Below are positions 1-64,000 of a stretch of DNA of 64,000 bases, piece after piece. The position numbers and the translations under genes are program-made. Positions within the stretch are counted from its first letter, which is position 1; every line of letters begins with the position of its first letter. Under the pieces are notes generated by a model. The model searched no databases. It was not told the origin of the DNA and worked only from the letters and a program-made list of their open reading frames with translations. Source of the DNA: Neisseria canis (lineage in GTDB: Bacteria; Pseudomonadota; Gammaproteobacteria; Burkholderiales; Neisseriaceae); contig NZ_LR134313.1 in NCBI RefSeq assembly GCF_900636765.1, forward strand, positions 1,364,001 through 1,428,000, read 5' to 3'.

Positions 1-1
1 T

Positions 2-274
2 TTCCGTGTTTTGACCGGTCAAGCTGATTTTACATTAGTAGAAGTAAGCGGGTTAATTACCTTCTTAATGTTTATGTTGCAATTTTCTGTCAGTATGTTT
101 ATCGACAGTCGCTATGAAGGCAACCTTTTTCGCTATTTTGTAAGCTGTATCTGGTATCCTTACGTTTTTTGGCTTCTTAACAGCCTTACTTTGGTACACG
201 GCTTCCCTAAAGCTATTCTGCGTGATAAACAGCGCAAGGCCACATGGGTAAGCCCTGATCGGGGTGTACAGTAA
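2..274 (+). CDS. pgaC: PgaC, poly-N-acetylglucosamine synthase (C-terminal part only)
   Basis: The reading frame is open at the left window edge, so only about the last 90 residues are present. They contain hydrophobic membrane segments and end in ATWVSPDRGVQ, the typical tail of PgaC/HmsR/IcaA-type processive family 2 glycosyltransferases, which polymerise UDP-GlcNAc into PNAG at the inner membrane. The motif IWYPYVFW also fits this family. The next gene, 18 bp downstream, is a PgaD-like protein, which is the usual partner and supports the call. The catalytic domain lies outside the window and cannot be checked. Confidence 0.85.
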   Translation, partial: FRVLTGQADFTLVEVSGLITFLMFMLQFSVSMFIDSRYEGNLFRYFVSCIWYPYVFWLLNSLTLVHGFPKAILRDKQRKATWVSPDRGVQ

Positions 275-292
275 TAAACGGGAGAAAACATT

Positions 293-688
293 ATGCCGCC
301 GGAAAATAGAAAGAACCTGCGTGATCAAATGATCATTAAAAAAGCACGTAGTAAAAACCGCTCTATTAGCGCTAAAAGCCTTTTGATCTTCACAATCACA
401 TGGGCTTTGTGGCTTGCTGCCGTATATTTTGTTTTCAATGATCACAAAACATTGATTTTTGAACCTATTATCGGTACATGGAATCTGGTAGACTTGATCA
501 AAGCCGTAGCCGTTGTTACGTTAACTCAATTGAATATCTTATTTTGCTGGTCAATTCTGGCCACTTCACGCGTTAGTGCGCTGCGTAATAAGCGCCGTAC
601 TGCCGCAAGGATTAAAACAGCAGTAGAAACCACAAGAGAATATAGAAAACTTGATGAGTTGCCGCCGAATCGGAATTTAAAGAAATAA
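293..688 (+). CDS. pgaD: PgaD/HmsS-like accessory protein for PNAG synthesis
   Basis: A 131-residue protein with a basic N-terminus, two predicted membrane helices (about residues 30-48 and 69-90) and a basic cytoplasmic tail. This size and topology match PgaD, which binds PgaC and is needed for polymer synthesis and c-di-GMP response in E. coli. The family is poorly conserved in sequence, so the call rests mainly on topology and on the position directly after pgaC. A GGGAG ribosome-binding site precedes the ATG. A DUS hairpin ends the operon. Confidence 0.75.
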   Translation: MPPENRKNLRDQMIIKKARSKNRSISAKSLLIFTITWALWLAAVYFVFNDHKTLIFEPIIGTWNLVDLIKAVAVVTLTQLNILFCWSILATSRVSALRNKRRTAARIKTAVETTREYRKLDELPPNRNLKK

Positions 689-704
689 TAATAGCGTTTC
701 AAAT

Positions 705-748
705 AAACAATGCCTGTCTGAAAAATAGTTTTCAGACAGGCATTGTTT
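705..748. terminator. DUS inverted pair, bidirectional terminator
   Basis: AAACAATGCC-TGTCTGAAAA and its reverse complement form a near-perfect 20-bp stem with a 3-4 nt loop, followed by T-rich sequence on both strands. It lies between the convergent pgaD and dsbB. The DUS core is TGCCTGTCTGAA. Confidence 0.75.
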
Positions 749-786
749 ATTTGAAATACCTGGTAAAAGCGTTTTCACAACTATGT

Positions 787-1272
787 TTATTTAGAAAGTT
801 TCAGTGCAAACCATACCCAAACCAATACTGAGCCAAAAAACATAATACTCCATACCGGCAAAGGAATTCCCATCACATATTCCTGTATACCACAATCACC
901 AAACCCGCGGACGACAGGTTCCCACACATCAAACAAAGGCCAGTTTTTCAAGCGGAAAGTCCAAGGTGCCCCGCACGAAGGGCGCTCCATAGCAGGCAGA
1001 CTTTGCAGCCAAATTTGGTAGGCAGCCGTTCCGAATCCCCATAAAGCAGGAACACTAACCAAACCAGCCGCAACAATCCGTCCTTCTTTTCTATGTACAG
1101 GCAAAATAAGCACAATCAAAGACACTAATGTTACAGCAATCACAGCCACCCGTTGTAGGATGCATAAGGGGCAAGGATTCAGCTTCATTATATATTGTGC
1201 AAAAAAAGAAGTGCCGGAGCAGAGCAAACCGGCAATAAAAACAGCGGATAAGGCTTTACGATAATTCATCAT
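787..1272 (-). CDS. dsbB: DsbB, disulfide bond formation protein B
   Basis: A 161-residue inner-membrane protein with four predicted helices. It has the two periplasmic cysteine pairs of DsbB: the CPLC motif at C34/C37 and a second pair at C100 and C127. DsbB reoxidises the periplasmic thiol oxidase DsbA and passes electrons to quinone. Length is normal for the family. It starts at ATG 1272, where an overlapping ATGATG is preceded by GGAAG. It is transcribed alone, convergent with pgaD and divergent from the porin gene. Confidence 0.93.
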   Translation of the reverse strand: MMNYRKALSAVFIAGLLCSGTSFFAQYIMKLNPCPLCILQRVAVIAVTLVSLIVLILPVHRKEGRIVAAGLVSVPALWGFGTAAYQIWLQSLPAMERPSCGAPWTFRLKNWPLFDVWEPVVRGFGDCGIQEYVMGIPLPVWSIMFFGSVLVWVWFALKLSK

Positions 1273-1832
1273 CTACTTCCATAAAATTTCAGACAGGCAG
1301 ACCCGTTCAATGGCGTTAAAGAAGTCTGTTCAACCATACTTGCAGTAAACTGGAGTATGACATAGTTTTGTCGTATAGAGAGGCATAATTGACTCTTTTA
1401 TTCAGCAACAGTGTCGCATGCTTAACTTATCTTGGGCATTTATAAATCATACCGTTTTTTAGATGATTTGCTATGTGATATACCTGCTAATCCGGCAAAA
1501 AAATTACCAACAAGCCCTAAAGCTCAAGTAAATATAGATAGGGGGTGCCAAAAAACCACAAAAAAAAATAAATCTGTTGTAAACATACAAATCTGATTTT
1601 TCATTTTTTTATCTAATTGAAAAATATATAGAAAATCTATTTATGTGTAGTTAAACATACACAGACGGCAGAAAAAAGCGGCGGAAAAAGGCGATAAAGT
1701 TTGTTTTTTTCAAACGAAGCATTTATATTAGCAGTCATGGAATCGCCGTTCATGGCGGTGAATTCAAAACTTAGACAAAATGTTTTACTGTTTGAGTTTG
1801 TTTTTCTTAAACGATAGAAAAGGAATACAGCA
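1273..1832. other. Long AT-rich upstream region of the porin gene
   Basis: 560 bp without a gene. It holds an isolated DUS (TTCAGACAGGCA, 1288-1299), several A/T tracts around 1550-1640, and probably the porin promoter: a TATATT-like -10 lies near 1723, followed by an untranslated leader with a short hairpin (CGCC-GTTCAT-GGCG around 1745-1758). The promoter position is a guess from sequence only. Confidence 0.4.
1288..1299 (-). repeat. Isolated DUS
   Basis: TTCAGACAGGCA, exact reverse complement of TGCCTGTCTGAA; no partner nearby. Confidence 0.8.
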
Positions 1833-2918
1833 ATGAAAAAAACTCTGATTGCTCTGTCTTTGGTAGCTTTGTCTGGCGCCGCTTCTGCTGAAGTGATCCT
1901 GTATGGTCAAATTAAAGCAGGTGTAGAAGTTGCTCAAGTTAAACATCGTGTAAATGGTGTAAGCGAAAAAGATTACACTGAAACTAAGATTACTGATTTC
2001 GGTTCGCGCATTGGTTTTAAAGGTACCGAACACTTAGGCTCTGGCTTGAACGCTATTTGGCAACTTGAGCAAAATGCTTCTGTTGCGGGTACTGATAGTG
2101 GCTGGGGTACCCGTGATTCATTCATCGGTTTGGAAGGTGAAACTTGGGGTAAATTCCGCGCTGGTAAACTGAGCACCCAATTAAAAGATATGGATGCTTT
2201 GGATCCGTGGGAATATAAAAATCCTGCATTAGGTTTGGGTGTGTTTGAACGTACCGGTAAACGCGTAATCTCTGCACGTTATGACTCTCCAGTGTGGGCC
2301 GGTTTCTCTTTCAATGCTCAATTTACTCCTCGTGATAATCAAACTAATACTGGTCGTGATGATGATGTAGTAGGTAGACAATTAAGTGATACTTCAGCTT
2401 ACTATGCTGGCTTGAACTATGAAAATGCCGGTTTCTTTGCTCAATATGGTGTTGGTTACAAGAAAGCTGCATATGTAGCGAATAATGATAGCAAATCTGC
2501 ACAAGCTCATAAAGTGGAAGCGGGTTATGATGCTAATAATCTGTTTGTAGGTTTAGGCTACCAATACACCAATGGTTGGGATAGCGAAAATAGCTACAGA
2601 AATACCATTGCTGGTATTGAAACTGATGCAAATGTAACTGATACAAGTGGTCGCTTGAAAACTCATGAAGCTGCGCTTACCACTTCGTACACTTTCGGTA
2701 ACGTAACTCCTCGTTTGAGCTACGCTCATGGCTTCAAAGCTAAATCAGGCGGTAACAAAGTAGATGGTACTAACTACAAACAAGTTGTATTGGGTGCTGA
2801 CTACGACTTCTCTAAACGCACTACTGCTATGGTTTCTGCCGGTTGGTTGAAAGCTGGTAGCGGTGACAACAAAACCGAAAATACTGCTGGTTTAGTTGGT
2901 CTGCGTCACAAATTCTAA
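1833..2918 (+). CDS. porB: PorB-type trimeric outer-membrane porin
   Basis: 361 residues with a cleavable signal peptide (cut after ASA, about residue 19). The mature protein starts EVILYGQIKAG, the classical first strand of Neisseria gram-negative porins, and ends GLVGLRHKF with a terminal Phe, as outer-membrane beta-barrels require. Alternating strand and loop segments suit a 16-stranded barrel. A ribosome site (AAAAGGAA) sits 8-9 bp before the ATG. Codon use is biased (Ggt, Gct, Aaa), as in very highly expressed genes. Nearest known relative is meningococcal PorB; por allele assignment would need alignment. Confidence 0.92.
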   Translation: MKKTLIALSLVALSGAASAEVILYGQIKAGVEVAQVKHRVNGVSEKDYTETKITDFGSRIGFKGTEHLGSGLNAIWQLEQNASVAGTDSGWGTRDSFIGLEGETWGKFRAGKLSTQLKDMDALDPWEYKNPALGLGVFERTGKRVISARYDSPVWAGFSFNAQFTPRDNQTNTGRDDDVVGRQLSDTSAYYAGLNYENAGFFAQYGVGYKKAAYVANNDSKSAQAHKVEAGYDANNLFVGLGYQYTNGWDSENSYRNTIAGIETDANVTDTSGRLKTHEAALTTSYTFGNVTPRLSYAHGFKAKSGGNKVDGTNYKQVVLGADYDFSKRTTAMVSAGWLKAGSGDNKTENTAGLVGLRHKF

Positions 2919-2942
2919 TCTTGATGTAAAGATTAGCTAATA

Positions 2943-2968
2943 AAGAGCCTGCAAATGCAGGCTCTTTT
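2943..2968 (+). terminator. Intrinsic terminator of porB
   Basis: AAGAGCCTGC-AAAT-GCAGGCTCTTTT: perfect 10-bp stem, 4-nt loop and T tract, 24 bp after the porB stop. Strong rho-independent terminator, not DUS-based. Confidence 0.9.
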
Positions 2969-2992
2969 GTTATCAGATTGTTATTCAAATGC

Positions 2993-3026
2993 AATGCTTG
3001 TCTGAAAAAGAGTTCAGGCAGGCATT
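2993..3026. terminator. Degenerate DUS hairpin
   Basis: TGCTTGTCTGAA paired with TTCAGGCAGGCA. Both arms differ from the DUS by one base, yet each change leaves a G-U pair in the RNA read from the + strand, so the stem survives there. It lies between convergent porB and maf. Confidence 0.55.
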
Positions 3027-3167
3027 TCATTTTAAATCTTATATAACAGTAAACTAAAAAACTACATGCTCACACATCCGGGCTTGCTCTGAGCATTTTG
3101 ATTTTCAATAATGCAGGAGATGAGCCACATCTAAATATGATGGTAAATGTGATTTGGTAATTGTCTT

Positions 3168-3782
3168 TTAACCATATTCAATACTAAACGGCGGGGTAAT
3201 ATATCCACACTCTTCCAATAGCAAAGTAGTTTCATAAACAGGCAAACCCATCACACCGGTAAAGCTGCCTTGCAGATGCGTTATAAAAACGCCGCCCAAG
3301 CCTTGAATACCGTATGCGCCGGCCTTGTCGAGTGGTTCTTTAGAAGCGATATAGGCTGAGATTTCGGATGGATTTAAAGTTTTGAAAGTAACATGGCTGG
3401 TTTGTGTAGTGCATTGACGGGTGTCATTGAAATATACGCAAACTGAAGTAAGTACCTGATGTGTAGAGCCCGAAAGAGCTGAAAGCATTTCAGCAGCATG
3501 TTGTGCATTATCGGGTTTGCCGAGAATCTGATTATTGAGGGCAACAGTGGTGTCGGCTGTGAGCAATGGATATTCAGGCGTATGTATGTGTCGGGTGTGC
3601 CAAAGTGCTAGGGCTGCTGCATTTTTTTCGGCAGCCATTCGTGCAACGTATGCGGATGCGGTTTCACCCGGATACGGTGTTTCATTGATATCGGCAGGCA
3701 GGCGCAAAACTTGATAGCCTAAGTTTTCCAGAATTTCCTTGCGGCGCGGGCTGCCGGATGCAAGGTAAAGCGCCGGCTTCAT
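3168..3782 (-). CDS. maf: Maf-type nucleotide pyrophosphatase (YhdE group)
   Basis: 204 residues starting MKPALYLASGSPRRKEIL, the signature Maf N-terminus (SGSPRR). The DKAGAYGIQGLGG segment and an LTADTTV stretch are typical of the YhdE branch, which hydrolyses dTTP, UTP and modified pyrimidine triphosphates and is thought to keep them out of nucleic acids. Its ATG overlaps the stop of the upstream SDR gene by 4 bp (ATGA), so the two are co-translated. Substrate is inferred from the branch only. Confidence 0.9.
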   Translation of the reverse strand: MKPALYLASGSPRRKEILENLGYQVLRLPADINETPYPGETASAYVARMAAEKNAAALALWHTRHIHTPEYPLLTADTTVALNNQILGKPDNAQHAAEMLSALSGSTHQVLTSVCVYFNDTRQCTTQTSHVTFKTLNPSEISAYIASKEPLDKAGAYGIQGLGGVFITHLQGSFTGVMGLPVYETTLLLEECGYITPPFSIEYG

Positions 3783-4624
3783 TTGCCTTGGTCTTTCACG
3801 GCAGCGCGCTGCAGATTATCAAGTAGGGTGGTAGGCAGCAGGCGCTTCAGATACCAAAACACAACGGTAGGCACGGTAACCAGATAGCGCTCTTTTGGTT
3901 TTTTAGCCGTTAGTGCGCGCACGCACACTACGGCGCAGCTTGGGGAGCTTAGGGTAAATGGTGCTACCGACCCTTCGGCTTCCAGTCGGTTAAGTTGCCG
4001 GCGGTAGCTTTCGGCATGAAAGCTGCTTTCATAATCAATATGTTCGGCAAATTTTTTTAGGGCATTGGCTCTGAAACGGGTGGCAATCGGGCCGGGCTCT
4101 ACTAGGCTTACATAAATATTGTTTCCGTGAAGCTCGTGCCGCAAGGTGTCGCACATGCCTTCCAAAGCGAATTTGCTGCTGTTATAGGCTCCGCGCCAAG
4201 GCATGGCGGCAAAGCCCAGAATGCTGCTGTTAACCAGAATACGCCCGTGATTTTGGCGTCGGAAAACTTTCATGGCCAATGTGATGCACTCCCATGCGCC
4301 GAACACATTGGTTTCAAACTGCTCGCGCAGAGCGTCGCGGGGAATATCTTCCACAGCGCCGACCTGCCCGTAGCCTGCGTTGCAAAACAAAGCATCCAGC
4401 TTGCCGCCCGTAGTTTGTAACACGGTATCGAAAGCAGAGCGTATGCTTTCGCTGTCAGCGGTATCCAGCTGCAGCGCATGTGTAAAGCCTTCTTGATGTA
4501 ACCGTTCGACATCTTCTTGTTTGCGGCAGGTGGCGAAAACCTGCCAGCCCATTTGTTTTAAAAATTTGGCAGTGTCGTAGCCGATGCCGCTGGAGCAGCC
4601 GGTAATCAAAACGGATTGAGGCAT
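3779..4624 (-). CDS. Short-chain dehydrogenase/reductase (SDR)
   Basis: 281 residues from the ATG at 4624, chosen because AAAGGAA precedes it and the protein then starts at the Rossmann strand (MPQSVLITG); an open frame upstream is not coding-like. Features: cofactor motif TGCSSGIG (residues 8-15), CNAG (81-84), and a Ser-Tyr-Lys centre with S133/S134, Y147 and K151 (YNSSK). A C-terminal region includes a hydrophobic segment. This is a classical NAD(P)-dependent oxidoreductase; the substrate cannot be told. Forms a two-gene unit with maf. Confidence 0.88.
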   Translation of the reverse strand: MPQSVLITGCSSGIGYDTAKFLKQMGWQVFATCRKQEDVERLHQEGFTHALQLDTADSESIRSAFDTVLQTTGGKLDALFCNAGYGQVGAVEDIPRDALREQFETNVFGAWECITLAMKVFRRQNHGRILVNSSILGFAAMPWRGAYNSSKFALEGMCDTLRHELHGNNIYVSLVEPGPIATRFRANALKKFAEHIDYESSFHAESYRRQLNRLEAEGSVAPFTLSSPSCAVVCVRALTAKKPKERYLVTVPTVVFWYLKRLLPTTLLDNLQRAAVKDQGK

Positions 4625-4776
4625 GAATATTCCTTTGGTGTTAAATAGTAATAGAACTGAATCATAGCAGCTTTGTACGGCGGTTTGAGCTAAAATCGGC
4701 AAAATAGAGCAAGCGTGGGATGGTTTGATTAGGCAATGCCTGTCTGAAAATTCAAGCATTGCATTGAAGGCTTTCA

Positions 4777-5184
4777 ATGGATTTATTTTGGCAATATGCT
4801 GCTTTGTTTTTCTCTGCATTTACTTCCGCCACAATTCTGCCCGGCACTTCGGAAGCTGCGTTGGCGGTGATGGTGCGTAATTATCCGCAAAGTGTGTGGC
4901 AGGCATTTGGGCTGGCGGCATGCGGTAACACTTTGGGCAGTATTGCTTCTTATGGCATGGGAAGATTGTTGCCCCGTAAATACACGCCGAACCGCAAAAC
5001 GGAGGCCTGTCTGAAAAAATACGGCGTATGGGGGCTTTTGCTGGCGTGGGTGCCGTTTGTAGGTGATGCTTTGCCGATTGCGGCCGGTTGGCTGCGCCTG
5101 CCTTTCGGAATGAGCTGTTTGATGCTGGCAATTGGCAAATGTGCACGCTATGGCGTGTTGGTTGCCGGCCTTTCTGCTTTTTGA
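4777..5184 (+). CDS. YqaA/DedA-like small membrane protein
   Basis: 135 residues with several hydrophobic helices and the LPGTSEAALA segment near the N-terminus, a hallmark of the YqaA branch of the DedA/SNARE-associated superfamily. The VPFVGDALPIAAGWLR stretch also matches. Function in the family is unclear; DedA relatives are lipid scramblases or transport-related. An in-frame partial DUS (GCCTGTCTGAA at about 5007) encodes part of the EACLKK segment. Divergent from the SDR gene, upstream of rsmA. Confidence 0.8.
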   Translation: MDLFWQYAALFFSAFTSATILPGTSEAALAVMVRNYPQSVWQAFGLAACGNTLGSIASYGMGRLLPRKYTPNRKTEACLKKYGVWGLLLAWVPFVGDALPIAAGWLRLPFGMSCLMLAIGKCARYGVLVAGLSAF

Positions 5185-5267
5185 TTTTATGTTGTGCATC
5201 AATGCCGTGCCGTGGATGGTAAAAATCCGTTACAATACGCGTTTGCATTTTTCTTAAAAGAAACCGT

Positions 5268-6065
5268 ATGAAAGAGCATAAGGCCCGCAAGCGTTTCGGG
5301 CAGAATTTTTTGCAAGACACGCGCATTATTAATGATATTGTGAGTGCCGTGCGTCCGAAGCCTGGGGATACGGTTATCGAAATCGGCCCCGGTTTGGCTG
5401 CGATTACCGAGCCGTTGGCCAAAAAGCTGAATAAGCTGCACGTTATCGAAATCGACAGGGATATTATCAAGCGCCTGAAAATGCAGCCTTTTGCGGATAA
5501 ATTGGTTATTCATGAAGGCGATGTGTTGCAGTTTGACTTTAACAGCGTGCCGGGCAGGAAAAAAATTGTAGGCAACCTGCCTTATAATATTTCTACGCCT
5601 TTGCTGTTTCGTTTGAGAGAAGTGGCGGACGATGTGGAAGATATGCATTTTATGCTGCAAAAAGAAGTGGTTGAGCGCATGGTGGCAGCGCCGAAAACCA
5701 ACGATTACGGCCGCTTGGGCGTGATGCTGCAATATTTTTTTGATATGGAAATGCTGATAGAAGTGCCGCCCGAATCATTTGATCCGGCGCCGAAAGTTGA
5801 TTCTGCCGTGGTGCGCATGATTCCGCAAAAAGGGCGCATCGGTGAAGCGGATGATTTTGAACATTTCAGCATGTTGGTTAAAGCCGCTTTTGCACAGCGC
5901 CGCAAAACCATACGCAACAACCTGAAAGAAATCGCCTCTGACGAGGATTTGTCCGCAGTAGGCATCAACCCACAGGACCGCGCGGAGCATATTGCGCCGG
6001 AGCTTTATGTGAAACTCAGTAATTATTTGGCAGAAAAAAGACTGTCTGAAGAAAGAAATCAATGA
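5268..6065 (+). CDS. rsmA: RsmA/KsgA, 16S rRNA dimethyladenosine transferase
   Basis: 265 residues. It opens with the RKRFGQNFL motif, has the SAM-binding EIGPG at residues 38-42 and the adenine N6 catalytic NLPY at 103-106, all diagnostic of KsgA/RsmA. The enzyme dimethylates A1518 and A1519 in helix 45 of 16S rRNA late in 30S assembly. Length is normal. Its stop overlaps the ATG of the ABC transporter gene by 4 bp, so translation of the two is coupled. Confidence 0.96.
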
Positions 6066-6787
6066 TTAAATTTAAAAACGTACATAAACATTTCAAAGAC
6101 CTGCATGTGATTAACGGCGTGAATCTGGAAATCAAACAAGGCGAGGTTGTGGTGGTGTGCGGGCCTTCAGGCAGCGGTAAATCCACGCTTATCCGTACCG
6201 TTAACCAGCTCGAACCGATTCAGCAGGGTGAAATTTGGGTGGACGGTGTGAATGTAGCCGATCCGAAAACCGATTTGAACAAAATCCGTGCCGAAGTGGG
6301 TTTCGTGTTTCAGCATTTTAATTTGTACCCGCATCTGACCGTGTTGGAAAACATTACTTTGTCGCCGATGAAGGTGAAAAAAGTAAGCCGCGCAGATGCT
6401 GAGAAAAAGGCGGTAGAGCTGCTGGAGCGTGTAGGGCTTGAACATAAAAAAGATGCCTTGCCAAGCGAACTGTCCGGCGGCCAACAGCAGCGTGTGGCGA
6501 TTGCGCGGGGCTTGGCGATGGAGCCGCGGGTGATGTTGTTTGACGAACCGACTTCTGCGCTTGACCCTGAAATGGTGGGCGAAGTGCTGAAAGTGATGAA
6601 AGATTTGGCAAAAACCGGTATAACGATGATGTGTGTTACTCATGAAATGGGGTTTGCGCGCGAAGTGGCCGACCGTATTATTTTTGTCGACCACGGTCAA
6701 ATTTTGGAAGAGTCGGATCCTGAAAGCTTTTTCTTGAATCCGAAAACAGAGCGTGCAAAGCAGTTTTTAGCACAAATAAAGCATTAA
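6062..6787 (+). CDS. Polar amino-acid ABC transporter, ATP-binding subunit (GlnQ/GltL type)
   Basis: 241 residues with Walker [10 protein letters not shown] (34-42), signature LSGGQ (137-141), Walker B VMLFDEP (157-163) and a switch histidine in CVTHEMGFA. The [13 protein letters not shown] and [15 protein letters not shown] segments are typical of the PAAT family of glutamate, glutamine, arginine or cystine importers. It overlaps rsmA by 4 bp. The likely permease partner is at 7982-8731 on the other strand; no substrate-binding protein is in the window, so the substrate is unknown. Confidence 0.93.
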
Positions 6788-6804
6788 TTTAAAAAAGGCA
6801 GTTT

Positions 6805-6835
6805 AAAAAACGCTTGAATTTTTTAGGCGTTTTTT
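6805..6835 (+). terminator. Intrinsic terminator after the ABC ATPase gene
   Basis: AAAAAACGC and GCGTTTTTT pair across a 13-nt A/T-rich loop, with a T tract, 17 bp after the stop. A single DUS (6841-6852) follows directly. Confidence 0.7.
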
Positions 6836-7105
6836 CATTTTTCAGACAGGCATGCCAGCGGATATTGGAAGAAATGATGCAAAGCCTGATATGGATGTAT
6901 CTTATGGAAAACGGATTGGTTATAATACGCAAGCCCGTACCGATAAGGAATTCGGATACGGGCTTAGTGTAAAGTCCTCTATTTGGTTGCCTTTTTCAAC
7001 TTGGCGTTTGTTGAGAATGATTGTGCTTTTTTTAGCTGGGATTGTCAACAATTTTATTTAAGATTGTGAACGATTTTTTAAATATTTTGGATTTGGGCTG
7101 TGTTT

Positions 7106-7843
7106 ATGGCAGACATGGAAAATATCGCGGAAGTTCAATCGACTGTAGCGTCTCCCGTAGCGGTAATCGAACGTCATGATACCGAGCTTACCCGCGTTTA
7201 CCATGCGGTTTTGAATGCGATTATGGACGGCGTGTTACTGCCGGGTAAGAAGCTGACTGAATCGGATTTGTGCCGGCAGATGGTGTGCTCGCGCAATACG
7301 GTGCGGGGCGCGCTTTCTTTACTGGCTCACGACAAGATTGTGGATTTGCTGCCTAACCGCGGCGCGTTTGTGCATGTGCCGGATTTGCAGGAAATACGCG
7401 ATGTGTTTGTGATGCGGATTGCTTTGGAAGAAATGACTTTGGGCAAGTTGGCAGAGTTGCCCAATGTGCGGGAAAAGCTGGAGCCGCTTTTCCGTTTGGT
7501 GGCGCAGCAGGCTGAGGCGCATGAGGCGGGCGACAGGGTGGGGCGCGACCGCTTGTCGAATGCGTTCCACATTGAGCTGGCGCGTGTTTTAAATAATCAA
7601 GTGTTGGTTGATATGATGGCTTCGTTGTGCGCACGTTCTTCTTTAATGGTGGCGCTGACAGGCAAGGCTGTGAAGCATGATAGCCACAATAATCACGAGC
7701 ATACGGAGATGTTGGCGTTGCTGGAGGCTGGAAAATACAAAAGGGCGGCCAAGAAGATGCGCAAGCATTTGGAGGCGGTGTTGGTGCGCTTGGAGGAGCA
7801 GTTTGAGGAGGAAGCTGACGAAGCTTATCGGATGCCTGTCTGA
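7106..7843 (+). CDS. GntR family regulator, FadR/FCD type
   Basis: About 245 residues: an N-terminal winged helix (VYHAVLNAIMDGVLLPGKKLTES then CSRNTVRGALSLLAHD, the GntR pattern) followed by an all-helical FCD ligand domain with the usual Asp/His positions. Start taken at ATG 7106; a GTG at 7100 and an ATG at 7115 are alternatives and no strong ribosome site decides. It sits between two genes of an amino-acid ABC transporter, so it may control amino-acid uptake; this is inference. Meningococcal GdhR is a GntR protein, but I cannot assign orthology. The last four codons are the DUS ATGCCTGTCTGA, giving Met-Pro-Val-stop. Confidence 0.88.
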   Translation: MADMENIAEVQSTVASPVAVIERHDTELTRVYHAVLNAIMDGVLLPGKKLTESDLCRQMVCSRNTVRGALSLLAHDKIVDLLPNRGAFVHVPDLQEIRDVFVMRIALEEMTLGKLAELPNVREKLEPLFRLVAQQAEAHEAGDRVGRDRLSNAFHIELARVLNNQVLVDMMASLCARSSLMVALTGKAVKHDSHNNHEHTEMLALLEAGKYKRAAKKMRKHLEAVLVRLEEQFEEEADEAYRMPV

Positions 7844-7933
7844 AAGCTTGTTGCTGATGCTTTACAGGATTGCGATTCGGGTTATAGGAAAATGCTTGCT
7901 GACTGTTTGACTTAACTATCAATCGAAAATATT

Positions 7934-7965
7934 AATGCCTGTCTGAAAACTTTCAGACAGGCATT
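7934..7965. terminator. DUS hairpin terminator
   Basis: AATGCCTGTCTGAAA-AC-TTTCAGACAGGCATT, between the convergent GntR regulator and ABC permease genes. Confidence 0.7.
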
Positions 7966-7981
7966 GTGTTTTTAATAGAAA

Positions 7982-8731
7982 TTAACGGCGGCCTTGGATA
8001 TTGTATTTTTTCTCAAGCGAGGCAAACAGCCAGCTTAGGCACATGGTCATCGCGAGATAAATCAGGGCAATGGTATAGAGAGGTTCTTCATAGATAGAAT
8101 AGCGGCCGGAAATGGTTTTTTGAACATAGGCCAGCTCGGCAACGGCGATAACCGAAGTCAGCGAGCTGTCTTTCAGCAACGTAATAAACTCACTGGCAAG
8201 AGGCGGCAGCATGCGGCGGGTTGCCTGCGGCAGGATGACATAACGCATGGCTTGCGGATAACTCAAGCCCAAAGAGCGGGCTGCTTCCATTTGGCCTTTG
8301 TCGATGGATTGGATGCCGGCGCGGAAAATTTCGGTGATATACGCACCTGCGTTTACGGTAAGCGCCAACACACCGGCAATCAGCGCGCCGTAGTTTCGGC
8401 GGATTTCATTGGCTTCCGCACCGCTAATCAAAATGCCGCCGTCGTAGCTTACCAAAATGGGGAACCAGACAAAGTGCCAAATAATGATTTGTACAAACAA
8501 AGGTGTGCCGCGAAACAGGGTTACATATACGGTTGTAATGCTGCGCAGCAGGCTTACCAAAAGTTTCAGCGGCCAACCGCCTTTTTCTACGCGCACAATC
8601 CGCGCCAAAGCTCCGAACAGGCCGAGTATGGTGCCGCCGAAAGTGGCCGCTACGGTTAATCCCAGGGTGGTGAGCGCTCCGTAAAGAAACATCCAACGGT
8701 ATTCGTAGATGATGTCGAATCTGAAATCCAT
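7982..8731 (-). CDS. Polar amino-acid ABC transporter permease
   Basis: 249 residues from ATG 8731 (MDFRFDIIYEYRWMFLYGALTTLGLT, shown here only as the family start pattern). It has about five membrane helices and the EAA loop EAARSLGLSYPQAMRYVILP, which contacts the ATPase in HisM/GlnP-type permeases. An in-frame upstream extension to 8785 is unlikely because the helix-starting segment begins here. It is on the opposite strand from its likely ATPase (6062-6787), an unusual split. No second permease or binding protein is nearby. Confidence 0.9.
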   Translation of the reverse strand: MDFRFDIIYEYRWMFLYGALTTLGLTVAATFGGTILGLFGALARIVRVEKGGWPLKLLVSLLRSITTVYVTLFRGTPLFVQIIIWHFVWFPILVSYDGGILISGAEANEIRRNYGALIAGVLALTVNAGAYITEIFRAGIQSIDKGQMEAARSLGLSYPQAMRYVILPQATRRMLPPLASEFITLLKDSSLTSVIAVAELAYVQKTISGRYSIYEEPLYTIALIYLAMTMCLSWLFASLEKKYNIQGRR

Positions 8732-8961
8732 AATTTTTTCTTTAGAAAAACTGCAGTTAGAAAGCGCGTTCAGGCGCTGAAACAAAAGTAAACCCAGTAT
8801 TTTACAAGAAAATACAAATTAAAGGTTTTTTAATTTTATGTTTTACATAAATTCTTTCAGACAGGCATATGGGCCAGCCCGGATGGCGGAACCGGATTGT
8901 CGTAAAGCGGGCATACCGTTTAAAATAACTGGTTTTGATTAATACTGCTTAGAAAAATCAC
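8732..8961. promoter_or_regulatory. Divergent promoter region, permease / ribF
   Basis: 230 bp between divergent genes. AT-rich near the permease start, with an isolated DUS at 8856-8867 (TTCAGACAGGCA). I see no clear operator. Confidence 0.35.
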
Positions 8962-9897
8962 ATGGAAATTTGGTTCGGTTTAAACCGAAAACCTGTTTTT
9001 GCGCAAGGGGTTGCCGCAACCATCGGTAATTTCGACGGGGTTCACTCGGGGCATCTGCACATTTTGCGCCGCTTGAAAGAAGAGGCGCAAAAGCGCGGCT
9101 TGCCGGCTGTGGCGATTGTGTTCGAGCCGCAACCTCCTGAATTTTTTGCGCGCAAGTTCGATAAACCGCTGCCTTACCGGCTCAGCCCGCTGCGCGACAA
9201 ATTGATGCTGTTGGAAGCAACCGGCTGCTTGGATGCCGTTTGGGTGCTGCGTTTTAACCAAAGCTTTGCCGATATTCCGGCACAAACTTTTATCGACCGC
9301 CTGTTGCGCCAAAATCTGGATACGCGCTATCTTTTGGTGGGCGACGATTTCCGTTTCGGAGCGGGGCGGGATGGGGATTTTACCTTGCTGCAGAGCCAGG
9401 AAGGAATGTTTACCGAGCGCACGCCTTCGGTATTGATTGAGAATATGAGGGTCAGCAGCACGGCTGTGCGTCAGGCTTTGGCGGGCGGCTTGCTGGATTG
9501 CGCGCGCAGCCTGCTTGGTCATGAGTATGTGCTCAGCGGGCGGGTTAAACACGGCGCCAAGTTGGGCAGGACGATTGGTTGCCCTACGGCCAATGTTCAT
9601 TTGCCCAGCCATCATTATGCTTTGAGCGGTGTATTTGTAGTTGAGGCGGAAGGCAGCTTTGGCAGAAAGCGCGGCGTGGCCAGCTTCGGAGTCAACCCCA
9701 CGGTTTCCCGAACCAGTAGTCAGAAACTGGAAGTTCATATATTTGATTTTGAAGGAAATATTTACGGAGAACGTTTGAATGTCCACTTCCTGCACAAGTT
9801 AAGGGATGAAGAAAAGTTTCCCGATATAGAAAGCATGATGGCGCAGATTCGGGCGGATATGGCCGAAGCGAAACGCTGGCAGCCTATGCCTGTCTGA
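8962..9897 (+). CDS. ribF: RibF, bifunctional riboflavin kinase / FAD synthetase
   Basis: 311 residues, standard length. The N-terminal nucleotidyltransferase domain carries GNFDGVHSGH (22-31) and the later segment NMRVSSTAVRQAL; the C-terminal flavokinase domain carries GRTIGCPTANVHLP and GVASFGVNPT. The enzyme phosphorylates riboflavin to FMN and adenylates FMN to FAD. Like the GntR gene, it ends in a DUS: the last codons ATG CCT GTC TGA give Met-Pro-Val-stop. It is followed by ileS, the same ribF-ileS order as in other Neisseria and many proteobacteria. Confidence 0.96.
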   Translation: MEIWFGLNRKPVFAQGVAATIGNFDGVHSGHLHILRRLKEEAQKRGLPAVAIVFEPQPPEFFARKFDKPLPYRLSPLRDKLMLLEATGCLDAVWVLRFNQSFADIPAQTFIDRLLRQNLDTRYLLVGDDFRFGAGRDGDFTLLQSQEGMFTERTPSVLIENMRVSSTAVRQALAGGLLDCARSLLGHEYVLSGRVKHGAKLGRTIGCPTANVHLPSHHYALSGVFVVEAEGSFGRKRGVASFGVNPTVSRTSSQKLEVHIFDFEGNIYGERLNVHFLHKLRDEEKFPDIESMMAQIRADMAEAKRWQPMPV

Positions 9898-10014
9898 AAG
9901 CCCTTATAAAATCAAGGCAATTCCGTTACAATAGTTTTATTTTCTTTACTTTAAAATATCGGGTCGGCAGTTTAATCTGAGCCGGGCCGAACAACACAGC
10001 GACAGAGAACCAAA

Positions 10015-12798
10015 ATGACCGACTACAGCAAAACCGTGAACCTGCTAGAAAGCCCGTTTCCTATGCGCGGCAATTTGGCCAAGCGTGAACCTGCATGGCT
10101 GAAAAGCTGGTATGAGCAGAAACGTTATCAAAAATTGCGTGAAAAAGCGCAAGGCCGCCCGAAGTTTGTGCTGCACGACGGCCCGCCTTATGCCAACGGT
10201 GATATCCATATCGGTCATGCCGCCAATAAAATTCTGAAAGACATCATCGTGCGCAGCAAAACGCTGGCAGGATTCGATGCGCCCTATGTGCCGGGTTGGG
10301 ACTGCCACGGTCTGCCCATCGAGCTGATGGTGGAAAAACTGCACGGTAAATCTATTCCCGCATCCAAGTTCCGCGAATTGTGCCGCGAATACGCTGCCGA
10401 GCAAATCGCCCGCCAGAAGAAAGACTTTATCCGTTTGGGTGTGATGGGTGATTGGGACAATCCTTACCTTACCATGAACTATCAAACCGAAGCCGATACG
10501 GTGCGTGCGCTGGGGGAGATTTATAAAGCGGGTTATCTCTATCGAGGCGAGAAGCCGGTTCAGTTCTGCTTGGATTGTGGCTCGTCGCTGGCGGAAGCGG
10601 AAGTGGAATATAAGGATAAAGTTTCCCATGCCATTGATGTGGCCTATCTGTTTCAAGACAATACCGCTTTAGCCAAGGCTTTCGGCCTGTCTGAAATCAG
10701 CGGGGAAGCTTATGCCGTTATCTGGACGACCACGCCGTGGACGCTGCCGGCCAGCCAAGCGATAGCGGCAGGTGCGGATGTGGTTTACCAACTGATTGGC
10801 ACACCCAAAGGTAAACTGGTGCTGGCAAAAGACTTGGCCGAAGATGCGCTCAAACGTTATGGATTTGAAGGCCAGACGCAAGTTTTGGCGGAAGCCGGCG
10901 GCAGCAAGCTCGAGCATTTGCATTTGAATCATCCGTTTTTAGAACGCGACATTATGGTGCTCAACGGTGAGCATGTTACCACCGATGCGGGTACCGGCTT
11001 GGTACACAGTGCACCGGCGCACGGTTTGGAAGATTATTTCGTCTGCTTGAAATACGGCATCCAGCTTTACAATCCGGTAAACAGCGAAGGCCGTTACATT
11101 GACGAAATGCCGCGCGTGGCGGGAATGACCGTGTGGGAGGCCAATCCGGTTATTATCGAATGGCTGGAAGAAGAAAATAAGCTGTTGGCCAATAATAAAA
11201 TCGAACACAGCTATGCACATTGTTGGCGGCATAAAACCCCTCTGATTTACCGCGCCACCGGCCAATGGTTTATCGGTATGGACAAAACCGGTGCCGACGG
11301 TAAAACTTTGCGCGACAAAGCTATGAAAGCGGTGGACAACACTGAATTTTTCCCTGCCTGGGGCCGCGCCCGCTTGGAAGCCATGATTGAAGGGCGCCCG
11401 GATTGGGTGGTTTCCCGTCAACGGAACTGGGGCACGCCCATGACTTTCTTCATTCACAAGGAGACAGGAGAGCTTCATCCGCGTTCTGCCGAATTGTTGG
11501 AAGAAGTGGCCAAGCGTATCGAACAAAAAGGCATTGAAGCATGGTTTGTTTTGGATAAACGCGAGTTGCTTGGCGACGAAGCCGAGCAATACGACAAACT
11601 TTCCGATACGATGGACGTGTGGTTTGATTCCGGCAGCACACATTTTTCCGTGCTGAAACAGCGGGAAGAGCTGGTGTGGCCGGCGGATTTATATCTTGAA
11701 GGAAGCGACCAACACCGCGGGTGGTTTCAGTCTTCCATGCTAACGGGCTGTTCCGCAGTGGGCCGTGCGCCTTATAAACAATTGTTAACCCACGGCTTTG
11801 TGGTGGATCAAAACGGCCGTAAGATGTCCAAATCGTTGGGTAACGTAGTGGCGCCTCAAGAGGTGTACAACGAATTCGGTGCCGATATTCTCCGCCTTTG
11901 GACGGCTTCTACCGATTATTCCGGTGAGCTGGCGATTTCCAAGGAAATTCTCAAGCGTGTAACGGAAAGTTACCGCCGCATCCGTAATACGCTGAGCTTC
12001 CTGTTTGCCAATCTGAGCGACTTCCGCCCGATTGATAATGCGGTTCCGCAAGACCAAATGGTTGAAATCGACCGTTATGCCATGGTGTTGGCGCGTCGTT
12101 TGCAGGAGCGTTTGGCCGGTGATTATTATCCGCGTTACGCCTTTCACTTTGCCGTGAAAGACATCGTGGCATTCTGTTCTGAAGATTTGGGTGCATTCTA
12201 TCTTGATATTTTGAAAGACCGTTTGTACACCACCAAAGCCGACAGCCATGCGCGCCGCAGTGCGCAAACCGCGCTTTACCACATCACGCGCAGCTTGGTA
12301 TTGCTGATTTCGCCGATTCTCTGTTTTACAGCCGAAGAAGCTTGGGACATTATCGGCGGAGGAGAGGAAGACAGCGTATTGTTCCACACTCTGCACGAAT
12401 TCCCTGCTATGAACGAGAAAAGCGAAGCCGAGCTGGTGCGGAAATGGGAAGCGGTGCGTCAAGTAAGGGAGGCTGTAACCGCAGCCATCGAGCCTTTGCG
12501 TGTCGATAAAACCGTTGGTTCTTCTTTGCAGGCGGAAGTGGAGATTACCGCGCCTGAAGATTTGGCCGGATATTTGAAAGCATTGGGCGACGAGCTGCGT
12601 TTTGTGTTGCTGGTGTCTAAAGCAACGGTAAACAAAGGAAGCGAGCTTGCCGTAACCGCCAAAGTCAGCGGAGGTGAAAAATGCGAACGCTGCTGGCATT
12701 ACACCGATGATATCGGCAGTGTGGACGGGCATCCGACCATCTGCAAGCGCTGTGCCGATAATATCGACGGAGCAGGCGAACATCGCGATTATGCGTAA
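10015..12798 (+). CDS. ileS: IleS, isoleucyl-tRNA synthetase
   Basis: 927 residues, class I synthetase. HIGH is at residues 65-68 and KMSKS at 603-607. The editing (CP1) domain lies between them and includes [12 protein letters not shown]. The C-terminal zinc finger has C890/C893 and C910/C913 (CERC, CKRC). It charges tRNA-Ile with isoleucine and edits valine. In many proteobacteria lspA and ispH follow; here gapA lies between. Confidence 0.97.
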
Positions 12799-12822
12799 AG
12801 CCATGATTGCATGATTTGCTGC

Positions 12823-12856
12823 AATGCCTGTCTGAAAAGCTTTCAGACAGGCATTT
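12823..12856 (+). terminator. DUS hairpin terminator of ileS
   Basis: AATGCCTGTCTGAAAG-CTTTCAGACAGGCATTTTTAT, 25 bp after the ileS stop; perfect stem with a T tract. Confidence 0.75.
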
Positions 12857-13129
12857 TTATTAATGAGCTTACTGCTGGCATAAGGCTGCGATATCGTTCA
12901 GAAATAAAGTTTGCTCGCTGAATATGATTGATGAATGGTTTGAAAGCCCGCGTATGGTGCCGTATGAACCGTTCGGTTTGTTCAAGCATAATTGTTTGTA
13001 GCAATGTGTTATAAACTGTACACAAAGATGAATATGCTTATATCTTAATTTGATATATAGCATTCTGAATCGTTGAAATGTTTTCGGTTTGCTAAAGAAA
13101 AACATGATGAGGTTAATTACACTTGACTA

Positions 13130-13284
13130 CATTTTTGCTATAATGCGCGCGGTCGCTGCATGAGGCAGATAGTTAAGCCACTTTGAGCAGTAACAGCGTT
13201 GGCGTATCTGATGATCACTTTGCTCTGTTTTTAGTAGACTGATTAAATTTGTACAAACCAACAAAATCAAAAAGGAAATACACG
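13130..13284 (+). promoter_or_regulatory. gapA promoter (extended -10) and long leader
   Basis: TATAAT at 13139-13144 preceded by TG (TGCTATAAT) is an extended -10. TTGACT lies only 10 bp upstream, too close for a normal -35; TTACAC sits at a 16-bp spacing. Transcription from about 13151 would give a leader of roughly 134 nt with possible stems (for example GAGCA / TGCTC) before the AAAGGAA ribosome site at 13271-13277. The 12860-13130 stretch before it shows no gene. Confidence 0.5.
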
Positions 13285-14316
13285 ATGGGCATTAAAGTTG
13301 CCATTAATGGATACGGCCGTATCGGCCGCCAAGTATTGCGCGCTATCTATGATTACAAATTGGAAGATCAATTGGAAGTGGTGGCTGTAAATGCCAGCGG
13401 TTCTTTGGAAACCAACGCCCACTTAACCATGTTTGATACTGTGCACGGCCGCTTTAATGCGGATGTGAAGCATGATGGTAACAACCTGATTATCAATGGT
13501 AAAACCATTGCATTCTTTTCTACCCGCAATCCTTTGGAGTTGCCTTGGAAAGATTTGGGTGTGGATTTGGTGATGGAATGTACCGGTGCATTTACCAGCA
13601 AAGCCAAAGCACAGGCGCATTTGGAAGCGGGTGCCAAAAAAGTATTGATTTCTGCTCCCGGCGAATCCGACGTGGACGCAACCGTAGTATATGGTGTGAA
13701 TCACGATGTGATTACACCTGAAATGACTGTGGTATCCAATGCTTCTTGTACCACCAACTGCCTGTCTCCGGTGGCTAAAGCTTTGAACGACGGTTTGGGT
13801 ATCGAAAAAGGTGTGGTAACCACGATTCACTCTGTCACCAATGACCAAAATGTTACCGACGTGCGCCATAAAGACTTGCGCCGTGCGCGCAGCGGCGTGG
13901 TAAACCTGATTCCTACCAAAACCGGTGCGGCTAAAGCCGTGGGCTTGGTATTGCCTTCGTTGAAAGGCAAGTTGGATGGTTTGGCCATCCGCGTGCCGAC
14001 TATCAACGTGTCTTTGGTAGACCTTTCATTCACCGCAGCACGCGATACTTCTGTCGAAGAAGTTAACCAAATCGTGAAAGAGGCTTCGGAAGGCTACCTG
14101 AAAGGCGTTTTAGGCTACAACACCTTGCCTTTGGTGTCTATGGATTTCAACCACACTACTGAAGCCAGCATTTTTGACGCTACCTTGACCAAAGTGGTTG
14201 CCGGCAATTCTGTTAAAGTATTCGCATGGTATGACAACGAGTGGGGCTTTAGCTGCCAGATGTTGAACACCGCACGCGCGATGTTTGGCTTGGAAGTGCG
14301 CCCTTTTAATGGATAA
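13285..14316 (+). CDS. gapA: Glyceraldehyde-3-phosphate dehydrogenase, type I
   Basis: 343 residues from ATG 13285, which has a good ribosome site (AAAGGAA); an in-frame upstream start at 13249 is rejected. Rossmann motif NGYGRIGR at residues 8-15, active-site [15 protein letters not shown] with catalytic C155, and WYDNEWGFS near the end. It oxidises glyceraldehyde-3-phosphate to 1,3-bisphosphoglycerate with NAD(P). Neisseria carry two gap genes; this one has the longer N-terminal sequence of one paralogue, and cofactor choice cannot be settled here. Codon use suggests high expression. Confidence 0.93.
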
Positions 14317-14486
14317 CACGGAATAAAAACCGTTACGGCAAATAACTTATTTTTGATAGAAGGCAGCACGTCTCTGAGCAAATGGTATAAGGTTGGTGGT
14401 TGCTGCTTTGTCGTCTTACATACAAGTGTTCTTTTTAAGCTGGAGCACAGCAAGACTGTAACAAGTTAAGTTTATTTGCTTTGGCA

Positions 14487-14530
14487 ACAACAATGCCTGT
14501 CTGAAAATTTTCAGACAGGCATTGTTTGTT
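14487..14530. terminator. DUS hairpin terminator
   Basis: AACAATGCCTGTCTGAAAA and TTTTCAGACAGGCATTGTT, nearly no loop, between convergent gapA and ispH. Confidence 0.75.
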
Positions 14531-14546
14531 TATTGCGGCATGGGGG

Positions 14547-15482
14547 TTATTTTCTCAAAGCTTTCGGCAACACAAACACAATACTTTCTTCCACACCGGC
14601 TCCTTCTTCCACCGTTTGATGCCCCCAATCTTGGATGGTGCGGATCACTTCCTGAACCAATACTTCCGGCGCGGATGCACCGGCGGTAATGCCGACTTTG
14701 TTTTTGTCTTTAAACCACTCTTGTTTCAGGTAAGAAGCGTTGTCCACCATATAAGCATCCACGCCGCGCAATTTGGCTACTTCGCGCAAACGGTTGCTGT
14801 TGGAAGAGTTGGGCGAACCGACAACGATAATAATGTCACATTCATCCGCCAAATTTTTCACAGCTTCTTGGCGGTTGGTTGTGGCATAGCAAATGTCTTC
14901 TTTATGAGGGCTGCGTATGTTGGGAAAACGTGCCTTCAGCGCTGCGATAATATCTTTGGTTTCGTCTACCGAAAGCGTGGTCTGGCTAACATGCGAAAGC
15001 TTTTCCGGATCGGCTACTTGCAGCTTGGCGACATCGTCTACGGTCTCAACCAGCAGCATGGCTCCTTCGGGGAGTTGCCCCATCGTTCCTTCCACCTCAG
15101 GATGACCTGCGTGGCCTATCATAATAATCTGATAGCCTTGGGCATCTAAACGGGCTACTTCTTTATGCACTTTGGTAACCAAAGGGCAGGTCGCATCAAA
15201 AACCTGAAAACCGCGCGCTTCCGCTTCCTCTTGTACCGCTTTTGATACACCGTGAGCCGAATAAATGAGTGTGGCTCCTTCCGGAACATCGGCTAAGTCT
15301 TCGATAAAAACTGCGCCTTTTTCACGAAGGTTGTCGACCACAAATTTATTGTGCACCACTTCGTGCCGCACATAAATCGGGGCACCGAATTCTTCAAGGG
15401 CGCGCTCTACAATGCTGATTGCACGGTCAACGCCTGCGCAAAAGCCGCGCGGGTTGGCCAACATAATGGTTTTGTCTGCCAT
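14547..15482 (-). CDS. ispH: IspH (LytB), HMBPP reductase
   Basis: 311 residues from ATG 15482 ([18 protein letters not shown]). Three cysteines that bind the catalytic iron-sulfur cluster are present: C15, C99 (DATCP) and C198 ([10 protein letters not shown]). The enzyme makes IPP and DMAPP in the last step of the MEP isoprenoid pathway. The longer frame to 15590 overlaps lspA and is not used. Only 22 bp separate it from lspA upstream, so lspA-ispH is an operon, as is common in proteobacteria. Confidence 0.95.
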
Positions 15483-15504
15483 GATTAAATATTTTGAAGG
15501 TGTG

Positions 15505-16050
15505 TTAATGGGTAACGTGTTGCTCTTGAGCAGTTTTTTTGTTGCTGTTTTTAAAACCGTCCACAACCAATAATGCGGCACCGACCACAATAAAGCTATC
15601 GGCTACATTAAAAGCGGGGTAATGCCAGCTTTGCCAATAAAATAGAAAATAATCAATTACATGGCCATGCTGAAAGCGGTCGATAACATTGCCTATCGCC
15701 CCGCCGATAATCATAGATGCACCGATTTTCCCAAGTTTGCCGAACTGGTTTCTGGTAATTTCCCATGCCAGATAGCCGCAGATGGCGATGGCCAAGCCGA
15801 TAAAGAAGAATTTCTGCCATCCTCCTGCATCGGCCAGAAAGCTGAAAGCGGCGCCGGTATTGTGAGCCCTTGTCAGATCAAAAAAGTTTGGAATAATATT
15901 GACCCGTTCGTATTCTTGAAAGTTTTTGATAATTACTTGTTTGCTGATTTGATCAAGCACAATGGCAAAGATAGCAAGCATCCAGTAGCCGATATAGGAT
16001 TGTTTTGTGTTATTCATATGTTTCAGTGGTGATTCGATTAGGGCTGCCAT
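15505..16050 (-). CDS. lspA: LspA, lipoprotein signal peptidase (signal peptidase II)
   Basis: Four membrane helices. The two catalytic Asp motifs are visible: [10 protein letters not shown] and FNVADS. LspA cuts prolipoproteins before the lipid-modified Cys; at least two lipoproteins of this window (37468-38037 and 60913-61575) would be substrates. Start is uncertain: ATG 16050 (181 aa) has an AGGT site at short spacing, whereas ATG 16017 (170 aa) gives the usual family length of about 165. Confidence 0.94.
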
Positions 16051-16127
16051 TTTACCTGATTCGTTTTGATGCTGGGGTTAATTTATGAAATCAAAAACTT
16101 ATTTTAAGGCGGTTGGAAAAGAGGGAA

Positions 16128-16139
16128 TGCCTGTCTGAA
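16128..16139 (+). repeat. Isolated DUS
   Basis: TGCCTGTCTGAA, between lspA and the sRNA pair; a partial one (CAGACAGGG) at about 16263. Confidence 0.8.
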
Positions 16140-16160
16140 ACAAGCGTGGGGAAAACAGAC

Positions 16161-16258
16161 AAAAAAAACGCCATCTAAATCAAGGGATATGAAATAGATG
16201 GCCAAACACATTACGGGGAAAACGTCTTACTCACTTACTTGCGGTTAGCAAGTAACGT
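16161..16258 (-). ncRNA. Candidate sibling sRNA, copy 2 of tandem pair
   Basis: Read on the minus strand: a 5' stem (TTACTTGC, loop, GCAAGTAA; 16235-16255), a 47-bp block identical to the neighbouring copy (16194-16240) containing TTTTCCCCGT, then a terminator stem (GCCATCTA / TAGATGGC, 16170-16202) and eight Ts. The terminator loop holds CCCUUG. The C/U-rich segments could pair with ribosome-binding sites. It resembles the tandem sRNAs of pathogenic Neisseria called NmsR, RcoF or NgncR_162/163, as far as I recall them. The 5' end is not defined. Confidence 0.7.
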
Positions 16259-16421
16259 CTATCAGACAGGGCGAATAATAAATTAGTTCCCGGCTAATCG
16301 GGAAAAAAAAGCTTAAAGGTATAAATAATTGACAAGCGGTTATTTAGTTTGGTTTAAATGACACAGATCAAAGTTTAAAGCGGTTTAATTTGCTTGCATA
16401 GACTAATATGGTTTTTCGGAT

Positions 16422-16520
16422 AAAAAAAACCATCTATACCAAGGGGAAAGTATAGATGGCCAAACACATTACGGGGAAAACGTCTTACTCACTTACTTAC
16501 TCTATGAAAAGTAAGTGCTT
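16422..16520 (-). ncRNA. Candidate sibling sRNA, copy 1 of tandem pair
   Basis: Minus-strand transcript with a 5' stem (CACTTACTT / AAGTAAGTG, 16490-16517), the shared 47-bp block (16452-16498), and a perfect 10-bp terminator stem (CCATCTATAC / GTATAGATGG, 16430-16459) followed by U8. The terminator loop is UUUCCCCUUG, complementary to AAGGGGAAA-like ribosome sites; a second UUUUCCCC lies in the unpaired block. Same design as the copy at 16161-16258, 258 bp away. No ORF fits here on either strand. The stem at 16287-16304 between the copies (TTCCCG / CGGGAA) has no clear role. Confidence 0.72.
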
Positions 16521-16627
16521 GTATGACTGGCAGTTGCATGAATAGTTCCAAAAATAATATGTTAAACAATGTAAATAGAATATTTTGAATTATAACGCTA
16601 TGAAATATAAGCGATTAAATTAATAAA

Positions 16628-17326
16628 TTATTTAAGTTTTTCATCCGGTTTGATAAAACACCATTCTCCGGGTGCCAGCTTGTCTGCTTCCCAGCTGCCG
16701 AAACGCAAGCGATGTAGTTTCTCCACGCGGTTGCCTGCTGCCGCAACCATGCGCTTTACTTGATGGTATTTGCCTTGGGTAATGGAGAGCAGCAGTGTGG
16801 TCGGGGTACTTAGTTCCGCAGCGGCCGCGGCTACGGTTTCATTTTCGTCATGCAGCAGAACACCTTCTTGCAATAATGCGCATAAAGTTTGGTCTGCGGG
16901 GTGCTTGAGGGTCACTTGGTAGAGCTTGGTCACTTTTTGTCTGGGGGATGTCATGTTGTGATTGAATTTGCCGTCATTGGTAATCAGCAACACGCCGGTG
17001 GTGTCGGCATCCAAACGGCCGACTGCCTGCATGCCGATTTGTCTCATGTGTTCGGGGAACAGGCTGAATACGCTGGGGTAGTCCCGCGGTTTGTGTGAGG
17101 TTTCGTAGTGCTCCGGTTTGTTGAGCAGGATATAAAAATAAGGTTGGGGGATAACAGTAAAAGGTTTCCCGTTGACCGAAAGGCTTGTAACATCATCCGG
17201 ATTGATGATGCTTTTGGGTTGGTTGGCGGTTATTCCATTGATTTCGATACAGTCGTTTTCAATCAGCCATTGGCAGGTTTTCCGGCTGCCGAGGCCTTGG
17301 GCTTGGATGTATTTTAAAAGCTGCAT
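16628..17326 (-). CDS. rsuA: RsuA-type 16S rRNA pseudouridine synthase
   Basis: 232 residues: an N-terminal S4-like RNA-binding domain (first 60 residues, LLKYIQAQGLGSRKTC) and a RsuA/RluB catalytic domain with GRLDADTTG at 103-111, in which the Asp of GRLD is the nucleophile. Length and the KYHQVKRMVAAAGNRV segment fit RsuA, which makes pseudouridine 516 in 16S rRNA. RluB/E/F are alternatives but less similar at the start. Confidence 0.85.
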   Translation of the reverse strand: MQLLKYIQAQGLGSRKTCQWLIENDCIEINGITANQPKSIINPDDVTSLSVNGKPFTVIPQPYFYILLNKPEHYETSHKPRDYPSVFSLFPEHMRQIGMQAVGRLDADTTGVLLITNDGKFNHNMTSPRQKVTKLYQVTLKHPADQTLCALLQEGVLLHDENETVAAAAAELSTPTTLLLSITQGKYHQVKRMVAAAGNRVEKLHRLRFGSWEADKLAPGEWCFIKPDEKLK

Positions 17327-17367
17327 AGTTAGGTGTAGGTGATGTTTGAAACAGTGTTTATTGTAAA

Positions 17368-17412
17368 AATGCCTGTCTGAAAAGGAAAGTGTGAATTTCA
17401 GACAGGCATTGT
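17368..17412. terminator. DUS hairpin with longer loop
   Basis: AATGCCTGTCTGAA and TTCAGACAGGCATT separated by about 17 nt. On the minus strand it ends the TM2 gene; rsuA starts 42 bp further on. Confidence 0.65.
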
Positions 17413-17444
17413 GATAAACGCTCTTCAGTGATGTTGATGCCGGA

Positions 17445-17990
17445 TTATAGATTGATCATGCCGTTTTCATCAGGCACTTGGGCTGATGCTTGGTAGATGT
17501 CGATGAGCGATTTGAAAAACATTACCGGCAGGCCGATAAGGGTTAGGGAAAGGATCAGATGCACGGTTGCGGAGGCGCGGTCGCCTACCAATAAATGGTG
17601 TAAACCGAATATGCCGCCGAAAAAGCCGCTGATGATGTAGGTAGATTTATGGACGGTGCGCATCCGTTTGCGTTGTTTCTCTGAAGGTGAGAGCGGATGC
17701 TCGTCAACAAAGATTAAGTAGTCGTTATGGTTATCGTTGGAAACGGTTTCTTCTTCAGCAGGCTCGGTGTCAACGGGAGGGTGCGCCAATGTTTCTCTAA
17801 GATCGGGATGAGTTTGGAATAGCTTTACGTCATACTCGGCTTTCGCAATCGGGGTGGATAATGTATCCCGGATTTCGCGCAATTGCTGCAACGATAACAG
17901 CTCTTGCTCTGCTGCGCGTAAAACGGCTTTGCTGACTTGTTGTGAGTCGGCGCCGGCGGGAAGGTTGAGTAAGCTGTAAAGATTTTTCAT
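17445..17990 (-). CDS. TM2-domain membrane protein with J-like N-terminus
   Basis: 181 residues. The first 65 or so resemble a J-domain (NLYSLLNLPAGADSQQV then IRDTLSTPIAKAEYD) but lack an HPD motif, so it should not activate DnaK. A charged linker follows, then a TM2 domain: two membrane helices around GFFGGIFGLHHLLVGDRA (about residues 115-170). TM2 proteins are widespread and mostly of unknown function. Single gene flanked by a DUS terminator. Confidence 0.65.
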   Translation of the reverse strand: MKNLYSLLNLPAGADSQQVSKAVLRAAEQELLSLQQLREIRDTLSTPIAKAEYDVKLFQTHPDLRETLAHPPVDTEPAEEETVSNDNHNDYLIFVDEHPLSPSEKQRKRMRTVHKSTYIISGFFGGIFGLHHLLVGDRASATVHLILSLTLIGLPVMFFKSLIDIYQASAQVPDENGMINL

Positions 17991-18189
17991 GAGTGATACA
18001 TTTCTGAATATTGAATATTTATTTTTTATGTATAACTTAGGTTATTTTAATTTAAGTAAAAAATCAAATAGAAAATTATTTATAAAAGTTATAAATATGG
18101 GATAAGCGGGTGTTGGTGCTTTATTTTTATGCGGATGGTGTAAAATATCGGGCTATTTTGTTGTATTGTTAGCACAAGGAATAAGGAAT

Positions 18190-18804
18190 ATGTTGACCCT
18201 ATATTATTTGCCCGGAGCATGTTCGTTGGTGCCTCAGGTTGCTTTGGAATGGGCCGGTGCCGATTATCAGGCGGTAGAAGTGCCGCGCGATAAAATCAAA
18301 TCACCGGAATTTTTGGCTTTGAATCCGATGGGAAGTGTGCCTGTTTTGCAAGAAGGTGACCGGGCCTTGTCGCAAAATATTGCGATTTTGGAATATGTCC
18401 ACGAACTTTACCCGAAAGCTTTGATATTGGGCGGTGGTGATGCGAAGCATAGGGCTGAAGCGCGGAAGTGGCTGGCATTTGCGAATGCCGACCTGCATCC
18501 GGCATTTTCGCTTTTGTTTGCGCCACAGCGTTTTGTGGATGGGGAGGAAGAGCAGGCGAAGTTGCGTGCGGTGGCGGCGGGTCGGGTGACTATGCTGTAT
18601 AACTATCCGCACGAGGTGCTGAGTAAGCAGCCTTATTTGGCCGGGGAGAAAACCATTGCGGATGTGTATCTTTATGTAACCTTGCGCTGGGCTAAGGGGC
18701 TTGGCTTGGATTTGAGCATTTATCCTGCGTTTACGGATTTTTATCTGCGCATGGAGTCTGACGAAGGGGTGCAGCAGGCTTTAAGCAAGCAAGGGTTGCT
18801 GTAG
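18190..18804 (+). CDS. Glutathione S-transferase family protein
   Basis: 204 residues from ATG 18190, preceded by AAGGAAT; an upstream TTG at 18166 is weaker. Starts MLTLYYLPGACSLVPQ, a thioredoxin-fold beta-class GST N-terminus with the catalytic Cys in PGACS and the Ser-Gln dyad (LSQNIAILEYV) that binds the gamma-Glu of glutathione. The helical C-terminal domain follows. Bacterial beta GSTs conjugate or reduce using glutathione; the substrate is unknown. Confidence 0.9.
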   Translation: MLTLYYLPGACSLVPQVALEWAGADYQAVEVPRDKIKSPEFLALNPMGSVPVLQEGDRALSQNIAILEYVHELYPKALILGGGDAKHRAEARKWLAFANADLHPAFSLLFAPQRFVDGEEEQAKLRAVAAGRVTMLYNYPHEVLSKQPYLAGEKTIADVYLYVTLRWAKGLGLDLSIYPAFTDFYLRMESDEGVQQALSKQGLL

Positions 18805-18822
18805 TTTTAAAAGGTTTGATAT

Positions 18823-18868
18823 GTAACAATGCCTGTCTGAAAACTGTTTTTCAGACAGGCATTGTTAC
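18823..18868. terminator. DUS hairpin terminator
   Basis: GTAACAATGCCTGTCTGAAAA and its complement form a 21-bp stem between convergent GST and serB genes. Confidence 0.75.
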
Positions 18869-18881
18869 GTGTTGATTCAAA

Positions 18882-19721
18882 CTAGGCAAACCAGCCGCGT
18901 ATAGCTTCCAAACCATGGTGGTTGATGCAGGCGTCTGCATGGGCTTGGGCTTTGGGTTTTGCGCGATAGGCTATGCCGATGCCCGCTGCTTCAAGCATGG
19001 GGATATCGTTGGCGCCGTCACCTACGGCCACTACCTGCCAAGCTTCCAATCCTAATGCATTGCGGTGCTCGGTAAGTAAATCTGCTTTGGCTTTGGCATC
19101 GATGATTCGTCCGTTGAGTTGGCCGTTTAAGATGCTGTTTTCGCTGCTGAGTTGATTGGCATAAGCATAGTCCAAACCAAGCCGTTTTTTGAGGCGGTCG
19201 GTAAAAAAGGTAAAGCCGCCGGAGACGAGCATAAACTTTACATCGTGTTTTTTGCATTCGGCCAGTAGGTATTCGGCTCCGGGAGAGAGCTGTAACACTT
19301 GGTCGTAAACTTCTTGCAAGACATGTTCTTGCAAGCCTTTGAGTAAGCCTACACGCTCGCGCAGGGATTGTTCGAAATCCAGCTCGCCGCGCATGGAGCG
19401 CTCCGTGATGGCGGCAACTTGGTTTTTCAAACCCACGCCCGCCGCTATTTCGTCGATGCACTCAATCGTAATCAGCGTAGAGTCCATATCGCTCACAATC
19501 AGCCCGAGTTCTTCGAATTTCATATCGGGCAATACGGCATAATCGATTTTTTGCTCATTTAAATGCTGTGCAATGTCATCGGGCAAGGAAAAGCCGGCGG
19601 TAACGGGGATACGTATGCTGGTTGGGAGATGTGCCGTCGGTATGGAAATGTGGCGTGCAAGCCGGCTTAAATCGCAGGATGCGATAGTGGGATGTTGAAG
19701 AACGAGAACGTGGGGCTTCAT
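18882..19721 (-). CDS. serB: SerB, phosphoserine phosphatase
   Basis: 279 residues from ATG 19721 (a TTG 6 bp upstream is the alternative). HAD motif DMDST with D78 as nucleophile and D80, then SGGFTFF (motif II), and GDGANDIPML (motif IV). An ACT-like N-terminal third precedes the HAD domain. It removes phosphate from phosphoserine, the last step of serine synthesis. The SerC transaminase of the same pathway is at 54521-55624, far away. Confidence 0.95.
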   Translation of the reverse strand: MKPHVLVLQHPTIASCDLSRLARHISIPTAHLPTSIRIPVTAGFSLPDDIAQHLNEQKIDYAVLPDMKFEELGLIVSDMDSTLITIECIDEIAAGVGLKNQVAAITERSMRGELDFEQSLRERVGLLKGLQEHVLQEVYDQVLQLSPGAEYLLAECKKHDVKFMLVSGGFTFFTDRLKKRLGLDYAYANQLSSENSILNGQLNGRIIDAKAKADLLTEHRNALGLEAWQVVAVGDGANDIPMLEAAGIGIAYRAKPKAQAHADACINHHGLEAIRGWFA

Positions 19722-19761
19722 AATCAATGAGTTCGGAAAAATAAGGCCGATTATAGCCTAA

Positions 19762-19773
19762 TGCCTGTCTGAA
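19762..19773 (+). repeat. Isolated DUS
   Basis: TGCCTGTCTGAA upstream of serB. Confidence 0.8.
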
Positions 19774-19828
19774 AAGTATGAGGAAACAAACGTTGGCGGG
19801 ACGGACATTGATTTTTCTAGGTAAAACA

Positions 19829-19856
19829 AAATCCCTGAACATTTGTTCAGGGATTT
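19829..19856 (-). terminator. Terminator of the tRNA-Arg/tRNA-Glu transcript
   Basis: AAATCCCTGAAC-ATTT-GTTCAGGGATTT, a perfect 12-bp stem with T-rich flank on the minus strand, directly after tRNA-Glu. Confidence 0.85.
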
Positions 19857-19863
19857 CAATATT

Positions 19864-19938
19864 TGGCACGCCCACGGGGAATCGAACCCCGGTTACCGCC
19901 GTGAAAGGGCGATGTCCTAACCGCTAGACGATGGGCGC
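19864..19938 (-). tRNA. tRNA-Glu (UUC)
   Basis: Minus-strand cloverleaf with GCGCCCA/TGGGCGT acceptor arms, anticodon arm CCGCCCTTTCACGGCGG (anticodon TTC), GGGGTTCGATTCCCC T-arm and encoded CCA. G1-U72 is a wobble pair. It is directly after tRNA-Arg and shares its terminator. Confidence 0.95.
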
Positions 19939-19949
19939 GGATAGATTTT

Positions 19950-20026
19950 TGGCGCACCCGGAGCGATTCGAACGCCCGACCCTCTGGTTCGTAGCCAGAT
20001 ACTCTATCCAACTGAGCTACGGGTGC
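19950..20026 (-). tRNA. tRNA-Arg (ACG)
   Basis: GCACCCG acceptor paired with CGGGTGC, D arm TAGCTCAGTTGGATAGAG, anticodon stem CTGGC-TACGAAC-CAG with anticodon ACG (read as ICG), T arm and encoded CCA. Eleven bases separate it from tRNA-Glu. Confidence 0.95.
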
Positions 20027-20141
20027 GAGAAAGATTGCTATTTTATGGATTGGGGGAAATCTTGTCAACTATTTTATCGCGGAAAGTGTGCAGAAAAGGT
20101 AGAATATAAAATTATTGTTTGAATTTCATGGAAATTTAGTT

Positions 20142-21533
20142 ATGTCGGATGTGAAGTGCAGATGGCCTTTGCTGGCTGCTGCATTTGCCCGTTTGGGGCG
20201 GCCGGTGGTGATTGTGGATTTGGAAACCACCGGCGGTAATATGTTGGCAGACCGCATCACGGAAGTGGCTATGCTTCGTTTTGAGCAGGGCAGGGTGATG
20301 CAGCGTGAATGGCTCGTCAATCCGCAAATGCCGATTCCGCCGTTTATTACCGGTTTAACGGGTATTGACGACGGGATGGTAAAAAATGCGCCTGTTTTTG
20401 CTGAATTGGCAAAAGAACTGTTGCCGTTTTTGCAGGGCGCCGTGGTGGTGGCGCACAACAGCAGGTTCGACTATACGTTTCTGCGGCATGAGTTTCAGCG
20501 TGCCGGTATGGATTTTGCGGCTCCGGCTTTGTGTACGGTGCAGCTTTCACGCAAACTTTATCCGCAGTTCCACAAACATAATTTAGACAGCATCATCGAG
20601 CGCTGCGGTATCGAAATGCAGCAGCGCCACCGTGCGATGGCTGATGTGCTGGCCTTAGCCGAATTTTTGGAGAAAGCCCTGTCTGAACGTGGGGTGCAAG
20701 AGTTTGAAGCGCGCAGCAGGGCATTGATGAATCCGAAAATGTTGCCTGCTTGGCTGTCTCCTGATTTGACCGACCAGCTCTACGCACTGCCGGATCGGCA
20801 CGGTGTGTTGGTTTGGTTGGATAAGGGCGGGCAGGCGCTGCATATGGGTGAGCATGAACACGTTTTCTCTGCGGTGGCATCTCATTTGCATGTAAAGAGG
20901 CCGGATTATGCGGAGCGGGCTGCAAGAGTGCGTTTTATTCCCGCAGTAGGCGGTTTGCATGCGCTTTGGCTGAAAGCGCAATTGGCCAATGAATACGGTT
21001 TGAAGCACGAACAGGGGATGAAAACTTATTTGACGGTGCGTTTCCGCCCGGATGAAGCCGGCGCGTTGCAGGCAAAAATCGAGCCTTTGTATTTCGGCAA
21101 ACATCATCAGAAGCCTTTTGGTTTGTTTTTGCATAAAAAGTCTGCCAAAAGAGCGTTAACGGTGTGGGCGGCGGAAATGGGTTTGTGCCCTTCCGCTTTG
21201 GATATTTTGCCGCAAACTTATATATGCGGCGTGCCGTGTCCGATGGAAGTTGCGGGAAAATGCAGGGGTGGTTGCGCTTCGGAGGGCGGCAACCCGCTGC
21301 ATAACGAACGGGTGTTGGCAAGCGCCGGATTGCTGCCCGTGGCGGACTGGGGGAAGATGCATGAGGTTGAAATCACGGAAACGGACGGCTTAAGCGGGCA
21401 GTGCTTTACATTTCATTGCGCAGGCGGTGCATTGTCGCTGCCGGACGGCAGTTGGTATTTTGACGAAAGCTTGCCGGCCGTGTTGAAAACGAAGTTTAAG
21501 ATGGGCAGCCGTGTCGTGAAGATGTTGGGTTAA
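20142..21533 (+). CDS. DnaQ-like 3'-5' exonuclease fused to a degenerate UvrC/Cho-type domain
   Basis: 463 residues from ATG 20142. Residues about 20-190 are a DEDDh exonuclease: VDLETTGG, AHNSRFDYTFL, and HRAMADVLAL supply the acidic residues and the His. The remainder looks like a GIY-YIG UvrC/Cho domain: HGVLVWLDKGGQALHMGE replaces the GVY...YVG core, the Arg and Glu positions are lost (HALWLKAQLA), yet the cysteine cluster survives (ICGVPCPMEVAGKCRGGC) together with an HNERV segment. Domain order matches known DnaQ-UvrC fusions. It may be annotated as a polymerase III epsilon subunit; editing and repair are both possible. Confidence 0.78.
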   Translation: MSDVKCRWPLLAAAFARLGRPVVIVDLETTGGNMLADRITEVAMLRFEQGRVMQREWLVNPQMPIPPFITGLTGIDDGMVKNAPVFAELAKELLPFLQGAVVVAHNSRFDYTFLRHEFQRAGMDFAAPALCTVQLSRKLYPQFHKHNLDSIIERCGIEMQQRHRAMADVLALAEFLEKALSERGVQEFEARSRALMNPKMLPAWLSPDLTDQLYALPDRHGVLVWLDKGGQALHMGEHEHVFSAVASHLHVKRPDYAERAARVRFIPAVGGLHALWLKAQLANEYGLKHEQGMKTYLTVRFRPDEAGALQAKIEPLYFGKHHQKPFGLFLHKKSAKRALTVWAAEMGLCPSALDILPQTYICGVPCPMEVAGKCRGGCASEGGNPLHNERVLASAGLLPVADWGKMHEVEITETDGLSGQCFTFHCAGGALSLPDGSWYFDESLPAVLKTKFKMGSRVVKMLG

Positions 21534-21553
21534 TGCCGGTTTGCGATATTGAA

Positions 21554-21585
21554 AATGCCTGTCTGAAAATGTTCAGACAGGCATT
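21554..21585. terminator. DUS hairpin terminator
   Basis: AATGCCTGTCTGAAAATGTTCAGACAGGCATT between the convergent exonuclease and htpX genes. Confidence 0.7.
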
Positions 21586-21601
21586 GGTGATTTAGAGCGG
21601 T

Positions 21602-22444
21602 TTACATATTTTGCAATCGTGCGATGCGGTTATCCAAGCTCGGGTGGGTGCTCAAGAGCGAATCTTTGGCTTCGCTGGCAATGCCCATAGCCGTCATGTC
21701 CTGCGGCAAGTCGCTCGGGTTGCCTTTAAGGCGCTGCAATGCGGCAATCATTTTGGGCGTGCCGACCAGTTTGGCTGCGCCGGCATCCGCGCGGTATTCG
21801 CGCTGGCGGCTGAACCACATGACGATGATGCTGGCCAAAAAGCCGAATAAAACCTGCAAAATCATGCTGACGACAAAGTAAATGCCACCATTGGTTTCAC
21901 CGCGGTCATTGGTGGCGACCATATTGGAAATGATGCGTGAAAGGAAAATCACAAAAGTATTCACCACGCCTTGAATCAGGGTAAGCGTAACCATATCGCC
22001 GTTGCCGACGTGTGCCATTTCGTGTGCCAAAACCGCTTCAACCTCATCGCGGGTCATGTTGTTCAGCAAGCCGGTGCTTACAGCAACCAGAGAATTGTTT
22101 TTGCTCGGGCCTGTGGCAAAAGCATTGGGTTCGGGGGAATCGTAAATGGCAACTTCGGGTGTTTGCAGGTTCCATTGGCGCGCTTGGGCTTCTACGGTAT
22201 TCAGCAACCATGCTTCCAATTCGTTTTGCGGTTGGGTAATCACCTCGGCACCTACGGCGCGTTTCGCTGCCATTTTGGAAGTAAGCAGCGAAATAATCGA
22301 GCCGGTAAAACCGATGACGGCGGAAAAGCCAAGTAAGCCGGCCATGTTGTTGGGATCGCCGTTTAACCCTAATATGCTTAAAATGATGCTGATAACCACC
22401 AAAACGGCGATATTGGTCAGCAGAAATAAGAAAATGCGTTTCAC
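21602..22444 (-). CDS. htpX: HtpX, membrane zinc protease
   Basis: 280 residues from a GTG start at 22444, chosen because AAGGGAAA precedes it and the protein then begins [11 protein letters not shown] like HtpX; the longer open frame is not used. Zinc motif HEMAH at 141-145, with membrane helices near the N-terminus and around residues 155-175 and 190-215, and a downstream Glu in the [10 protein letters not shown] segment as third ligand. It degrades misfolded membrane proteins with FtsH. Confidence 0.95.
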
Positions 22445-22643
22445 AAGTTTCCCTTCTTGAATGTATGTGTGTTGCTTTATCTCAAAACAGTGGGGGTATT
22501 TTCGCAAAAACAGTGGATAAGAAACAGCACGCTTTGGGAAAAGGTATGCAAATTTGCACGGGTTTTGTTGTTTGTTGTGTATAACTTTGAAACGGAATCT
22601 TTATCTGAGCAGATAAAATTTATTTGTGCCGCGTTTATAGAAT

Positions 22644-22678
22644 CAATGCCTGTCTGAACAGTTTCAGACAGGCATTGT
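22644..22678. terminator. DUS hairpin terminator of fnr
   Basis: CAATGCCTGTCTGAA-CAGT-TTCAGACAGGCATTG, downstream of fnr on the minus strand. Confidence 0.7.
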
Positions 22679-22709
22679 TGACGGCTTTAATCATATTGCG
22701 GGCGGATGT

Positions 22710-23441
22710 TCATTCCACCGCATGCGAGCAACCGGAAACCATCTGCTTTAATGCTTCGGGATTCAGCAGCTTGATATGTTTGTGCTCAACTTGCACCAGG
22801 CCTTCCTGATGGAATTTGGATAATGTCCGGCTTACCGTTTCCAGTTTTAAGCCGAGATAGCTGCCTATTTCTTCGCGCGACATGCGCAGGATAAAATCAT
22901 TGGCTGCAAAACCGCGTATTTGCAGGCGCTGGGAAAGGTTCAATAAAAATGCCGCAATCCGTTCTTCCGCGCGCATATTGCCTAAAAGCAGCATAACGCC
23001 TTGGTCTTTCACGATTTCCCGGCTCATCAGGCGGAGGAAATGGGTTTGGAGGGTAGGAATTTTTTTGCCCAATTCCTCCATGTGTGAAAAAGGCAGCTCG
23101 CACACTTCGCTGTCTTCCAATGCGACCGCATCGCAACTGTGCACATGCGAGCAAATACCGTCCATTCCGATTAATTCGCCCGACATGGAAAAACCGGTTA
23201 CTTGGTCGCGCCCGTCTTGGCTGGCCACCATTGTTTTGAAAAAGCCTGTGCGGATGGCATAAAGCGAAGTGAAGGCCTCGCCGGTACGAAACAGATATTC
23301 GCCTTTTTTCAAGCGGCGGCTTTGTTTGATGACTGAGTCCAGCTGCTCGAATTCGGAAGGAACCAAACCTATCGGCATGCACAGTTCGCGCAGCGAGCAA
23401 GAAGAACATAACGTCTTAATTGCAGGAGTGTGTGTAGTCAT
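22710..23441 (-). CDS. fnr: FNR, oxygen-sensing regulator
   Basis: 243 residues: an N-terminal Cys motif (C12, C15, C21) plus a later Cys (C97 or C103) to hold the [4Fe-4S] cluster, a cyclic-nucleotide-like sensory domain, a dimer helix, and a C-terminal Crp-type helix-turn-helix with LKLETVSRTLSKF (E, S, R contacts). Without oxygen FNR binds TTGAT-N4-ATCAA. A matching box lies in the divergent gap before hemN. Known in N. meningitidis and N. gonorrhoeae as the switch to denitrification. Confidence 0.93.
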   Translation of the reverse strand: MTTHTPAIKTLCSSCSLRELCMPIGLVPSEFEQLDSVIKQSRRLKKGEYLFRTGEAFTSLYAIRTGFFKTMVASQDGRDQVTGFSMSGELIGMDGICSHVHSCDAVALEDSEVCELPFSHMEELGKKIPTLQTHFLRLMSREIVKDQGVMLLLGNMRAEERIAAFLLNLSQRLQIRGFAANDFILRMSREEIGSYLGLKLETVSRTLSKFHQEGLVQVEHKHIKLLNPEALKQMVSGCSHAVE

Positions 23442-23503
23442 AAATGCATATCCGGTTTACGGTTTAAATCATCCTTATTTCTTATTGTTTTGTTTATGCG
23501 TTT

Positions 23504-23517
23504 TTGACGCATATCAA
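23504..23517. promoter_or_regulatory. FNR box between fnr and hemN
   Basis: TTGAC-GCAT-ATCAA differs from the TTGAT-N4-ATCAA consensus by one base and has the right spacing. It lies 112 bp before hemN and 62 bp before fnr, so it could control either or both. A CATAATGT motif at about 23529-23536 is a possible hemN -10. Confidence 0.75.
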
Positions 23518-23629
23518 GGCTTTTTGTTCATAATGTACGCATTCTATCAAACGGGTTTCCGTTTGACTATGGAAAACGCCCGTCAACCGTCAAAAACATT
23601 CAAAGCCTATAAAATTAAAGCAGTTTCTT

Positions 23630-25036
23630 ATGAAAACCATCGCAATACACAATCAAGCCCTGCCTGAATTCGACCGCCGTTTGATAGCCAGCCTTCCGGC
23701 CAGCGGCCCGCGCTATACGTCTTATCCCACTGCAGACCGTTTTGATTCCAGCTGCGGCGAAGCAGAATATCTCTCGGCGCTGGCCGGAAGGCAGAATAAG
23801 GCTGCCGACCCAGCCTTATCGCTTTATATCCACATTCCTTTCTGTAATACCATTTGTTATTACTGCGGCTGCAATAAAATCATCACTAAAGACACAAGCA
23901 GAGCCGATGCTTATATAGGCTATCTGGAGCGTGAAATGGCGCTTTTGTCGCCGCATTTGAAAGGCAGCCGCAAGCTCGCCCAACTCCACTTTGGCGGCGG
24001 CACGCCCACTTTTCTGAGCGACGGCCAAATTGAGCGCGTATTTTCTATGATACGTAAATATTTTACCCTGATGCCTGCCGGCGAGTATTCAATCGAAATC
24101 GATCCGAGAAAGGTCAGCCGGGATACGGTGCGCCACTTAGGCAGGCTCGGTTTTAACCGCATGAGTGTGGGCATTCAGGATTTCGACCCTAAAGTGCAGC
24201 AAGCGGTTAACCGCGTTCAAACGGAAGCAGAAACCCGGGAGGTTATTGAGGCTGCGCGTGAAGCCGGGTTTAAATCCGTGAGCGTTGATTTGATTTACGG
24301 TCTTCCCTATCAGTCGCCCGACAGCATAAAGTCTACTTTGGAAACCGTGTTGTCGCTTGATCCCGACCGCTTGGCGCTGTATCACTATGCCCATCTGCCG
24401 CATATTTTCAAGCCCCAGCGCCGCATCGATACCGCCAGTGTGCCGAGCAGCGAAGAGAAGCTCGATATTCTCCAATACGCCGTGCAAACCCTCACTTCGC
24501 GCGGCTACGAGTTTATTGGCATGGATCACTTTGCCAAGCCCTCCGACGAATTGACCATTGCCTTGCACGAAGGCCGCCTGCAACGCAATTTCCAAGGCTA
24601 TTCAACCCATGCCGATTGTGATCTGGTTGCCATCGGTGTGTCCAGTATCGGCAAAATCGGCAATATGTATGCGCAAAACGAAAAAGACATCGAAGCTTAT
24701 TATGCCGCTCTTGATGCAGGCCGCCTGCCTGTTATGCGCGGCTACCGGCTCAATCAGGACGATATATTGCGACGCCGGATTATCCAAGATTTAATGTGCC
24801 GCTTTTCACTTGAGTTTTCCGATTATGAAGGCCAGTTTGGTATCCGTTTTGGCGAGTATTTCCAACAAGAGCTTCAGGATTTAGAGCAAATGGCGCAACT
24901 GGGGCTGCTTGATTTTGATGCACACAGCCTTACCGTCAGCCCCAAAGGCCGCTTCCTTATCCGCAATATCGCCATGATATTCGATTACCATTTGCGGCAT
25001 AGGGAAACCAAAGTGAAATACTCGCAAACCGTATAA
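23630..25036 (+). CDS. hemN: HemN, oxygen-independent coproporphyrinogen III oxidase
   Basis: 468 residues, full-length radical-SAM protein. The cluster motif CNTICYYCGC holds C72, C76 and C79, with a second SAM site GGGTPTFLS and later IEIDPRKVS. N-terminal RYTSYPTADRF is diagnostic for HemN rather than HemW. It converts coproporphyrinogen III to protoporphyrinogen IX without oxygen. Facing away from fnr with an FNR box between, as expected for an anaerobic gene. Confidence 0.95.
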   Translation: MKTIAIHNQALPEFDRRLIASLPASGPRYTSYPTADRFDSSCGEAEYLSALAGRQNKAADPALSLYIHIPFCNTICYYCGCNKIITKDTSRADAYIGYLEREMALLSPHLKGSRKLAQLHFGGGTPTFLSDGQIERVFSMIRKYFTLMPAGEYSIEIDPRKVSRDTVRHLGRLGFNRMSVGIQDFDPKVQQAVNRVQTEAETREVIEAAREAGFKSVSVDLIYGLPYQSPDSIKSTLETVLSLDPDRLALYHYAHLPHIFKPQRRIDTASVPSSEEKLDILQYAVQTLTSRGYEFIGMDHFAKPSDELTIALHEGRLQRNFQGYSTHADCDLVAIGVSSIGKIGNMYAQNEKDIEAYYAALDAGRLPVMRGYRLNQDDILRRRIIQDLMCRFSLEFSDYEGQFGIRFGEYFQQELQDLEQMAQLGLLDFDAHSLTVSPKGRFLIRNIAMIFDYHLRHRETKVKYSQTV

Positions 25037-25052
25037 ACCGCCTTAAAACGAA

Positions 25053-25086
25053 AATGCCTGTCTGAAAACTTTTTCAGACAGGCATT
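25053..25086 (+). terminator. DUS hairpin terminator of hemN
   Basis: AATGCCTGTCTGAAAA-CT-TTTTCAGACAGGCATT and a T tract, 16 bp after hemN. Confidence 0.75.
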
Positions 25087-25179
25087 GTTTGCCAGCATAC
25101 ATTCCCGGCTTGCAAATCAGACAGATTTCTATAATATTGATGCAAAACCAATCACAGAAAACAGAAAATAGAGGCATCC

Positions 25180-26439
25180 ATGCAAAATATACAAGAATAT
25201 GTCCGCGCCAAAGCACAGGCTGCCAAAGAAGCTTATTACCGGCTTGCCGCAGCGACTACCGCGCAAAAAAATGCAGCGTTGCTACATATGGCGGAGCTGA
25301 TTAAACAACACGAAGCCGAAATCATTGCCGCCAATGCGGAAGACTTGAAAGCCGCCGAAGCAAAAGGGTTGGATGCCGCATTGCTCGATCGGCTGAAGCT
25401 CACAGGCAGCACCATCGACAGTATGTGTGAAGGCTTGCGCCAGATTGCCGCGCTGCCCGACCCCGTTGGCGAGATGGACGAATTCCGCACCCGTCCCAAC
25501 GGGTTGCAAATCGGCAAAATGCGCGTTCCGCTCGGTGTGATCGGCATTATTTACGAATCACGCCCGAATGTTACTGTTGATGCGGCTGCTTTGTGTTTGA
25601 AGTCAGGCAACGCCTGTATCTTGCGCGGCGGCAGCGAAGCGTTTCACAGCAACTCGGCCATCGCCAAGTTCATTACCCAAGCATTGAAAGCCAACAGTCT
25701 GCCGCCGGATGCGGTGGGATTTATTGAGCATACCGACAGGGCTGGCGTGGGCGCCATGCTGCAAAGCCCCGATTTAATAGATGTCATCATCCCGCGCGGC
25801 GGTAAAAATCTGGTTGCCCGCATATCTGCGGAAGCGCGCGTACCTGTGATTAAGCATCTTGACGGCATATGCCACGTTTATATCGATAAAGCCGCGGATC
25901 AAGCTAAAGCGGTTGACATCGCATTTAACGCGAAAACTTCCCGCTACGGCACATGCAACACTATGGAAACCCTGTTGGTTCATCAGGAGCGAGCGGAAGA
26001 AATATTGCCTGTTTTGGCAGAAAAGTATGCAGAAAAAAACGTGGAGCTGCGGGGGTGTACGCGCACATTGTCGATATTGAAAAATATCAAAGCGGCAACC
26101 GCCGAAGATTGGGATACCGAATATCTCGCCCCGGTATTGGCAGTTAAAATCGTGAGCGATATGGCTGAAGCCATTTCCCATATCAACAGACACGGCAGCC
26201 ATCATACTGACAGCATCGTTACCGAGTCTTATACCGATGCCCAAACATTTCTGCGTCTGGTGGACAGCGCCAGCGTAATGATTAATGCTTCCACCCGTTT
26301 TGCAGACGGTTTTGAGTACGGTTTGGGCGCGGAAATCGGCATTTCCACCGATAAAATCCACGTTCGCGGCCCTGTGGGTCTGCAAGGTTTAACCAGCCAA
26401 AAGTGGGTTGTGTTAGGTAACGGACAGATTCGCCGGTAG
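25180..26439 (+). CDS. proA: ProA, gamma-glutamyl phosphate reductase
   Basis: 419 residues, standard length. Aldehyde-dehydrogenase fold with [15 protein letters not shown] near residue 120, and the catalytic Cys in [14 protein letters not shown]. It reduces gamma-glutamyl phosphate to glutamate semialdehyde for proline. The proB kinase gene is not next to it. Start ATG 25180 follows an AGAGG-type site. Confidence 0.95.
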
Positions 26440-26458
26440 CAATTGTTTTCCAAGCTGA

Positions 26459-26494
26459 CAATGCCTGTCTGAAAAGGTTTTCAGACAGGCATTT
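26459..26494. terminator. DUS hairpin terminator
   Basis: ACAATGCCTGTCTGAAAAGG and TTTTCAGACAGGCATTTGT between convergent proA and cysB. Confidence 0.75.
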
Positions 26495-26520
26495 GTGTGT
26501 GGCAGATAACGAACGTTGGG

Positions 26521-27471
26521 TTAGATAGAAAAATCTTCTTCAATCGGTTCATAAAGCAATTTATCAATTTTTTCTCTGGTCAGCCCGGGAGAGAACATAT
26601 TGATAAATTCGTATGTATAACCGCGCAGATAAGAATCAGGCCGAAGCGTAACAGCCGTGTAGGAAGGTTCGAAAAGATGGGAAGCATCTATCAGCTGCAA
26701 GCCGTGATCCGTATCCGGCTCAAAAGCCATCTGGGCCATGATGCCTATGCCCAAGCCGAGTTTGACGTAAGTTTTGAGTACGTCGGTATCCGATGCAGCC
26801 AAAACAACATTGGGATGCTCAATCTTTGCTTTTCTGAAGGCGTGTGAAATGCTTGAGTTGCTGTTGAATGCAAATTCATAAGTAATCAGCGGATACGCCG
26901 CCACATCTTGAAGCAGCATCGTTTCAACTGCACTAAGCAGCGGATGCCCGTCGGGAACCACAATGCCGTGAGACCATTTAGAGCAAGCTATGCTGCGTAA
27001 TTCTTCAAAATTATCAATGGGTTCTGTAGTGATTGCAAAATCAGCTTCACCGGATAAAACCATTTGAGCCAGTGCCGCGGGGCTGCCTTGTTTGATTGAA
27101 ATCTGCACTTTGGGATACTTTTCCACAAATTCGGCAATCACGGAAGGCAGCACATAGCGGGCTTGCGTATGCGTGGTGGCAATCGTCAATACGCCGCTGT
27201 TATGGTCGGTAAATTCCTTACCGATATTTTTAATGTTGTGTACATCATGCAAAACACGCTCCGCCATTGCCAATACTGCTTTGCCGGGAGGGGAAACGGA
27301 CATAATGCGTTTACCGTTGCGGATAAAAATTTGAACGCCGAGTTCTTCCTCCAATAACCGTATCTGTTTGGAAACGCCCGGCTGTGAAGTAAAAAGCGCA
27401 TCGGCAGCAGCAGAAACATTTAAATTATGGCGGTAAACTTCCAGCACATAACGCAATTGTTGTAATTTCAT
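26521..27471 (-). CDS. cysB: CysB, LysR-type regulator of sulfur assimilation
   Basis: 316 residues. N-terminal winged helix (MKLQQLRYVLEVYRHNLNVS, SQPGVSKQIRLLEEELG) and a periplasmic-binding-like effector domain with TVIKT-like and GLGIGIMAQMAF segments typical of CysB/Cbl. CysB responds to N-acetylserine and activates the sulfate and cysteine genes. Cbl is an alternative, but one copy near core genes favours CysB. Divergent from rmpM. Confidence 0.92.
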   Translation of the reverse strand: MKLQQLRYVLEVYRHNLNVSAAADALFTSQPGVSKQIRLLEEELGVQIFIRNGKRIMSVSPPGKAVLAMAERVLHDVHNIKNIGKEFTDHNSGVLTIATTHTQARYVLPSVIAEFVEKYPKVQISIKQGSPAALAQMVLSGEADFAITTEPIDNFEELRSIACSKWSHGIVVPDGHPLLSAVETMLLQDVAAYPLITYEFAFNSNSSISHAFRKAKIEHPNVVLAASDTDVLKTYVKLGLGIGIMAQMAFEPDTDHGLQLIDASHLFEPSYTAVTLRPDSYLRGYTYEFINMFSPGLTREKIDKLLYEPIEEDFSI

Positions 27472-27766
27472 GACTTTGAGGGTCTAAGCTTTATTAAGTA
27501 AAGAGGGAAAGGAATGTATCACAGTTGCCGTAAGATTGCTGGGCATGCTCAAAGACAGGCTGATAAAGAGTTTGTTTTTACTCAAATTATCGAATCATCT
27601 AAAACACAATAGAAAGAAAAAACAGCGATACCGATGTTGCTTTTGTACAACTGCAATAAAGAATGTAGGTTGTTTTGCTTCCAAATAAATGACACGAAGT
27701 TGATTTTTCGGCATAGTTCATAACTAGGAAGCGGGCTTTTAGGCAGCCGTATAAAACATTTCGCTA
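27472..27766. other. AT-rich gap between cysB and rmpM
   Basis: No gene supported in this stretch. An open frame at 27582-27800 (minus) has no ribosome site and no protein-like character. The rmpM promoter lies at its right end. Confidence 0.5.
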
Positions 27767-27796
27767 TTGACAGTTTGTGCTCGGCTTCTTTATAGT
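27767..27796 (+). promoter_or_regulatory. rmpM promoter
   Basis: TTGACA (27767-27772), 18-bp spacer and TATAGT (27791-27796): a near-consensus sigma-70 promoter. The leader to the start codon is about 115 nt. Confidence 0.75.
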
Positions 27797-27914
27797 GCAA
27801 ACTTGAAATATCCGAATTGCTGCGGCTGAGTGCTGTAGCCTGTATATTGTGATGTATAGCAGAAGCCGATTAGGGGTTACTGTTGTACGGCAATCTTTAG
27901 ATGAGGGAATAATA

Positions 27915-28667
27915 ATGACCAAACAGCTTAAATTAGGTGCTTTGATCGTTGCCGCTATCGCTTCTGGCAACGCTATGGCAAGCGAACCGCACGGTAAAGA
28001 CGGCTATGTAATCAGCCGCGAGTCTCACGAAGTTGTACGCAACAACTACGGCGAGTGCTGGCGTGACGGTTATTTCGATAAAGACGCCCAAGGCCGTGTA
28101 GAATGTGGTGACGCTGTTGCCGCAGCGCCTGTTGCGCCTCAGTATGAAGAAGAAACTGTAGCTTTGTCTGCTAAGTTCTTGTTTGACTTCGATAAATACA
28201 AACTGCGTGCAGAAGCTACCGAAACTCTGAACAACTTGGCAACCCGCTTGTCTGACGCCCGCGTTGAAGGTGTGCGCGTTGAAGGTCATACCGACTTCAT
28301 GGGTTCTGACGAATACAACCAAAATCTGTCTCAAGAGCGTGCTAACGTAGTGGCTAACTACCTGGTTAACCGCGGTGTAGCTGCTTCTAAAGTAAGCGCT
28401 GTTGGTTTGGGTGAGTCTCAAGCGCGTATGACTGCTACTTGTGAAGCTGAAGTAGCTAAACTGGGCAAAAAAGTATCTAAAGCTAAACGTCGCGCTGCTT
28501 TGATCGCATGTATCGAACCTGACCGTCGCGTAGATGTTAAGATCCGCACTTTGGTAACCAAACAAGTTTCTGAAGGTCAAGCTGCTCAAGGTGAGCGCTC
28601 TGATGTAGACAGCGGCTGGCATCCGACTCCTCCGGAAAATAAATATCACGGCTTTACCCGTCCGTAA
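27915..28667 (+). CDS. rmpM: RmpM, OmpA-like class 4 outer-membrane protein
   Basis: 250 residues from ATG 27915, with GAGGGA upstream; a longer frame to 27849 is rejected. Signal peptide of 22 residues ending AMA. After a Cys-containing linker (ECW...EC) and an Ala/Pro hinge, residues about 80-215 form an OmpA peptidoglycan-binding domain ([22 protein letters not shown] and DRRVDVKI). Matches Neisseria RmpM, which tethers porin trimers to the cell wall. Codon use is biased to highly expressed genes. Has a strong terminator. Confidence 0.92.
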
Positions 28668-28687
28668 TATTTAATAGATAGTTTTAG

Positions 28688-28715
28688 AGCCCTGCATATT
28701 TTGCAGGGCTTTTTG
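28688..28715 (+). terminator. Intrinsic terminator of rmpM
   Basis: AGCCCTGCA-TATTT-TGCAGGGCT followed by TTTTT; not DUS-based. A single DUS (28717-28728) follows. Confidence 0.88.
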
Positions 28716-28728
28716 ATGCCTGTCTGAA

Positions 28729-29053
28729 AAGTATTTGCAAGAAGGTGAGCTGTGTTGGCTTTAAGAGTTAACTATGCGAACCATTTAAATGAGAAAGAGT
28801 GTAATACTGTAACAATGTGATAATATTGTTGTATAACTAAAAAATAAATATAACGGCTATCAATTGAAAATAGTGAAATTGGCGTTTTAAAGTAAGAATA
28901 GCTGAGCTTTTTACCCGGTAGGGTTTGGATTGTTATCTTGTTAATGTTTTTGATGCTTGATTATAATCATCAACTGTTTTCAGACAGGCATTGAAGCGGT
29001 AAGGGATTAAAAGTGATACAAAATAAGAAGTGTTAATTTGAAAATGGCCAATC
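28729..29053. other. Intergenic region before thiL
   Basis: 325 bp without a gene. AT-rich, with an isolated DUS at 28979-28990. No clear promoter or terminator motif. Confidence 0.4.
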
Positions 29054-30010
29054 ATGACGGAATTCGAGTTTATTTATAATTTTTTAGCCAAGCAGCAAGA
29101 TAGTGATGTGTTGCTGGGAATCGGAGATGATGCGGCCATAGTGCGTCCTCATGCCGGATATGATTTGTGTTTCAGCAGCGATATGCTGATTTCAGACAGG
29201 CATTTTTTTGCAGATGCTGCGCCTGCGGATATTGCGCATAAGGTTTTGGCTGTTAATGTGTCGGATATGGCTGCGATGGGCGCTATGCCGCGTTGGGTTT
29301 TATTGAGTGCTGCTTTTCCTGAGCTGAATGAGGTTTGGTTGAGTGAGTTTTGCGGCACTTTATTTGAGCAATTGAGTCAATATGGTATCACCTTAATCGG
29401 TGGAGACACGACTAGAGGTAATTTAACTTTCAATATCACGATTGTTGGTGAAGTGGCTAAAGGGCAAGGTTTGAGGCGTTCTTCGGCGAGGGTGGGTGAT
29501 GATATTTGGGTGTCCGGTTGGTTGGGTATGGCGGCGGCGGCTTTAGATGGTTTTTGGGGTAAGGCGGTTTTTCCGGAGAATGTGTGGCGCTCTTGCAGGG
29601 AGAAGTTGTTAAGGCCTGTTCCGCGGGTGGCTTTGGGGTGTGAATTGTTAATGTTGGCACATGCTGCTCAAGATGTTTCTGATGGACTGGTGCAGGATTT
29701 GGGGCATATTTTGAAGGCTTCAAAAGTGGGTGCGGAACTTTGGGCGGATTGTGTACCCGTGCTTCCTGCATTGCGCGAATGTTCAACGGTTGAGCAGCTC
29801 CGTGTTTGGCCATTAAGCGGTGGGGATGATTATGAATTATTGTTTACCGCTCCCAAAGCTGCGCGTGAGCAGATTTTGGCGGCCGGAGAGGCTTCGAATA
29901 CCCCGGTTGCCCGTATCGGCAAGATTGTTGAAGGAACACACTTGCAGATTTTAGACCATGCCGGTAACGAAATTCATTTGAATAAAACGGGATTTGATCA
30001 TTTTGGCTGA
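29054..30010 (+). CDS. thiL: ThiL, thiamine-monophosphate kinase
   Basis: 318 residues. GIGDDAAIV, AVNVSDMAAMGA and DVSDGLVQDLGHI identify the ThiL/PurM-type ATP-binding fold, and the ligands of Mg2+ and TMP are present. It phosphorylates thiamine monophosphate to the active diphosphate. An in-frame DUS at about 29190 encodes SDRHFF. Its 3' end overlaps pgpA by 17 bp. Confidence 0.94.
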   Translation: MTEFEFIYNFLAKQQDSDVLLGIGDDAAIVRPHAGYDLCFSSDMLISDRHFFADAAPADIAHKVLAVNVSDMAAMGAMPRWVLLSAAFPELNEVWLSEFCGTLFEQLSQYGITLIGGDTTRGNLTFNITIVGEVAKGQGLRRSSARVGDDIWVSGWLGMAAAALDGFWGKAVFPENVWRSCREKLLRPVPRVALGCELLMLAHAAQDVSDGLVQDLGHILKASKVGAELWADCVPVLPALRECSTVEQLRVWPLSGGDDYELLFTAPKAAREQILAAGEASNTPVARIGKIVEGTHLQILDHAGNEIHLNKTGFDHFG

Positions 30011-30497
30011 GTTTAAACCAAGCTTGCGTTGGCTTTTGCAACGACCGGTATGCTTTGTAGGATTCGGTTTCGGCACGGGTTTGGCGCCGTTTATGCCGGG
30101 CACATTCGGCACATTGCCTGCGTTACCTATGGCCTATCTGCTGATGGCGTTGGGCTGGTCTGCCATTGGATTGTCGTTGCTGTGTTTGCTATTGTTTGTG
30201 CTGGGGATTTGGATTTGTAATGTAACCGAACGGGCGTTGGGCATACAGGATTACGGCGGTATCGTGTGGGATGAGATAGTGGCGATGATGCTGGTGTTGG
30301 CATGGGTGCCGAGCAGTTGGGGCTGGTGGTTGGCTGCGTTTGTGGTGTTCAGATTGTTTGATATGTTGAAGCCGTGGCCGATTAAATGGTTTGACCGTAG
30401 GGTGCACGGCGGTTTCGGCATTATGTTGGATGATGTGATTGCGGCAATGTTTGCAATATTGGTGTTGCAGATAGCCCGAATGATGATGCCTGTCTGA
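29994..30497 (+). CDS. pgpA: PgpA, phosphatidylglycerophosphatase A
   Basis: 167 residues. Several membrane helices and the characteristic GFGTGLAPFMPGTFGTL and GGIVWDEIVAMMLVL segments, with Asp/Glu in FDRRVHGGFGIMLDDV. It makes phosphatidylglycerol from PGP. Start is TTG at 29994 or 30003; translation is likely coupled to thiL. Ends in a DUS: ATG CCT GTC TGA. Confidence 0.9.
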   Translation: MIILAEFKPSLRWLLQRPVCFVGFGFGTGLAPFMPGTFGTLPALPMAYLLMALGWSAIGLSLLCLLLFVLGIWICNVTERALGIQDYGGIVWDEIVAMMLVLAWVPSSWGWWLAAFVVFRLFDMLKPWPIKWFDRRVHGGFGIMLDDVIAAMFAILVLQIARMMMPV

Positions 30498-30516
30498 AAA
30501 ATAGGGAGAATGACTG

Positions 30517-30888
30517 ATGGAAAATTCTATAGAGGTGATTGTGGAGCCGCGCTATTTGGCAGACCAGAGTAATTTAGTTAAAGACCGTTATATATTTGCT
30601 TATCACATCAAAATACGCAATCACGGCGGTGATATCGTAACTTTGAAAAACCGTTTTTGGGAAATTACCGATGCGCACGGTGATGTGGAGAAAGTATCCG
30701 GTAAAGGTGTTGTGGGCGAGCAGCCTACGCTTTATCCGGGAGATGATTTTGAATACAGCAGCGGTGCTCATCTCTCCACTCCGTGGGGCAGTATGAAAGG
30801 GTATTATGAATTTGAAGACGATATGGGCGGCCGGTTTTTGGTGCAGATTCCGGAATTTGATTTGAAAGCCAATATTATGCTTCAGTAA
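30517..30888 (+). CDS. apaG: ApaG
   Basis: 123 residues, a single immunoglobulin-like beta fold: VEPRYL at the start, then YHIKIRNHG, ITDAHGDVEKVSGKGVVGEQP and GSMKGYYEF. ApaG is linked to Co2+/Mg2+ resistance and Ap4A levels, with unclear mechanism. 19 bp after pgpA, so part of the thiL-pgpA-apaG unit. Confidence 0.9.
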   Translation: MENSIEVIVEPRYLADQSNLVKDRYIFAYHIKIRNHGGDIVTLKNRFWEITDAHGDVEKVSGKGVVGEQPTLYPGDDFEYSSGAHLSTPWGSMKGYYEFEDDMGGRFLVQIPEFDLKANIMLQ

Positions 30889-30930
30889 GGTATTGTTTTA
30901 TCACTTATATATGGCATATTGGTTGGTTGA

Positions 30931-30964
30931 AAGGGCTGTCTGAAAATGTTCGGGCAGCCTTTTG
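30931..30964 (+). terminator. DUS-like terminator of another dialect
   Basis: GGCTGTCTGAA and TTCGGGCAGCC pair around ATG, then TTTT; 42 bp after apaG. The two arms are not equal and not the local DUS, with G-U pairs in the RNA stem. Confidence 0.6.
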
Positions 30965-31255
30965 CTATCCATGCTCTGTAACTAAAAGTAAATTTAAGCT
31001 TGCATTAGTTAATTCCTTGTGCTGAAATGATGCGCATCTGTGTTTGAAGCGCAGGAATATGATGAACCTTGATAAAGTTGTTTGTTGAAAGGTTAGTGCG
31101 TTTTGAATGGTTGGGGGTAGTCCGGCGCCATTGTTAGATTACTGTAAAGCAGCGTGGGTTTGCCGCTTAATGCTGTTTTAAATTGATTTGGCAATTACAT
31201 CCGGATGCCGGAAGTAGTAACACATAACCAAGAACTTAGAATTTCAGGAGGAAAG
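30965..31255. other. Upstream region of agcS
   Basis: About 290 bp without a gene. Ends in a very strong AGGAGG ribosome site at about 31245-31250. No clear operator. Confidence 0.35.
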
Positions 31256-32641
31256 ATGGAAGGCCTGAAGAATTTTTTTGATATGGTAGGCGGCTGGGTT
31301 TGGGGGCCGGTAATGTTGGCCTTGCTGGTCGGCACAGGTGTTTTGCTGACCATCCGCCTTGTCGGCTTGCAGTTTTCTATGCTGCCTTATGCTTTGAAAC
31401 TGGCTTTTTTTCCGCATCCGAAAAAAGAAGACGGCTCGGACCATGAAGGCGATATTTCGCATTTCGGTGCTTTGATGACTGCGCTTTCGGCAACCATCGG
31501 TACCGGTAATATCGCCGGTGTGGCTACTGCGGTTATTTTAGGCGGGCCGGGTGCGGTGTTTTGGATGTGGGTTACCGCTATTTTCGGTATGGCCACCAAA
31601 TACGGCGAAGGTGTGTTGGCGGTAAAATACCGCATTACCAATGTCAAAGGCGAAATGTCGGGCGGGCCGATGTATTACATTGAATACGGCCTTAAGCAAA
31701 AATGGTTGGCCATGCTGTTTGCTTTGTTTGGTACGATTGCTTCGTTCGGTATCGGCAGCTCGGTTCAGTCGAATTCCGTTGCACAGGCAGTGCATTCGAG
31801 CTTCGGCGTGGATCAGGTTTATACCGGCGTGGTGCTGACTGTGTTAACCGCGATTGTGGTGCTCGGCGGTATCCGCAGTATTGCAACGGCTTCATCGTTC
31901 ATCGTGCCAGTGATGGCCGTGCTTTATGTGGCAGGCGGTTTGGTAATTATCGCTTTGAATTTGGATAAAGTGGGCTCTGCCATCAGCATGATTATGAGCG
32001 ATGCGTTTTCGGGTACGGCGATTGCCGGCGGTGCAATCGGTACGGTTATCCGCTACGGCGTGGCGCGCGGTGTGTTTTCGAATGAGGCAGGTATGGGTTC
32101 TGCGCCGATTGCGGCCGCTGCCGCCAAAACAGACCATTCTGTGCGTCAGGCTTTGGTATCAATGACGGGTACGTTTTTAGATACTATTGTGGTGTGTTCG
32201 ATTACCGGTATTGTGTTGGTGATGGGTTTGACCCACGGCACTGAGTTTACCCCTCTGTTGGGCGAAGACGGCAAGGCCGTTACCGGAGCGGTATTGACAG
32301 GTAAGGTGTTTGACCAGCTTTTACCCGGCCCGGGCGGTTGGATTGTAACCATCGGTTTGATTTTCTTTGCATATTCAACTATTTTGGGCTGGTGTTATTA
32401 TGGCGAGAAATGTGCGGCCTATGTGTTCGGCGACCGTTCTGCCAATCTTTACCGCGTGATCTATGTGGCCAGCGTGATGGTGGGTACAATAGCCAGCTTG
32501 GATTTGGTATGGGCGGCTGCGGATACCTTCAACGGCTTGATGGCGGTGCCGAATCTGATTGCGCTGGTGTTGCTCTCCGGCGTGATTGTTAAGGAAACCA
32601 AAGATTTCAAAGCCAAACGTGCAAGTGGTGAATTGCCTTAA
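31256..32641 (+). CDS. AgcS family sodium/amino-acid symporter
   Basis: 461 residues from ATG 31256, chosen for the perfect AGGAGG site; an upstream frame is not used. About 11 membrane helices. SATIGTGNIAGVATAV is the family sodium/substrate signature; GGPMYYIEYGL also fits. AGCS proteins bring in alanine or glycine with sodium (AgcS/DagA). Ends 24 bp before an IS30-type element. Confidence 0.92.
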   Translation: MEGLKNFFDMVGGWVWGPVMLALLVGTGVLLTIRLVGLQFSMLPYALKLAFFPHPKKEDGSDHEGDISHFGALMTALSATIGTGNIAGVATAVILGGPGAVFWMWVTAIFGMATKYGEGVLAVKYRITNVKGEMSGGPMYYIEYGLKQKWLAMLFALFGTIASFGIGSSVQSNSVAQAVHSSFGVDQVYTGVVLTVLTAIVVLGGIRSIATASSFIVPVMAVLYVAGGLVIIALNLDKVGSAISMIMSDAFSGTAIAGGAIGTVIRYGVARGVFSNEAGMGSAPIAAAAAKTDHSVRQALVSMTGTFLDTIVVCSITGIVLVMGLTHGTEFTPLLGEDGKAVTGAVLTGKVFDQLLPGPGGWIVTIGLIFFAYSTILGWCYYGEKCAAYVFGDRSANLYRVIYVASVMVGTIASLDLVWAAADTFNGLMAVPNLIALVLLSGVIVKETKDFKAKRASGELP

Positions 32642-32659
32642 TTTGCATGGAGCCGGATC

Positions 32660-32690
32660 AATGCCTGTCTGAAACTTTTCAGACAGGCTT
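32660..32690. terminator. DUS hairpin terminator of agcS
   Basis: AATGCCTGTCTGAAA-CT-TTTCAGACAGGCTT; outer bases of the second arm differ, possibly because of the adjacent IS insertion. Confidence 0.65.
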
Positions 32691-32698
32691 AGATTCGA

Positions 32699-33755
32699 AT
32701 TTCAAGTGCAACACTCAGGCAGTAGAGGTTGGAACAGATTCAAGAATAAAACACTTGGCGTTTCATAGCCAAGTGTTTTTCTTGGCCTATGGTTCAGCTC
32801 ATCTTGAACCCTGCGTATTTCCCGCTCACTAATGTTGCGGAAATCGGTTTGTTTGGGGAAATATTGGCGGATGAGTCCGTTGGTATTTTCATTCAGTCCT
32901 TTTTCCCAAGAACGGTAGGGGCGGCAAAAATAGGTTTCCGCCTCCAATGCTTGGGCTATTCGGATGTGTCGGTAGAATTCTTTGCCGTTATCCATGGTAA
33001 TGGTATGTACCCTGTTTTTATGCGCCTTCAATACCTTGATGACGGCGTTGGCAGTGTCTTTGGCTTTGAAGTTCTTTAACTTGCAGATGATGGTGTAGCG
33101 GGTAACCCGCTCGACCAAGGTCAGTAATGCGCTTTTCTGATCTTTGCCGACGACGGTGTCGGCTTCCCAATCGCCGATGCGGGATTTTTGGTCGACGATG
33201 GCGGGTCGGTTTTCAATGCCGACGCGGTCGGGTACTTTGCCTCTGCTCCATGTACTGCCGTAGCGTTTACGGTAGGATTTGCCGGCTATTCTGAGATGCT
33301 GCCGCAAAGTGCCGCCGTTGCTTTTGTCTTGACGCAGATAGCGGTAAATGGTGCTGTGGTGGAGTGTGATTTGGTGGTGTTTGTGCAAATAGGCGCACAC
33401 TTGTTCGGGACTGAGTTTGAGTCGGATGAGGGTGTCGATGTGTTGAATCAGCCGGGAATGGAGCTTATAGGGTTTTCGCTTACGCTGTTTGGTAAGCCGG
33501 CTTTGCTGTTGGGCTTTTTCGGCACTGTATTGCTGCCCTTGTGGGCAGTGCCGTTTGATTTCGCGGCTGATGGTGCTTTTGTGGCGGTTAAGCAGTTTGG
33601 CGATTTCGCTGATGCTGTGGTGGCGGGACAGGTATTGGATGTGGTATCGTTCGTCTTGGGTCAGTTGTGTGTAGCTCATGGCAATCTTTCTTGCAGGAAA
33701 GGCCGTATGCTACCGCATACCGGCCTTTTTCTGTTATGGAAGTTGCACTTCAAAT
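32699..33755 (-). mobile_element. IS30-family insertion sequence, IS1655-like
   Basis: About 1.06 kb with imperfect terminal repeats: ATTTCAAGTGCAAC (left, 32699-32712) and, inverted, ATTTGAAGTGCAAC (right, 33742-33755). One transposase gene nearly fills it. I recall IS1655, of this family, in N. meningitidis. No target duplication seen at the ends. Its right end joins the integrase pseudogene. Confidence 0.85.
32702..33679 (-). CDS. IS30-family transposase
   Basis: 325 residues, apparently intact. N-terminal helix-turn-helix (LTQDERYHIQYL, ISEIAKLLNRHKSTISREI) and a DDE catalytic core: GDWEADTVVG, TMDNGKEF and NENTNGLIRQYFPK. Start ATG 33679. The stop falls in the left terminal repeat. It could still be active. 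Confidence 0.93.
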   Translation of the reverse strand: MSYTQLTQDERYHIQYLSRHHSISEIAKLLNRHKSTISREIKRHCPQGQQYSAEKAQQQSRLTKQRKRKPYKLHSRLIQHIDTLIRLKLSPEQVCAYLHKHHQITLHHSTIYRYLRQDKSNGGTLRQHLRIAGKSYRKRYGSTWSRGKVPDRVGIENRPAIVDQKSRIGDWEADTVVGKDQKSALLTLVERVTRYTIICKLKNFKAKDTANAVIKVLKAHKNRVHTITMDNGKEFYRHIRIAQALEAETYFCRPYRSWEKGLNENTNGLIRQYFPKQTDFRNISEREIRRVQDELNHRPRKTLGYETPSVLFLNLFQPLLPECCT

Positions 33756-34602
33756 CCGAATCCGCCATGCAGATCGTCGATTTCAAGCGCTTTTGTTGCG
33801 CGGCGGAATGTGACGTCTAGTGATTTTACGTTTAAGCCGAACGTGTGATCGAAATTTAGGGGTATCAGCTTTTGCAGTATTTCCAGCGCCCGGCGGTTTT
33901 GGGGGACGTCGCGGCTGCTGCCGTTTTTTGTGATGCTTAGGTGGACGTATCTTTCATGTAGGTGGATGTTGTGGGGCTGAATGCTGCATATTTCGCCCGC
34001 GCGCATGCCGGTTTCCATTGCGTATAGGAATGCCAGTGCTACGCGCTGCTTGGCTAGCTTCGGCGGGGTGTTTTCGTCGTATTCAAGGTAGGCGCATATT
34101 CTGCGGGTTTCTTCTTCCGTTGGTCTGCGAGTGCGGGGTTGGTTTTTTTTGGGGCGTGATATTTGTAGAATAGGATTGTCTTTGGCATATTGCCATTCTT
34201 TTACGGCGTAGGTGAGCGCGGCGGAGATTGTTGATAGCTCGCGGTTTACGCTGTTGCCTTGTATTTGTGTTAGCCTTTCGTCGCGCCATTCTGCGAAGTG
34301 GTGGGGCTGAAGGTCTGTTGCGGGAATATTGCAGATTTTGTGCTTTAGAAATCTTTCTAGCCTGATTATTTCGCTGCGGGCGCTGCGGTTGCTTGGGGTT
34401 ACTTCATCCTTGTAGCGGGTAATGATGTCTCCTAGTGTGATGTGTTTGGGTACGATACCTAGTGCGCGGTTGTTCGCGTCGGTTTCGGTTGCGCCGCCCA
34501 CGCCTTTGCTTCGGCTGATGTGCGAAAGGTTTTGGAGGTGTCTATATTTTTTGTGCGCACGCGGGCAAGGTATTTGCCGTTACGTTTAACGATTGTTGCC
34601 AT
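33756..34602 (-). pseudogene. Tyrosine recombinase (integrase), frameshifted and truncated
   Basis: The start at ATG 34602 reads MATIVKRNGKYLARVRTKN... and leads to AEAKAWAA, then a one-base frameshift near 34491-34502; the other frame continues ETDANNRALGIV through the core-binding and catalytic domains (RAGEICSIQ holds the first Arg). After RATKALEIDDLH the frame enters the IS, so the HxxR, His and Tyr catalytic residues are missing. It sits 112 bp from tRNA-Leu, in the orientation of island integrases; the rest of the island is absent. Confidence 0.88.
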
Positions 34603-34657
34603 GATTTTTTAGGGGATGTTGTGGTGATGGGAGTTGTAAGGTACAACACAATAAAGA

Positions 34658-34688
34658 TAAAGACACTTGTTTGTCACAAGTGTCTTTT
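34658..34688. terminator. Terminator downstream of tRNA-Leu
   Basis: AAGACACTTG-TTTGTCA-CAAGTGTCTT with A/T flanks on both strands; ends the tRNA transcript on the minus strand. Confidence 0.8.
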
Positions 34689-34713
34689 AAGCTTTTGATT
34701 TATAAGTGAATGT

Positions 34714-34798
34714 TGGTGCGGACGGAGAGACTCGAACTCTCACACCTCTCGGCGCCAGAACCTAAATCTGGTGCGTCTACCAATTTCGCCACGTCCGC
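34714..34798 (-). tRNA. tRNA-Leu (UAG)
   Basis: 85 nt on the minus strand: GCGGACG acceptor start, long variable arm GGCGCCGAGAGGTGT region, anticodon loop with TAG in CCAGATTTAGGTTCTGG, GAGTTCGAGTCTC T-arm and encoded CCA. Its 3' end faces the integrase remnant and is the likely attachment site. Confidence 0.95.
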
Positions 34799-34841
34799 TA
34801 AAAGTGAAATGCAGATTATACGCATAAGTTGGTTAAATGGA

Positions 34842-34875
34842 AATGCCTGTTTGAAAAATATTTCAGACAGGCATT
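34842..34875. terminator. DUS hairpin with one changed base
   Basis: AATGCCTGTTTGAAA and TTTCAGACAGGCATT; the C-to-T change leaves a G-U pair. Upstream of tRNA-Leu and of the GAF-like gene, so its target transcript is unclear. Confidence 0.5.
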
Positions 34876-35038
34876 GAAAAAGTTATAATCAGGGCTAATT
34901 TATTGAAGAAGTATTGCCGTCTGTACTGATGCGGGCGGCTTTTTTGATGGCAAGTGGCGTGTGTCTTGGGATTTATATTACTGAAATGCTGGATTGGTTA
35001 ATAGATCCAACTGGTCGGCTTGCTTTGGAAGGAATGTT

Positions 35039-35710
35039 ATGTCTGATTTATCGGTTCGGGATTATTTGCAAACACAGGGCTTAAAGCTTGTTGAAGATGA
35101 AGTGCGGGTTGCACAAGTAGCGGCGCAGGCGGTTATGGCTTCGGGCAATGCAGCAGTTGAGCGAGATATTTTGTGGTATGCAAATGATGATGTAATACTT
35201 GCGGAGCATATTTCAGAAAACGAGCCGAATGAAATGGCTTTGAAACAGGTTTTTATGGCTTTGGATTCTGCCTTTGAACGCACGCCAGTAAAAAGTGTAT
35301 CGGTTTATGCTTTGATAGCAGAAGAAGCGGCTTATCTCGTACGTTTAGCGCAGCAGGGTGAGGTAATTGAGCAGAAAATGCGGGTAGATGAGGCAAACGG
35401 CAGATTTTATCTGGCCGCACGTTCAGCGCAGACAGGATGGTTGAATCTTGTGGATGATGTCGAGCGTTGGCTGGCGCAGGAGGAATTGGACGGTGTACAT
35501 AATATACGTGCAGCAGGCCAGATGTCTCTGCCGGTCTGTCTGCCGAGCGGGCGTGTGTTAGGTGTGCTGCATGTGGAAGCCGAACGGAAATCTGCGTTTG
35601 ATGATGAGGCTCAGGCCGGATGGGTGGGGCTTGCTTTGGCTTTGGTTGAACCTTTGAGCGTTTTGCTGCATGTGGATGATGATAAACAAGATGATGGAAA
35701 CGTGTTATGA
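35039..35710 (+). CDS. GAF-like protein upstream of ribA
   Basis: 223 residues from ATG 35039 after GGAAGGAA. Acidic, with a GAF-type pattern in the last third: [25 protein letters not shown]. It overlaps ribA by 4 bp (ATGA), so it is translated with it. A role in sensing or in riboflavin synthesis is guesswork; I do not recognise a named family. Confidence 0.7.
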
Positions 35711-36291
35711 CGAGCTTGAAATTTGTAGCTTCCTGCCGCCTGCCTACTGAGTGGGGTGTATTTATGATGTACGGCTTTGAAGAGGCTAGTGGGCAAGAGC
35801 ATGTGGCTTTGGTCATGGGGGACTTGGACGATGGAGAGGCGGTGTTGTCAAGAGTACATTCTGAATGTTTGACCGGAGATGCGCTGTTTTCCCAAAAATG
35901 TGATTGCGGGCCGCAGCTTCAGGCGGCTATGCAGGCCGTGCAGCGGGAAGGCCGGGGTGTAATTGTGTATTTGAGGCAAGAGGGACGGGGAATTGGCCTG
36001 ATTAACAAAATCCGTGCCTACCAGCTGCAAGATAAAGGAATGGATACGGTTGAGGCAAATGTGGCTTTGGGCTTGCCTGTGGATGCGAGAGATTTTACTT
36101 TGGCTAAAGATATATTCCGGCATTTGGGTGTGAAAAGTATCCGTTTATTGACGAATAATCCGCAGAAAGTTGCCGTGTTGGAGGATGCGGGTATTAGAGT
36201 TGTTGAACGTGTACCGCTACGTGTGGGTGAAAATGCGGAAAATGAACTTTATTTAAGTACAAAAGCAGATAAACTGGGGCATTTTTTATAA
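35707..36291 (+). CDS. ribA: RibA, GTP cyclohydrolase II
   Basis: 194 residues. Zinc ligands C54, C65 and C67 ([17 protein letters not shown]), GTP-binding [10 protein letters not shown] and LLTNNPQKV. First committed step of riboflavin synthesis: opens GTP and releases formate. RibB is not fused. The product feeds RibF at 8962-9897. Confidence 0.95.
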
Positions 36292-36386
36292 CGGCAAAGT
36301 CAATCAACTTAAATATGCCCTCTGTGCTCGAGAATGGTAAAACATGATTAAGAATAAGTTTATTCACTATGTGGCTGAGATATAAG

Positions 36387-36423
36387 AATGCCTGTCTGAA
36401 AAAACCGTTTTCAGACAGGCATT
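36387..36423. terminator. DUS hairpin terminator
   Basis: AATGCCTGTCTGAAAA-AACCG-TTTTCAGACAGGCATT between convergent ribA and trxB. Confidence 0.75.
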
Positions 36424-36438
36424 GTTTTTGAGTGACTT

Positions 36439-37467
<1,029 letters not shown>

Positions 37468-38037
37468 TTAACGGCGGCGGCCGAAACCGCGTTTGCCGCC
37501 CATGCTGCGCTGTTGGCGCGGTTGTTGGTAATTGTTTTGCACGTTATTGCTTTGACGGTAGGCGGATTGGTTGGCCTGTTGTGCGGCTTTTTGGCGCGGA
37601 GTCAGTTTGTTGGGTGCTTGGGCGGTTTTGCCGCGGTATTGTTGGGCGTATTGGGTACGCACTTGTTGGGCGGCCGGGCTGTTGGCGGGGGCTTTGGTGA
37701 ATTTGTTTGCCAAAGCGCTGCCGATAAAGGCACCCGCCGCGGCACCGATCAGGCTTTGCAGCAGCCAGCTGCCGGTTGAAGGGTCATACATATATTGCTG
37801 GCCGTCGGTACCGGTAACCACTTCGCCGTTTTTGCCTTTTTCCTGCTCGGCGGGAGGAATGGTTTCGTTAACTGCGCTTGCAGCCAGCTGGTAAACAGTG
37901 GTGTCTTGTTGCGCCTGCAATTGGGCGATTTGCTCCTGCTGGGCTTTTACTTGGGCTTCCAGCTCGGCTTGTTTGTTGTCGCCGCAGGCGGTAAGCGCAA
38001 GGGCGGAAAGGCTGATAAGGGCAAGGTATTTCTTCAT
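37468..38037 (-). CDS. Small lipoprotein with Gln-rich tail
   Basis: 189 residues from ATG 38037. Lipoprotein signal peptide with lipobox LTAC at residues 16-19 (MKKYLALISLSALALTACGD). Coiled-coil-like Gln-rich stretch (AELEAQVKAQQEQIAQLQAQ) follows, then a glycine-zipper segment (LIGAAAGAFIGSALANK) and a basic, Gln/Arg-rich tail. No named family recognised; probably envelope-associated. An in-frame start upstream of the signal peptide is rejected. Confidence 0.75.
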   Translation of the reverse strand: MKKYLALISLSALALTACGDNKQAELEAQVKAQQEQIAQLQAQQDTTVYQLAASAVNETIPPAEQEKGKNGEVVTGTDGQQYMYDPSTGSWLLQSLIGAAAGAFIGSALANKFTKAPANSPAAQQVRTQYAQQYRGKTAQAPNKLTPRQKAAQQANQSAYRQSNNVQNNYQQPRQQRSMGGKRGFGRRR

Positions 38038-38161
38038 AGGTATTCCGATTGTATCTTGTGGGTTGCAAACAGTTTTTAATATATAGCCAGATAATCGAAT
38101 ATTCAATAAACGGATTTGGCGGCGGCTGTTTAATGGTTACAAGGGGAGATGATAAAAACAG

Positions 38162-38195
38162 CAATGCCTGTCTGAAAGCTTTTCAGACAGGCATT
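38162..38195. terminator. DUS hairpin terminator of typA
   Basis: CAATGCCTGTCTGAAAG-CTTTTCAGACAGGCATTG, just after typA on the minus strand. Confidence 0.7.
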
Positions 38196-38202
38196 GTTTG
38201 CT

Positions 38203-40014
38203 TTACTCGGGTTTTTTGAAGTGTTTGCGGCGTTCGTGCTCTTGCAGGTAACGCTTGCGCAAGCGGATGGATTGCGGCGTGATTTCTACCAGTTCGTCGT
38301 CGTCGATAAACTCGACCGCGCTTTCCAAAGTCAGCTTGACCGGCGTGGTCAGGCGCACGGCTTCGTCGGTGCCGCTGGCGCGTACGTTGGTGAGTTTTTT
38401 ACCTTTTAAGGGGTTAACCACCAAATCGTTGTCGCGGCTGTGGATACCGATAATCATGCCTTCGTAGAGTTTTTCGCCGGGCGATACGAACATACGGCCG
38501 CGGTCTTCCAAGTTCCACAATGCGTAAGCCACCGCTTCGCCTTGCTCTTGGGAAATCAACACGCCGTTGTGGCGGCCGGGCATATCGGGTTTCACCGGTG
38601 CGTAATCGTCGAAAACGTGGCTCATCAAGCCGACACCGCGGGTTAAGGTCATAAACTCGCCTTGGAAACCGATCAGGCCGCGGGCGGGGATGTGGTATTC
38701 CAAGCGGGTGCGGCCGTTGCCGTCGCTTTCCATATTGGTAAGCTCGCCGCGGCGGCGGCCAAGCTCTTCCATTACCGCGCCTTGGTTGTCGTCGGGTACG
38801 TCAACTGTGAGGTTTTCATACGGCTCGCATTTTTGGCCGTCGATTTCACGGTAAACCACGCGCGGTTTGCCGACGGCCAATTCGTAACCTTCGCGGCGCA
38901 TGTTTTCCAACAGAATGGTTAAGTGCAGTTCGCCTCGGCCGGATACGCGGAAGATGTCGGCATCTTCGGTATCTTCCACGCGCAGGGCGACGTTGGTCAG
39001 CAATTCTTTTTGCAGACGGTCGCGGATTTGGCGCGAGGTAACGAATTTGCCTTCGGTGCCGGCCAGCGGAGAGGTGTTCACCATAAAGTCCATGGTTAAG
39101 GTCGGTTCGTCCACGCTCAACATGGGCAGGCCTTTAGGATTATCTTTGTCGGTGATGGTTACGCCGATGCCGATGTCTTCAATACCGGAAATAATCACGA
39201 TATCGCCGGATTCCGCTTCTTCCAGCGGCACGCGCTCCAAGCCTTTGAAGCCTAAAAGTTGGTTGATGCGGCCTTGTGCGACCTGTTTTTCGTGATTCAT
39301 TACGGCAACCACTTGGCCGGGTTTGATGCGGCCGTTCAAGATGCGGCCGATGCCTAAGCGGCCGGTGTAGTTGTCGTAGTCGAGTTGGGAAATTTGCAGT
39401 TGCAGGGTTTCGTCTGCGCTGCCGCTGGGGGGCGGGGTGTGTTTGAGGATGGTGTCGAACAACGGGCGCATGTCTTGGCTTTCGTCGTCTTCTTCCAGCT
39501 TGGCAAAACCGCTCAAGCCCGAAGCGTAAACGATGGGGAAGTCCAATTGTTCGTCGGTGGCACCGAGGCTGTCGAACAGCTCGAAGGTTTGGTCAATCAC
39601 CCAGCTCGGGCGCGCGCTCGGTTTGTCGATTTTGTTGATCACCACAATCGGGCGCAGGCCTAATGCCAAGGCTTTTTTGGTAACGAAACGGGTTTGCGGC
39701 ATCGGGCCTTCTTGAGCGTCCACCAGCAAAACCACGCAATCGACCATGCCCAATACGCGTTCCACTTCGCCGCCGAAGTCGGCGTGTCCGGGCGTATCGA
39801 CGATATTGATGTGGTAGCCTTCGTATTCGATGGCGGTATTTTTGGCAAGAATGGTAATGCCGCGTTCTTTTTCGATGTCGTTGCTGTCCATTACGCGTTC
39901 GTCAACCTGCTGATTGGCGCGGAAGGTGCCGGATTGGCGCAAGAGCTGGTCTACCAGCGTGGTTTTGCCGTGGTCGACGTGGGCGATAATCGCAATATTG
40001 CGGATTTGTTTCAT
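38203..40014 (-). CDS. typA: TypA/BipA, ribosome-associated GTPase
   Basis: 603 residues. [10 protein letters not shown] (residues 11-20) G1, [13 protein letters not shown]3, [11 protein letters not shown]4, and the C-terminal BipA-specific [16 protein letters not shown]. Acts on 50S assembly and stress. A 345-bp AT-rich gap precedes it. Confidence 0.96.
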
Positions 40015-40359
40015 GTTTGTGCTTTAGCTAGAATTTGAAAAACTGTGAATTATAACATGCTTTTACCGGCTGAATGTTGGCAATAAAAAACAGGCGGTAA
40101 AGTTAATTAATGTAAAATGTAAATCTAATTGATAGAGCTTATCAAAATCGTATCCAATAAAACATCATTAAAAACAATATGCTGATATTTTCTTTGGGTA
40201 AAAAAAGCGCTATTTATTGTTGATAATTGTTTGTATTTTAAATAGAAAATTTGAAATATCCGGAATAGTTGATAAAATTTGAATCATAGAGAGCTGTGCA
40301 AAAGAAACACATACCGCATCAAGACAATAAACAATCATGGAATCATGAAAGGAATAACC
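40015..40359. promoter_or_regulatory. Divergent region typA / bfrA with a palindrome
   Basis: 345 bp. TTGATAGAGCTTATCAA at 40129-40145 is a perfect 6-5-6 palindrome; its half-sites resemble FNR half-sites but spacing is wrong for FNR. Might be an operator of iron storage genes; the protein is unknown. Confidence 0.4.
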
Positions 40360-40824
40360 ATGCAAGGCAATCAGGCTGTAATTGATTATATGAACGAATT
40401 GTTGGCAGGCGAATTGGCTGCCCGTGATCAATATTTTATCCACTCGCGTATGTATGCCGAATGGGGCTACAACAAATTGTTTGAGCGCATTGGTCATGAA
40501 ATGGAAGATGAAACCGCTCATGCGGAAGCTTTTATCCGCCGTATCCTGATGCTGGGCGGTACGCCGAAAATGGTGCCTGCGGCGATTAATGTGGGTACTG
40601 ATGTGGTTTCCATGCTTAAGGCTGATTTGAATACCGAATTGGAAGTGCGTGCAACCTTGAAAAAAGGCATCAAGCTTTGCGAAGAGCAGCAGGATTATGT
40701 TACACGCGAATTGCTGGTTGAACAGCTGAAAGATACTGAAGAAGACCATGCACATTGGCTTGAGCAGCAGCTGCGCCTGATTGATATGGTCGGCATGCAA
40801 AACTACCTGCAAAGCCAAGTTTAA
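40360..40824 (+). CDS. bfrA: Bacterioferritin A (ferroxidase-type subunit)
   Basis: 154 residues from ATG 40360 after AAAGGAA. Four-helix bundle with the ferroxidase ligands E18, E51 and H54 (also E94, E127, H130 region: EEQQDYV, EEDHAH). Position 52 is Thr, not the Met that binds heme. Two subunit types are known from N. gonorrhoeae. Paired with bfrB 27 bp downstream. Confidence 0.93.
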   Translation: MQGNQAVIDYMNELLAGELAARDQYFIHSRMYAEWGYNKLFERIGHEMEDETAHAEAFIRRILMLGGTPKMVPAAINVGTDVVSMLKADLNTELEVRATLKKGIKLCEEQQDYVTRELLVEQLKDTEEDHAHWLEQQLRLIDMVGMQNYLQSQV

Positions 40825-40851
40825 CATTCCGAACTTTGAAAGGAGTCGACG

Positions 40852-41325
40852 ATGCAAGGCGAACGTTCGGTAATCCGCGAGTTGAATAAAAATCTGGGTT
40901 TGCTTTTGGTAACCATTAACCAATATTTCTTACATGCCCGCATTTTGAAAAACTGGGGTTTTGAAGAATTGGGCGAGCATTTCTACAAACAATCCATTGT
41001 GGAAATGAAAGCAGCCGATGACCTTATTGAGCGTATTTTGCTGCTGGAAGGGCTGCCTAATCTGCAAGACTTGGGCAAGCTGCTAATTGGTGAAAATCCG
41101 GAAGAAATCATCCGCTGTGATTTGACCAAAGAGCAGGAGAAACATGAGGCTTTGGTGGCTGCGATTGCCGAGTGCGAGGCTCAGCAGGATTATGTAAGCC
41201 GCGCTCTGTTAACCGGTTTGAAAGACACCAACGAAGAGCACATTGATTGGTTGGAAACCCGGCAAGAGTTGATCGGCAATATGGGTTTGCACAACTTTTT
41301 ACAATCTGCTGCGCAAGAGGACTAA
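40852..41325 (+). CDS. bfrB: Bacterioferritin B (heme-binding-type subunit)
   Basis: 157 residues. Has Met52 (VEMKAADD), the heme ligand, but lacks E18 (Leu) and H54 (Ala), so the ferroxidase site is incomplete. It should form mixed shells with BfrA, each subunit adding one function. GAGTCG-type site before ATG. Operon ends with a strong terminator. Confidence 0.92.
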   Translation: MQGERSVIRELNKNLGLLLVTINQYFLHARILKNWGFEELGEHFYKQSIVEMKAADDLIERILLLEGLPNLQDLGKLLIGENPEEIIRCDLTKEQEKHEALVAAIAECEAQQDYVSRALLTGLKDTNEEHIDWLETRQELIGNMGLHNFLQSAAQED

Positions 41326-41388
41326 GCCTGGCTGCCCGCTTAGTAACAAACACTACCAAATCACAACAGCTTTTGCGCAAGCTGTGGC

Positions 41389-41418
41389 AACAGCCCGTCA
41401 TACTTGATGGGCTGTTTT
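41389..41418 (+). terminator. Terminator of bfrAB
   Basis: ACAGCCCGTCA-TACT-TGATGGGCTGT followed by TTTAT; one G-U pair. An upstream stem ACAGCTT/AAGCTGT (about 41366-41385) may add to it. Confidence 0.8.
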
Positions 41419-41425
41419 ATTATGT

Positions 41426-41467
41426 ATGCCTGTCTGAAAAGTGTACGGCCGGTTTCAGACAGGCATT
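41426..41467. terminator. DUS hairpin with a long loop
   Basis: ATGCCTGTCTGAAA and TTTCAGACAGGCAT with 12-16 nt between them (GTGTACGGCCGG). Between bfrB and the nitroreductase gene. Confidence 0.6.
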
Positions 41468-41538
41468 GTTTCAAACAGATGGCTTATGCTATAAATAAAA
41501 CATTTTTAAAAATATCCAAATACAGAAAGCGAACCATA

Positions 41539-42099
41539 ATGATGGATGCATTGGCGCTATTAACCACACGCCGTTCAAGCAAGAAGCTTAACGCGCCCGG
41601 ACCGAGCAGGGCTCAAATTGAAACGATGTTGCAAGCGGCAACCCAAGTGCCTGACCACGGCAATATGCGGCCGGTTAAGTTTACCGTTATCGAAAGCGAA
41701 GAAGGTTTGAACCGTTTTCGCGAGCTGCTTAAGCAAACCGTGATTGAGTTAAATTTTGGTGAAGAGAGCCTGCAAAAAGCCGAGAGAGTAGGGCGTATGG
41801 CACCTTTGGTGGTGGGAGTAACGTTCAGCCCAAATCGTGAGGTGCCGAAACCCAAGCCCGAATGGGAACAAATGTTGAGCGCTGCTTGTTCTGCTTACGC
41901 TTTTCAGCTGGCTGCCAAAGCACAAGGTTTTGATAATGTGTGGATTACCGGGCTATGGACGAACAGCCCTTTACTGCGTGAAGCTTTCGGCTGCGCCGAG
42001 AAAGATAAAATTATCGCCTTGCTGATGGTAGGCACGGGCGAGGAAAACAGCGACGGTGCGAAAAACACCGATTTATCAGAATCCGTAACTTATTGGTAA
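41539..42099 (+). CDS. Nitroreductase family protein, YdjA-like
   Basis: 186 residues from ATG 41539 (or the ATG 3 bp later). Starts MDALALLTTRRSSKKL, with FMN-binding RRSS and a VPDHGNMRPVKF segment, and late GTGEENSDGAK. Short YdjA type of FMN oxidoreductase. The start could not be fixed by a clear ribosome site; longer open frames upstream would cover the DUS pair and are unlikely. Substrate unknown. Confidence 0.85.
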   Translation: MMDALALLTTRRSSKKLNAPGPSRAQIETMLQAATQVPDHGNMRPVKFTVIESEEGLNRFRELLKQTVIELNFGEESLQKAERVGRMAPLVVGVTFSPNREVPKPKPEWEQMLSAACSAYAFQLAAKAQGFDNVWITGLWTNSPLLREAFGCAEKDKIIALLMVGTGEENSDGAKNTDLSESVTYW

Positions 42100-42105
42100 A
42101 CGTTA

Positions 42106-42137
42106 GAGCCGGTTGTCGGATATGATACCCGGCTTTT
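42106..42137 (+). terminator. Terminator of the nitroreductase gene
   Basis: GAGCCGG and CCGGCTTTT pair around 15 nt; an isolated DUS (42136-42147) overlaps the end. Confidence 0.6.
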
Positions 42138-42199
42138 CAGACAGGCATTCGGTTAAGTGTGATTTTGCTATTGATAAATAATCTCAAGTAGCGCTATAA

Positions 42200-42214
42200 T
42201 GTTATGTTATAACA
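42200..42214 (+). promoter_or_regulatory. Zur box before rpmE2-rpmJ2
   Basis: TGTTATGTTATAACA is a perfect 6-3-6 palindrome matching the neisserial Zur consensus TGTTATDNHATAACA, as I recall it. It overlaps the TATAAT-like -10 (about 42195-42200), so Zur binding would block transcription. 13 bp before rpmE2. Confidence 0.85.
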
Positions 42215-42227
42215 CTAGGAGGAAGTT

Positions 42228-42497
42228 ATGAAACCCGATATCCATCCGCAAAACTACCGTACAGTTTTGTTTTACGACAGCGGCGCCGACGAAGGCTGGT
42301 TGATCCGCTCTTGCGCGCCCACTTCTAAAACCATGCAGTGGCGCGACGGTCAGGAGTATCCCGTATTTATGCTGGATACATCATCCGCAAGCCATCCTGT
42401 GTACACAGGCAAACAGCGCGAACATAACCGCGAAGGCCGCGCGAGCCAGTTTAACCAACGCTATGCGGGCATGATGAACGCACTTAAGAAAGGATAA
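42228..42497 (+). CDS. rpmE2: RpmE2, zinc-independent ribosomal protein L31 (type B)
   Basis: 89 residues beginning [19 protein letters not shown]. This is the longer L31 type (YkgM) without the four zinc-binding cysteines of the normal L31; only one Cys is present. It replaces the zinc form when zinc is low, freeing zinc. AGGAGG ribosome site. Followed by rpmJ2 after 4 bp. Confidence 0.94.
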
Positions 42498-42501
42498 GCT
42501 C

Positions 42502-42627
42502 ATGCAGGTTTTATCATCTTTAAAAGCCGCCAAGCAACGCCACAGAGATTGCCAAGTGGTGCGCCGCCACGGAAAAGTTTATGTGATTTGCAAAAGCAAC
42601 CCGCGTTTTAAAGCGCGCCAGCGTTAA
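42502..42627 (+). CDS. rpmJ2: RpmJ2, zinc-independent ribosomal protein L36 (type B)
   Basis: 41 residues, [20 protein letters not shown]..., ending ...FKARQR, too short for usual ORF lists. Matches the L36 YkgO type that lacks the C4/CH zinc site of RpmJ (only two Cys here). Pairs with rpmE2, same operon and Zur box. GAT AAG CTC precedes ATG; translation is coupled. Confidence 0.9.
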
Positions 42628-42657
42628 AAGCAGATATTCCCTTTATCTATCGAAACT

Positions 42658-42682
42658 AAGCTGCCTTTGGGCAGCTTTTTTA
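42658..42682 (+). terminator. Terminator of rpmE2-rpmJ2
   Basis: AAGCTGCC-TTTG-GGCAGCTT followed by TTTTTAT. Confidence 0.88.
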
Positions 42683-42700
42683 TATTTTTGACCCTGGATT

Positions 42701-42712
42701 TTCAGACAGGCA
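42701..42712 (-). repeat. Isolated DUS
   Basis: TTCAGACAGGCA between the rpmJ2 terminator and the clpB promoter. Confidence 0.8.
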
Positions 42713-42773
42713 TTGAGATAAATCAAAATCATACTAATCATCTGCTGTCAAATTAAATTAATAAAATTTAACT

Positions 42774-42802
42774 ATTGAAATACATCTTCATAACCCAATA
42801 TC
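42774..42802 (+). promoter_or_regulatory. Heat-shock (sigma-32 type) promoter of clpB
   Basis: ATTGAAA, 13-bp spacer, CCCAATATC. Consensus is CTTGAAA-N13-17-CCCCATNT. Spacing and most bases agree, and clpB is a known RpoH target. The start codon is 47 bp further on. Confidence 0.65.
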
Positions 42803-42848
42803 GCATTTATCCAACAAATTAAGCTATCAAACAAGGAGCTCTAGAAAT

Positions 42849-45422
42849 ATGAGATTCGATAAATTAACCGCAAAATTCCAACAAGCTCTGGCCGATGCCC
42901 AGAGCTTGGCTTTGGCTGCCGACAACAGCTATCTCGAAGCAGGCCATGTATTGAAAGCCTTGCTCGACGATGCCGAAGGCGGCACCGCGGCTCTGCTTTC
43001 ACACGCCGGTGTAAACGTACCGCAAGTAAAACAACAACTTACCCAAACCTTAAACAGCTTACCCAAAGTATCCGGCACAGGCGGCGAAATCCTGCCCAGC
43101 CGCGAATTGCAGGCCGTTTTAAACCTGATGGACAAAGCCGCCGTCAAGCGCGGCGATGCCTATATCGCCAGCGAACTGTTCCCGCTTGCTTTGGTACAGC
43201 AAAACGACAACACCGGCCGTATCCTGAAAAATGCCGGAGCCACCGAACAAAACATCAACGCCGCCATTGACGCGGTACGAGGAGGAGCCTCTGTGGATAA
43301 CCCCAACGCGGAAGACCAACGCGAGGCCCTGAAAAAATACACCACCGACTTAACCCAGCGTGCCCGCGAAGGCAAACTCGACCCCGTGATCGGACGTGAT
43401 GACGAAATCCGCCGCGCCATCCAAGTCTTGCAACGCCGCACCAAAAACAACCCCGTGTTAATCGGCGAACCCGGCGTGGGTAAAACCGCCATTGTGGAAG
43501 GCTTGGCGCAACGTATCGTGGACGGCGAAGTGCCCGATTCCCTACGCAACAAACGCCTGCTGGTGCTTGATTTGGCCGCATTGATTGCCGGTGCCAAATA
43601 CCGCGGCGAGTTTGAAGAACGCCTGAAGGCCGTCTTAAACGATTTGGCTAAAGACGACGGCAACACTTTGATTTTCATTGATGAAATCCACACGCTTGTC
43701 GGCGCGGGCAAGGCAGATGGCGCAATGGATGCAGGCAATATGCTCAAACCCGCTTTGGCACGCGGCGAGTTGCACTGTATCGGTGCCACCACTTTGGACG
43801 AATACCGCCAATACATCGAAAAAGATGCCGCGCTGGAGCGCCGCTTCCAAAAAGTATTGGTGGGCGAGCCGAGCGTGGAAGACACCATCGCCATTCTGCG
43901 CGGCTTGCAGGAGCGTTACGAAATCCACCACGGCATCGACATCACCGACCCGGCCATCGTTGCCGCCGCAGAGTTGAGCAACCGCTACATTACCGACCGT
44001 TTCCTGCCCGATAAAGCCATTGACTTGATTGACGAAGCCGCCAGCCGCATCAAAATGGAATTGGATTCCAAACCCGAGCAGATGGACAAACTCGACCGCC
44101 GCATCATCCAACTCAAAATGGAAAAAATGCACGTTGAGAAAGAAAGCGACGATGCCAGCAAAAAACGCTTGGAACTGATCGACGAAGAAATTACCGGCCT
44201 GCAAAAAGAATACGCCGATTTGGACGAAATCTGGAAAGCCGAAAAAGCCGCTTCCGCCGGCACTGCCGACATCAAAAAACAAATCGACGACATCAAAGTC
44301 AAAATCGAGCAGGCCAAACGCCAAGGCGATTTTGCCCGCGCCTCGGAACTCGAATACGGCGAACTGCCCAAACTTGCGCGCCAACTGGAATCGCTGGAAA
44401 GCAATCCCGAAGAAAAACAGGCCAACAAACTTTTCCGCACCAAAGTGGGCGCGGACGAAGTGGCCGAAATCGTATCGCGCATGACCGGCATTCCCGTGAG
44501 CAAAATGATGGAAGGCGAACGCGAAAAACTGCTGAAAATGGAAGACGTGCTGCATAACCGCGTTGTCGGCCAAAACGAAGCCGTGCGCGCCGTGTCCGAT
44601 GCCATCCGCCGCTCGCGCTCCGGCTTGGCCGACCCCAACAAACCTTACGGCAGCTTCCTCTTCTTAGGCCCGACCGGTGTCGGCAAAACCGAATTGTGCA
44701 AAGCATTGGCGAGCTTCCTGTTTGACAGCGAAGACCATCTAATCCGCATCGATATGTCGGAATACATGGAAAAACACGCCGTTGCCCGCTTAATCGGCGC
44801 GCCTCCCGGCTACGTCGGCTACGAAGAAGGCGGCTACCTAACCGAACAAGTCCGCCGCAAACCTTACAGCGTGATCCTGCTCGACGAAGTGGAGAAAGCC
44901 CACCCCGACGTGTTCAACATCCTGCTGCAAGTGCTGGACGACGGCCGCTTGACTGACGGCCAAGGCCGCACGGTAGACTTTAAAAACACCGTGATCGTGA
45001 TGACTTCCAACATCGGCAGCCAGCACATCCAACAAATGGGCGTAGCCGACTACGATGCGGTGAAAGAAGTGGTGATGGAAGACGTGAAAGAACACTTCCG
45101 CCCCGAAATGATCAACCGTATCGACGAAGTGGTCGTGTTCCACGGCTTGGATCAGGCCAATATCCGCAGCATCGCCAAAATCCAGCTCAAAGGCTTGGAA
45201 AAACGCCTTGCCGCGCAAAACCTGCATCTCGAAGTCGACGATGCCGCGCTGGACATCATCGCCAAAGCAGGCTTCGACCCCGTGTACGGCGCACGCCCGC
45301 TCAAACGCGCCATCCAAGCGGAAATCGAAAACCCGCTGGCACTGGCTCTGCTCGAAGGCAAATATAAGCCTGAAAGCGCGATTCATGTGAAAGTGGATGG
45401 AGAGCAATTGGTGTTCTCGTGA
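42849..45422 (+). CDS. clpB: ClpB, ATP-dependent disaggregase
   Basis: 857 residues, full-length. N-terminal domain, two AAA+ modules with Walker A GEPGVGKT and GPTGVGKT, Walker B LIFIDEIH and LLDEVEKAH, and a coiled-coil middle domain (about residues 410-530, [18 protein letters not shown]). C-terminal [10 protein letters not shown] as in Clp/Hsp100. It refolds aggregated proteins with DnaK. Expected on stress; a heat-shock promoter lies upstream. Confidence 0.97.
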
Positions 45423-45432
45423 TGCTGTTGGA

Positions 45433-45466
45433 AATGCCTGCCTGAAATTTTTCAGACAGGCATTTT
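45433..45466. terminator. DUS hairpin terminator of clpB
   Basis: AATGCCTGCCTGAAA-TT-TTTCAGACAGGCATTTT; one mismatch in the first arm. Confidence 0.65.
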
Positions 45467-45540
45467 ATTTGGGTATTTTCTTTATACTCGGGTTTGTGTG
45501 AGTGTCTTATTGTCATTAATTAAGTGTTGTAACCAGAGAA

Positions 45541-48189
45541 TCAACCGCTATTCAGTTCGTCTAACTTTTCCACCTCACGATATTCCAGATCCTGCACGCC
45601 AGCGAAATATTTTTCAGCATACTCGATTTTCAAACGTTCAGAGTAACGCAGTTGGTCTTTATCCACGCCCGCTTGTATACCTTTAGCTGTGCCTTTGGTT
45701 TCTGCAACGAAAAACGCTTGTTTCCCGGTTTCGGCAACTACCGCCCAGTCGGGATTGTAGTTGCCTAAAGGCGTGGGAATCTTGAACCATTTGGGCAGTT
45801 TGAAATAGAAAGGGATTTTGCCTAAGGTATCGTCGTCGTAGTTTTCGCAATCGCGGGCGAAATTTTGTTCGACGGCGGAATCGAGCGGGATATAGTTTTC
45901 GCTGATGGTTTTCTCTTGCCTGCCGACTTCAAACGTGTATCCGTTTTCATAAAACTCGGTACCGTTGGCTTCCATATCGCGCCATTTTTCCATAAGGCTT
46001 TGGCGGTAGCGTTCGTCTTCGCTGATGTCGTAGCGTATGCCTTTTACCATCAGGTTTTGCAGAGCAACGTTGATTTTGTCGGCGGCAAGGTCGATAAAAC
46101 GTTGCGGATTGCCCGGTAGGTCGGGCAGGCGGTCGGAGTGCACGAGGATTTCATACACGGTGCGCCGCGTCAGCCCCGTTTTTTTCTGAATGGCACCCAA
46201 TACGTCGGGAATTGCCCATTCCGCTTCCACAGTCAAGCTGCGGCCGGCGGTTTCTTCTGCCCAAACACCGTCGGTTTGCGATTGCCTGATTCGGGCTTTG
46301 TGCATTTGGATTTTCGGTTTTTGGATTTCAGGCATACGGCGCACGGTTTCGGCGGCGGATTCAATCAGTGCGGCCGTGTCGAAATTCACGCGGTAGCGCG
46401 GTTTGCGGCTGAGTTTCTGCCAAACGGCCTGAAACGCGGGGTCGAGCGTAAAATCTTTACGGTAGCGCACGGTTTTTTTACGGGCGGCGTTTTTGATATT
46501 GTCCGATGCAAACGTGATGCCGCATTCGTCTTGGTATTCCTGTTGCAGTGTGGCGGCAAAATGCTCGTAGCTTTCATTGGGAATAACCGTGAGTACGTTC
46601 ACTTTTTCATCGCGCACCCGCACGCCGCTTTGGTTGACAGCCAAACGCAGGCCGCGCCCGATTTCTTGGCGCTTTTTAATCGGCGAGTTGCTTTCGTTGA
46701 GTGTGCAGATTTGGAACACGTTCGGGTTATCCCAGCCTTCTTTCAGGGCGGAATGCGAAAAGATAAAGCGCAAGGGGCTGTCGAACGAAAGCAGCGTTTC
46801 TTTGTCGCGCATAATCAGATGGTAAGTGTCGTTGTCGGCCTGCGTTGTGCCGTTGGTGTTTTTCAGACGGCCTTGTTTGTCTTGTGAAAAATAGCCGTTG
46901 TGTACGCCTTCCGGGTTCTCTCCGCCCGAAAGTTTGGTGTAAATCTCTTCAAACCACAAAGCAAACTTGCCTGCTTCACCCGCCGCCGTGCGGTAGTTTT
47001 CCACCTTGTCGATAAAAAACAGCGACAGCACCTTGATGCCGTAGGCTTTCAGGCGTTTTTCCTTTTTCAGGTGTTCGGCAACGGTATGGTGAATCTGCAT
47101 TTTAATGATTTCGTCGCGCATCACCCCGCCGCTGCCGCGCTCGATTGTGCGGCCGTCTGAAAGATCGATTTCCTGAAGGTCGAATTTTATCTCGTTAATC
47201 CTAAATCCATCTCGGTAGGCTTCGTTACCGCCCGATATTTCAAACAAATCATCGCCGCTTTTTACGCTCACGGTTTTCTTTTTCGTTTGTTTTTTATCTT
47301 GGTAGTGAATTTCTAATTTTGCTTTTGGCTTCTTAGTATTCGGCGGGTAAAAAACTTCCAGTAACTTTATGTATGCACCGTTCACATCGTTTTGCGCCGT
47401 AACCGAAAACACTTCGATCTGCTTAACCAGCTTCAGGTTATAAGCCTGCACCGGGTTCAGGCTGTAAATCTTGTGGCGGCTTGCTTTGTGGGTGGCCGAA
47501 TAACGCAATGTAAACAGCGGGTTGAGCGATTCAATCGCTTTCAGACGGCCTTCCGTTTCCATATTCTGCGGTTCGTCGATAATCACAATCGGACGCGTTT
47601 GGCTGATTTGCGTAATGGGCGCATCGCCGCTTTCGTTGACCTGATTGATCACATTCAAGTCTTTTTCAAACGACTGGATATTGATGACCAAAATTTCAAT
47701 ATTGTCGTTAACGGCAAAAGAGCGCAACGCCGACAAACGGCTGCTGCTGTATTCTGCATAATTCATCACGGGCTTGTCGAACAGGTCGGCAAAGTGCGTG
47801 CGCGTGCTGCGCAGGGTTTGCAATACCCCCTCGCGGATGGCCACGCTCGGCACCACAATCACGAATTTTGTCCAGCCGTATTGCCGGTTAAGCTCGAAAA
47901 TCGTGCGCAGGTAAACATAGGTTTTGCCTGTGCCGGTTTCCATTTCCACCGAAAAGTTTAAGCCGTGTTCGCCGATGTCGGTTTCAGACAGGCCTTTTTC
48001 TGCCTGTATCGTATTCAGGTTGCGTCCTATACTTTCCCAATCCAAAGCCAACTCATTTGCCACAAAGCGGCCGGCCGAACCGCTTTGCAATTCAAAATCC
48101 TGTTTGCGGTTCGGCTCACCTTCAAACAGGCGCAAAACCGCATTGACCGCATCAAGCTGGTAATCCAGTTGTTCAAATTTCAGTTCCAT
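45541..48189 (-). CDS. Type III restriction endonuclease subunit (Res)
   Basis: 882 residues. DEAD-box helicase domain: METGTGKTYV (Walker A), VIIDEPQNME (Walker B, DEPQ), RYSATHK; helicase C-terminal part with LKEGWDNPNVFQICTLNESNS. C-terminal PD-(D/E)xK nuclease NYNPDWAVV...FFVAETKG. Cuts DNA as a complex with Mod. Its frame carries at least three AGGCCGTCTGAA-type DUS (46862-46873, 47151-47161 partial, 47540-47551), a foreign dialect in this window, and one local-type DUS near 47981. Separate start, 105 bp after mod. Confidence 0.93.
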   Translation of the reverse strand: MELKFEQLDYQLDAVNAVLRLFEGEPNRKQDFELQSGSAGRFVANELALDWESIGRNLNTIQAEKGLSETDIGEHGLNFSVEMETGTGKTYVYLRTIFELNRQYGWTKFVIVVPSVAIREGVLQTLRSTRTHFADLFDKPVMNYAEYSSSRLSALRSFAVNDNIEILVINIQSFEKDLNVINQVNESGDAPITQISQTRPIVIIDEPQNMETEGRLKAIESLNPLFTLRYSATHKASRHKIYSLNPVQAYNLKLVKQIEVFSVTAQNDVNGAYIKLLEVFYPPNTKKPKAKLEIHYQDKKQTKKKTVSVKSGDDLFEISGGNEAYRDGFRINEIKFDLQEIDLSDGRTIERGSGGVMRDEIIKMQIHHTVAEHLKKEKRLKAYGIKVLSLFFIDKVENYRTAAGEAGKFALWFEEIYTKLSGGENPEGVHNGYFSQDKQGRLKNTNGTTQADNDTYHLIMRDKETLLSFDSPLRFIFSHSALKEGWDNPNVFQICTLNESNSPIKKRQEIGRGLRLAVNQSGVRVRDEKVNVLTVIPNESYEHFAATLQQEYQDECGITFASDNIKNAARKKTVRYRKDFTLDPAFQAVWQKLSRKPRYRVNFDTAALIESAAETVRRMPEIQKPKIQMHKARIRQSQTDGVWAEETAGRSLTVEAEWAIPDVLGAIQKKTGLTRRTVYEILVHSDRLPDLPGNPQRFIDLAADKINVALQNLMVKGIRYDISEDERYRQSLMEKWRDMEANGTEFYENGYTFEVGRQEKTISENYIPLDSAVEQNFARDCENYDDDTLGKIPFYFKLPKWFKIPTPLGNYNPDWAVVAETGKQAFFVAETKGTAKGIQAGVDKDQLRYSERLKIEYAEKYFAGVQDLEYREVEKLDELNSG

Positions 48190-48231
48190 ATCGTTTTCTT
48201 TTCAAATCATCTGTTGCGCTGTACGGAGCCG

Positions 48232-48298
48232 GTAGGTCGGATACTTGTATCCGACGATCTGATAGGCAGGTATTGTCGGATTCGAGAATCCGACCTAC
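48232..48298. repeat. REP-like palindromic element between mod and res
   Basis: Two stems (GTCGGATAC/GTATCCGAC at 48236-48255 and GTCGGATTC/GAATCCGAC at 48275-48294) and outer arms GTAGGTCGGAT / ATCCGACCTAC. 67 bp. Its end overlaps the stop codon of mod on the minus strand. Confidence 0.75.
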
Positions 48299-50235
48299 AC
48301 ACATTCAAAAATAATGCCCGCGTCGCGCATCTGCAAAACAGTATTGCTTTTTAGCGAGTCATTGCCGTCAAACAAACGGTCGAGTGCCACGACTTTGGCG
48401 GGATTTTCGGCAATCACAGCATCTATCAAATGCTCGTCGGCACAGGTAAGCAGCAGGGCGGTGCGTTTGCCCGTGTCTTCGTCTTCCACCCAATACACGC
48501 CGTCCGAAATATGCAACGGGCAGGTGAGTTTCAAACCCAAGCGCAGCATCAGTTCGTAAGCCATATTCAGTGGTTCGGCATGTTCGGCAACAGGATCGAT
48601 AAACATGGCCAGTTGCGCCTCGAGGCCGTCTGAACCGTTTTCAGACGGCCTCCACGGTTTGAAATGGCTTTCGGCCAGTTTGAATACCTTAAAGCCGGTA
48701 TCAACGGTTTTTTCGGGATGTTGTTCGCGGATTTGCCTGCCCGCACGGCGGATGCGTTCTTTGGCGATGTCGGCGATGGTGTCGAAACCGGCTTTGCGCG
48801 CTTCGGATTTTTCGTCGGTTTCTTCGGGCAGTTGCACGCAGATATAGCGGCGGTTGCCGCCGTCTTCGGCGTTAAGCTGCATTACGGCATGGGCGGTGGT
48901 GCCGGAGCCGGAGAAGAAGTCTAGGATTAGGTCGTTAGGGTTTGAGCCGATTTGGAACATTTGTTTTAATAACGTCGTCGGCTTCGGTGTGTCGAATGGT
49001 GCTTTTGAATTAAAAAGATTTTGTAATTCTTTGTTTGCTGCATCATTGTGCCCAACTTCTTCAAATGGCCACCATGTTGTAGGAACTCGGCCTTGTTGTA
49101 CTTCGTTTAAATATCGCTTTAATTGGGGTGCGCCCTGACCGTCTTTGCCAAAGAAAATACGATTTTCCTGTAGCCATATTTGCATAGTTGCTTTACTTGC
49201 CCGCCAAGAACTTCCTTGTGGAGGAAAATATTCAATACCAGTATTGGGATTTCTTATGGGATAGACAGCGGACTCTGAAAATGATTTAACCAGCAAATTA
49301 TCACTCCTCCACAAGCCCCTTCCGTCATTGTCATCATTTTTATAAGGCTTGTTTTGTGTTTCTGTTCTGGGTAACAAATTCCTTTCAAAACGGAGACTTT
49401 TTTGGTAAACCAAAATATAGTCATGAAGAGTTGAAAACCCTTTTGCATCATTTGTTGCAGCATATTTTTTCTGCCAAATTACATTCCCCAAAAAATTCTC
49501 CGCCCCAAACACTTCATCGCACAGCAGCTTCAATTGCGCTTGTTCGTTATCGTCAATCGAGATAAAAATCACACCGTCGTCGCGCAGCAGGGTTTTGGCC
49601 AGATGCAGGCGCGGCAGTATCATGGAGAGCCAGTTGCTGTGGTAATGGCCGCTTTCTTTGCTGTTTTTGCGCCAAGCGCCTTGGAATACGCCGTCGCGTT
49701 TCAGGTAGCCTTTGTCGTCTTTGTCGCCGACGCGGCGGGCGTATTCTTCTCGGGTTTCGCTGAATTTGTCTGGATAGATAAAGGAATCGCTGCCGGTGTT
49801 GTAAGGCGGGTCGATATAGATCATCTTCACGCTGCCGGCATAGGCTTTTTGCAGGATTTTTAGTGCTTCGAGGTTTTCGGCTTCGATAAATAGATTATTC
49901 GTGCCGTCGAAATCCACCGATTCGGCTTGGCAGGGAATCAGTGTGTTGGATGTGGGTGCTTGCAGCGTGCGGTAGGCTTCGCTTTTGCCTGCCCAGTTGA
50001 GCTGGTAGCGTTCGTTGTGATGGGCGAGGTTCTCTTCGCCGAGAATAAGTTTGAGTTTTTCCCAGTCGATTTGGTCTTCGCAAAAGGCTTCGGGAAAGAG
50101 GGATTTTAGTTTTAATATGTTGATTTTATTGTAATTTTCGTTTATAATTTGGTTGCTGGTTGCTGGTTGCTGGTTGCTGGTTGCTGGTTGCTGGTTGCTG
50201 GTTGCTGGTTGCCATAATATCGCTCTTTGAATCAA
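48295..50235 (-). CDS. Type III DNA methyltransferase (Mod), probably phase-variable
   Basis: 646 residues in the frame as read, starting at a weak TTG (50235). Motif IV DPPYNTGSD and motif I DFFSGSGTTAH make a beta-class adenine N6 methyltransferase; ETDEKSEARKAG also fits the family. Residues about 9-29 are three QPATSNQ repeats encoded by nine 7-bp DNA repeats (50151-50213). The likelier starts ATG 50251 and 50215 are one base out of this frame, so in this sequence Mod may be OFF; one repeat fewer or two more would put them in frame. It has an AGGCCGTCTGAA hairpin at 48623-48651. Confidence 0.93.
   Translation of the reverse strand: MIQRAILWQPATSNQQPATSNQQPATSNQIINENYNKINILKLKSLFPEAFCEDQIDWEKLKLILGEENLAHHNERYQLNWAGKSEAYRTLQAPTSNTLIPCQAESVDFDGTNNLFIEAENLEALKILQKAYAGSVKMIYIDPPYNTGSDSFIYPDKFSETREEYARRVGDKDDKGYLKRDGVFQGAWRKNSKESGHYHSNWLSMILPRLHLAKTLLRDDGVIFISIDDNEQAQLKLLCDEVFGAENFLGNVIWQKKYAATNDAKGFSTLHDYILVYQKSLRFERNLLPRTETQNKPYKNDDNDGRGLWRSDNLLVKSFSESAVYPIRNPNTGIEYFPPQGSSWRASKATMQIWLQENRIFFGKDGQGAPQLKRYLNEVQQGRVPTTWWPFEEVGHNDAANKELQNLFNSKAPFDTPKPTTLLKQMFQIGSNPNDLILDFFSGSGTTAHAVMQLNAEDGGNRRYICVQLPEETDEKSEARKAGFDTIADIAKERIRRAGRQIREQHPEKTVDTGFKVFKLAESHFKPWRPSENGSDGLEAQLAMFIDPVAEHAEPLNMAYELMLRLGLKLTCPLHISDGVYWVEDEDTGKRTALLLTCADEHLIDAVIAENPAKVVALDRLFDGNDSLKSNTVLQMRDAGIIFECV
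50151..50213 (-). repeat. Heptanucleotide tandem repeat, AGCAACC x 9
   Basis: On the minus strand: GGCAACC followed by eight AGCAACC units, right after an ATG. Unit size 7 shifts the frame at each gain or loss. Slippage at this tract would switch mod ON and OFF. Confidence 0.95.
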
Positions 50236-50271
50236 TAATGGGCGTAATCATATCAGTTTGTTGGTTTTTTT

Positions 50272-50312
50272 ATAATGCCTGTCTGAAACTTGTTTTTCAG
50301 ACAGGCATTATT
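50272..50312. terminator. DUS hairpin upstream of mod
   Basis: TAATGCCTGTCTGAAA and TTTTCAGACAGGCATTA (loop CTTGTT). Local dialect; marks the border of the restriction island on this side. Confidence 0.65.
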
Positions 50313-50371
50313 TGTTTAGAATGGTTTTGCTTTTCGGACAAGTGAAATGTGATTAAAAGAGAGGAAACGAT

Positions 50372-51424
50372 ATGCAACAACGACCATTAGGCCGCAGTGG
50401 TATCCGGGTGAGTAAAATCTGTTTGGGTACGATGACTTGGGGCGAGCAGAATACTGAGGCCGAGGCGCATGAGCAGCTGGATTATGCGCTGGCAAACGGT
50501 GTGAATTTTATCGATACGGCGGAGATGTATCCCGTGCCGCCGCGTAAGGAAACGTATACGCGCACGGAGCAGTTTATCGGTAATTGGATTAAGGCGCGCG
50601 GCCGGCGTGATGATTTTGTGTTGGCGAGTAAGATTGCGGGGCCGACGAGGGCGAACGGTTTGGAGCGCTATATCCGCGGCGGCAATGATTTTTCGCGCGC
50701 ACAGATTTTTGAGGCGTGTGATGCCAGTTTGAAAAGGTTGAACACGGATTATCTGGATGTGTATCAGCTGCATTGGCCGGAGCGGAAGACGAATTTTTTC
50801 GGCCGTTTGGGTGTGCAGGCAATCGGGGAGGAGGAGCGGTTTACGCCGTTTGACGAGATTGTGGATGTGCTGGGCGAGCTGGTGAAGCAGGGCAAAATCC
50901 GGGCTTATGGTGTGTCGAATGAAACGCCGTGGGGCACGATGCGGTTTTTAAACGAACATGAGCGTAATCCGGCTTTGCCGCGTGTGGCTTCGGTGCAGAA
51001 TCCTTATAATCTGCTGAACCGCAGTTATGAAGTGGGCATGAGCGAGGTTTCGTTGCGCGAGGATGTGCCGCTTTTGGCTTATTCGCCGATGGCGTTTGGC
51101 GTGTTAAGCGGCAAATACCGCCACGGTGCGATGCCGGAAAACAGCCGGCTGGCTTTGTTTCAGCGTTTTCAGCGTTATACGAAGCCGCAGGGTTTTGCGG
51201 CGGTGGAGCGTTATGCCAAGATTGCGGACGATGCGGGTATGAGCCTGGCGGTGATGTCGCTGGCGTTTGTGACGCAGCAGGCTTTTGTGGCGAGCAATAT
51301 TATCGGTGCGACGACGATGGCGCAGTTGCGCGAGAATATCGGCAGCGCGGATGTGGTGCTTTCTGGCGATGTGTTGGATGCGATTAATGCGGTGCACGCG
51401 GAAATCAGTAATCCTTGCCCTTAG
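50372..51424 (+). CDS. tas: Tas-type aldo/keto reductase
   Basis: 350 residues. (beta/alpha)8 AKR with Asp48-Tyr53 (FIDTAEMYP), Lys in VLASKIAG and His in YQLHWPER as the catalytic tetrad. ATR motif QGKIRAYGVSN. Very close to E. coli Tas (MQYHRIPHSSLEVS-like start). NADPH-dependent; natural substrate unclear. A GAGAGG ribosome site precedes ATG. Confidence 0.9.
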   Translation: MQQRPLGRSGIRVSKICLGTMTWGEQNTEAEAHEQLDYALANGVNFIDTAEMYPVPPRKETYTRTEQFIGNWIKARGRRDDFVLASKIAGPTRANGLERYIRGGNDFSRAQIFEACDASLKRLNTDYLDVYQLHWPERKTNFFGRLGVQAIGEEERFTPFDEIVDVLGELVKQGKIRAYGVSNETPWGTMRFLNEHERNPALPRVASVQNPYNLLNRSYEVGMSEVSLREDVPLLAYSPMAFGVLSGKYRHGAMPENSRLALFQRFQRYTKPQGFAAVERYAKIADDAGMSLAVMSLAFVTQQAFVASNIIGATTMAQLRENIGSADVVLSGDVLDAINAVHAEISNPCP

Positions 51425-51429
51425 CGGGA

Positions 51430-51579
51430 TGCCTGTCTGAAACGCTTATAGTTAATCAACTTAACTTTTACTACGGCGTTGCTGCGCCTTGCCGTACTAT
51501 TTGTACTGTCTGCGGCTTGCTGCCTTGTATTAAAAATGTGTTGATTAACTATATTTGCCATAAGCGTTTCAGACAGGCA
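51430..51579. terminator. DUS terminator with a Correia element in its loop
   Basis: Outer arms TGCCTGTCTGAAACGCTTA (51430-51448) and TAAGCGTTTCAGACAGGCA (51561-51579) are perfect complements but 112 bp apart, because a 107-bp Correia-type element fills the loop. Between convergent tas and sirtuin genes. Confidence 0.75.
51447..51553. mobile_element. Correia-type repeat (CREE/NEMIS-like MITE)
   Basis: 107 bp with terminal repeats TATAGTTAATCAAC / GTTGATTAACTATA and the typical core CGGCGTTGCTGCGCC, GCCGTACTATTTGTACTG and CTGCGGCTTGCTGCC. Meningococcal Correia elements begin TATAGTGGATTAA; ends here differ but the core agrees. TA at both ends suits TA target duplication. Confidence 0.8.
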
Positions 51580-51582
51580 TAT

Positions 51583-52266
51583 TTATTTTGCTTTTTCAAT
51601 CAGGTAATCCACCAGCGGCGGCACGCCTTCGGCAGCTTTTTTCGGTACGATTTCGATATGCGCGCCGGATGCTTGGGGATTCGGGTCAATCAGATAAATA
51701 TCGGCATGCGGAGGGGCGTAGTGCAGCAGCGAGGCGGCGGGGTAAACTTGCAGCGAAGTGCCGATAATCAACACGACGTCTGCTTCGTGCATCATGGCCA
51801 CGGCTTTGGGAAACAGCGGCACGTCTTCGCCGAACCAAACGATATGCGGGCGCAGCGGGTGGCCTTTGCTGTTGGTGTCGGAAAGGGTTTGGTCGCCTGT
51901 CCATTCGATGATGTCGGTTTCGTCTAAGGTGCTGTGCAGTTTGCTGAGTTCGCCGTGCAGATGCAGCACATGGCTGCTGCCTGCGCGCTCGTGCAGGTTG
52001 TCGACATTTTGCGTGATGATCTGTACTTGATAATGCTGCTCCAGCTCGGCCAGTGCAAAATGGGCAGCGTTGGGCGCGGCTTGTTCGGCCTGTTTGCGCC
52101 GCTGGTTGTAAAAATCGAGTACCAGCTGCGGGTTGCGTGCGAATGCTTCGGGGGTGCACACTTCTTCCACGCGGTAGCCTTCCCACAAGCCGCCTGCGTC
52201 GCGGAATGTTTTCAGGCCGCTGTCGGCGCTGATGCCGGCGCCGGTTAGGATAATGCATTTTTTCAT
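51583..52266 (-). CDS. Sirtuin (Sir2) NAD-dependent protein deacylase without zinc cysteines
   Basis: 227 residues from ATG 52266. NAD motifs GAGISADSGLKTFRD and TQNVDNLHERAG, catalytic His in HLHGE, and GTSLQVYPAASL. After the catalytic His the four zinc cysteines of usual sirtuins are all absent; only C4 and C37 remain. A FYNQR motif resembles the Tyr-x-x-Arg of desuccinylase/deacylase types. It removes acyl groups from lysine with NAD; the substrate is unknown. Confidence 0.9.
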   Translation of the reverse strand: MKKCIILTGAGISADSGLKTFRDAGGLWEGYRVEEVCTPEAFARNPQLVLDFYNQRRKQAEQAAPNAAHFALAELEQHYQVQIITQNVDNLHERAGSSHVLHLHGELSKLHSTLDETDIIEWTGDQTLSDTNSKGHPLRPHIVWFGEDVPLFPKAVAMMHEADVVLIIGTSLQVYPAASLLHYAPPHADIYLIDPNPQASGAHIEIVPKKAAEGVPPLVDYLIEKAK

Positions 52267-52313
52267 GATGGTTTGCCGTTTGGAATAAACAGGGTTCACT
52301 ATATCAAACAATG

Positions 52314-52325
52314 CCTGTCTGAAAA
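52314..52325 (+). repeat. Isolated DUS
   Basis: TGCCTGTCTGAA between the sirtuin gene and the small membrane protein gene; the would-be second arm (CCGGCAGGCGG) is degenerate. Confidence 0.75.
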
Positions 52326-52419
52326 ACCTTCCGGCAGGCGGGAAAAAAGAGCGCGGAGTGCGGATTCTGCTATATTTGCTGCGGGTAAACTGATTGCTTT
52401 AGCAACAAGGGGTTAAGTA

Positions 52420-52602
52420 ATGAGTGTGAACAAAGTTTGGTTTTATATCGCGCTGCTCAGCATCATTGTGGCCGGTGTGTGGCTCTCGGCGCCCGATGAG
52501 GCGGCGCAGCAGCGGATGAAGGAAGCAGTGGCGCAAAAGAAAGCGGCGCAAAAGCAGAAACGGCAAGCGGTATCGGCGGTGCAGGAAGAGGGCGGCAAAT
52601 GA
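52420..52602 (+). CDS. Small one-helix membrane protein upstream of an L,D-transpeptidase
   Basis: 60 residues: one membrane helix (about 8-24) and a Lys/Ala/Gln-rich cytoplasmic or periplasmic tail. Four-base overlap (ATGA) with the next gene. No family recognised; may help insert or scaffold its partner. Confidence 0.6.
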   Translation: MSVNKVWFYIALLSIIVAGVWLSAPDEAAQQRMKEAVAQKKAAQKQKRQAVSAVQEEGGK

Positions 52603-53168
52603 AGTGGCTGAAACGGATTGCGGCGATTTTGGCGGCAGCGGCTCTGGCATTGGCCGCCCTATGGTTTTGGCTGCCGCAGGATGCGGGTTTGAAACCGCGC
52701 CAGAAAATGCTGCTTGGGCAGAAGCCTTTGCCTGAACACGCGGTGGTGGCGCGTTTGGTGGTGCGCAAAGGCGCGCGTGAAATGGACGCTTATGATGAGG
52801 CGGGAAGGCTTTTGAAAACCTATCCCGTATCGCTCGGTTTTAACCCGAAAGGGCACAAGCAGTTTGAAGGCGACGGCAAAACGCCTGAAGGCAGCTATAT
52901 CATTAATGATAGAAACCCAAACAGCGGCTACCACAAAAATCTCGGGGTGTCTTATCCGAACGGGCGGGACAAAGCGTTTGCCGAATCGCAAGGCAAAAGC
53001 CCGGGCGGCGACATCAAAATCCACGGCCTGCCCAACGGCTCGGGCGGCATCGGCGCTCGGCATTTGCTGCGCGACTGGACAAACGGCTGCATCGCCGTTA
53101 CCGATGACGAAGTGGATGAGCTTTACCAGCATGTAAAATACAGGGCCGCAATAGACATCCTGCCTTAA
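52599..53168 (+). CDS. YkuD-type L,D-transpeptidase
   Basis: 189 residues. N-terminal membrane anchor/signal (about 5-24), then a YkuD domain with IKIHGLPNG and active-site motif DWTNGCIAVTDDE (catalytic Cys in NGC, upstream His). Crosslinks peptidoglycan 3-3 or attaches proteins. Short, without LysM. Coupled to the small gene upstream. Confidence 0.88.
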   Translation: MKWLKRIAAILAAAALALAALWFWLPQDAGLKPRQKMLLGQKPLPEHAVVARLVVRKGAREMDAYDEAGRLLKTYPVSLGFNPKGHKQFEGDGKTPEGSYIINDRNPNSGYHKNLGVSYPNGRDKAFAESQGKSPGGDIKIHGLPNGSGGIGARHLLRDWTNGCIAVTDDEVDELYQHVKYRAAIDILP

Positions 53169-53192
53169 CCGGCCGAGTGTCGGAACAAGCTT

Positions 53193-53226
53193 GATGCCTG
53201 TCTGAAAAAGCGTTCAGACAGGCATC
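53193..53226 (+). terminator. DUS hairpin terminator
   Basis: GATGCCTGTCTGAA-AAAGCG-TTCAGACAGGCATC, after the L,D-transpeptidase gene. Overlaps the start region of the next transcript. Confidence 0.7.
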
Positions 53227-53262
53227 GTGTTACAATCACAGCCCCGCAATCCAGAGAAAATC

Positions 53263-54072
53263 ATGCGCAAACCCAACCCGAAAATCATTTTTTTCGACAT
53301 AGACGACACGCTCTATATCACACATGAGCACCGCGTTGCCGAGAGCACGCGCTCAGCTTTAAAAGCACTTAACCGCAAAGGCATCATCACCGCCATCGCC
53401 ACCGGCCGCGCGCCCTGCCTGCTGCCCGAAGTGATTCGGGAACTGATTGAAGAAACCGGCATCGACATGTTGGTGAGCATCAACGGGCAATATGTGCGGC
53501 ACCGGGGCAAAACTTTGGCCGAATTCCCTTTGCAACAGGCCAGCGTGCGTGAAATCACCGCTTTTCTAAACCGCGCCGACATTGCCTACGGGCTGGTGTC
53601 TGCCGAGCAATTCAGCGTATCACGCGAAACAGAAGCCCTGCTCGCAGCCGCCGGTTCGCTCAAGCTGCCCTACCGGATTGCTCCGGATGCCTATCTGCAT
53701 GATCCGGTTTACCAGATTATCGGTTTTTACGACGAAGCCGCCGGAGAGTCGCTTAACGGCAATCTGCCGGCAGGCATCAAAACCGTGCGCTGGCATCCTT
53801 ACGGTGTGGATTTGCTTGACGAGGGCGGTTCCAAGGCGCGCGGTATCCAAGCCGCGTTGGACAAACTCGGCCTGACGATGGCGGATGCGATGGCTTTCGG
53901 CGACGGGCCGAACGATATTGAAATGGTGAAAGCCGTAGGCTTCGGTGTGGTTATGGGCAACGGCCACCCTGATACAAAAGCCGTGGCCGATTTTGTGTGC
54001 CCGCCCGTAACGGAAGACGGCGTATACCGCGGTTTGCTCAGTTTGGGTTTGATTGAAGAAATGCCTGTCTGA
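53263..54072 (+). CDS. Cof-type HAD phosphatase
   Basis: 269 residues from ATG 53263. Nucleophile motif FFDIDDT (D12, D14), motif II IATGRAP, C2 cap typical of Cof proteins, motif IV GDGPNDIEMVKAVG. Substrates of this group are sugar phosphates, FMN or PLP; not assignable. The last codons are a DUS, ATG CCT GTC TGA, giving Met-Pro-Val-stop. Confidence 0.9.
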   Translation: MRKPNPKIIFFDIDDTLYITHEHRVAESTRSALKALNRKGIITAIATGRAPCLLPEVIRELIEETGIDMLVSINGQYVRHRGKTLAEFPLQQASVREITAFLNRADIAYGLVSAEQFSVSRETEALLAAAGSLKLPYRIAPDAYLHDPVYQIIGFYDEAAGESLNGNLPAGIKTVRWHPYGVDLLDEGGSKARGIQAALDKLGLTMADAMAFGDGPNDIEMVKAVGFGVVMGNGHPDTKAVADFVCPPVTEDGVYRGLLSLGLIEEMPV

Positions 54073-54096
54073 AATATTTCAGACAGGCATTTCTTC
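54055..54096 (+). terminator. DUS hairpin that includes the HAD gene stop
   Basis: GAAGAAATGCCTGTCTGAAA-TAT-TTCAGACAGGCATTTCTTC. The first arm contains the end of the coding sequence. Confidence 0.75.
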
Positions 54097-54124
54097 ATTG
54101 CCCGGGTTGGTAAACGATTTGATC

Positions 54125-54320
54125 TTAAGTTAATCAATTTAAAAAAATAATACGCTCGCTATCCTCGGGCTTGAACCGAGTATCTCCTAAAGTTAGCGGA
54201 GCTCAGATACTCGGGTTGAGCCCGAGTATGACGGAAATGCTACTAAAATTAAGTGTTTTAACTATACCTGTACTGTCTTCGGCTTGCCGCCTTGTATTAA
54301 AAATATGTTGGTTAACTATA
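54125..54320. repeat. Broken Correia element with nested palindromes
   Basis: Left end TTAAGTTAATCAATTT (54125-54153) and right end (54261-54320, TGTACTGTCTTCGGCTTG...GTTAACTATA) match the element at 51447-51553, but about 110 bp of other sequence separate them. A second right-end-like segment (54241-54266) suggests two insertions. Confidence 0.6.
54164..54226. repeat. REP-like inverted repeat
   Basis: CTCGGGCTTGAACCGAGTATCT (54164-54185) and AGATACTCGGGTTGAGCCCGAG (54205-54226) with few mismatches. A further degenerate copy lies at about 54323-54350 (AGATATTCGGTTCAAGCC). Inserted inside the broken Correia element. Confidence 0.65.
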
Positions 54321-54460
54321 GGAGATATTCGGTTCAAGCCAGGATATGACGCGCACTCTTTTTCAGTTCGCCAATTATTCCATTAACTGGTTTTGCTTTA
54401 AAGGAGCGTTTACCAAGCTACCGGCCGGAGTTGAAATTGATTTGATAAAGCTTGCGAAAC

Positions 54461-54505
54461 AATGCCTGTCTGAAAAAGGCTTCACAGTCTTTTCAGACAG
54501 GCATT
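54461..54505. terminator. DUS hairpin terminator of serC
   Basis: AATGCCTGTCTGAAAA and TTTTCAGACAGGCATT with about 13 nt between; after serC on the minus strand. Confidence 0.65.
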
Positions 54506-54520
54506 TCGGTTTATCGCGTG

Positions 54521-55624
54521 TTAACCGTAACGGCGCTGGAACTCGGTCATAAAGTCGATCAAAGCCGCCACGCCTTCGAGCGGCATGGCATTGTAGATGC
54601 TGGCGCGCATCCCCCCCACGCTTTTGTAGCCGCTCAGAAATTCCAAGCCCCGGAAAGATGCTTCGAGGGCAAAGCGTTTATCCAAATCGGCATTGCCGGT
54701 CGAAAACACCACATTCATTTTCGAGCGCGCATCCGGGTGAATATTATTGGTGTAGAAACCGCCGCTGTTATCGATGGCGGAGTAAAGGGTTTCGGCTTTC
54801 AAATCATTTAAAGCCTCCATCTTTTTCAGGCCGCCTTGTGTTTGCAGCCAGCGGAATGTCAAACCGGCAATGTAGATCGGATAAGTGGCGGGCGTGTTAT
54901 ACATGCCCTGTTTGTTGATATGGGTTTTGTAGTTCCACACATTGGGCACACGGTCGGAGCAACGTTCCAATAAATCTTCGCGGATGATCACCACTGTTAC
55001 GCCCGCCGGGCCGATGTTTTTTTGCGCACCCGCGTAAATCACGCCGAAATCGGCCACATTGATTTTGCGCGAAAGAATCTCGCTCGACATGTCGCACACC
55101 AAAGGCGGCATTCCTTCGGGCAGCGTGGGCATGGTGCGGTATTGCAGGCCGTTGGCGGTTTCATTGCTCACAAAGTGCACAAAAGCCGAGCCGGCATCAA
55201 TATCCCATTCTCCAACGCCCGGTAAAGCCGTGTAGCCGGACGGCTTGCCGTCTGCCGCCAGATGAATGTCTACATCAGAAAGTTTGCCCATTTGGGAATG
55301 GGCGGTAGCCGACCAATTACCCGTTACCACCGAATCCACGCGCTTGAAGCCATTGGCAAAGTTCATGACTACCATATTGAATTGCGCATTGGCGCCGCCT
55401 TGCAGAAACAGTACTTTATAGTTGTCGGGAATCGCAAGCAGCCCGCGCAAATCCTGTTCCGCATGATGCAGGATGCTCATAAACATGTCGGAACGGTGGC
55501 TCATCGTCATCACCGACATGCCTGTGCCGTTATAATCCAGCATCTCGTGCTGGGCAGTGCGCAAAACGGCTTCGGGCAGCGTGCCGGGGCCGGAAGAGAA
55601 ATTGTAGACTGGGTGGTTGGTCAT
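54521..55624 (-). CDS. serC: SerC, phosphoserine aminotransferase
   Basis: 367 residues from ATG 55624, AAGG before it; the longer open frame is not used. FSSGPGTLP start, PLP lysine in YAGAQKNIGPAG and the C-terminal GGMRASIYNAM. Converts 3-phosphohydroxypyruvate to phosphoserine; also acts in PLP synthesis. Pathway partner SerB is at 18882-19721. Confidence 0.95.
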   Translation of the reverse strand: MTNHPVYNFSSGPGTLPEAVLRTAQHEMLDYNGTGMSVMTMSHRSDMFMSILHHAEQDLRGLLAIPDNYKVLFLQGGANAQFNMVVMNFANGFKRVDSVVTGNWSATAHSQMGKLSDVDIHLAADGKPSGYTALPGVGEWDIDAGSAFVHFVSNETANGLQYRTMPTLPEGMPPLVCDMSSEILSRKINVADFGVIYAGAQKNIGPAGVTVVIIREDLLERCSDRVPNVWNYKTHINKQGMYNTPATYPIYIAGLTFRWLQTQGGLKKMEALNDLKAETLYSAIDNSGGFYTNNIHPDARSKMNVVFSTGNADLDKRFALEASFRGLEFLSGYKSVGGMRASIYNAMPLEGVAALIDFMTEFQRRYG

Positions 55625-55781
55625 AATGAAAACCTTATCTTGTTGGTATTTATAATAAAATTTAAAAATCGAGCTGCTAATTCTAGCCCCGGCCCATGCT
55701 TTTCGCAAGGGTAACGGCAGGCCTGTCTGAAAGTCGGAAAAGCGATTGAAACAAACACTTTTCTTTTATGAATAAAAGGTT

Positions 55782-55854
55782 TATAATTCGCAAAATTTTT
55801 CAGTTATATGAAGAATGGCCACAGGGCCATTTTTTGTTTTTTACGGAGCGGAAT
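55782..55854 (+). promoter_or_regulatory. Promoter and leader hairpin of rimP-nusA-infB
   Basis: TATAAT at 55782-55787 is a likely -10. A short leader then forms AATGGCC-ACAG-GGCCATT (55814-55831) followed by six Ts, a terminator-like stem before rimP: a possible attenuator. GGAG precedes the TTG start at 55855. Confidence 0.65.
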
Positions 55855-56286
55855 TTGGATATTCAAAGCATTCTTGAAAAAACCCTGCCGGGTTTAGGCT
55901 ATGAAGTGGTGGACTTCGAGCTGACCGCCCAAGGCACTTTGCGCGTATTTATCGATAAAGAAGGCGGTATCACCGTGGAAGACTGCGCAACCGTGAGCAA
56001 TCATTTGAGCCGCGTGTTTATGGTGGAAGATATCGACTATAAAAATCTGGAAATTTCCAGTCCGGGCCTTGACCGCCCGCTGAAAAAAGCGGCCGATTTC
56101 GAACGCTTTGCCGGAGAGCAGGCGAAAATCAAAACCCGCCTGCCGGTTGACGGCCAGAAAAACTTTATCGGGCGCATCGAAGGCTGCAAGGATGATACCG
56201 TACGCATTTCTTTCGACGGCAAAACCGTCGAACTGGCTCTATCCAATATCGACAATGCCCGTCTGAAACCCGAATTCAAATTTTAA
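55855..56286 (+). CDS. rimP: RimP, 30S ribosome maturation factor
   Basis: 143 residues from TTG 55855 ([20 protein letters not shown]), the family length; the open frame upstream to 55768 covers the leader hairpin and is not coding-like. GGAG sits 7-8 bp before. The motif [19 protein letters not shown] and [15 protein letters not shown] are typical. RimP helps assemble the 30S head. Start of rimP-nusA-infB. Confidence 0.92.
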
Positions 56287-56311
56287 AATCAAATCAATCA
56301 GGAGTTTGACC

Positions 56312-57802
56312 ATGAGTCGCGAAATGTTGCAATTGGCCGAAGCACTTGCCAGCGAGAAAAACGTAGATCCGGATGTGGTGTTTGACGCATTGGAGTTTGC
56401 GCTGGGTACTGCTGCCAAGAAAAAATCCGAGCGCGAACATATGGATGTGCGCGTAGAAATCAACCGCGATACCGGAGAATATTCAACTTACCGCCGCTGG
56501 CTGATCGTGGCGGATGAAGATTACACTTATCCCGATACCGAAAAAACCATTGAAGAAATCCAGGAAGAAATTCCGGGCACAACCATTCAGATCGGCGAAT
56601 ATTACGAAGAAAAACTGCCGAACGAAGCTTTCGGCCGCCAAGCCGCGCAAACAGCCAAACAAATTATTCTGCAACGCATCCGTGATGCGGAACGCGAGAA
56701 AATTCTAAATGAATTTTTGGAGCGGAAAGAGGACATCGTGATGGGCACGGTGAAGCGTGTCGAGCGCCACGGTATTATTGTGGAAATCGGCAAACTTGAT
56801 GCCCTGATTCCGCGCGACCAAATGATTCCGCGCGAAAACTACCGCAACGGCGACCGCATCCGCGCGCTTTTTTTGCGGGTGGACGAACAAGGTTCGCGCA
56901 AACAAGTGATTTTGAGCCGAACCTCGCGCGAGTTTCTGGTTAAGCTGTTTGAGCAGGAAGTGCCCGAAATTGCCGACGGTTTGTTGGAAATCAAAGAAGC
57001 CGCCCGCGATCCGGGTCAGCGTGCGAAAATCGCAGTGAAATCCAACGACCAACGTATCGACCCGCAAGGCACCTGTATCGGTGTGCGCGGCTCGCGCATC
57101 AATGCGGTCAGCAATGAAATCAGCGGCGAGCGCATCGATGTGGTGTTGTGGTCGCCTGAAACTGCGCAATTTGTAATCAACGCGCTTTCTCCGGCTGAAG
57201 TAACCCGCATCCTGATTGATGAAGACAAACATGCGGTTGATGTGGTGGTGGCGGAAGACCAATTGGCGCTTGCCATCGGCCGCGGCGGTCAAAACGTGCG
57301 TCTTGCCGCCGATTTGACCAACTGGCAGCTGAACATCATGACGGTTCAAGAAGCGGAAGAGCGCCATGCAGCCGAAGATGCCGCCATCCGCAGCCTGTTT
57401 GTACAACATCTGAATGTAGATGAAGAAACTGCCGACGCGTTGGTTCAAGAAGGCTTTTCAACTTTGGAAGAAGTGGCCTATGTGCCGGGGGAAGAGTTAG
57501 TGGAAATCGGCTTTGATGAAGCCACGGTTGACACTTTGCGCAATCGTGCCCGCGATGCCATCCTCACGCTGGCCATTGCTTCCGAGGAAAAATTGGAAGA
57601 AATCGCAGAAGATCTGAAAACGCTGGAAGGTGTGGATCAAGATATGCTGCGTGATTTGGCTCAAGCCGGCATTATCGACCGCGACGGTTTGGCAGAATTG
57701 GCTATTGACGAATTAATCGAAATTACCGGCGTCAGCAAAGAAGAAGCTGAAAAAGTGATTATGGCTGCCCGCGCCCACTGGTTCGAAGAAGAAAATAAAT
57801 GA
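56312..57802 (+). CDS. nusA: NusA, transcription elongation and termination factor
   Basis: 496 residues from ATG 56312 (CAGGAG site; TTG 56306 is weaker). N-terminal RNA polymerase domain, S1 (VMGTVKRVERHGIIVEIG), two KH domains (GVRGSRINAVSNEISGERID, AIGRGGQNVRL) and two acidic C-terminal repeats, as in full-size proteobacterial NusA. Pausing, termination and antitermination. Lies 25 bp after rimP. Confidence 0.96.
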   Translation: MSREMLQLAEALASEKNVDPDVVFDALEFALGTAAKKKSEREHMDVRVEINRDTGEYSTYRRWLIVADEDYTYPDTEKTIEEIQEEIPGTTIQIGEYYEEKLPNEAFGRQAAQTAKQIILQRIRDAEREKILNEFLERKEDIVMGTVKRVERHGIIVEIGKLDALIPRDQMIPRENYRNGDRIRALFLRVDEQGSRKQVILSRTSREFLVKLFEQEVPEIADGLLEIKEAARDPGQRAKIAVKSNDQRIDPQGTCIGVRGSRINAVSNEISGERIDVVLWSPETAQFVINALSPAEVTRILIDEDKHAVDVVVAEDQLALAIGRGGQNVRLAADLTNWQLNIMTVQEAEERHAAEDAAIRSLFVQHLNVDEETADALVQEGFSTLEEVAYVPGEELVEIGFDEATVDTLRNRARDAILTLAIASEEKLEEIAEDLKTLEGVDQDMLRDLAQAGIIDRDGLAELAIDELIEITGVSKEEAEKVIMAARAHWFEEENK

Positions 57803-57812
57803 GAGGTAAGGC

Positions 57813-60635
57813 ATGAGTAACAGTACTGTAGAACAATTTGCAGCAGATCTGAAAAAACCGGTGGAAGAGCTGCTGAAACAACTGAAAAGTGCCGGTGTTG
57901 CCAAATCATCAGGCAGCGATGAAATTACTGCCGATGATAAAGCTTTATTGCTTGCTTATCTGAAGCAAAGCCATGATACGCAAAGCAGCACAATCAGTAT
58001 TGCCCGCAAAAAAACCGAACGCAGCACTATTGACGGTGTACAGGTAGAAACGCGCCGCCGCAGCCGCAAAGTTGTTGTGCCTTCGCCTGAAGAGTTGGTG
58101 GTTCAGGCCAAAGCCCAGCAGCAAAAAGCCGCGGAAGAGGCGGCAGCAGCCGAGCAGCAAGCCCGAGCGGAAGCGGAGGCCGAAGCAGAGGCGGAAGCAG
58201 AAGAAAAAGCCAAAGCAGAAGCAGAGGCTAAAAAACTTGCAGAAGAAGCCAAACAAAAGGCTGAAGAGCAGGTAAAAGCCGAAGCAGCAAAAGAGCAACA
58301 GGCCGCTCCGGTTGAGGAAGCGGCACAGAAATCCGAAAAACCGGCGAAAAAAGGAAAAGACAAAAAAAACGCCCCTCTGCCTAAGCCTGTAGAAGTAGTT
58401 AGTGCTGCGGAGCAGGCTGCGCGGGATGAAGAAGCCCGCCGTGCGGCTGCCCTGCGCGCGCATCAAGAGGCGCTTTTGCGTGAAAAACAAGAGCGTCAAG
58501 AGCGTCAGCAGCGCCGTGAAGAAGCGAAAAAGCAGGCTCAGGAAGAGGCGCGTGCCGCACAAAAAGCGCGTGCCGACGAGCAACGTTCTGCCAAACCGTC
58601 GGAGAAAAAGCCGTTGGCCGTTTCAGGCAGCACTTCGGCTAAGGCCAAAGACCGCGGAGCGGAAGATGTGAATCCGAGCAGCGGCAGCCGCAAGAAAGAA
58701 GACCGCCGCAACCGTGATGATGGTGACATGCAGTCACGCGGCGCGAAAGGCAAAGGCAAGGGCAAAGACCGCAATGCGGCGCACAGCAATGAAGAGCGCG
58801 TGCGCGGCGGCGGTAAAAAAGGCAAGAAACTCAAGCTTGAGCCGAACCAACACGCCTTTACCGCGCCTACCGAGCCGGTGGTGCATGAGGTTTTGGTGCC
58901 TGAAACCATTACCGTAGCCGATTTGGCGCACAAAATGGCTGTAAAAGGCGTGGAAGTGGTTAAAGCCCTGATGAAAATGGGTATGATGGTAACCATCAAC
59001 CAATCGCTTGACCAAGAAACCGCGCTGATTGTGGTAGAAGAAATGGGCCACATCGGCAAACCTGCCGCTGCGGATGATCCGGAAGCTTTCTTGGAAGAAG
59101 GTGCGGAGCTTGTTGAAGCCGAAAAATTACCGCGTCCGCCCGTGGTTACCGTGATGGGTCACGTCGACCACGGTAAAACCTCGCTGCTTGACTATATCCG
59201 CCGCGCCAAAGTGGTGCAGGGTGAGGCCGGCGGGATTACCCAACATATCGGTGCCTACCATGTGGAAACACCGCGCGGTGTGATTACTTTCTTGGATACT
59301 CCGGGTCACGAAGCGTTTACCGCAATGCGCGCGCGCGGTGCACAGGCAACCGACATTGTGATTCTGGTTGTGGCTGCCGACGACGGTGTGATGCCGCAAA
59401 CCATTGAGGCGATTGCCCATGCAAAAGCAGCGGGTGTGCCGATTGTGGTGGCCGTGAACAAAATCGATAAAGACACTGCGAACCCGGAGCGTATCCGTCA
59501 GGAATTGACCAACTATGAAGTTATTCCCGATTCTTGGGGCGGCACGACCCAATTTGTGGACGTATCTGCCAAACAAGGCATCAATATTGATGCGCTGTTG
59601 GAAGCGGTGTTGCTGGAAGCGGAAGTATTGGAGCTGCAAGCTCCGGTTGACGCTCCTGCCAAAGGTATTATTGTGGAGGCACGTTTGGACAAAGGCCGCG
59701 GTGCGGTAGCCACCTTGCTGGTACAAAGCGGTACTTTGAGAAAAGGCGATATGCTGTTGGCCGGTACGGCTTTCGGTAAAGTGCGCGCCATGATTGACGA
59801 GAACGGAAAGCCGATCGAAGAAGCAGGGCCTTCCATTCCGGTGGAAATTCTCGGTTTGTCGGACGTGCCGAATGCAGGCGAAGACGCGATGGTGCTTGCC
59901 GACGAGAAAAAAGCCCGCGAAATCGCACTGTTCCGCCAAGGCAAATACCGCGACGTGCGTTTGGCCAAACAGCAAGCCGCCAAGTTGGAAAATATGTTCA
60001 ACAACATGGGCGAAGGCCAGGCACAAAACCTTTCTGTGATTATCAAGGCCGACGTGCAAGGTTCTTACGAGGCGCTTACGGGCAGCTTGCAGAAACTTTC
60101 CACCGACGAGGTGAAAGTGAACGTATTGCACAGCGGTGTGGGCGGCATTACCGAAAGCGATGTGAACTTGGCGATTGCTTCCGGCGCATTTGTTATCGGA
60201 TTTAACGTGCGTGCCGATGCCTCTGCCCGCAAGTTGGCTGAAACCGAAGATGTGGAAATCCGTTACTACAACATCATTTATGATGCCATTGATGATGTCA
60301 AAGCGGCCATGAGCGGCATGTTGGCTCCGGAAGAGAAAGAACAGGTAACGGGCACGGTGGAAATCCGCCAGGTGATTTCGGTATCGAAAGTGGGCAATAT
60401 TGCCGGCTGTATGGTAACCGACGGCGTGGTAAAACGCGATTCGCATGTCCGCCTGATCCGCAACAATGTGGTTATCCATACCGGCGAGTTGGCATCTTTG
60501 AAACGCTTCAAAGACGATGTGAAAGAAGTGCGCATGGGCTTTGAATGCGGCTTGATGCTGAAAAACTATAATGACATCATGGAAGGCGACCAGCTGGAAG
60601 TGTTTGACATTGTAGAAGTGGCGCGCACTCTGTAA
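57813..60635 (+). CDS. infB: InfB, translation initiation factor IF-2
   Basis: 940 residues. IF2 N-terminal domain (first 55), a long Ala/Glu/Lys/Gln-rich linker (about 85-330), GTPase domain with GHVDHGKT (449-456), DTPGHEAF and NKIDKD, then C-terminal domains II-IV (C2 binds fMet-tRNA). Recruits initiator tRNA to the 30S subunit. 10 bp after nusA. Confidence 0.97.
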
Positions 60636-60652
60636 CGCCTCGAGTATCTTGG

Positions 60653-60687
60653 AATGCCTGTCTGAAAAAGTTTCAGACAGGCATTTT
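60653..60687 (+). terminator. DUS hairpin terminator of rimP-nusA-infB
   Basis: AATGCCTGTCTGAAA-AAG-TTTCAGACAGGCATTTTT, 18 bp after infB. Confidence 0.75.
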
Positions 60688-60912
60688 TATTGTTTTGAAC
60701 GGGTGTTTCCAATTGTTTGCTGTAGAAGAGCCGCGGGTAATTTTGCTGTAAAATGTGCACACGGTATTGCGGCAAGCGGAGGGTAAAACGGGTTGAGTGG
60801 TATCTAAACGTAATATCTTGTTAAAGAAACTTTGAGAAAAGTATTTTGTCGGATAATAAAAACAGTAATGTATGTAAATTTGTTCACATCCCTTCTGAAA
60901 GGAAATCGTAAA

Positions 60913-61575
60913 ATGAACATGATGAAAACTTTAACTGTGTTAGCGGCAGCTTCCGCTATGGCTTTGACCGGTTGTGTTACGGATCCTACCACCGGCCAGC
61001 AAAAGGTAAGCAAAACCGCCATGTATGGTTTGGGCGGCGCGGCTGCGTGCGGTGCGATCGGTGCGATTACCCACGGCGGCAAAGGCGCGCGCAATGCGGC
61101 TTTGGCGTGTGGTGCAGTGGGTGCCGGTGTGGGCGGCTATATGGACTACCAGGAAGCCAAATTGCGCGAGAGCCTGAAAAACAGCGAGGTACAGGTTTCC
61201 CGCGAAGGCAACCAAATCAAGCTGACTATGCCGAGCGCAGTAACGTTTGATACCAACAGCGCGACTTTGAGCGGTGCGGCTATGGATTCTTTGAACAAAG
61301 CGTCCGAAACCTTGGTGCAATATCCCGAAACCACGATTACCGTGGCAGGCCATACAGACAGTAGCGGTAATGATGCGATTAACCAACCTCTGTCTGAACG
61401 CCGTGCGCGTTCTGTGGCAGACTATTTGGTGCAGCGCGGTGTTGCAGGTTCCCGCTTGAGCACGGTCGGCTACGGTTCGCGCCAGCCTGTTGCCGGCAAC
61501 GACACGGCTGCGGGTAAAGCGCAAAACCGCCGTGTGGAGATTCTGATTAATCCTACTGCCAATGCCGGTAAATAA
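60913..61575 (+). CDS. OmpA-family lipoprotein, YiaD-like
   Basis: 220 residues from ATG 60913 (AAAGGAAA site), lipobox LTGC at about residues 17-20. A glycine-rich zipper (GLGGAAACGAIGAITHGG, GAVGAGVGGYMDYQ) follows, then an OmpA domain (VAGHTDSSGNDAINQPLSERRA, NRRVEILI) for peptidoglycan binding. Like E. coli YiaD. An in-frame DUS-like segment at about 61388 encodes LSERR. A longer frame upstream has no signal peptide. Confidence 0.88.
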   Translation: MNMMKTLTVLAAASAMALTGCVTDPTTGQQKVSKTAMYGLGGAAACGAIGAITHGGKGARNAALACGAVGAGVGGYMDYQEAKLRESLKNSEVQVSREGNQIKLTMPSAVTFDTNSATLSGAAMDSLNKASETLVQYPETTITVAGHTDSSGNDAINQPLSERRARSVADYLVQRGVAGSRLSTVGYGSRQPVAGNDTAAGKAQNRRVEILINPTANAGK

Positions 61576-61592
61576 TGTTGTTTAAATAAGCA

Positions 61593-61626
61593 AAATGCCT
61601 GTCTGAATATTCAGACAGGCATTGTT
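61593..61626. terminator. DUS hairpin terminator
   Basis: AAATGCCTGTCTGAA-TA-TTCAGACAGGCATT between convergent lipoprotein and antiporter genes. Confidence 0.75.
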
Positions 61627-63003
61627 TTATCTTTCTTCTTTTTTACTGATGGTTAAGCCGCTGAAGCCGAACAACAGGGTTAACAGCAGGCAGAGGTAGC
61701 AAAAGAAAGAATAGGGCAGATAGTCGATTACGGGCACGCCGAGCGCGTGGCTGATGAATACGCCGCACACGCTCCAGGGAACCAGCGGGTTGATAACGGT
61801 ACCCGCGTCTTCCAACGTGCGCGACAGATTGCGCGGATGCAGTTGCAGCTTGTCGTAAACCGGTTTGAATGTTTCACCGGCCAGCATCAGGCTGAGATAT
61901 TGCTCGCCAATCAATACGTTCACACCTAAAGCGGTGGAGGCCACGGATAAAGTGGCGCGGCCGGTGGTGGTGAGCAGGTGGCGGATGCCTTCGAGCAGTG
62001 CAGGTAAAATGCCGAGAGCATGCAGTAGGCCGCCCAAACTTAGAGCGAGAATCACAATGGTTTGGGTGAAAAACATGCTTTGGAGGCCGCCACGCGAAAG
62101 CAGGCTGCCGGTTTGCCCCAAATCTGCGGCAGGCTTGTAACCGGCGAAGAACCAGCCGCCTATGTCTTTAATCGAGGGCGAGCTGTGGATATAGGTAATC
62201 ACGAGGGCGGTGGCAACGGTGGCGATAATCGTGTAAATGGCGTTGATTTTGCGCAGAGCCAGTATCAGCAATACGGCAAACGGAATAAGCGTGTAACCGT
62301 GTATCAGCCCGCTGGACAACAGTTGCGTTTTCATGGCGGCAATGCTGTCGAGATTGGCAGTGGAGGCATCGGCAAACAACACGAACAAGGCCGCGGTTAA
62401 GACGAATGCGGGCACGGTGGTGTACATCATATTGCGGATATGTTCAAACAGATCAATGCCCACAATGGAAGCCGCAATGCCCGTGGTATCGGAAAGCGGC
62501 GACATTTTATCGCCGAAAAATGCACCGGACACAATGGCGCCGGCGGTAATTGCGGGGTTGGCGTGAAACGCTTGGGTCATGCCGATAAAAGCCACGCCTA
62601 TGGTGGCGCAGGTGGTGAGGCTGCTGCCGATGGCAATGCCGGTAACGGCGGTAAGCAGGAAAGCGGAAAGGTAGAAATAATCCGCCGAAATCAGCCCGAA
62701 GCCGTAATACATCAGCGTGGGAATCGCACCCGACATCATCAGCGCTGACACCAAAAGGCCGATAAAAAAGAACAGATAAATCGCGCCTATGCCCGACATC
62801 ACGCCCTCGGCCATCTGTTTCTGCATGGCTTTGAAACACACGCGGCGGGCCAAGCCGAACATCATCAGGCCGCATAAAACTAGGATAATGGCCAAATGCG
62901 GTACCCATTCAAAGCCGATGATGGTTACGCCCATGGTGGCAATTATGATGGCGGCAATCAGCAACGCTTCTTTCGGGCGGGTATGGATTAATGTTTTTTT
63001 CAT
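61627..63003 (-). CDS. NhaC-type Na+/H+ antiporter
   Basis: 458 residues with about 11-12 membrane helices. The segment SGAFFGDKMSPLSDTTGIAAS is the NhaC signature. C-terminal TIS motif and QYLSLMLAGETF also fit. Exchanges Na+ for H+; related proteins swap malate for lactate. Standing alone, with DUS hairpins on both sides. Confidence 0.9.
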   Translation of the reverse strand: MKKTLIHTRPKEALLIAAIIIATMGVTIIGFEWVPHLAIILVLCGLMMFGLARRVCFKAMQKQMAEGVMSGIGAIYLFFFIGLLVSALMMSGAIPTLMYYGFGLISADYFYLSAFLLTAVTGIAIGSSLTTCATIGVAFIGMTQAFHANPAITAGAIVSGAFFGDKMSPLSDTTGIAASIVGIDLFEHIRNMMYTTVPAFVLTAALFVLFADASTANLDSIAAMKTQLLSSGLIHGYTLIPFAVLLILALRKINAIYTIIATVATALVITYIHSSPSIKDIGGWFFAGYKPAADLGQTGSLLSRGGLQSMFFTQTIVILALSLGGLLHALGILPALLEGIRHLLTTTGRATLSVASTALGVNVLIGEQYLSLMLAGETFKPVYDKLQLHPRNLSRTLEDAGTVINPLVPWSVCGVFISHALGVPVIDYLPYSFFCYLCLLLTLLFGFSGLTISKKEER

Positions 63004-63041
63004 GATGATTTGATTCGATAATGATTAAGGGTAGAACCGGC

Positions 63042-63076
63042 GCAATGCCTGTCTGAATGTTTCAGACAGGCATTTG
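63042..63076. terminator. DUS hairpin terminator of gpxA
   Basis: CAATGCCTGTCTGAA-TGT-TTCAGACAGGCATTTG. On the minus strand it follows gpxA. Confidence 0.7.
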
Positions 63077-63086
63077 TATGATGCGT

Positions 63087-63626
63087 TTAGGAAAGCAGCA
63101 GTTCCAAATCATCCGCTATTTCGGAAGGCTTGACGCTTGGTGCAAAACGCCCGACCACTTCGCCGTTACGGTTGACGAGGAATTTGGTGAAATTCCATTT
63201 AATGTCGCTGCCTTCGCGCTTCTCGCCGATTGAAGCGAGCTTGAGCAGCAGCTCTTTAAAGCTGCCGCCGCCCTTATCATTTGGCTGTTGCGCTTTCAGA
63301 TAGGCATACAGCGGGCTTTCATTCGGGCCGTTTACATCGACTTTGTCGAAAATCGTGAATTGCGTGCCGAATTTGGTTTGGCAGATTTGCGCGATTTCGC
63401 TGCCCGATTCCGGCGCTTGGGCGCGAAACTGGTTGCAGGGGAAATCCAAAATTTCCAGCCCCATAGGGTGGAACCGGGCGTAAAGCTGTTGCAGCTCTTC
63501 ATATTGCGGCGTTAATCCGCAGCGGGTGGCGGTGTTCACAATCAGCAGCACTTTGCCTGCATATTCAGACAGGCTTACTGCTTCGCCCGCCGCATTGCGC
63601 ACGGTGAAATCATAAATTGAAGCCAT
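63087..63626 (-). CDS. gpxA: Glutathione peroxidase family protein
   Basis: 179 residues. Peroxidatic Cys36 (NTATRCGLTPQYEEL), Gln/Trp partner motifs DFPCNQF and IKWNFTKFLV: the Cys-type GPx catalytic triad. Reduces peroxides with thioredoxin or glutathione. Second Cys in FPCNQF. Known as gpxA in N. meningitidis. AAGGAAA precedes ATG 63626. Confidence 0.93.
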   Translation of the reverse strand: MASIYDFTVRNAAGEAVSLSEYAGKVLLIVNTATRCGLTPQYEELQQLYARFHPMGLEILDFPCNQFRAQAPESGSEIAQICQTKFGTQFTIFDKVDVNGPNESPLYAYLKAQQPNDKGGGSFKELLLKLASIGEKREGSDIKWNFTKFLVNRNGEVVGRFAPSVKPSEIADDLELLLS

Positions 63627-63646
63627 TGGGTTTCCTTTGTTCCGAT

Positions 63647-64000
63647 TTAAAGGCTGCCGACGGTGGCAGGGCGCTTTTCCAAAGCTGCGGGGTCGGTTTT
63701 GCGCACAAAATCAAGCTCTTCGAATCGGGCAACTGCCTGCGCGGTATCGCTGCGCACATGTTGGTTGAACAGGTCGGGGCAGCGCAGCTTCACGGTAAGC
63801 AAAACAATGCCGAGCATCACTTGCGGCCATTCCCGGCTTTGTGGATCGAGTTCGGGCGCTTGGGGCAGGGCGCGCCGAACGGCATCCAAGCAGCGTGCCA
63901 CCAGGGGATGATCGGTACTGTTTTCGGCTTTGAAACGCACGAGCTTGAGTGCCTGAATGCTTATTTCCAGCAGGCTGGCGGCATAAGCGGTAACGGCCAA
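63647..64000 (-). CDS. Unknown protein, C-terminal part (cut by the window edge)
   Basis: The last 117 or so residues of a longer frame. Leu/Ala-rich with a hydrophobic patch (MLGIVLLTVKLRC). No motif recognised. A possible TTG lies at the edge, but the frame continues past it. 20 bp before gpxA, so likely co-transcribed. Confidence 0.55.
   Translation of the reverse strand: MAVTAYAASLLEISIQALKLVRFKAENSTDHPLVARCLDAVRRALPQAPELDPQSREWPQVMLGIVLLTVKLRCPDLFNQHVRSDTAQAVARFEELDFVRKTDPAALEKRPATVGSL

Follow-up and report, generated by a model that had tools for sequence, protein, structure and literature searches.

The closest described relative of the gene analysed here is modD, found in Neisseria meningitidis and in commensals, with alleles modD1-7. 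In PMC7371114 its repeat is the pentanucleotide ACCGA; in PMC4751487, a gene is assigned to a modD allele when its identity to the type sequence of that allele exceeds 95%, and N. mucosa ATCC 25996 is the modD5 reference strain. Units can also alternate within one gene: PMC4751487 gives AGTC in modA11 and GCCAA or TCCAA in modB. Phasevarion genes have been found by their repeats, of 4-5 bp in modA, modB and modD, and such a search would miss a version built on a heptamer.

The window, by which we mean the whole 64,000-nucleotide stretch of Neisseria canis DNA that was analysed, carries what is very probably a modD-like type III methyltransferase gene in which slippage of a 7-bp repeat, located in the first codons, turns translation on and off. 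Its features are as follows.

45541-48189, minus strand: res, 882 amino acids, with ResIII helicase and RE_endonuc domains (profile match, motif check)
48295-50150, minus strand: mod coding frame past the tract, with DPPYNTG and FSGSG motifs (Pfam, PADLOC, motif check)
50151-50213, minus strand: heptanucleotide tract, GGCAACC followed by eight AGCAACC, nine perfect units (sequence, Tandem Repeats Finder)
50213-50215, minus strand: ATG 50215, the most likely start, out of the mod frame at nine units (29 codons)
50223-50228, minus strand: AAAGAG, Shine-Dalgarno-like, 7 nt before ATG 50215 (predicted from the sequence)
50233-50235, minus strand: TTG 50235, the first ATG, GTG or TTG upstream in the mod frame at nine units (frame analysis)
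50247-50255, minus strand: TGATATGAT, an extended -10-like promoter element that contains ATG 50251 (motif comparison)
50272-50311: inverted pair of TGCCTGTCTGAA uptake sequences forming a 17-pair hairpin, shortly before the promoter-like element

Mod has the N6_N4_Mtase fold (Pfam PF01555, E 3.3e-41) with intact DPPY and FxGxG motifs, and its best PADLOC model is MTase_III (E 4.7e-207). The adjoining Res combines a helicase with a PD-(D/E)xK nuclease; its GTGKT, DEPQ and PD...ExK motifs are all present, and it matches the PADLOC model REase_III with an E of 5.2e-304. These are the components of a type III restriction-modification system, and Pfam, PADLOC and the intact res downstream all bear out the first assignment of the gene as a type III mod. 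The best-matching solved structures by sequence are a Mod (6k0w) and the EcoP15I Mod (4zcf). A single match to this Mod was found in the one-contig genome of 2.57 Mb. The mod-res cassette lies between two genes that we take, from a reading of their proteins, to be clpB and an aldo/keto reductase gene, and the same genes adjoin the res side of the cassette in the related genomes G053, G049 and G035. In G053, G050 and G015 (L141-L143), the 1500 nt to either side of the reductase gene showed no empty cassette site; clpB is absent from those flanks, and the window's clpB-side DNA did not align.

Tandem Repeats Finder places the tract at 50150-50212 with a period of 7, 9.0 copies, 100% matches and 0 indels. 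In register with ATG 50215 it runs from 50213 to 50151, the first G of unit 1 being the G of that ATG. The window contains 6 overlapping matches to three consecutive heptamers; 100 dinucleotide-preserving shuffles contain none. A repeat tract that controls the reading frame from the 5' coding end marks a phase-variable mod gene (phasevarion), and this gene has one. With nine units, ATG 50251 and ATG 50215, which share a frame, open 41 and 29 codons respectively, and TTG 50235, the sole open alternative to the ATGs, opens 646. When the frames are computed for 0-15 units, both ATGs open the full mod at 2, 5, 8, 11 and 14 units and TTG 50235 at 3, 6, 9, 12 and 15, while 0, 1, 4, 7, 10 and 13 units leave it open from none of the three. 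The preliminary description had reported nine 7-bp units on the minus strand at ATG 50215, two ATGs out of the mod frame that one unit fewer or two more would restore, and a mod frame reachable at nine units from the weak TTG 50235. The array is indeed perfect, the frame arithmetic agrees at every point, and the frame computation confirms the route from the TTG.

Matches to Mod were found in 44 of the 83 Neisseriaceae genomes searched, and 5' ends were read at 25 of the 30 loci returned, with L025-L028 and L030 left out. Four of the 25 carry the heptamer, 8 a CCGAA-type pentamer, 2 GCACA, 2 poly-G and 4 other repeats (AGCC, GCCAA, CCCAA); 5 are without a repeat. The heptamer loci have nine units in the window (L001, genome G000), 11 in G053 (L002), six in G049 (L003) and three in G038 (L013), so tract length is not constant between relatives. 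The presence of the heptamer at the start of mod in three further Neisseria genomes, together with the frame dependence, supports well the phase-variable reading first proposed. The heptamer was also considered as a family-wide repeat and rejected as such: three or more units occur anywhere in only 5 of the 83 family genomes, in 4 of those 5 at the start of mod. Among 369 genomes sampled from the class, two have four units, the window's own being one. At L011 (G009) and L012 (G017), which belong to close genomes, GCACA is present in 11 and 5 copies behind identical upstream sequence, both in frame; these are homologous sites with another unit, varying length and a shared start region.

Starts and promoters were compared at 20 loci. 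ATG 50215, preceded by AAAGAG, is the sole credible start of the window gene; its context is that of the ATGGCAACC start in the pentamer relatives L007, L009, L017 and L018. ATG 50251 had been put forward as a second start. Its frame is as claimed, but it is an unlikely start and was rejected as one: since it lies within the -10-like TGATATGAT, it is probably not transcribed, and it would then be absent from the mRNA and untranslated. The pattern TGNTAnnnT stands 35-46 nt ahead of the start at 4 of 4 heptamer loci and at 7 of the 20 overall, the others being one of the 8 pentamer loci (G035), L014 and L022. As background, 4.6% of the window's 75-nt stretches contain it, as do 5 of the 31 regions examined ahead of long ORFs; a generic promoter scan (4 sites found, 2.7 expected) did not flag the TGATATGAT motif. 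Measured from the assumed ATG, 6 of the 20 loci are ON and 14 OFF, with the choice of ATG uncertain at the poly-G loci L005 and L008 (at L008 translation from it stops after 4 codons). Of the heptamer loci, L003 is ON, and L001, L002 and L013 are OFF.

At the place of the window's inverted uptake sequences, the pair is of GGCCGTCTGAA type in G049 and G035 and degenerate in G053 and G038. The window holds 62 copies of TGCCTGTCTGAA, 31 per strand, versus 5 of the canonical GCCGTCTGAA core; this agrees with the wadDUS dialect of N. wadsworthii (PMC3630211). An imperfect tandem array with 18-bp and 6-bp periods and 73-74% matches lies elsewhere in the window, at 58166-58228.

We propose that transcription starts about 7 nt past TGATATGAT and that translation begins at ATG 50215. 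Addition or loss of a unit by slippage in the cell would shift the reading frame by one base, so that 8 or 11 units would yield full-length Mod (ON) and the nine units sequenced a peptide of 29 codons (OFF), with TTG 50235 perhaps supplying traces of Mod. In the ON state the sites of one motif would be methylated, and the expression of many genes could alter (a phasevarion). Type III Res needs Mod for DNA recognition, and the OFF state would for that reason silence methylation and restriction together. The frames at nine units also favour the earlier suggestion that the sequenced state is OFF or low-level.

Database proteins bear on which states occur in the lineage. The 211 collected, drawn from the best 120 of 7996 scored matches and 120 of 148, were judged from protein sequence alone, P0209, P0119, P0151, P0103 and P0108 among them. 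The heptad is present in 6 of those 211: P0001-P0003 (the window's protein and near-copies), P0007 from N. weaveri (G049's own protein), P0089 from N. dumasiana and P0209, a divergent Mod. Among the matches listed, the entries for this gene start at the TTG or at an internal codon, P0001-P0003 being in the TTG frame and P0004 and P0005 beginning internally; P0006 was grouped with G053, outside these five entries. No ON-phase protein of the window's lineage is present among the best 120 of 7996 matches (P0001-P0005). P0002, from an 84,080-bp contig, differs from the window's P0003 by the absence of exactly 7 residues, the length of three units; the lineage would thus have tract lengths of nine and six units, which are in the same phase, although the shorter version could be a short-read assembly collapse or one strain sequenced twice. 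P0072, a partial Mod labelled N. animaloris, is 97% identical (among the matches listed).

The same frames could be read as a three-level control of dosage, strong from ATG 50215 (8 or 11 units), weak from TTG 50235 (6, 9 or 12) and absent at 7 or 10, with the sequenced state low and not OFF. We think this unlikely. The three frames do have those three start-codon endowments, and both lengths attributed to the lineage, nine and six, fall in the TTG phase; TTG 50235, however, has no Shine-Dalgarno-like sequence that we could see ahead of it and would lie about 5 nt from the inferred transcript start, and in their present phase the heptamer loci of G053 and G038 (L002, L013) have no mod-frame start codon within 120 nt upstream. 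Starts in a second frame are common as gene calls (of the 155 NRTE-repeat, CCGAA-type proteins listed, the called start is in the ATGGCAACC-type frame for 72 and in another frame for 76, the remaining 7 being fragments), but called starts are biased, as gene callers choose any open start.

That the gene is off and decaying in this lineage, with the tract a relic, appears very unlikely: the lack of an ON-phase lineage protein among the matches listed and the 14 of 20 loci that are OFF from the assumed ATG would agree with decay, whereas the Mod and Res frames are intact with their tested motifs, Mod is 98-100% identical to that of G053 in each of four segments (Res, 92%), and the perfect nine-unit array suggests recent slippage. 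Least probable of all is a mobile or intergenic repeat that came to lie here by chance and has no switching role. AGCAACC does form arrays outside mod in G418 and stands in three copies upstream of a sulfatase-domain gene in G057, but it occupies the same mod position in four Neisseria genomes, although the genes around the cassette are wholly different in G000 and partly different in G053, G049 and G038, and relatives have other frame-shifting repeats there.

The gammaproteobacterial genome G418 has several AGCAACC arrays; the two examined, L147:1501-1549 and L155:1501-1549, have 7 copies each, and neither is at a mod gene, the first following the end of a gene and the second being close to gene starts. 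In G057, the fifth family genome with three units, these (L121:1126-1145) precede the called start of the sulfatase-domain gene by about 55 nt; its product may, we guess, be of the phosphoethanolamine-transferase type, and the gene could be a second one under the heptamer.

The recognition domain was taken as residues 236-385 of the 618-residue Mod core. That of the window is 100% identical to the domain of G053, 89% to those of L004 (CCGAA) and of N. weixii L005/P0058 (poly-G), 87% to P0049 (CCGAA) and 85% to P0103 and P0108 (GCACA, from protein). It is 88% identical to that of P0044 (CCGAA) from N. mucosa ATCC 25996, presumably the modD5 gene itself. One recognition domain, at 85-100% identity, is thus found with four slippage repeats: AGCAACC, CCGAA, poly-G and GCACA. 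Conversely, the domains of the other heptamer genes are only 45% (L003), 42% (P0209), 20% (L013) and 19% (P0089) identical to it, and that of P0112, a CCGAA-type Mod of N. meningitidis, 44%. Since the domain occurs with several repeats and the heptamer with several domains, repeat and specificity have been reshuffled independently of each other.

Outside the recognition domain, the window Mod and P0044 share 86% identity over residues 11-235, 84% over 386-500 and 56% over 501-618. In the N-terminal tree the window Mod groups with other species, and P0044 and the N. meningitidis protein lie together on a different branch. The tract consists of AGCAACC and not of the ACCGA of modD, of which CCGAA is a rotation, and the 88% identity in the recognition domain falls short of the more than 95% that defines modD5; as judged from sequence, the window Mod counts by that rule as a new allele near modD5, and it may share its target motif with modD5-like Mods. 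The locus had been put forward as a new mod type. This we reject on the segment identities and the trees: the protein falls among ACCGA-type Mods with a modD5-like recognition domain, and only the repeat unit is new, as far as the literature searched shows.

A single site can carry either repeat. The cassettes of G049, with six heptamers, and G035, with twelve ACCGA-type pentamers, have both flanks in common; identity between their DNA sequences is 95.6% at 120-600 nt upstream, 74.4% over the final 95 nt ahead of the ATG and 91.0% over 300 nt past the tract. Between the window and G049 identity is 95.3% past the tract, and the sequences 120-600 nt upstream are unrelated (50.1%). The G035 pentamer row lies within the heptamer group of the N-terminal tree (support 97/95), where 5 of the 6 neighbours of that group are pentamer rows, and it pairs with the heptamer row L013 in the C-terminal tree (100/99). 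The heptamer label, carried by 6 rows including P0209, which sits apart, requires three changes in either tree; well-supported branches force at least two changes for the N part, where the bootstrap has not settled and several forks are open, and at least three for the C part. The trees keep 42 of 45 rows, the near-duplicates L012, L043 and P0058 having been dropped; among the rows labelled 'none/other' are L044, L048 and L052, with unread 5' ends.

The heptamer is one of several repeats that the family has at this place; switching looks conserved and the unit replaced, and the heptamer may have been born there, from the start context (ATG)GCAACC common to the pentamer genes. Four repeats on one recognition domain, and a 7-mer and a 5-mer at one site, raise the question whether selection keeps stochastic switching itself and not a particular repeat. 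To us the odds are about even that selection acts on the switch as a function, with the repeat itself being replaceable. The site with both units also invites the question whether their switching rates differ.

In the literature searched, which was available in part and does not cover the REBASE survey (Atack 2018), no heptanucleotide mod tract or AGCAACC unit was found. N. weaveri (7) and N. wadsworthii (1) are among the genomes of PMC5953494, where the cut-off for units of 6-9 bp is 3. As the main survey of type III mod repeats may record a heptamer mod, we claim no priority; as far as the parts of the literature searched show, what is new is the repeat unit alone. Neisseria was already known to have heptamer tracts: pglE has CAAACAC, likewise a 7-bp slippage unit, although in a glycosylation gene and not in mod. 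The AACAACC of hmw1A, hmw2A and a TonB-type gene in H. influenzae is also a 7-bp unit, in adhesin and iron-uptake genes; the hmw heptamers are mostly in the promoter, unlike the coding tract of mod. Closest to the locus is modD, with which it shares a type III Mod with a 5' coding repeat and an exchangeable recognition domain, and perhaps the conserved ends; the pentamer relatives and the window mod have ATGGCAACC before and AAATTATA after the tract. It differs from modD in the 7-bp unit, against 5 bp, and in the last 118 residues, which are 56% identical to those of P0044. The mechanism, slippage of a repeat within the ORF, is that of modA (AGCC) and modB (CCCAA or GCCAA), but in its N-terminal part the window Mod shares only 44-46% identity with L024 and L029, the GCCAA and CCCAA rows. 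The alternative units of modA and modB keep the unit length, whereas here the unit length itself differs.
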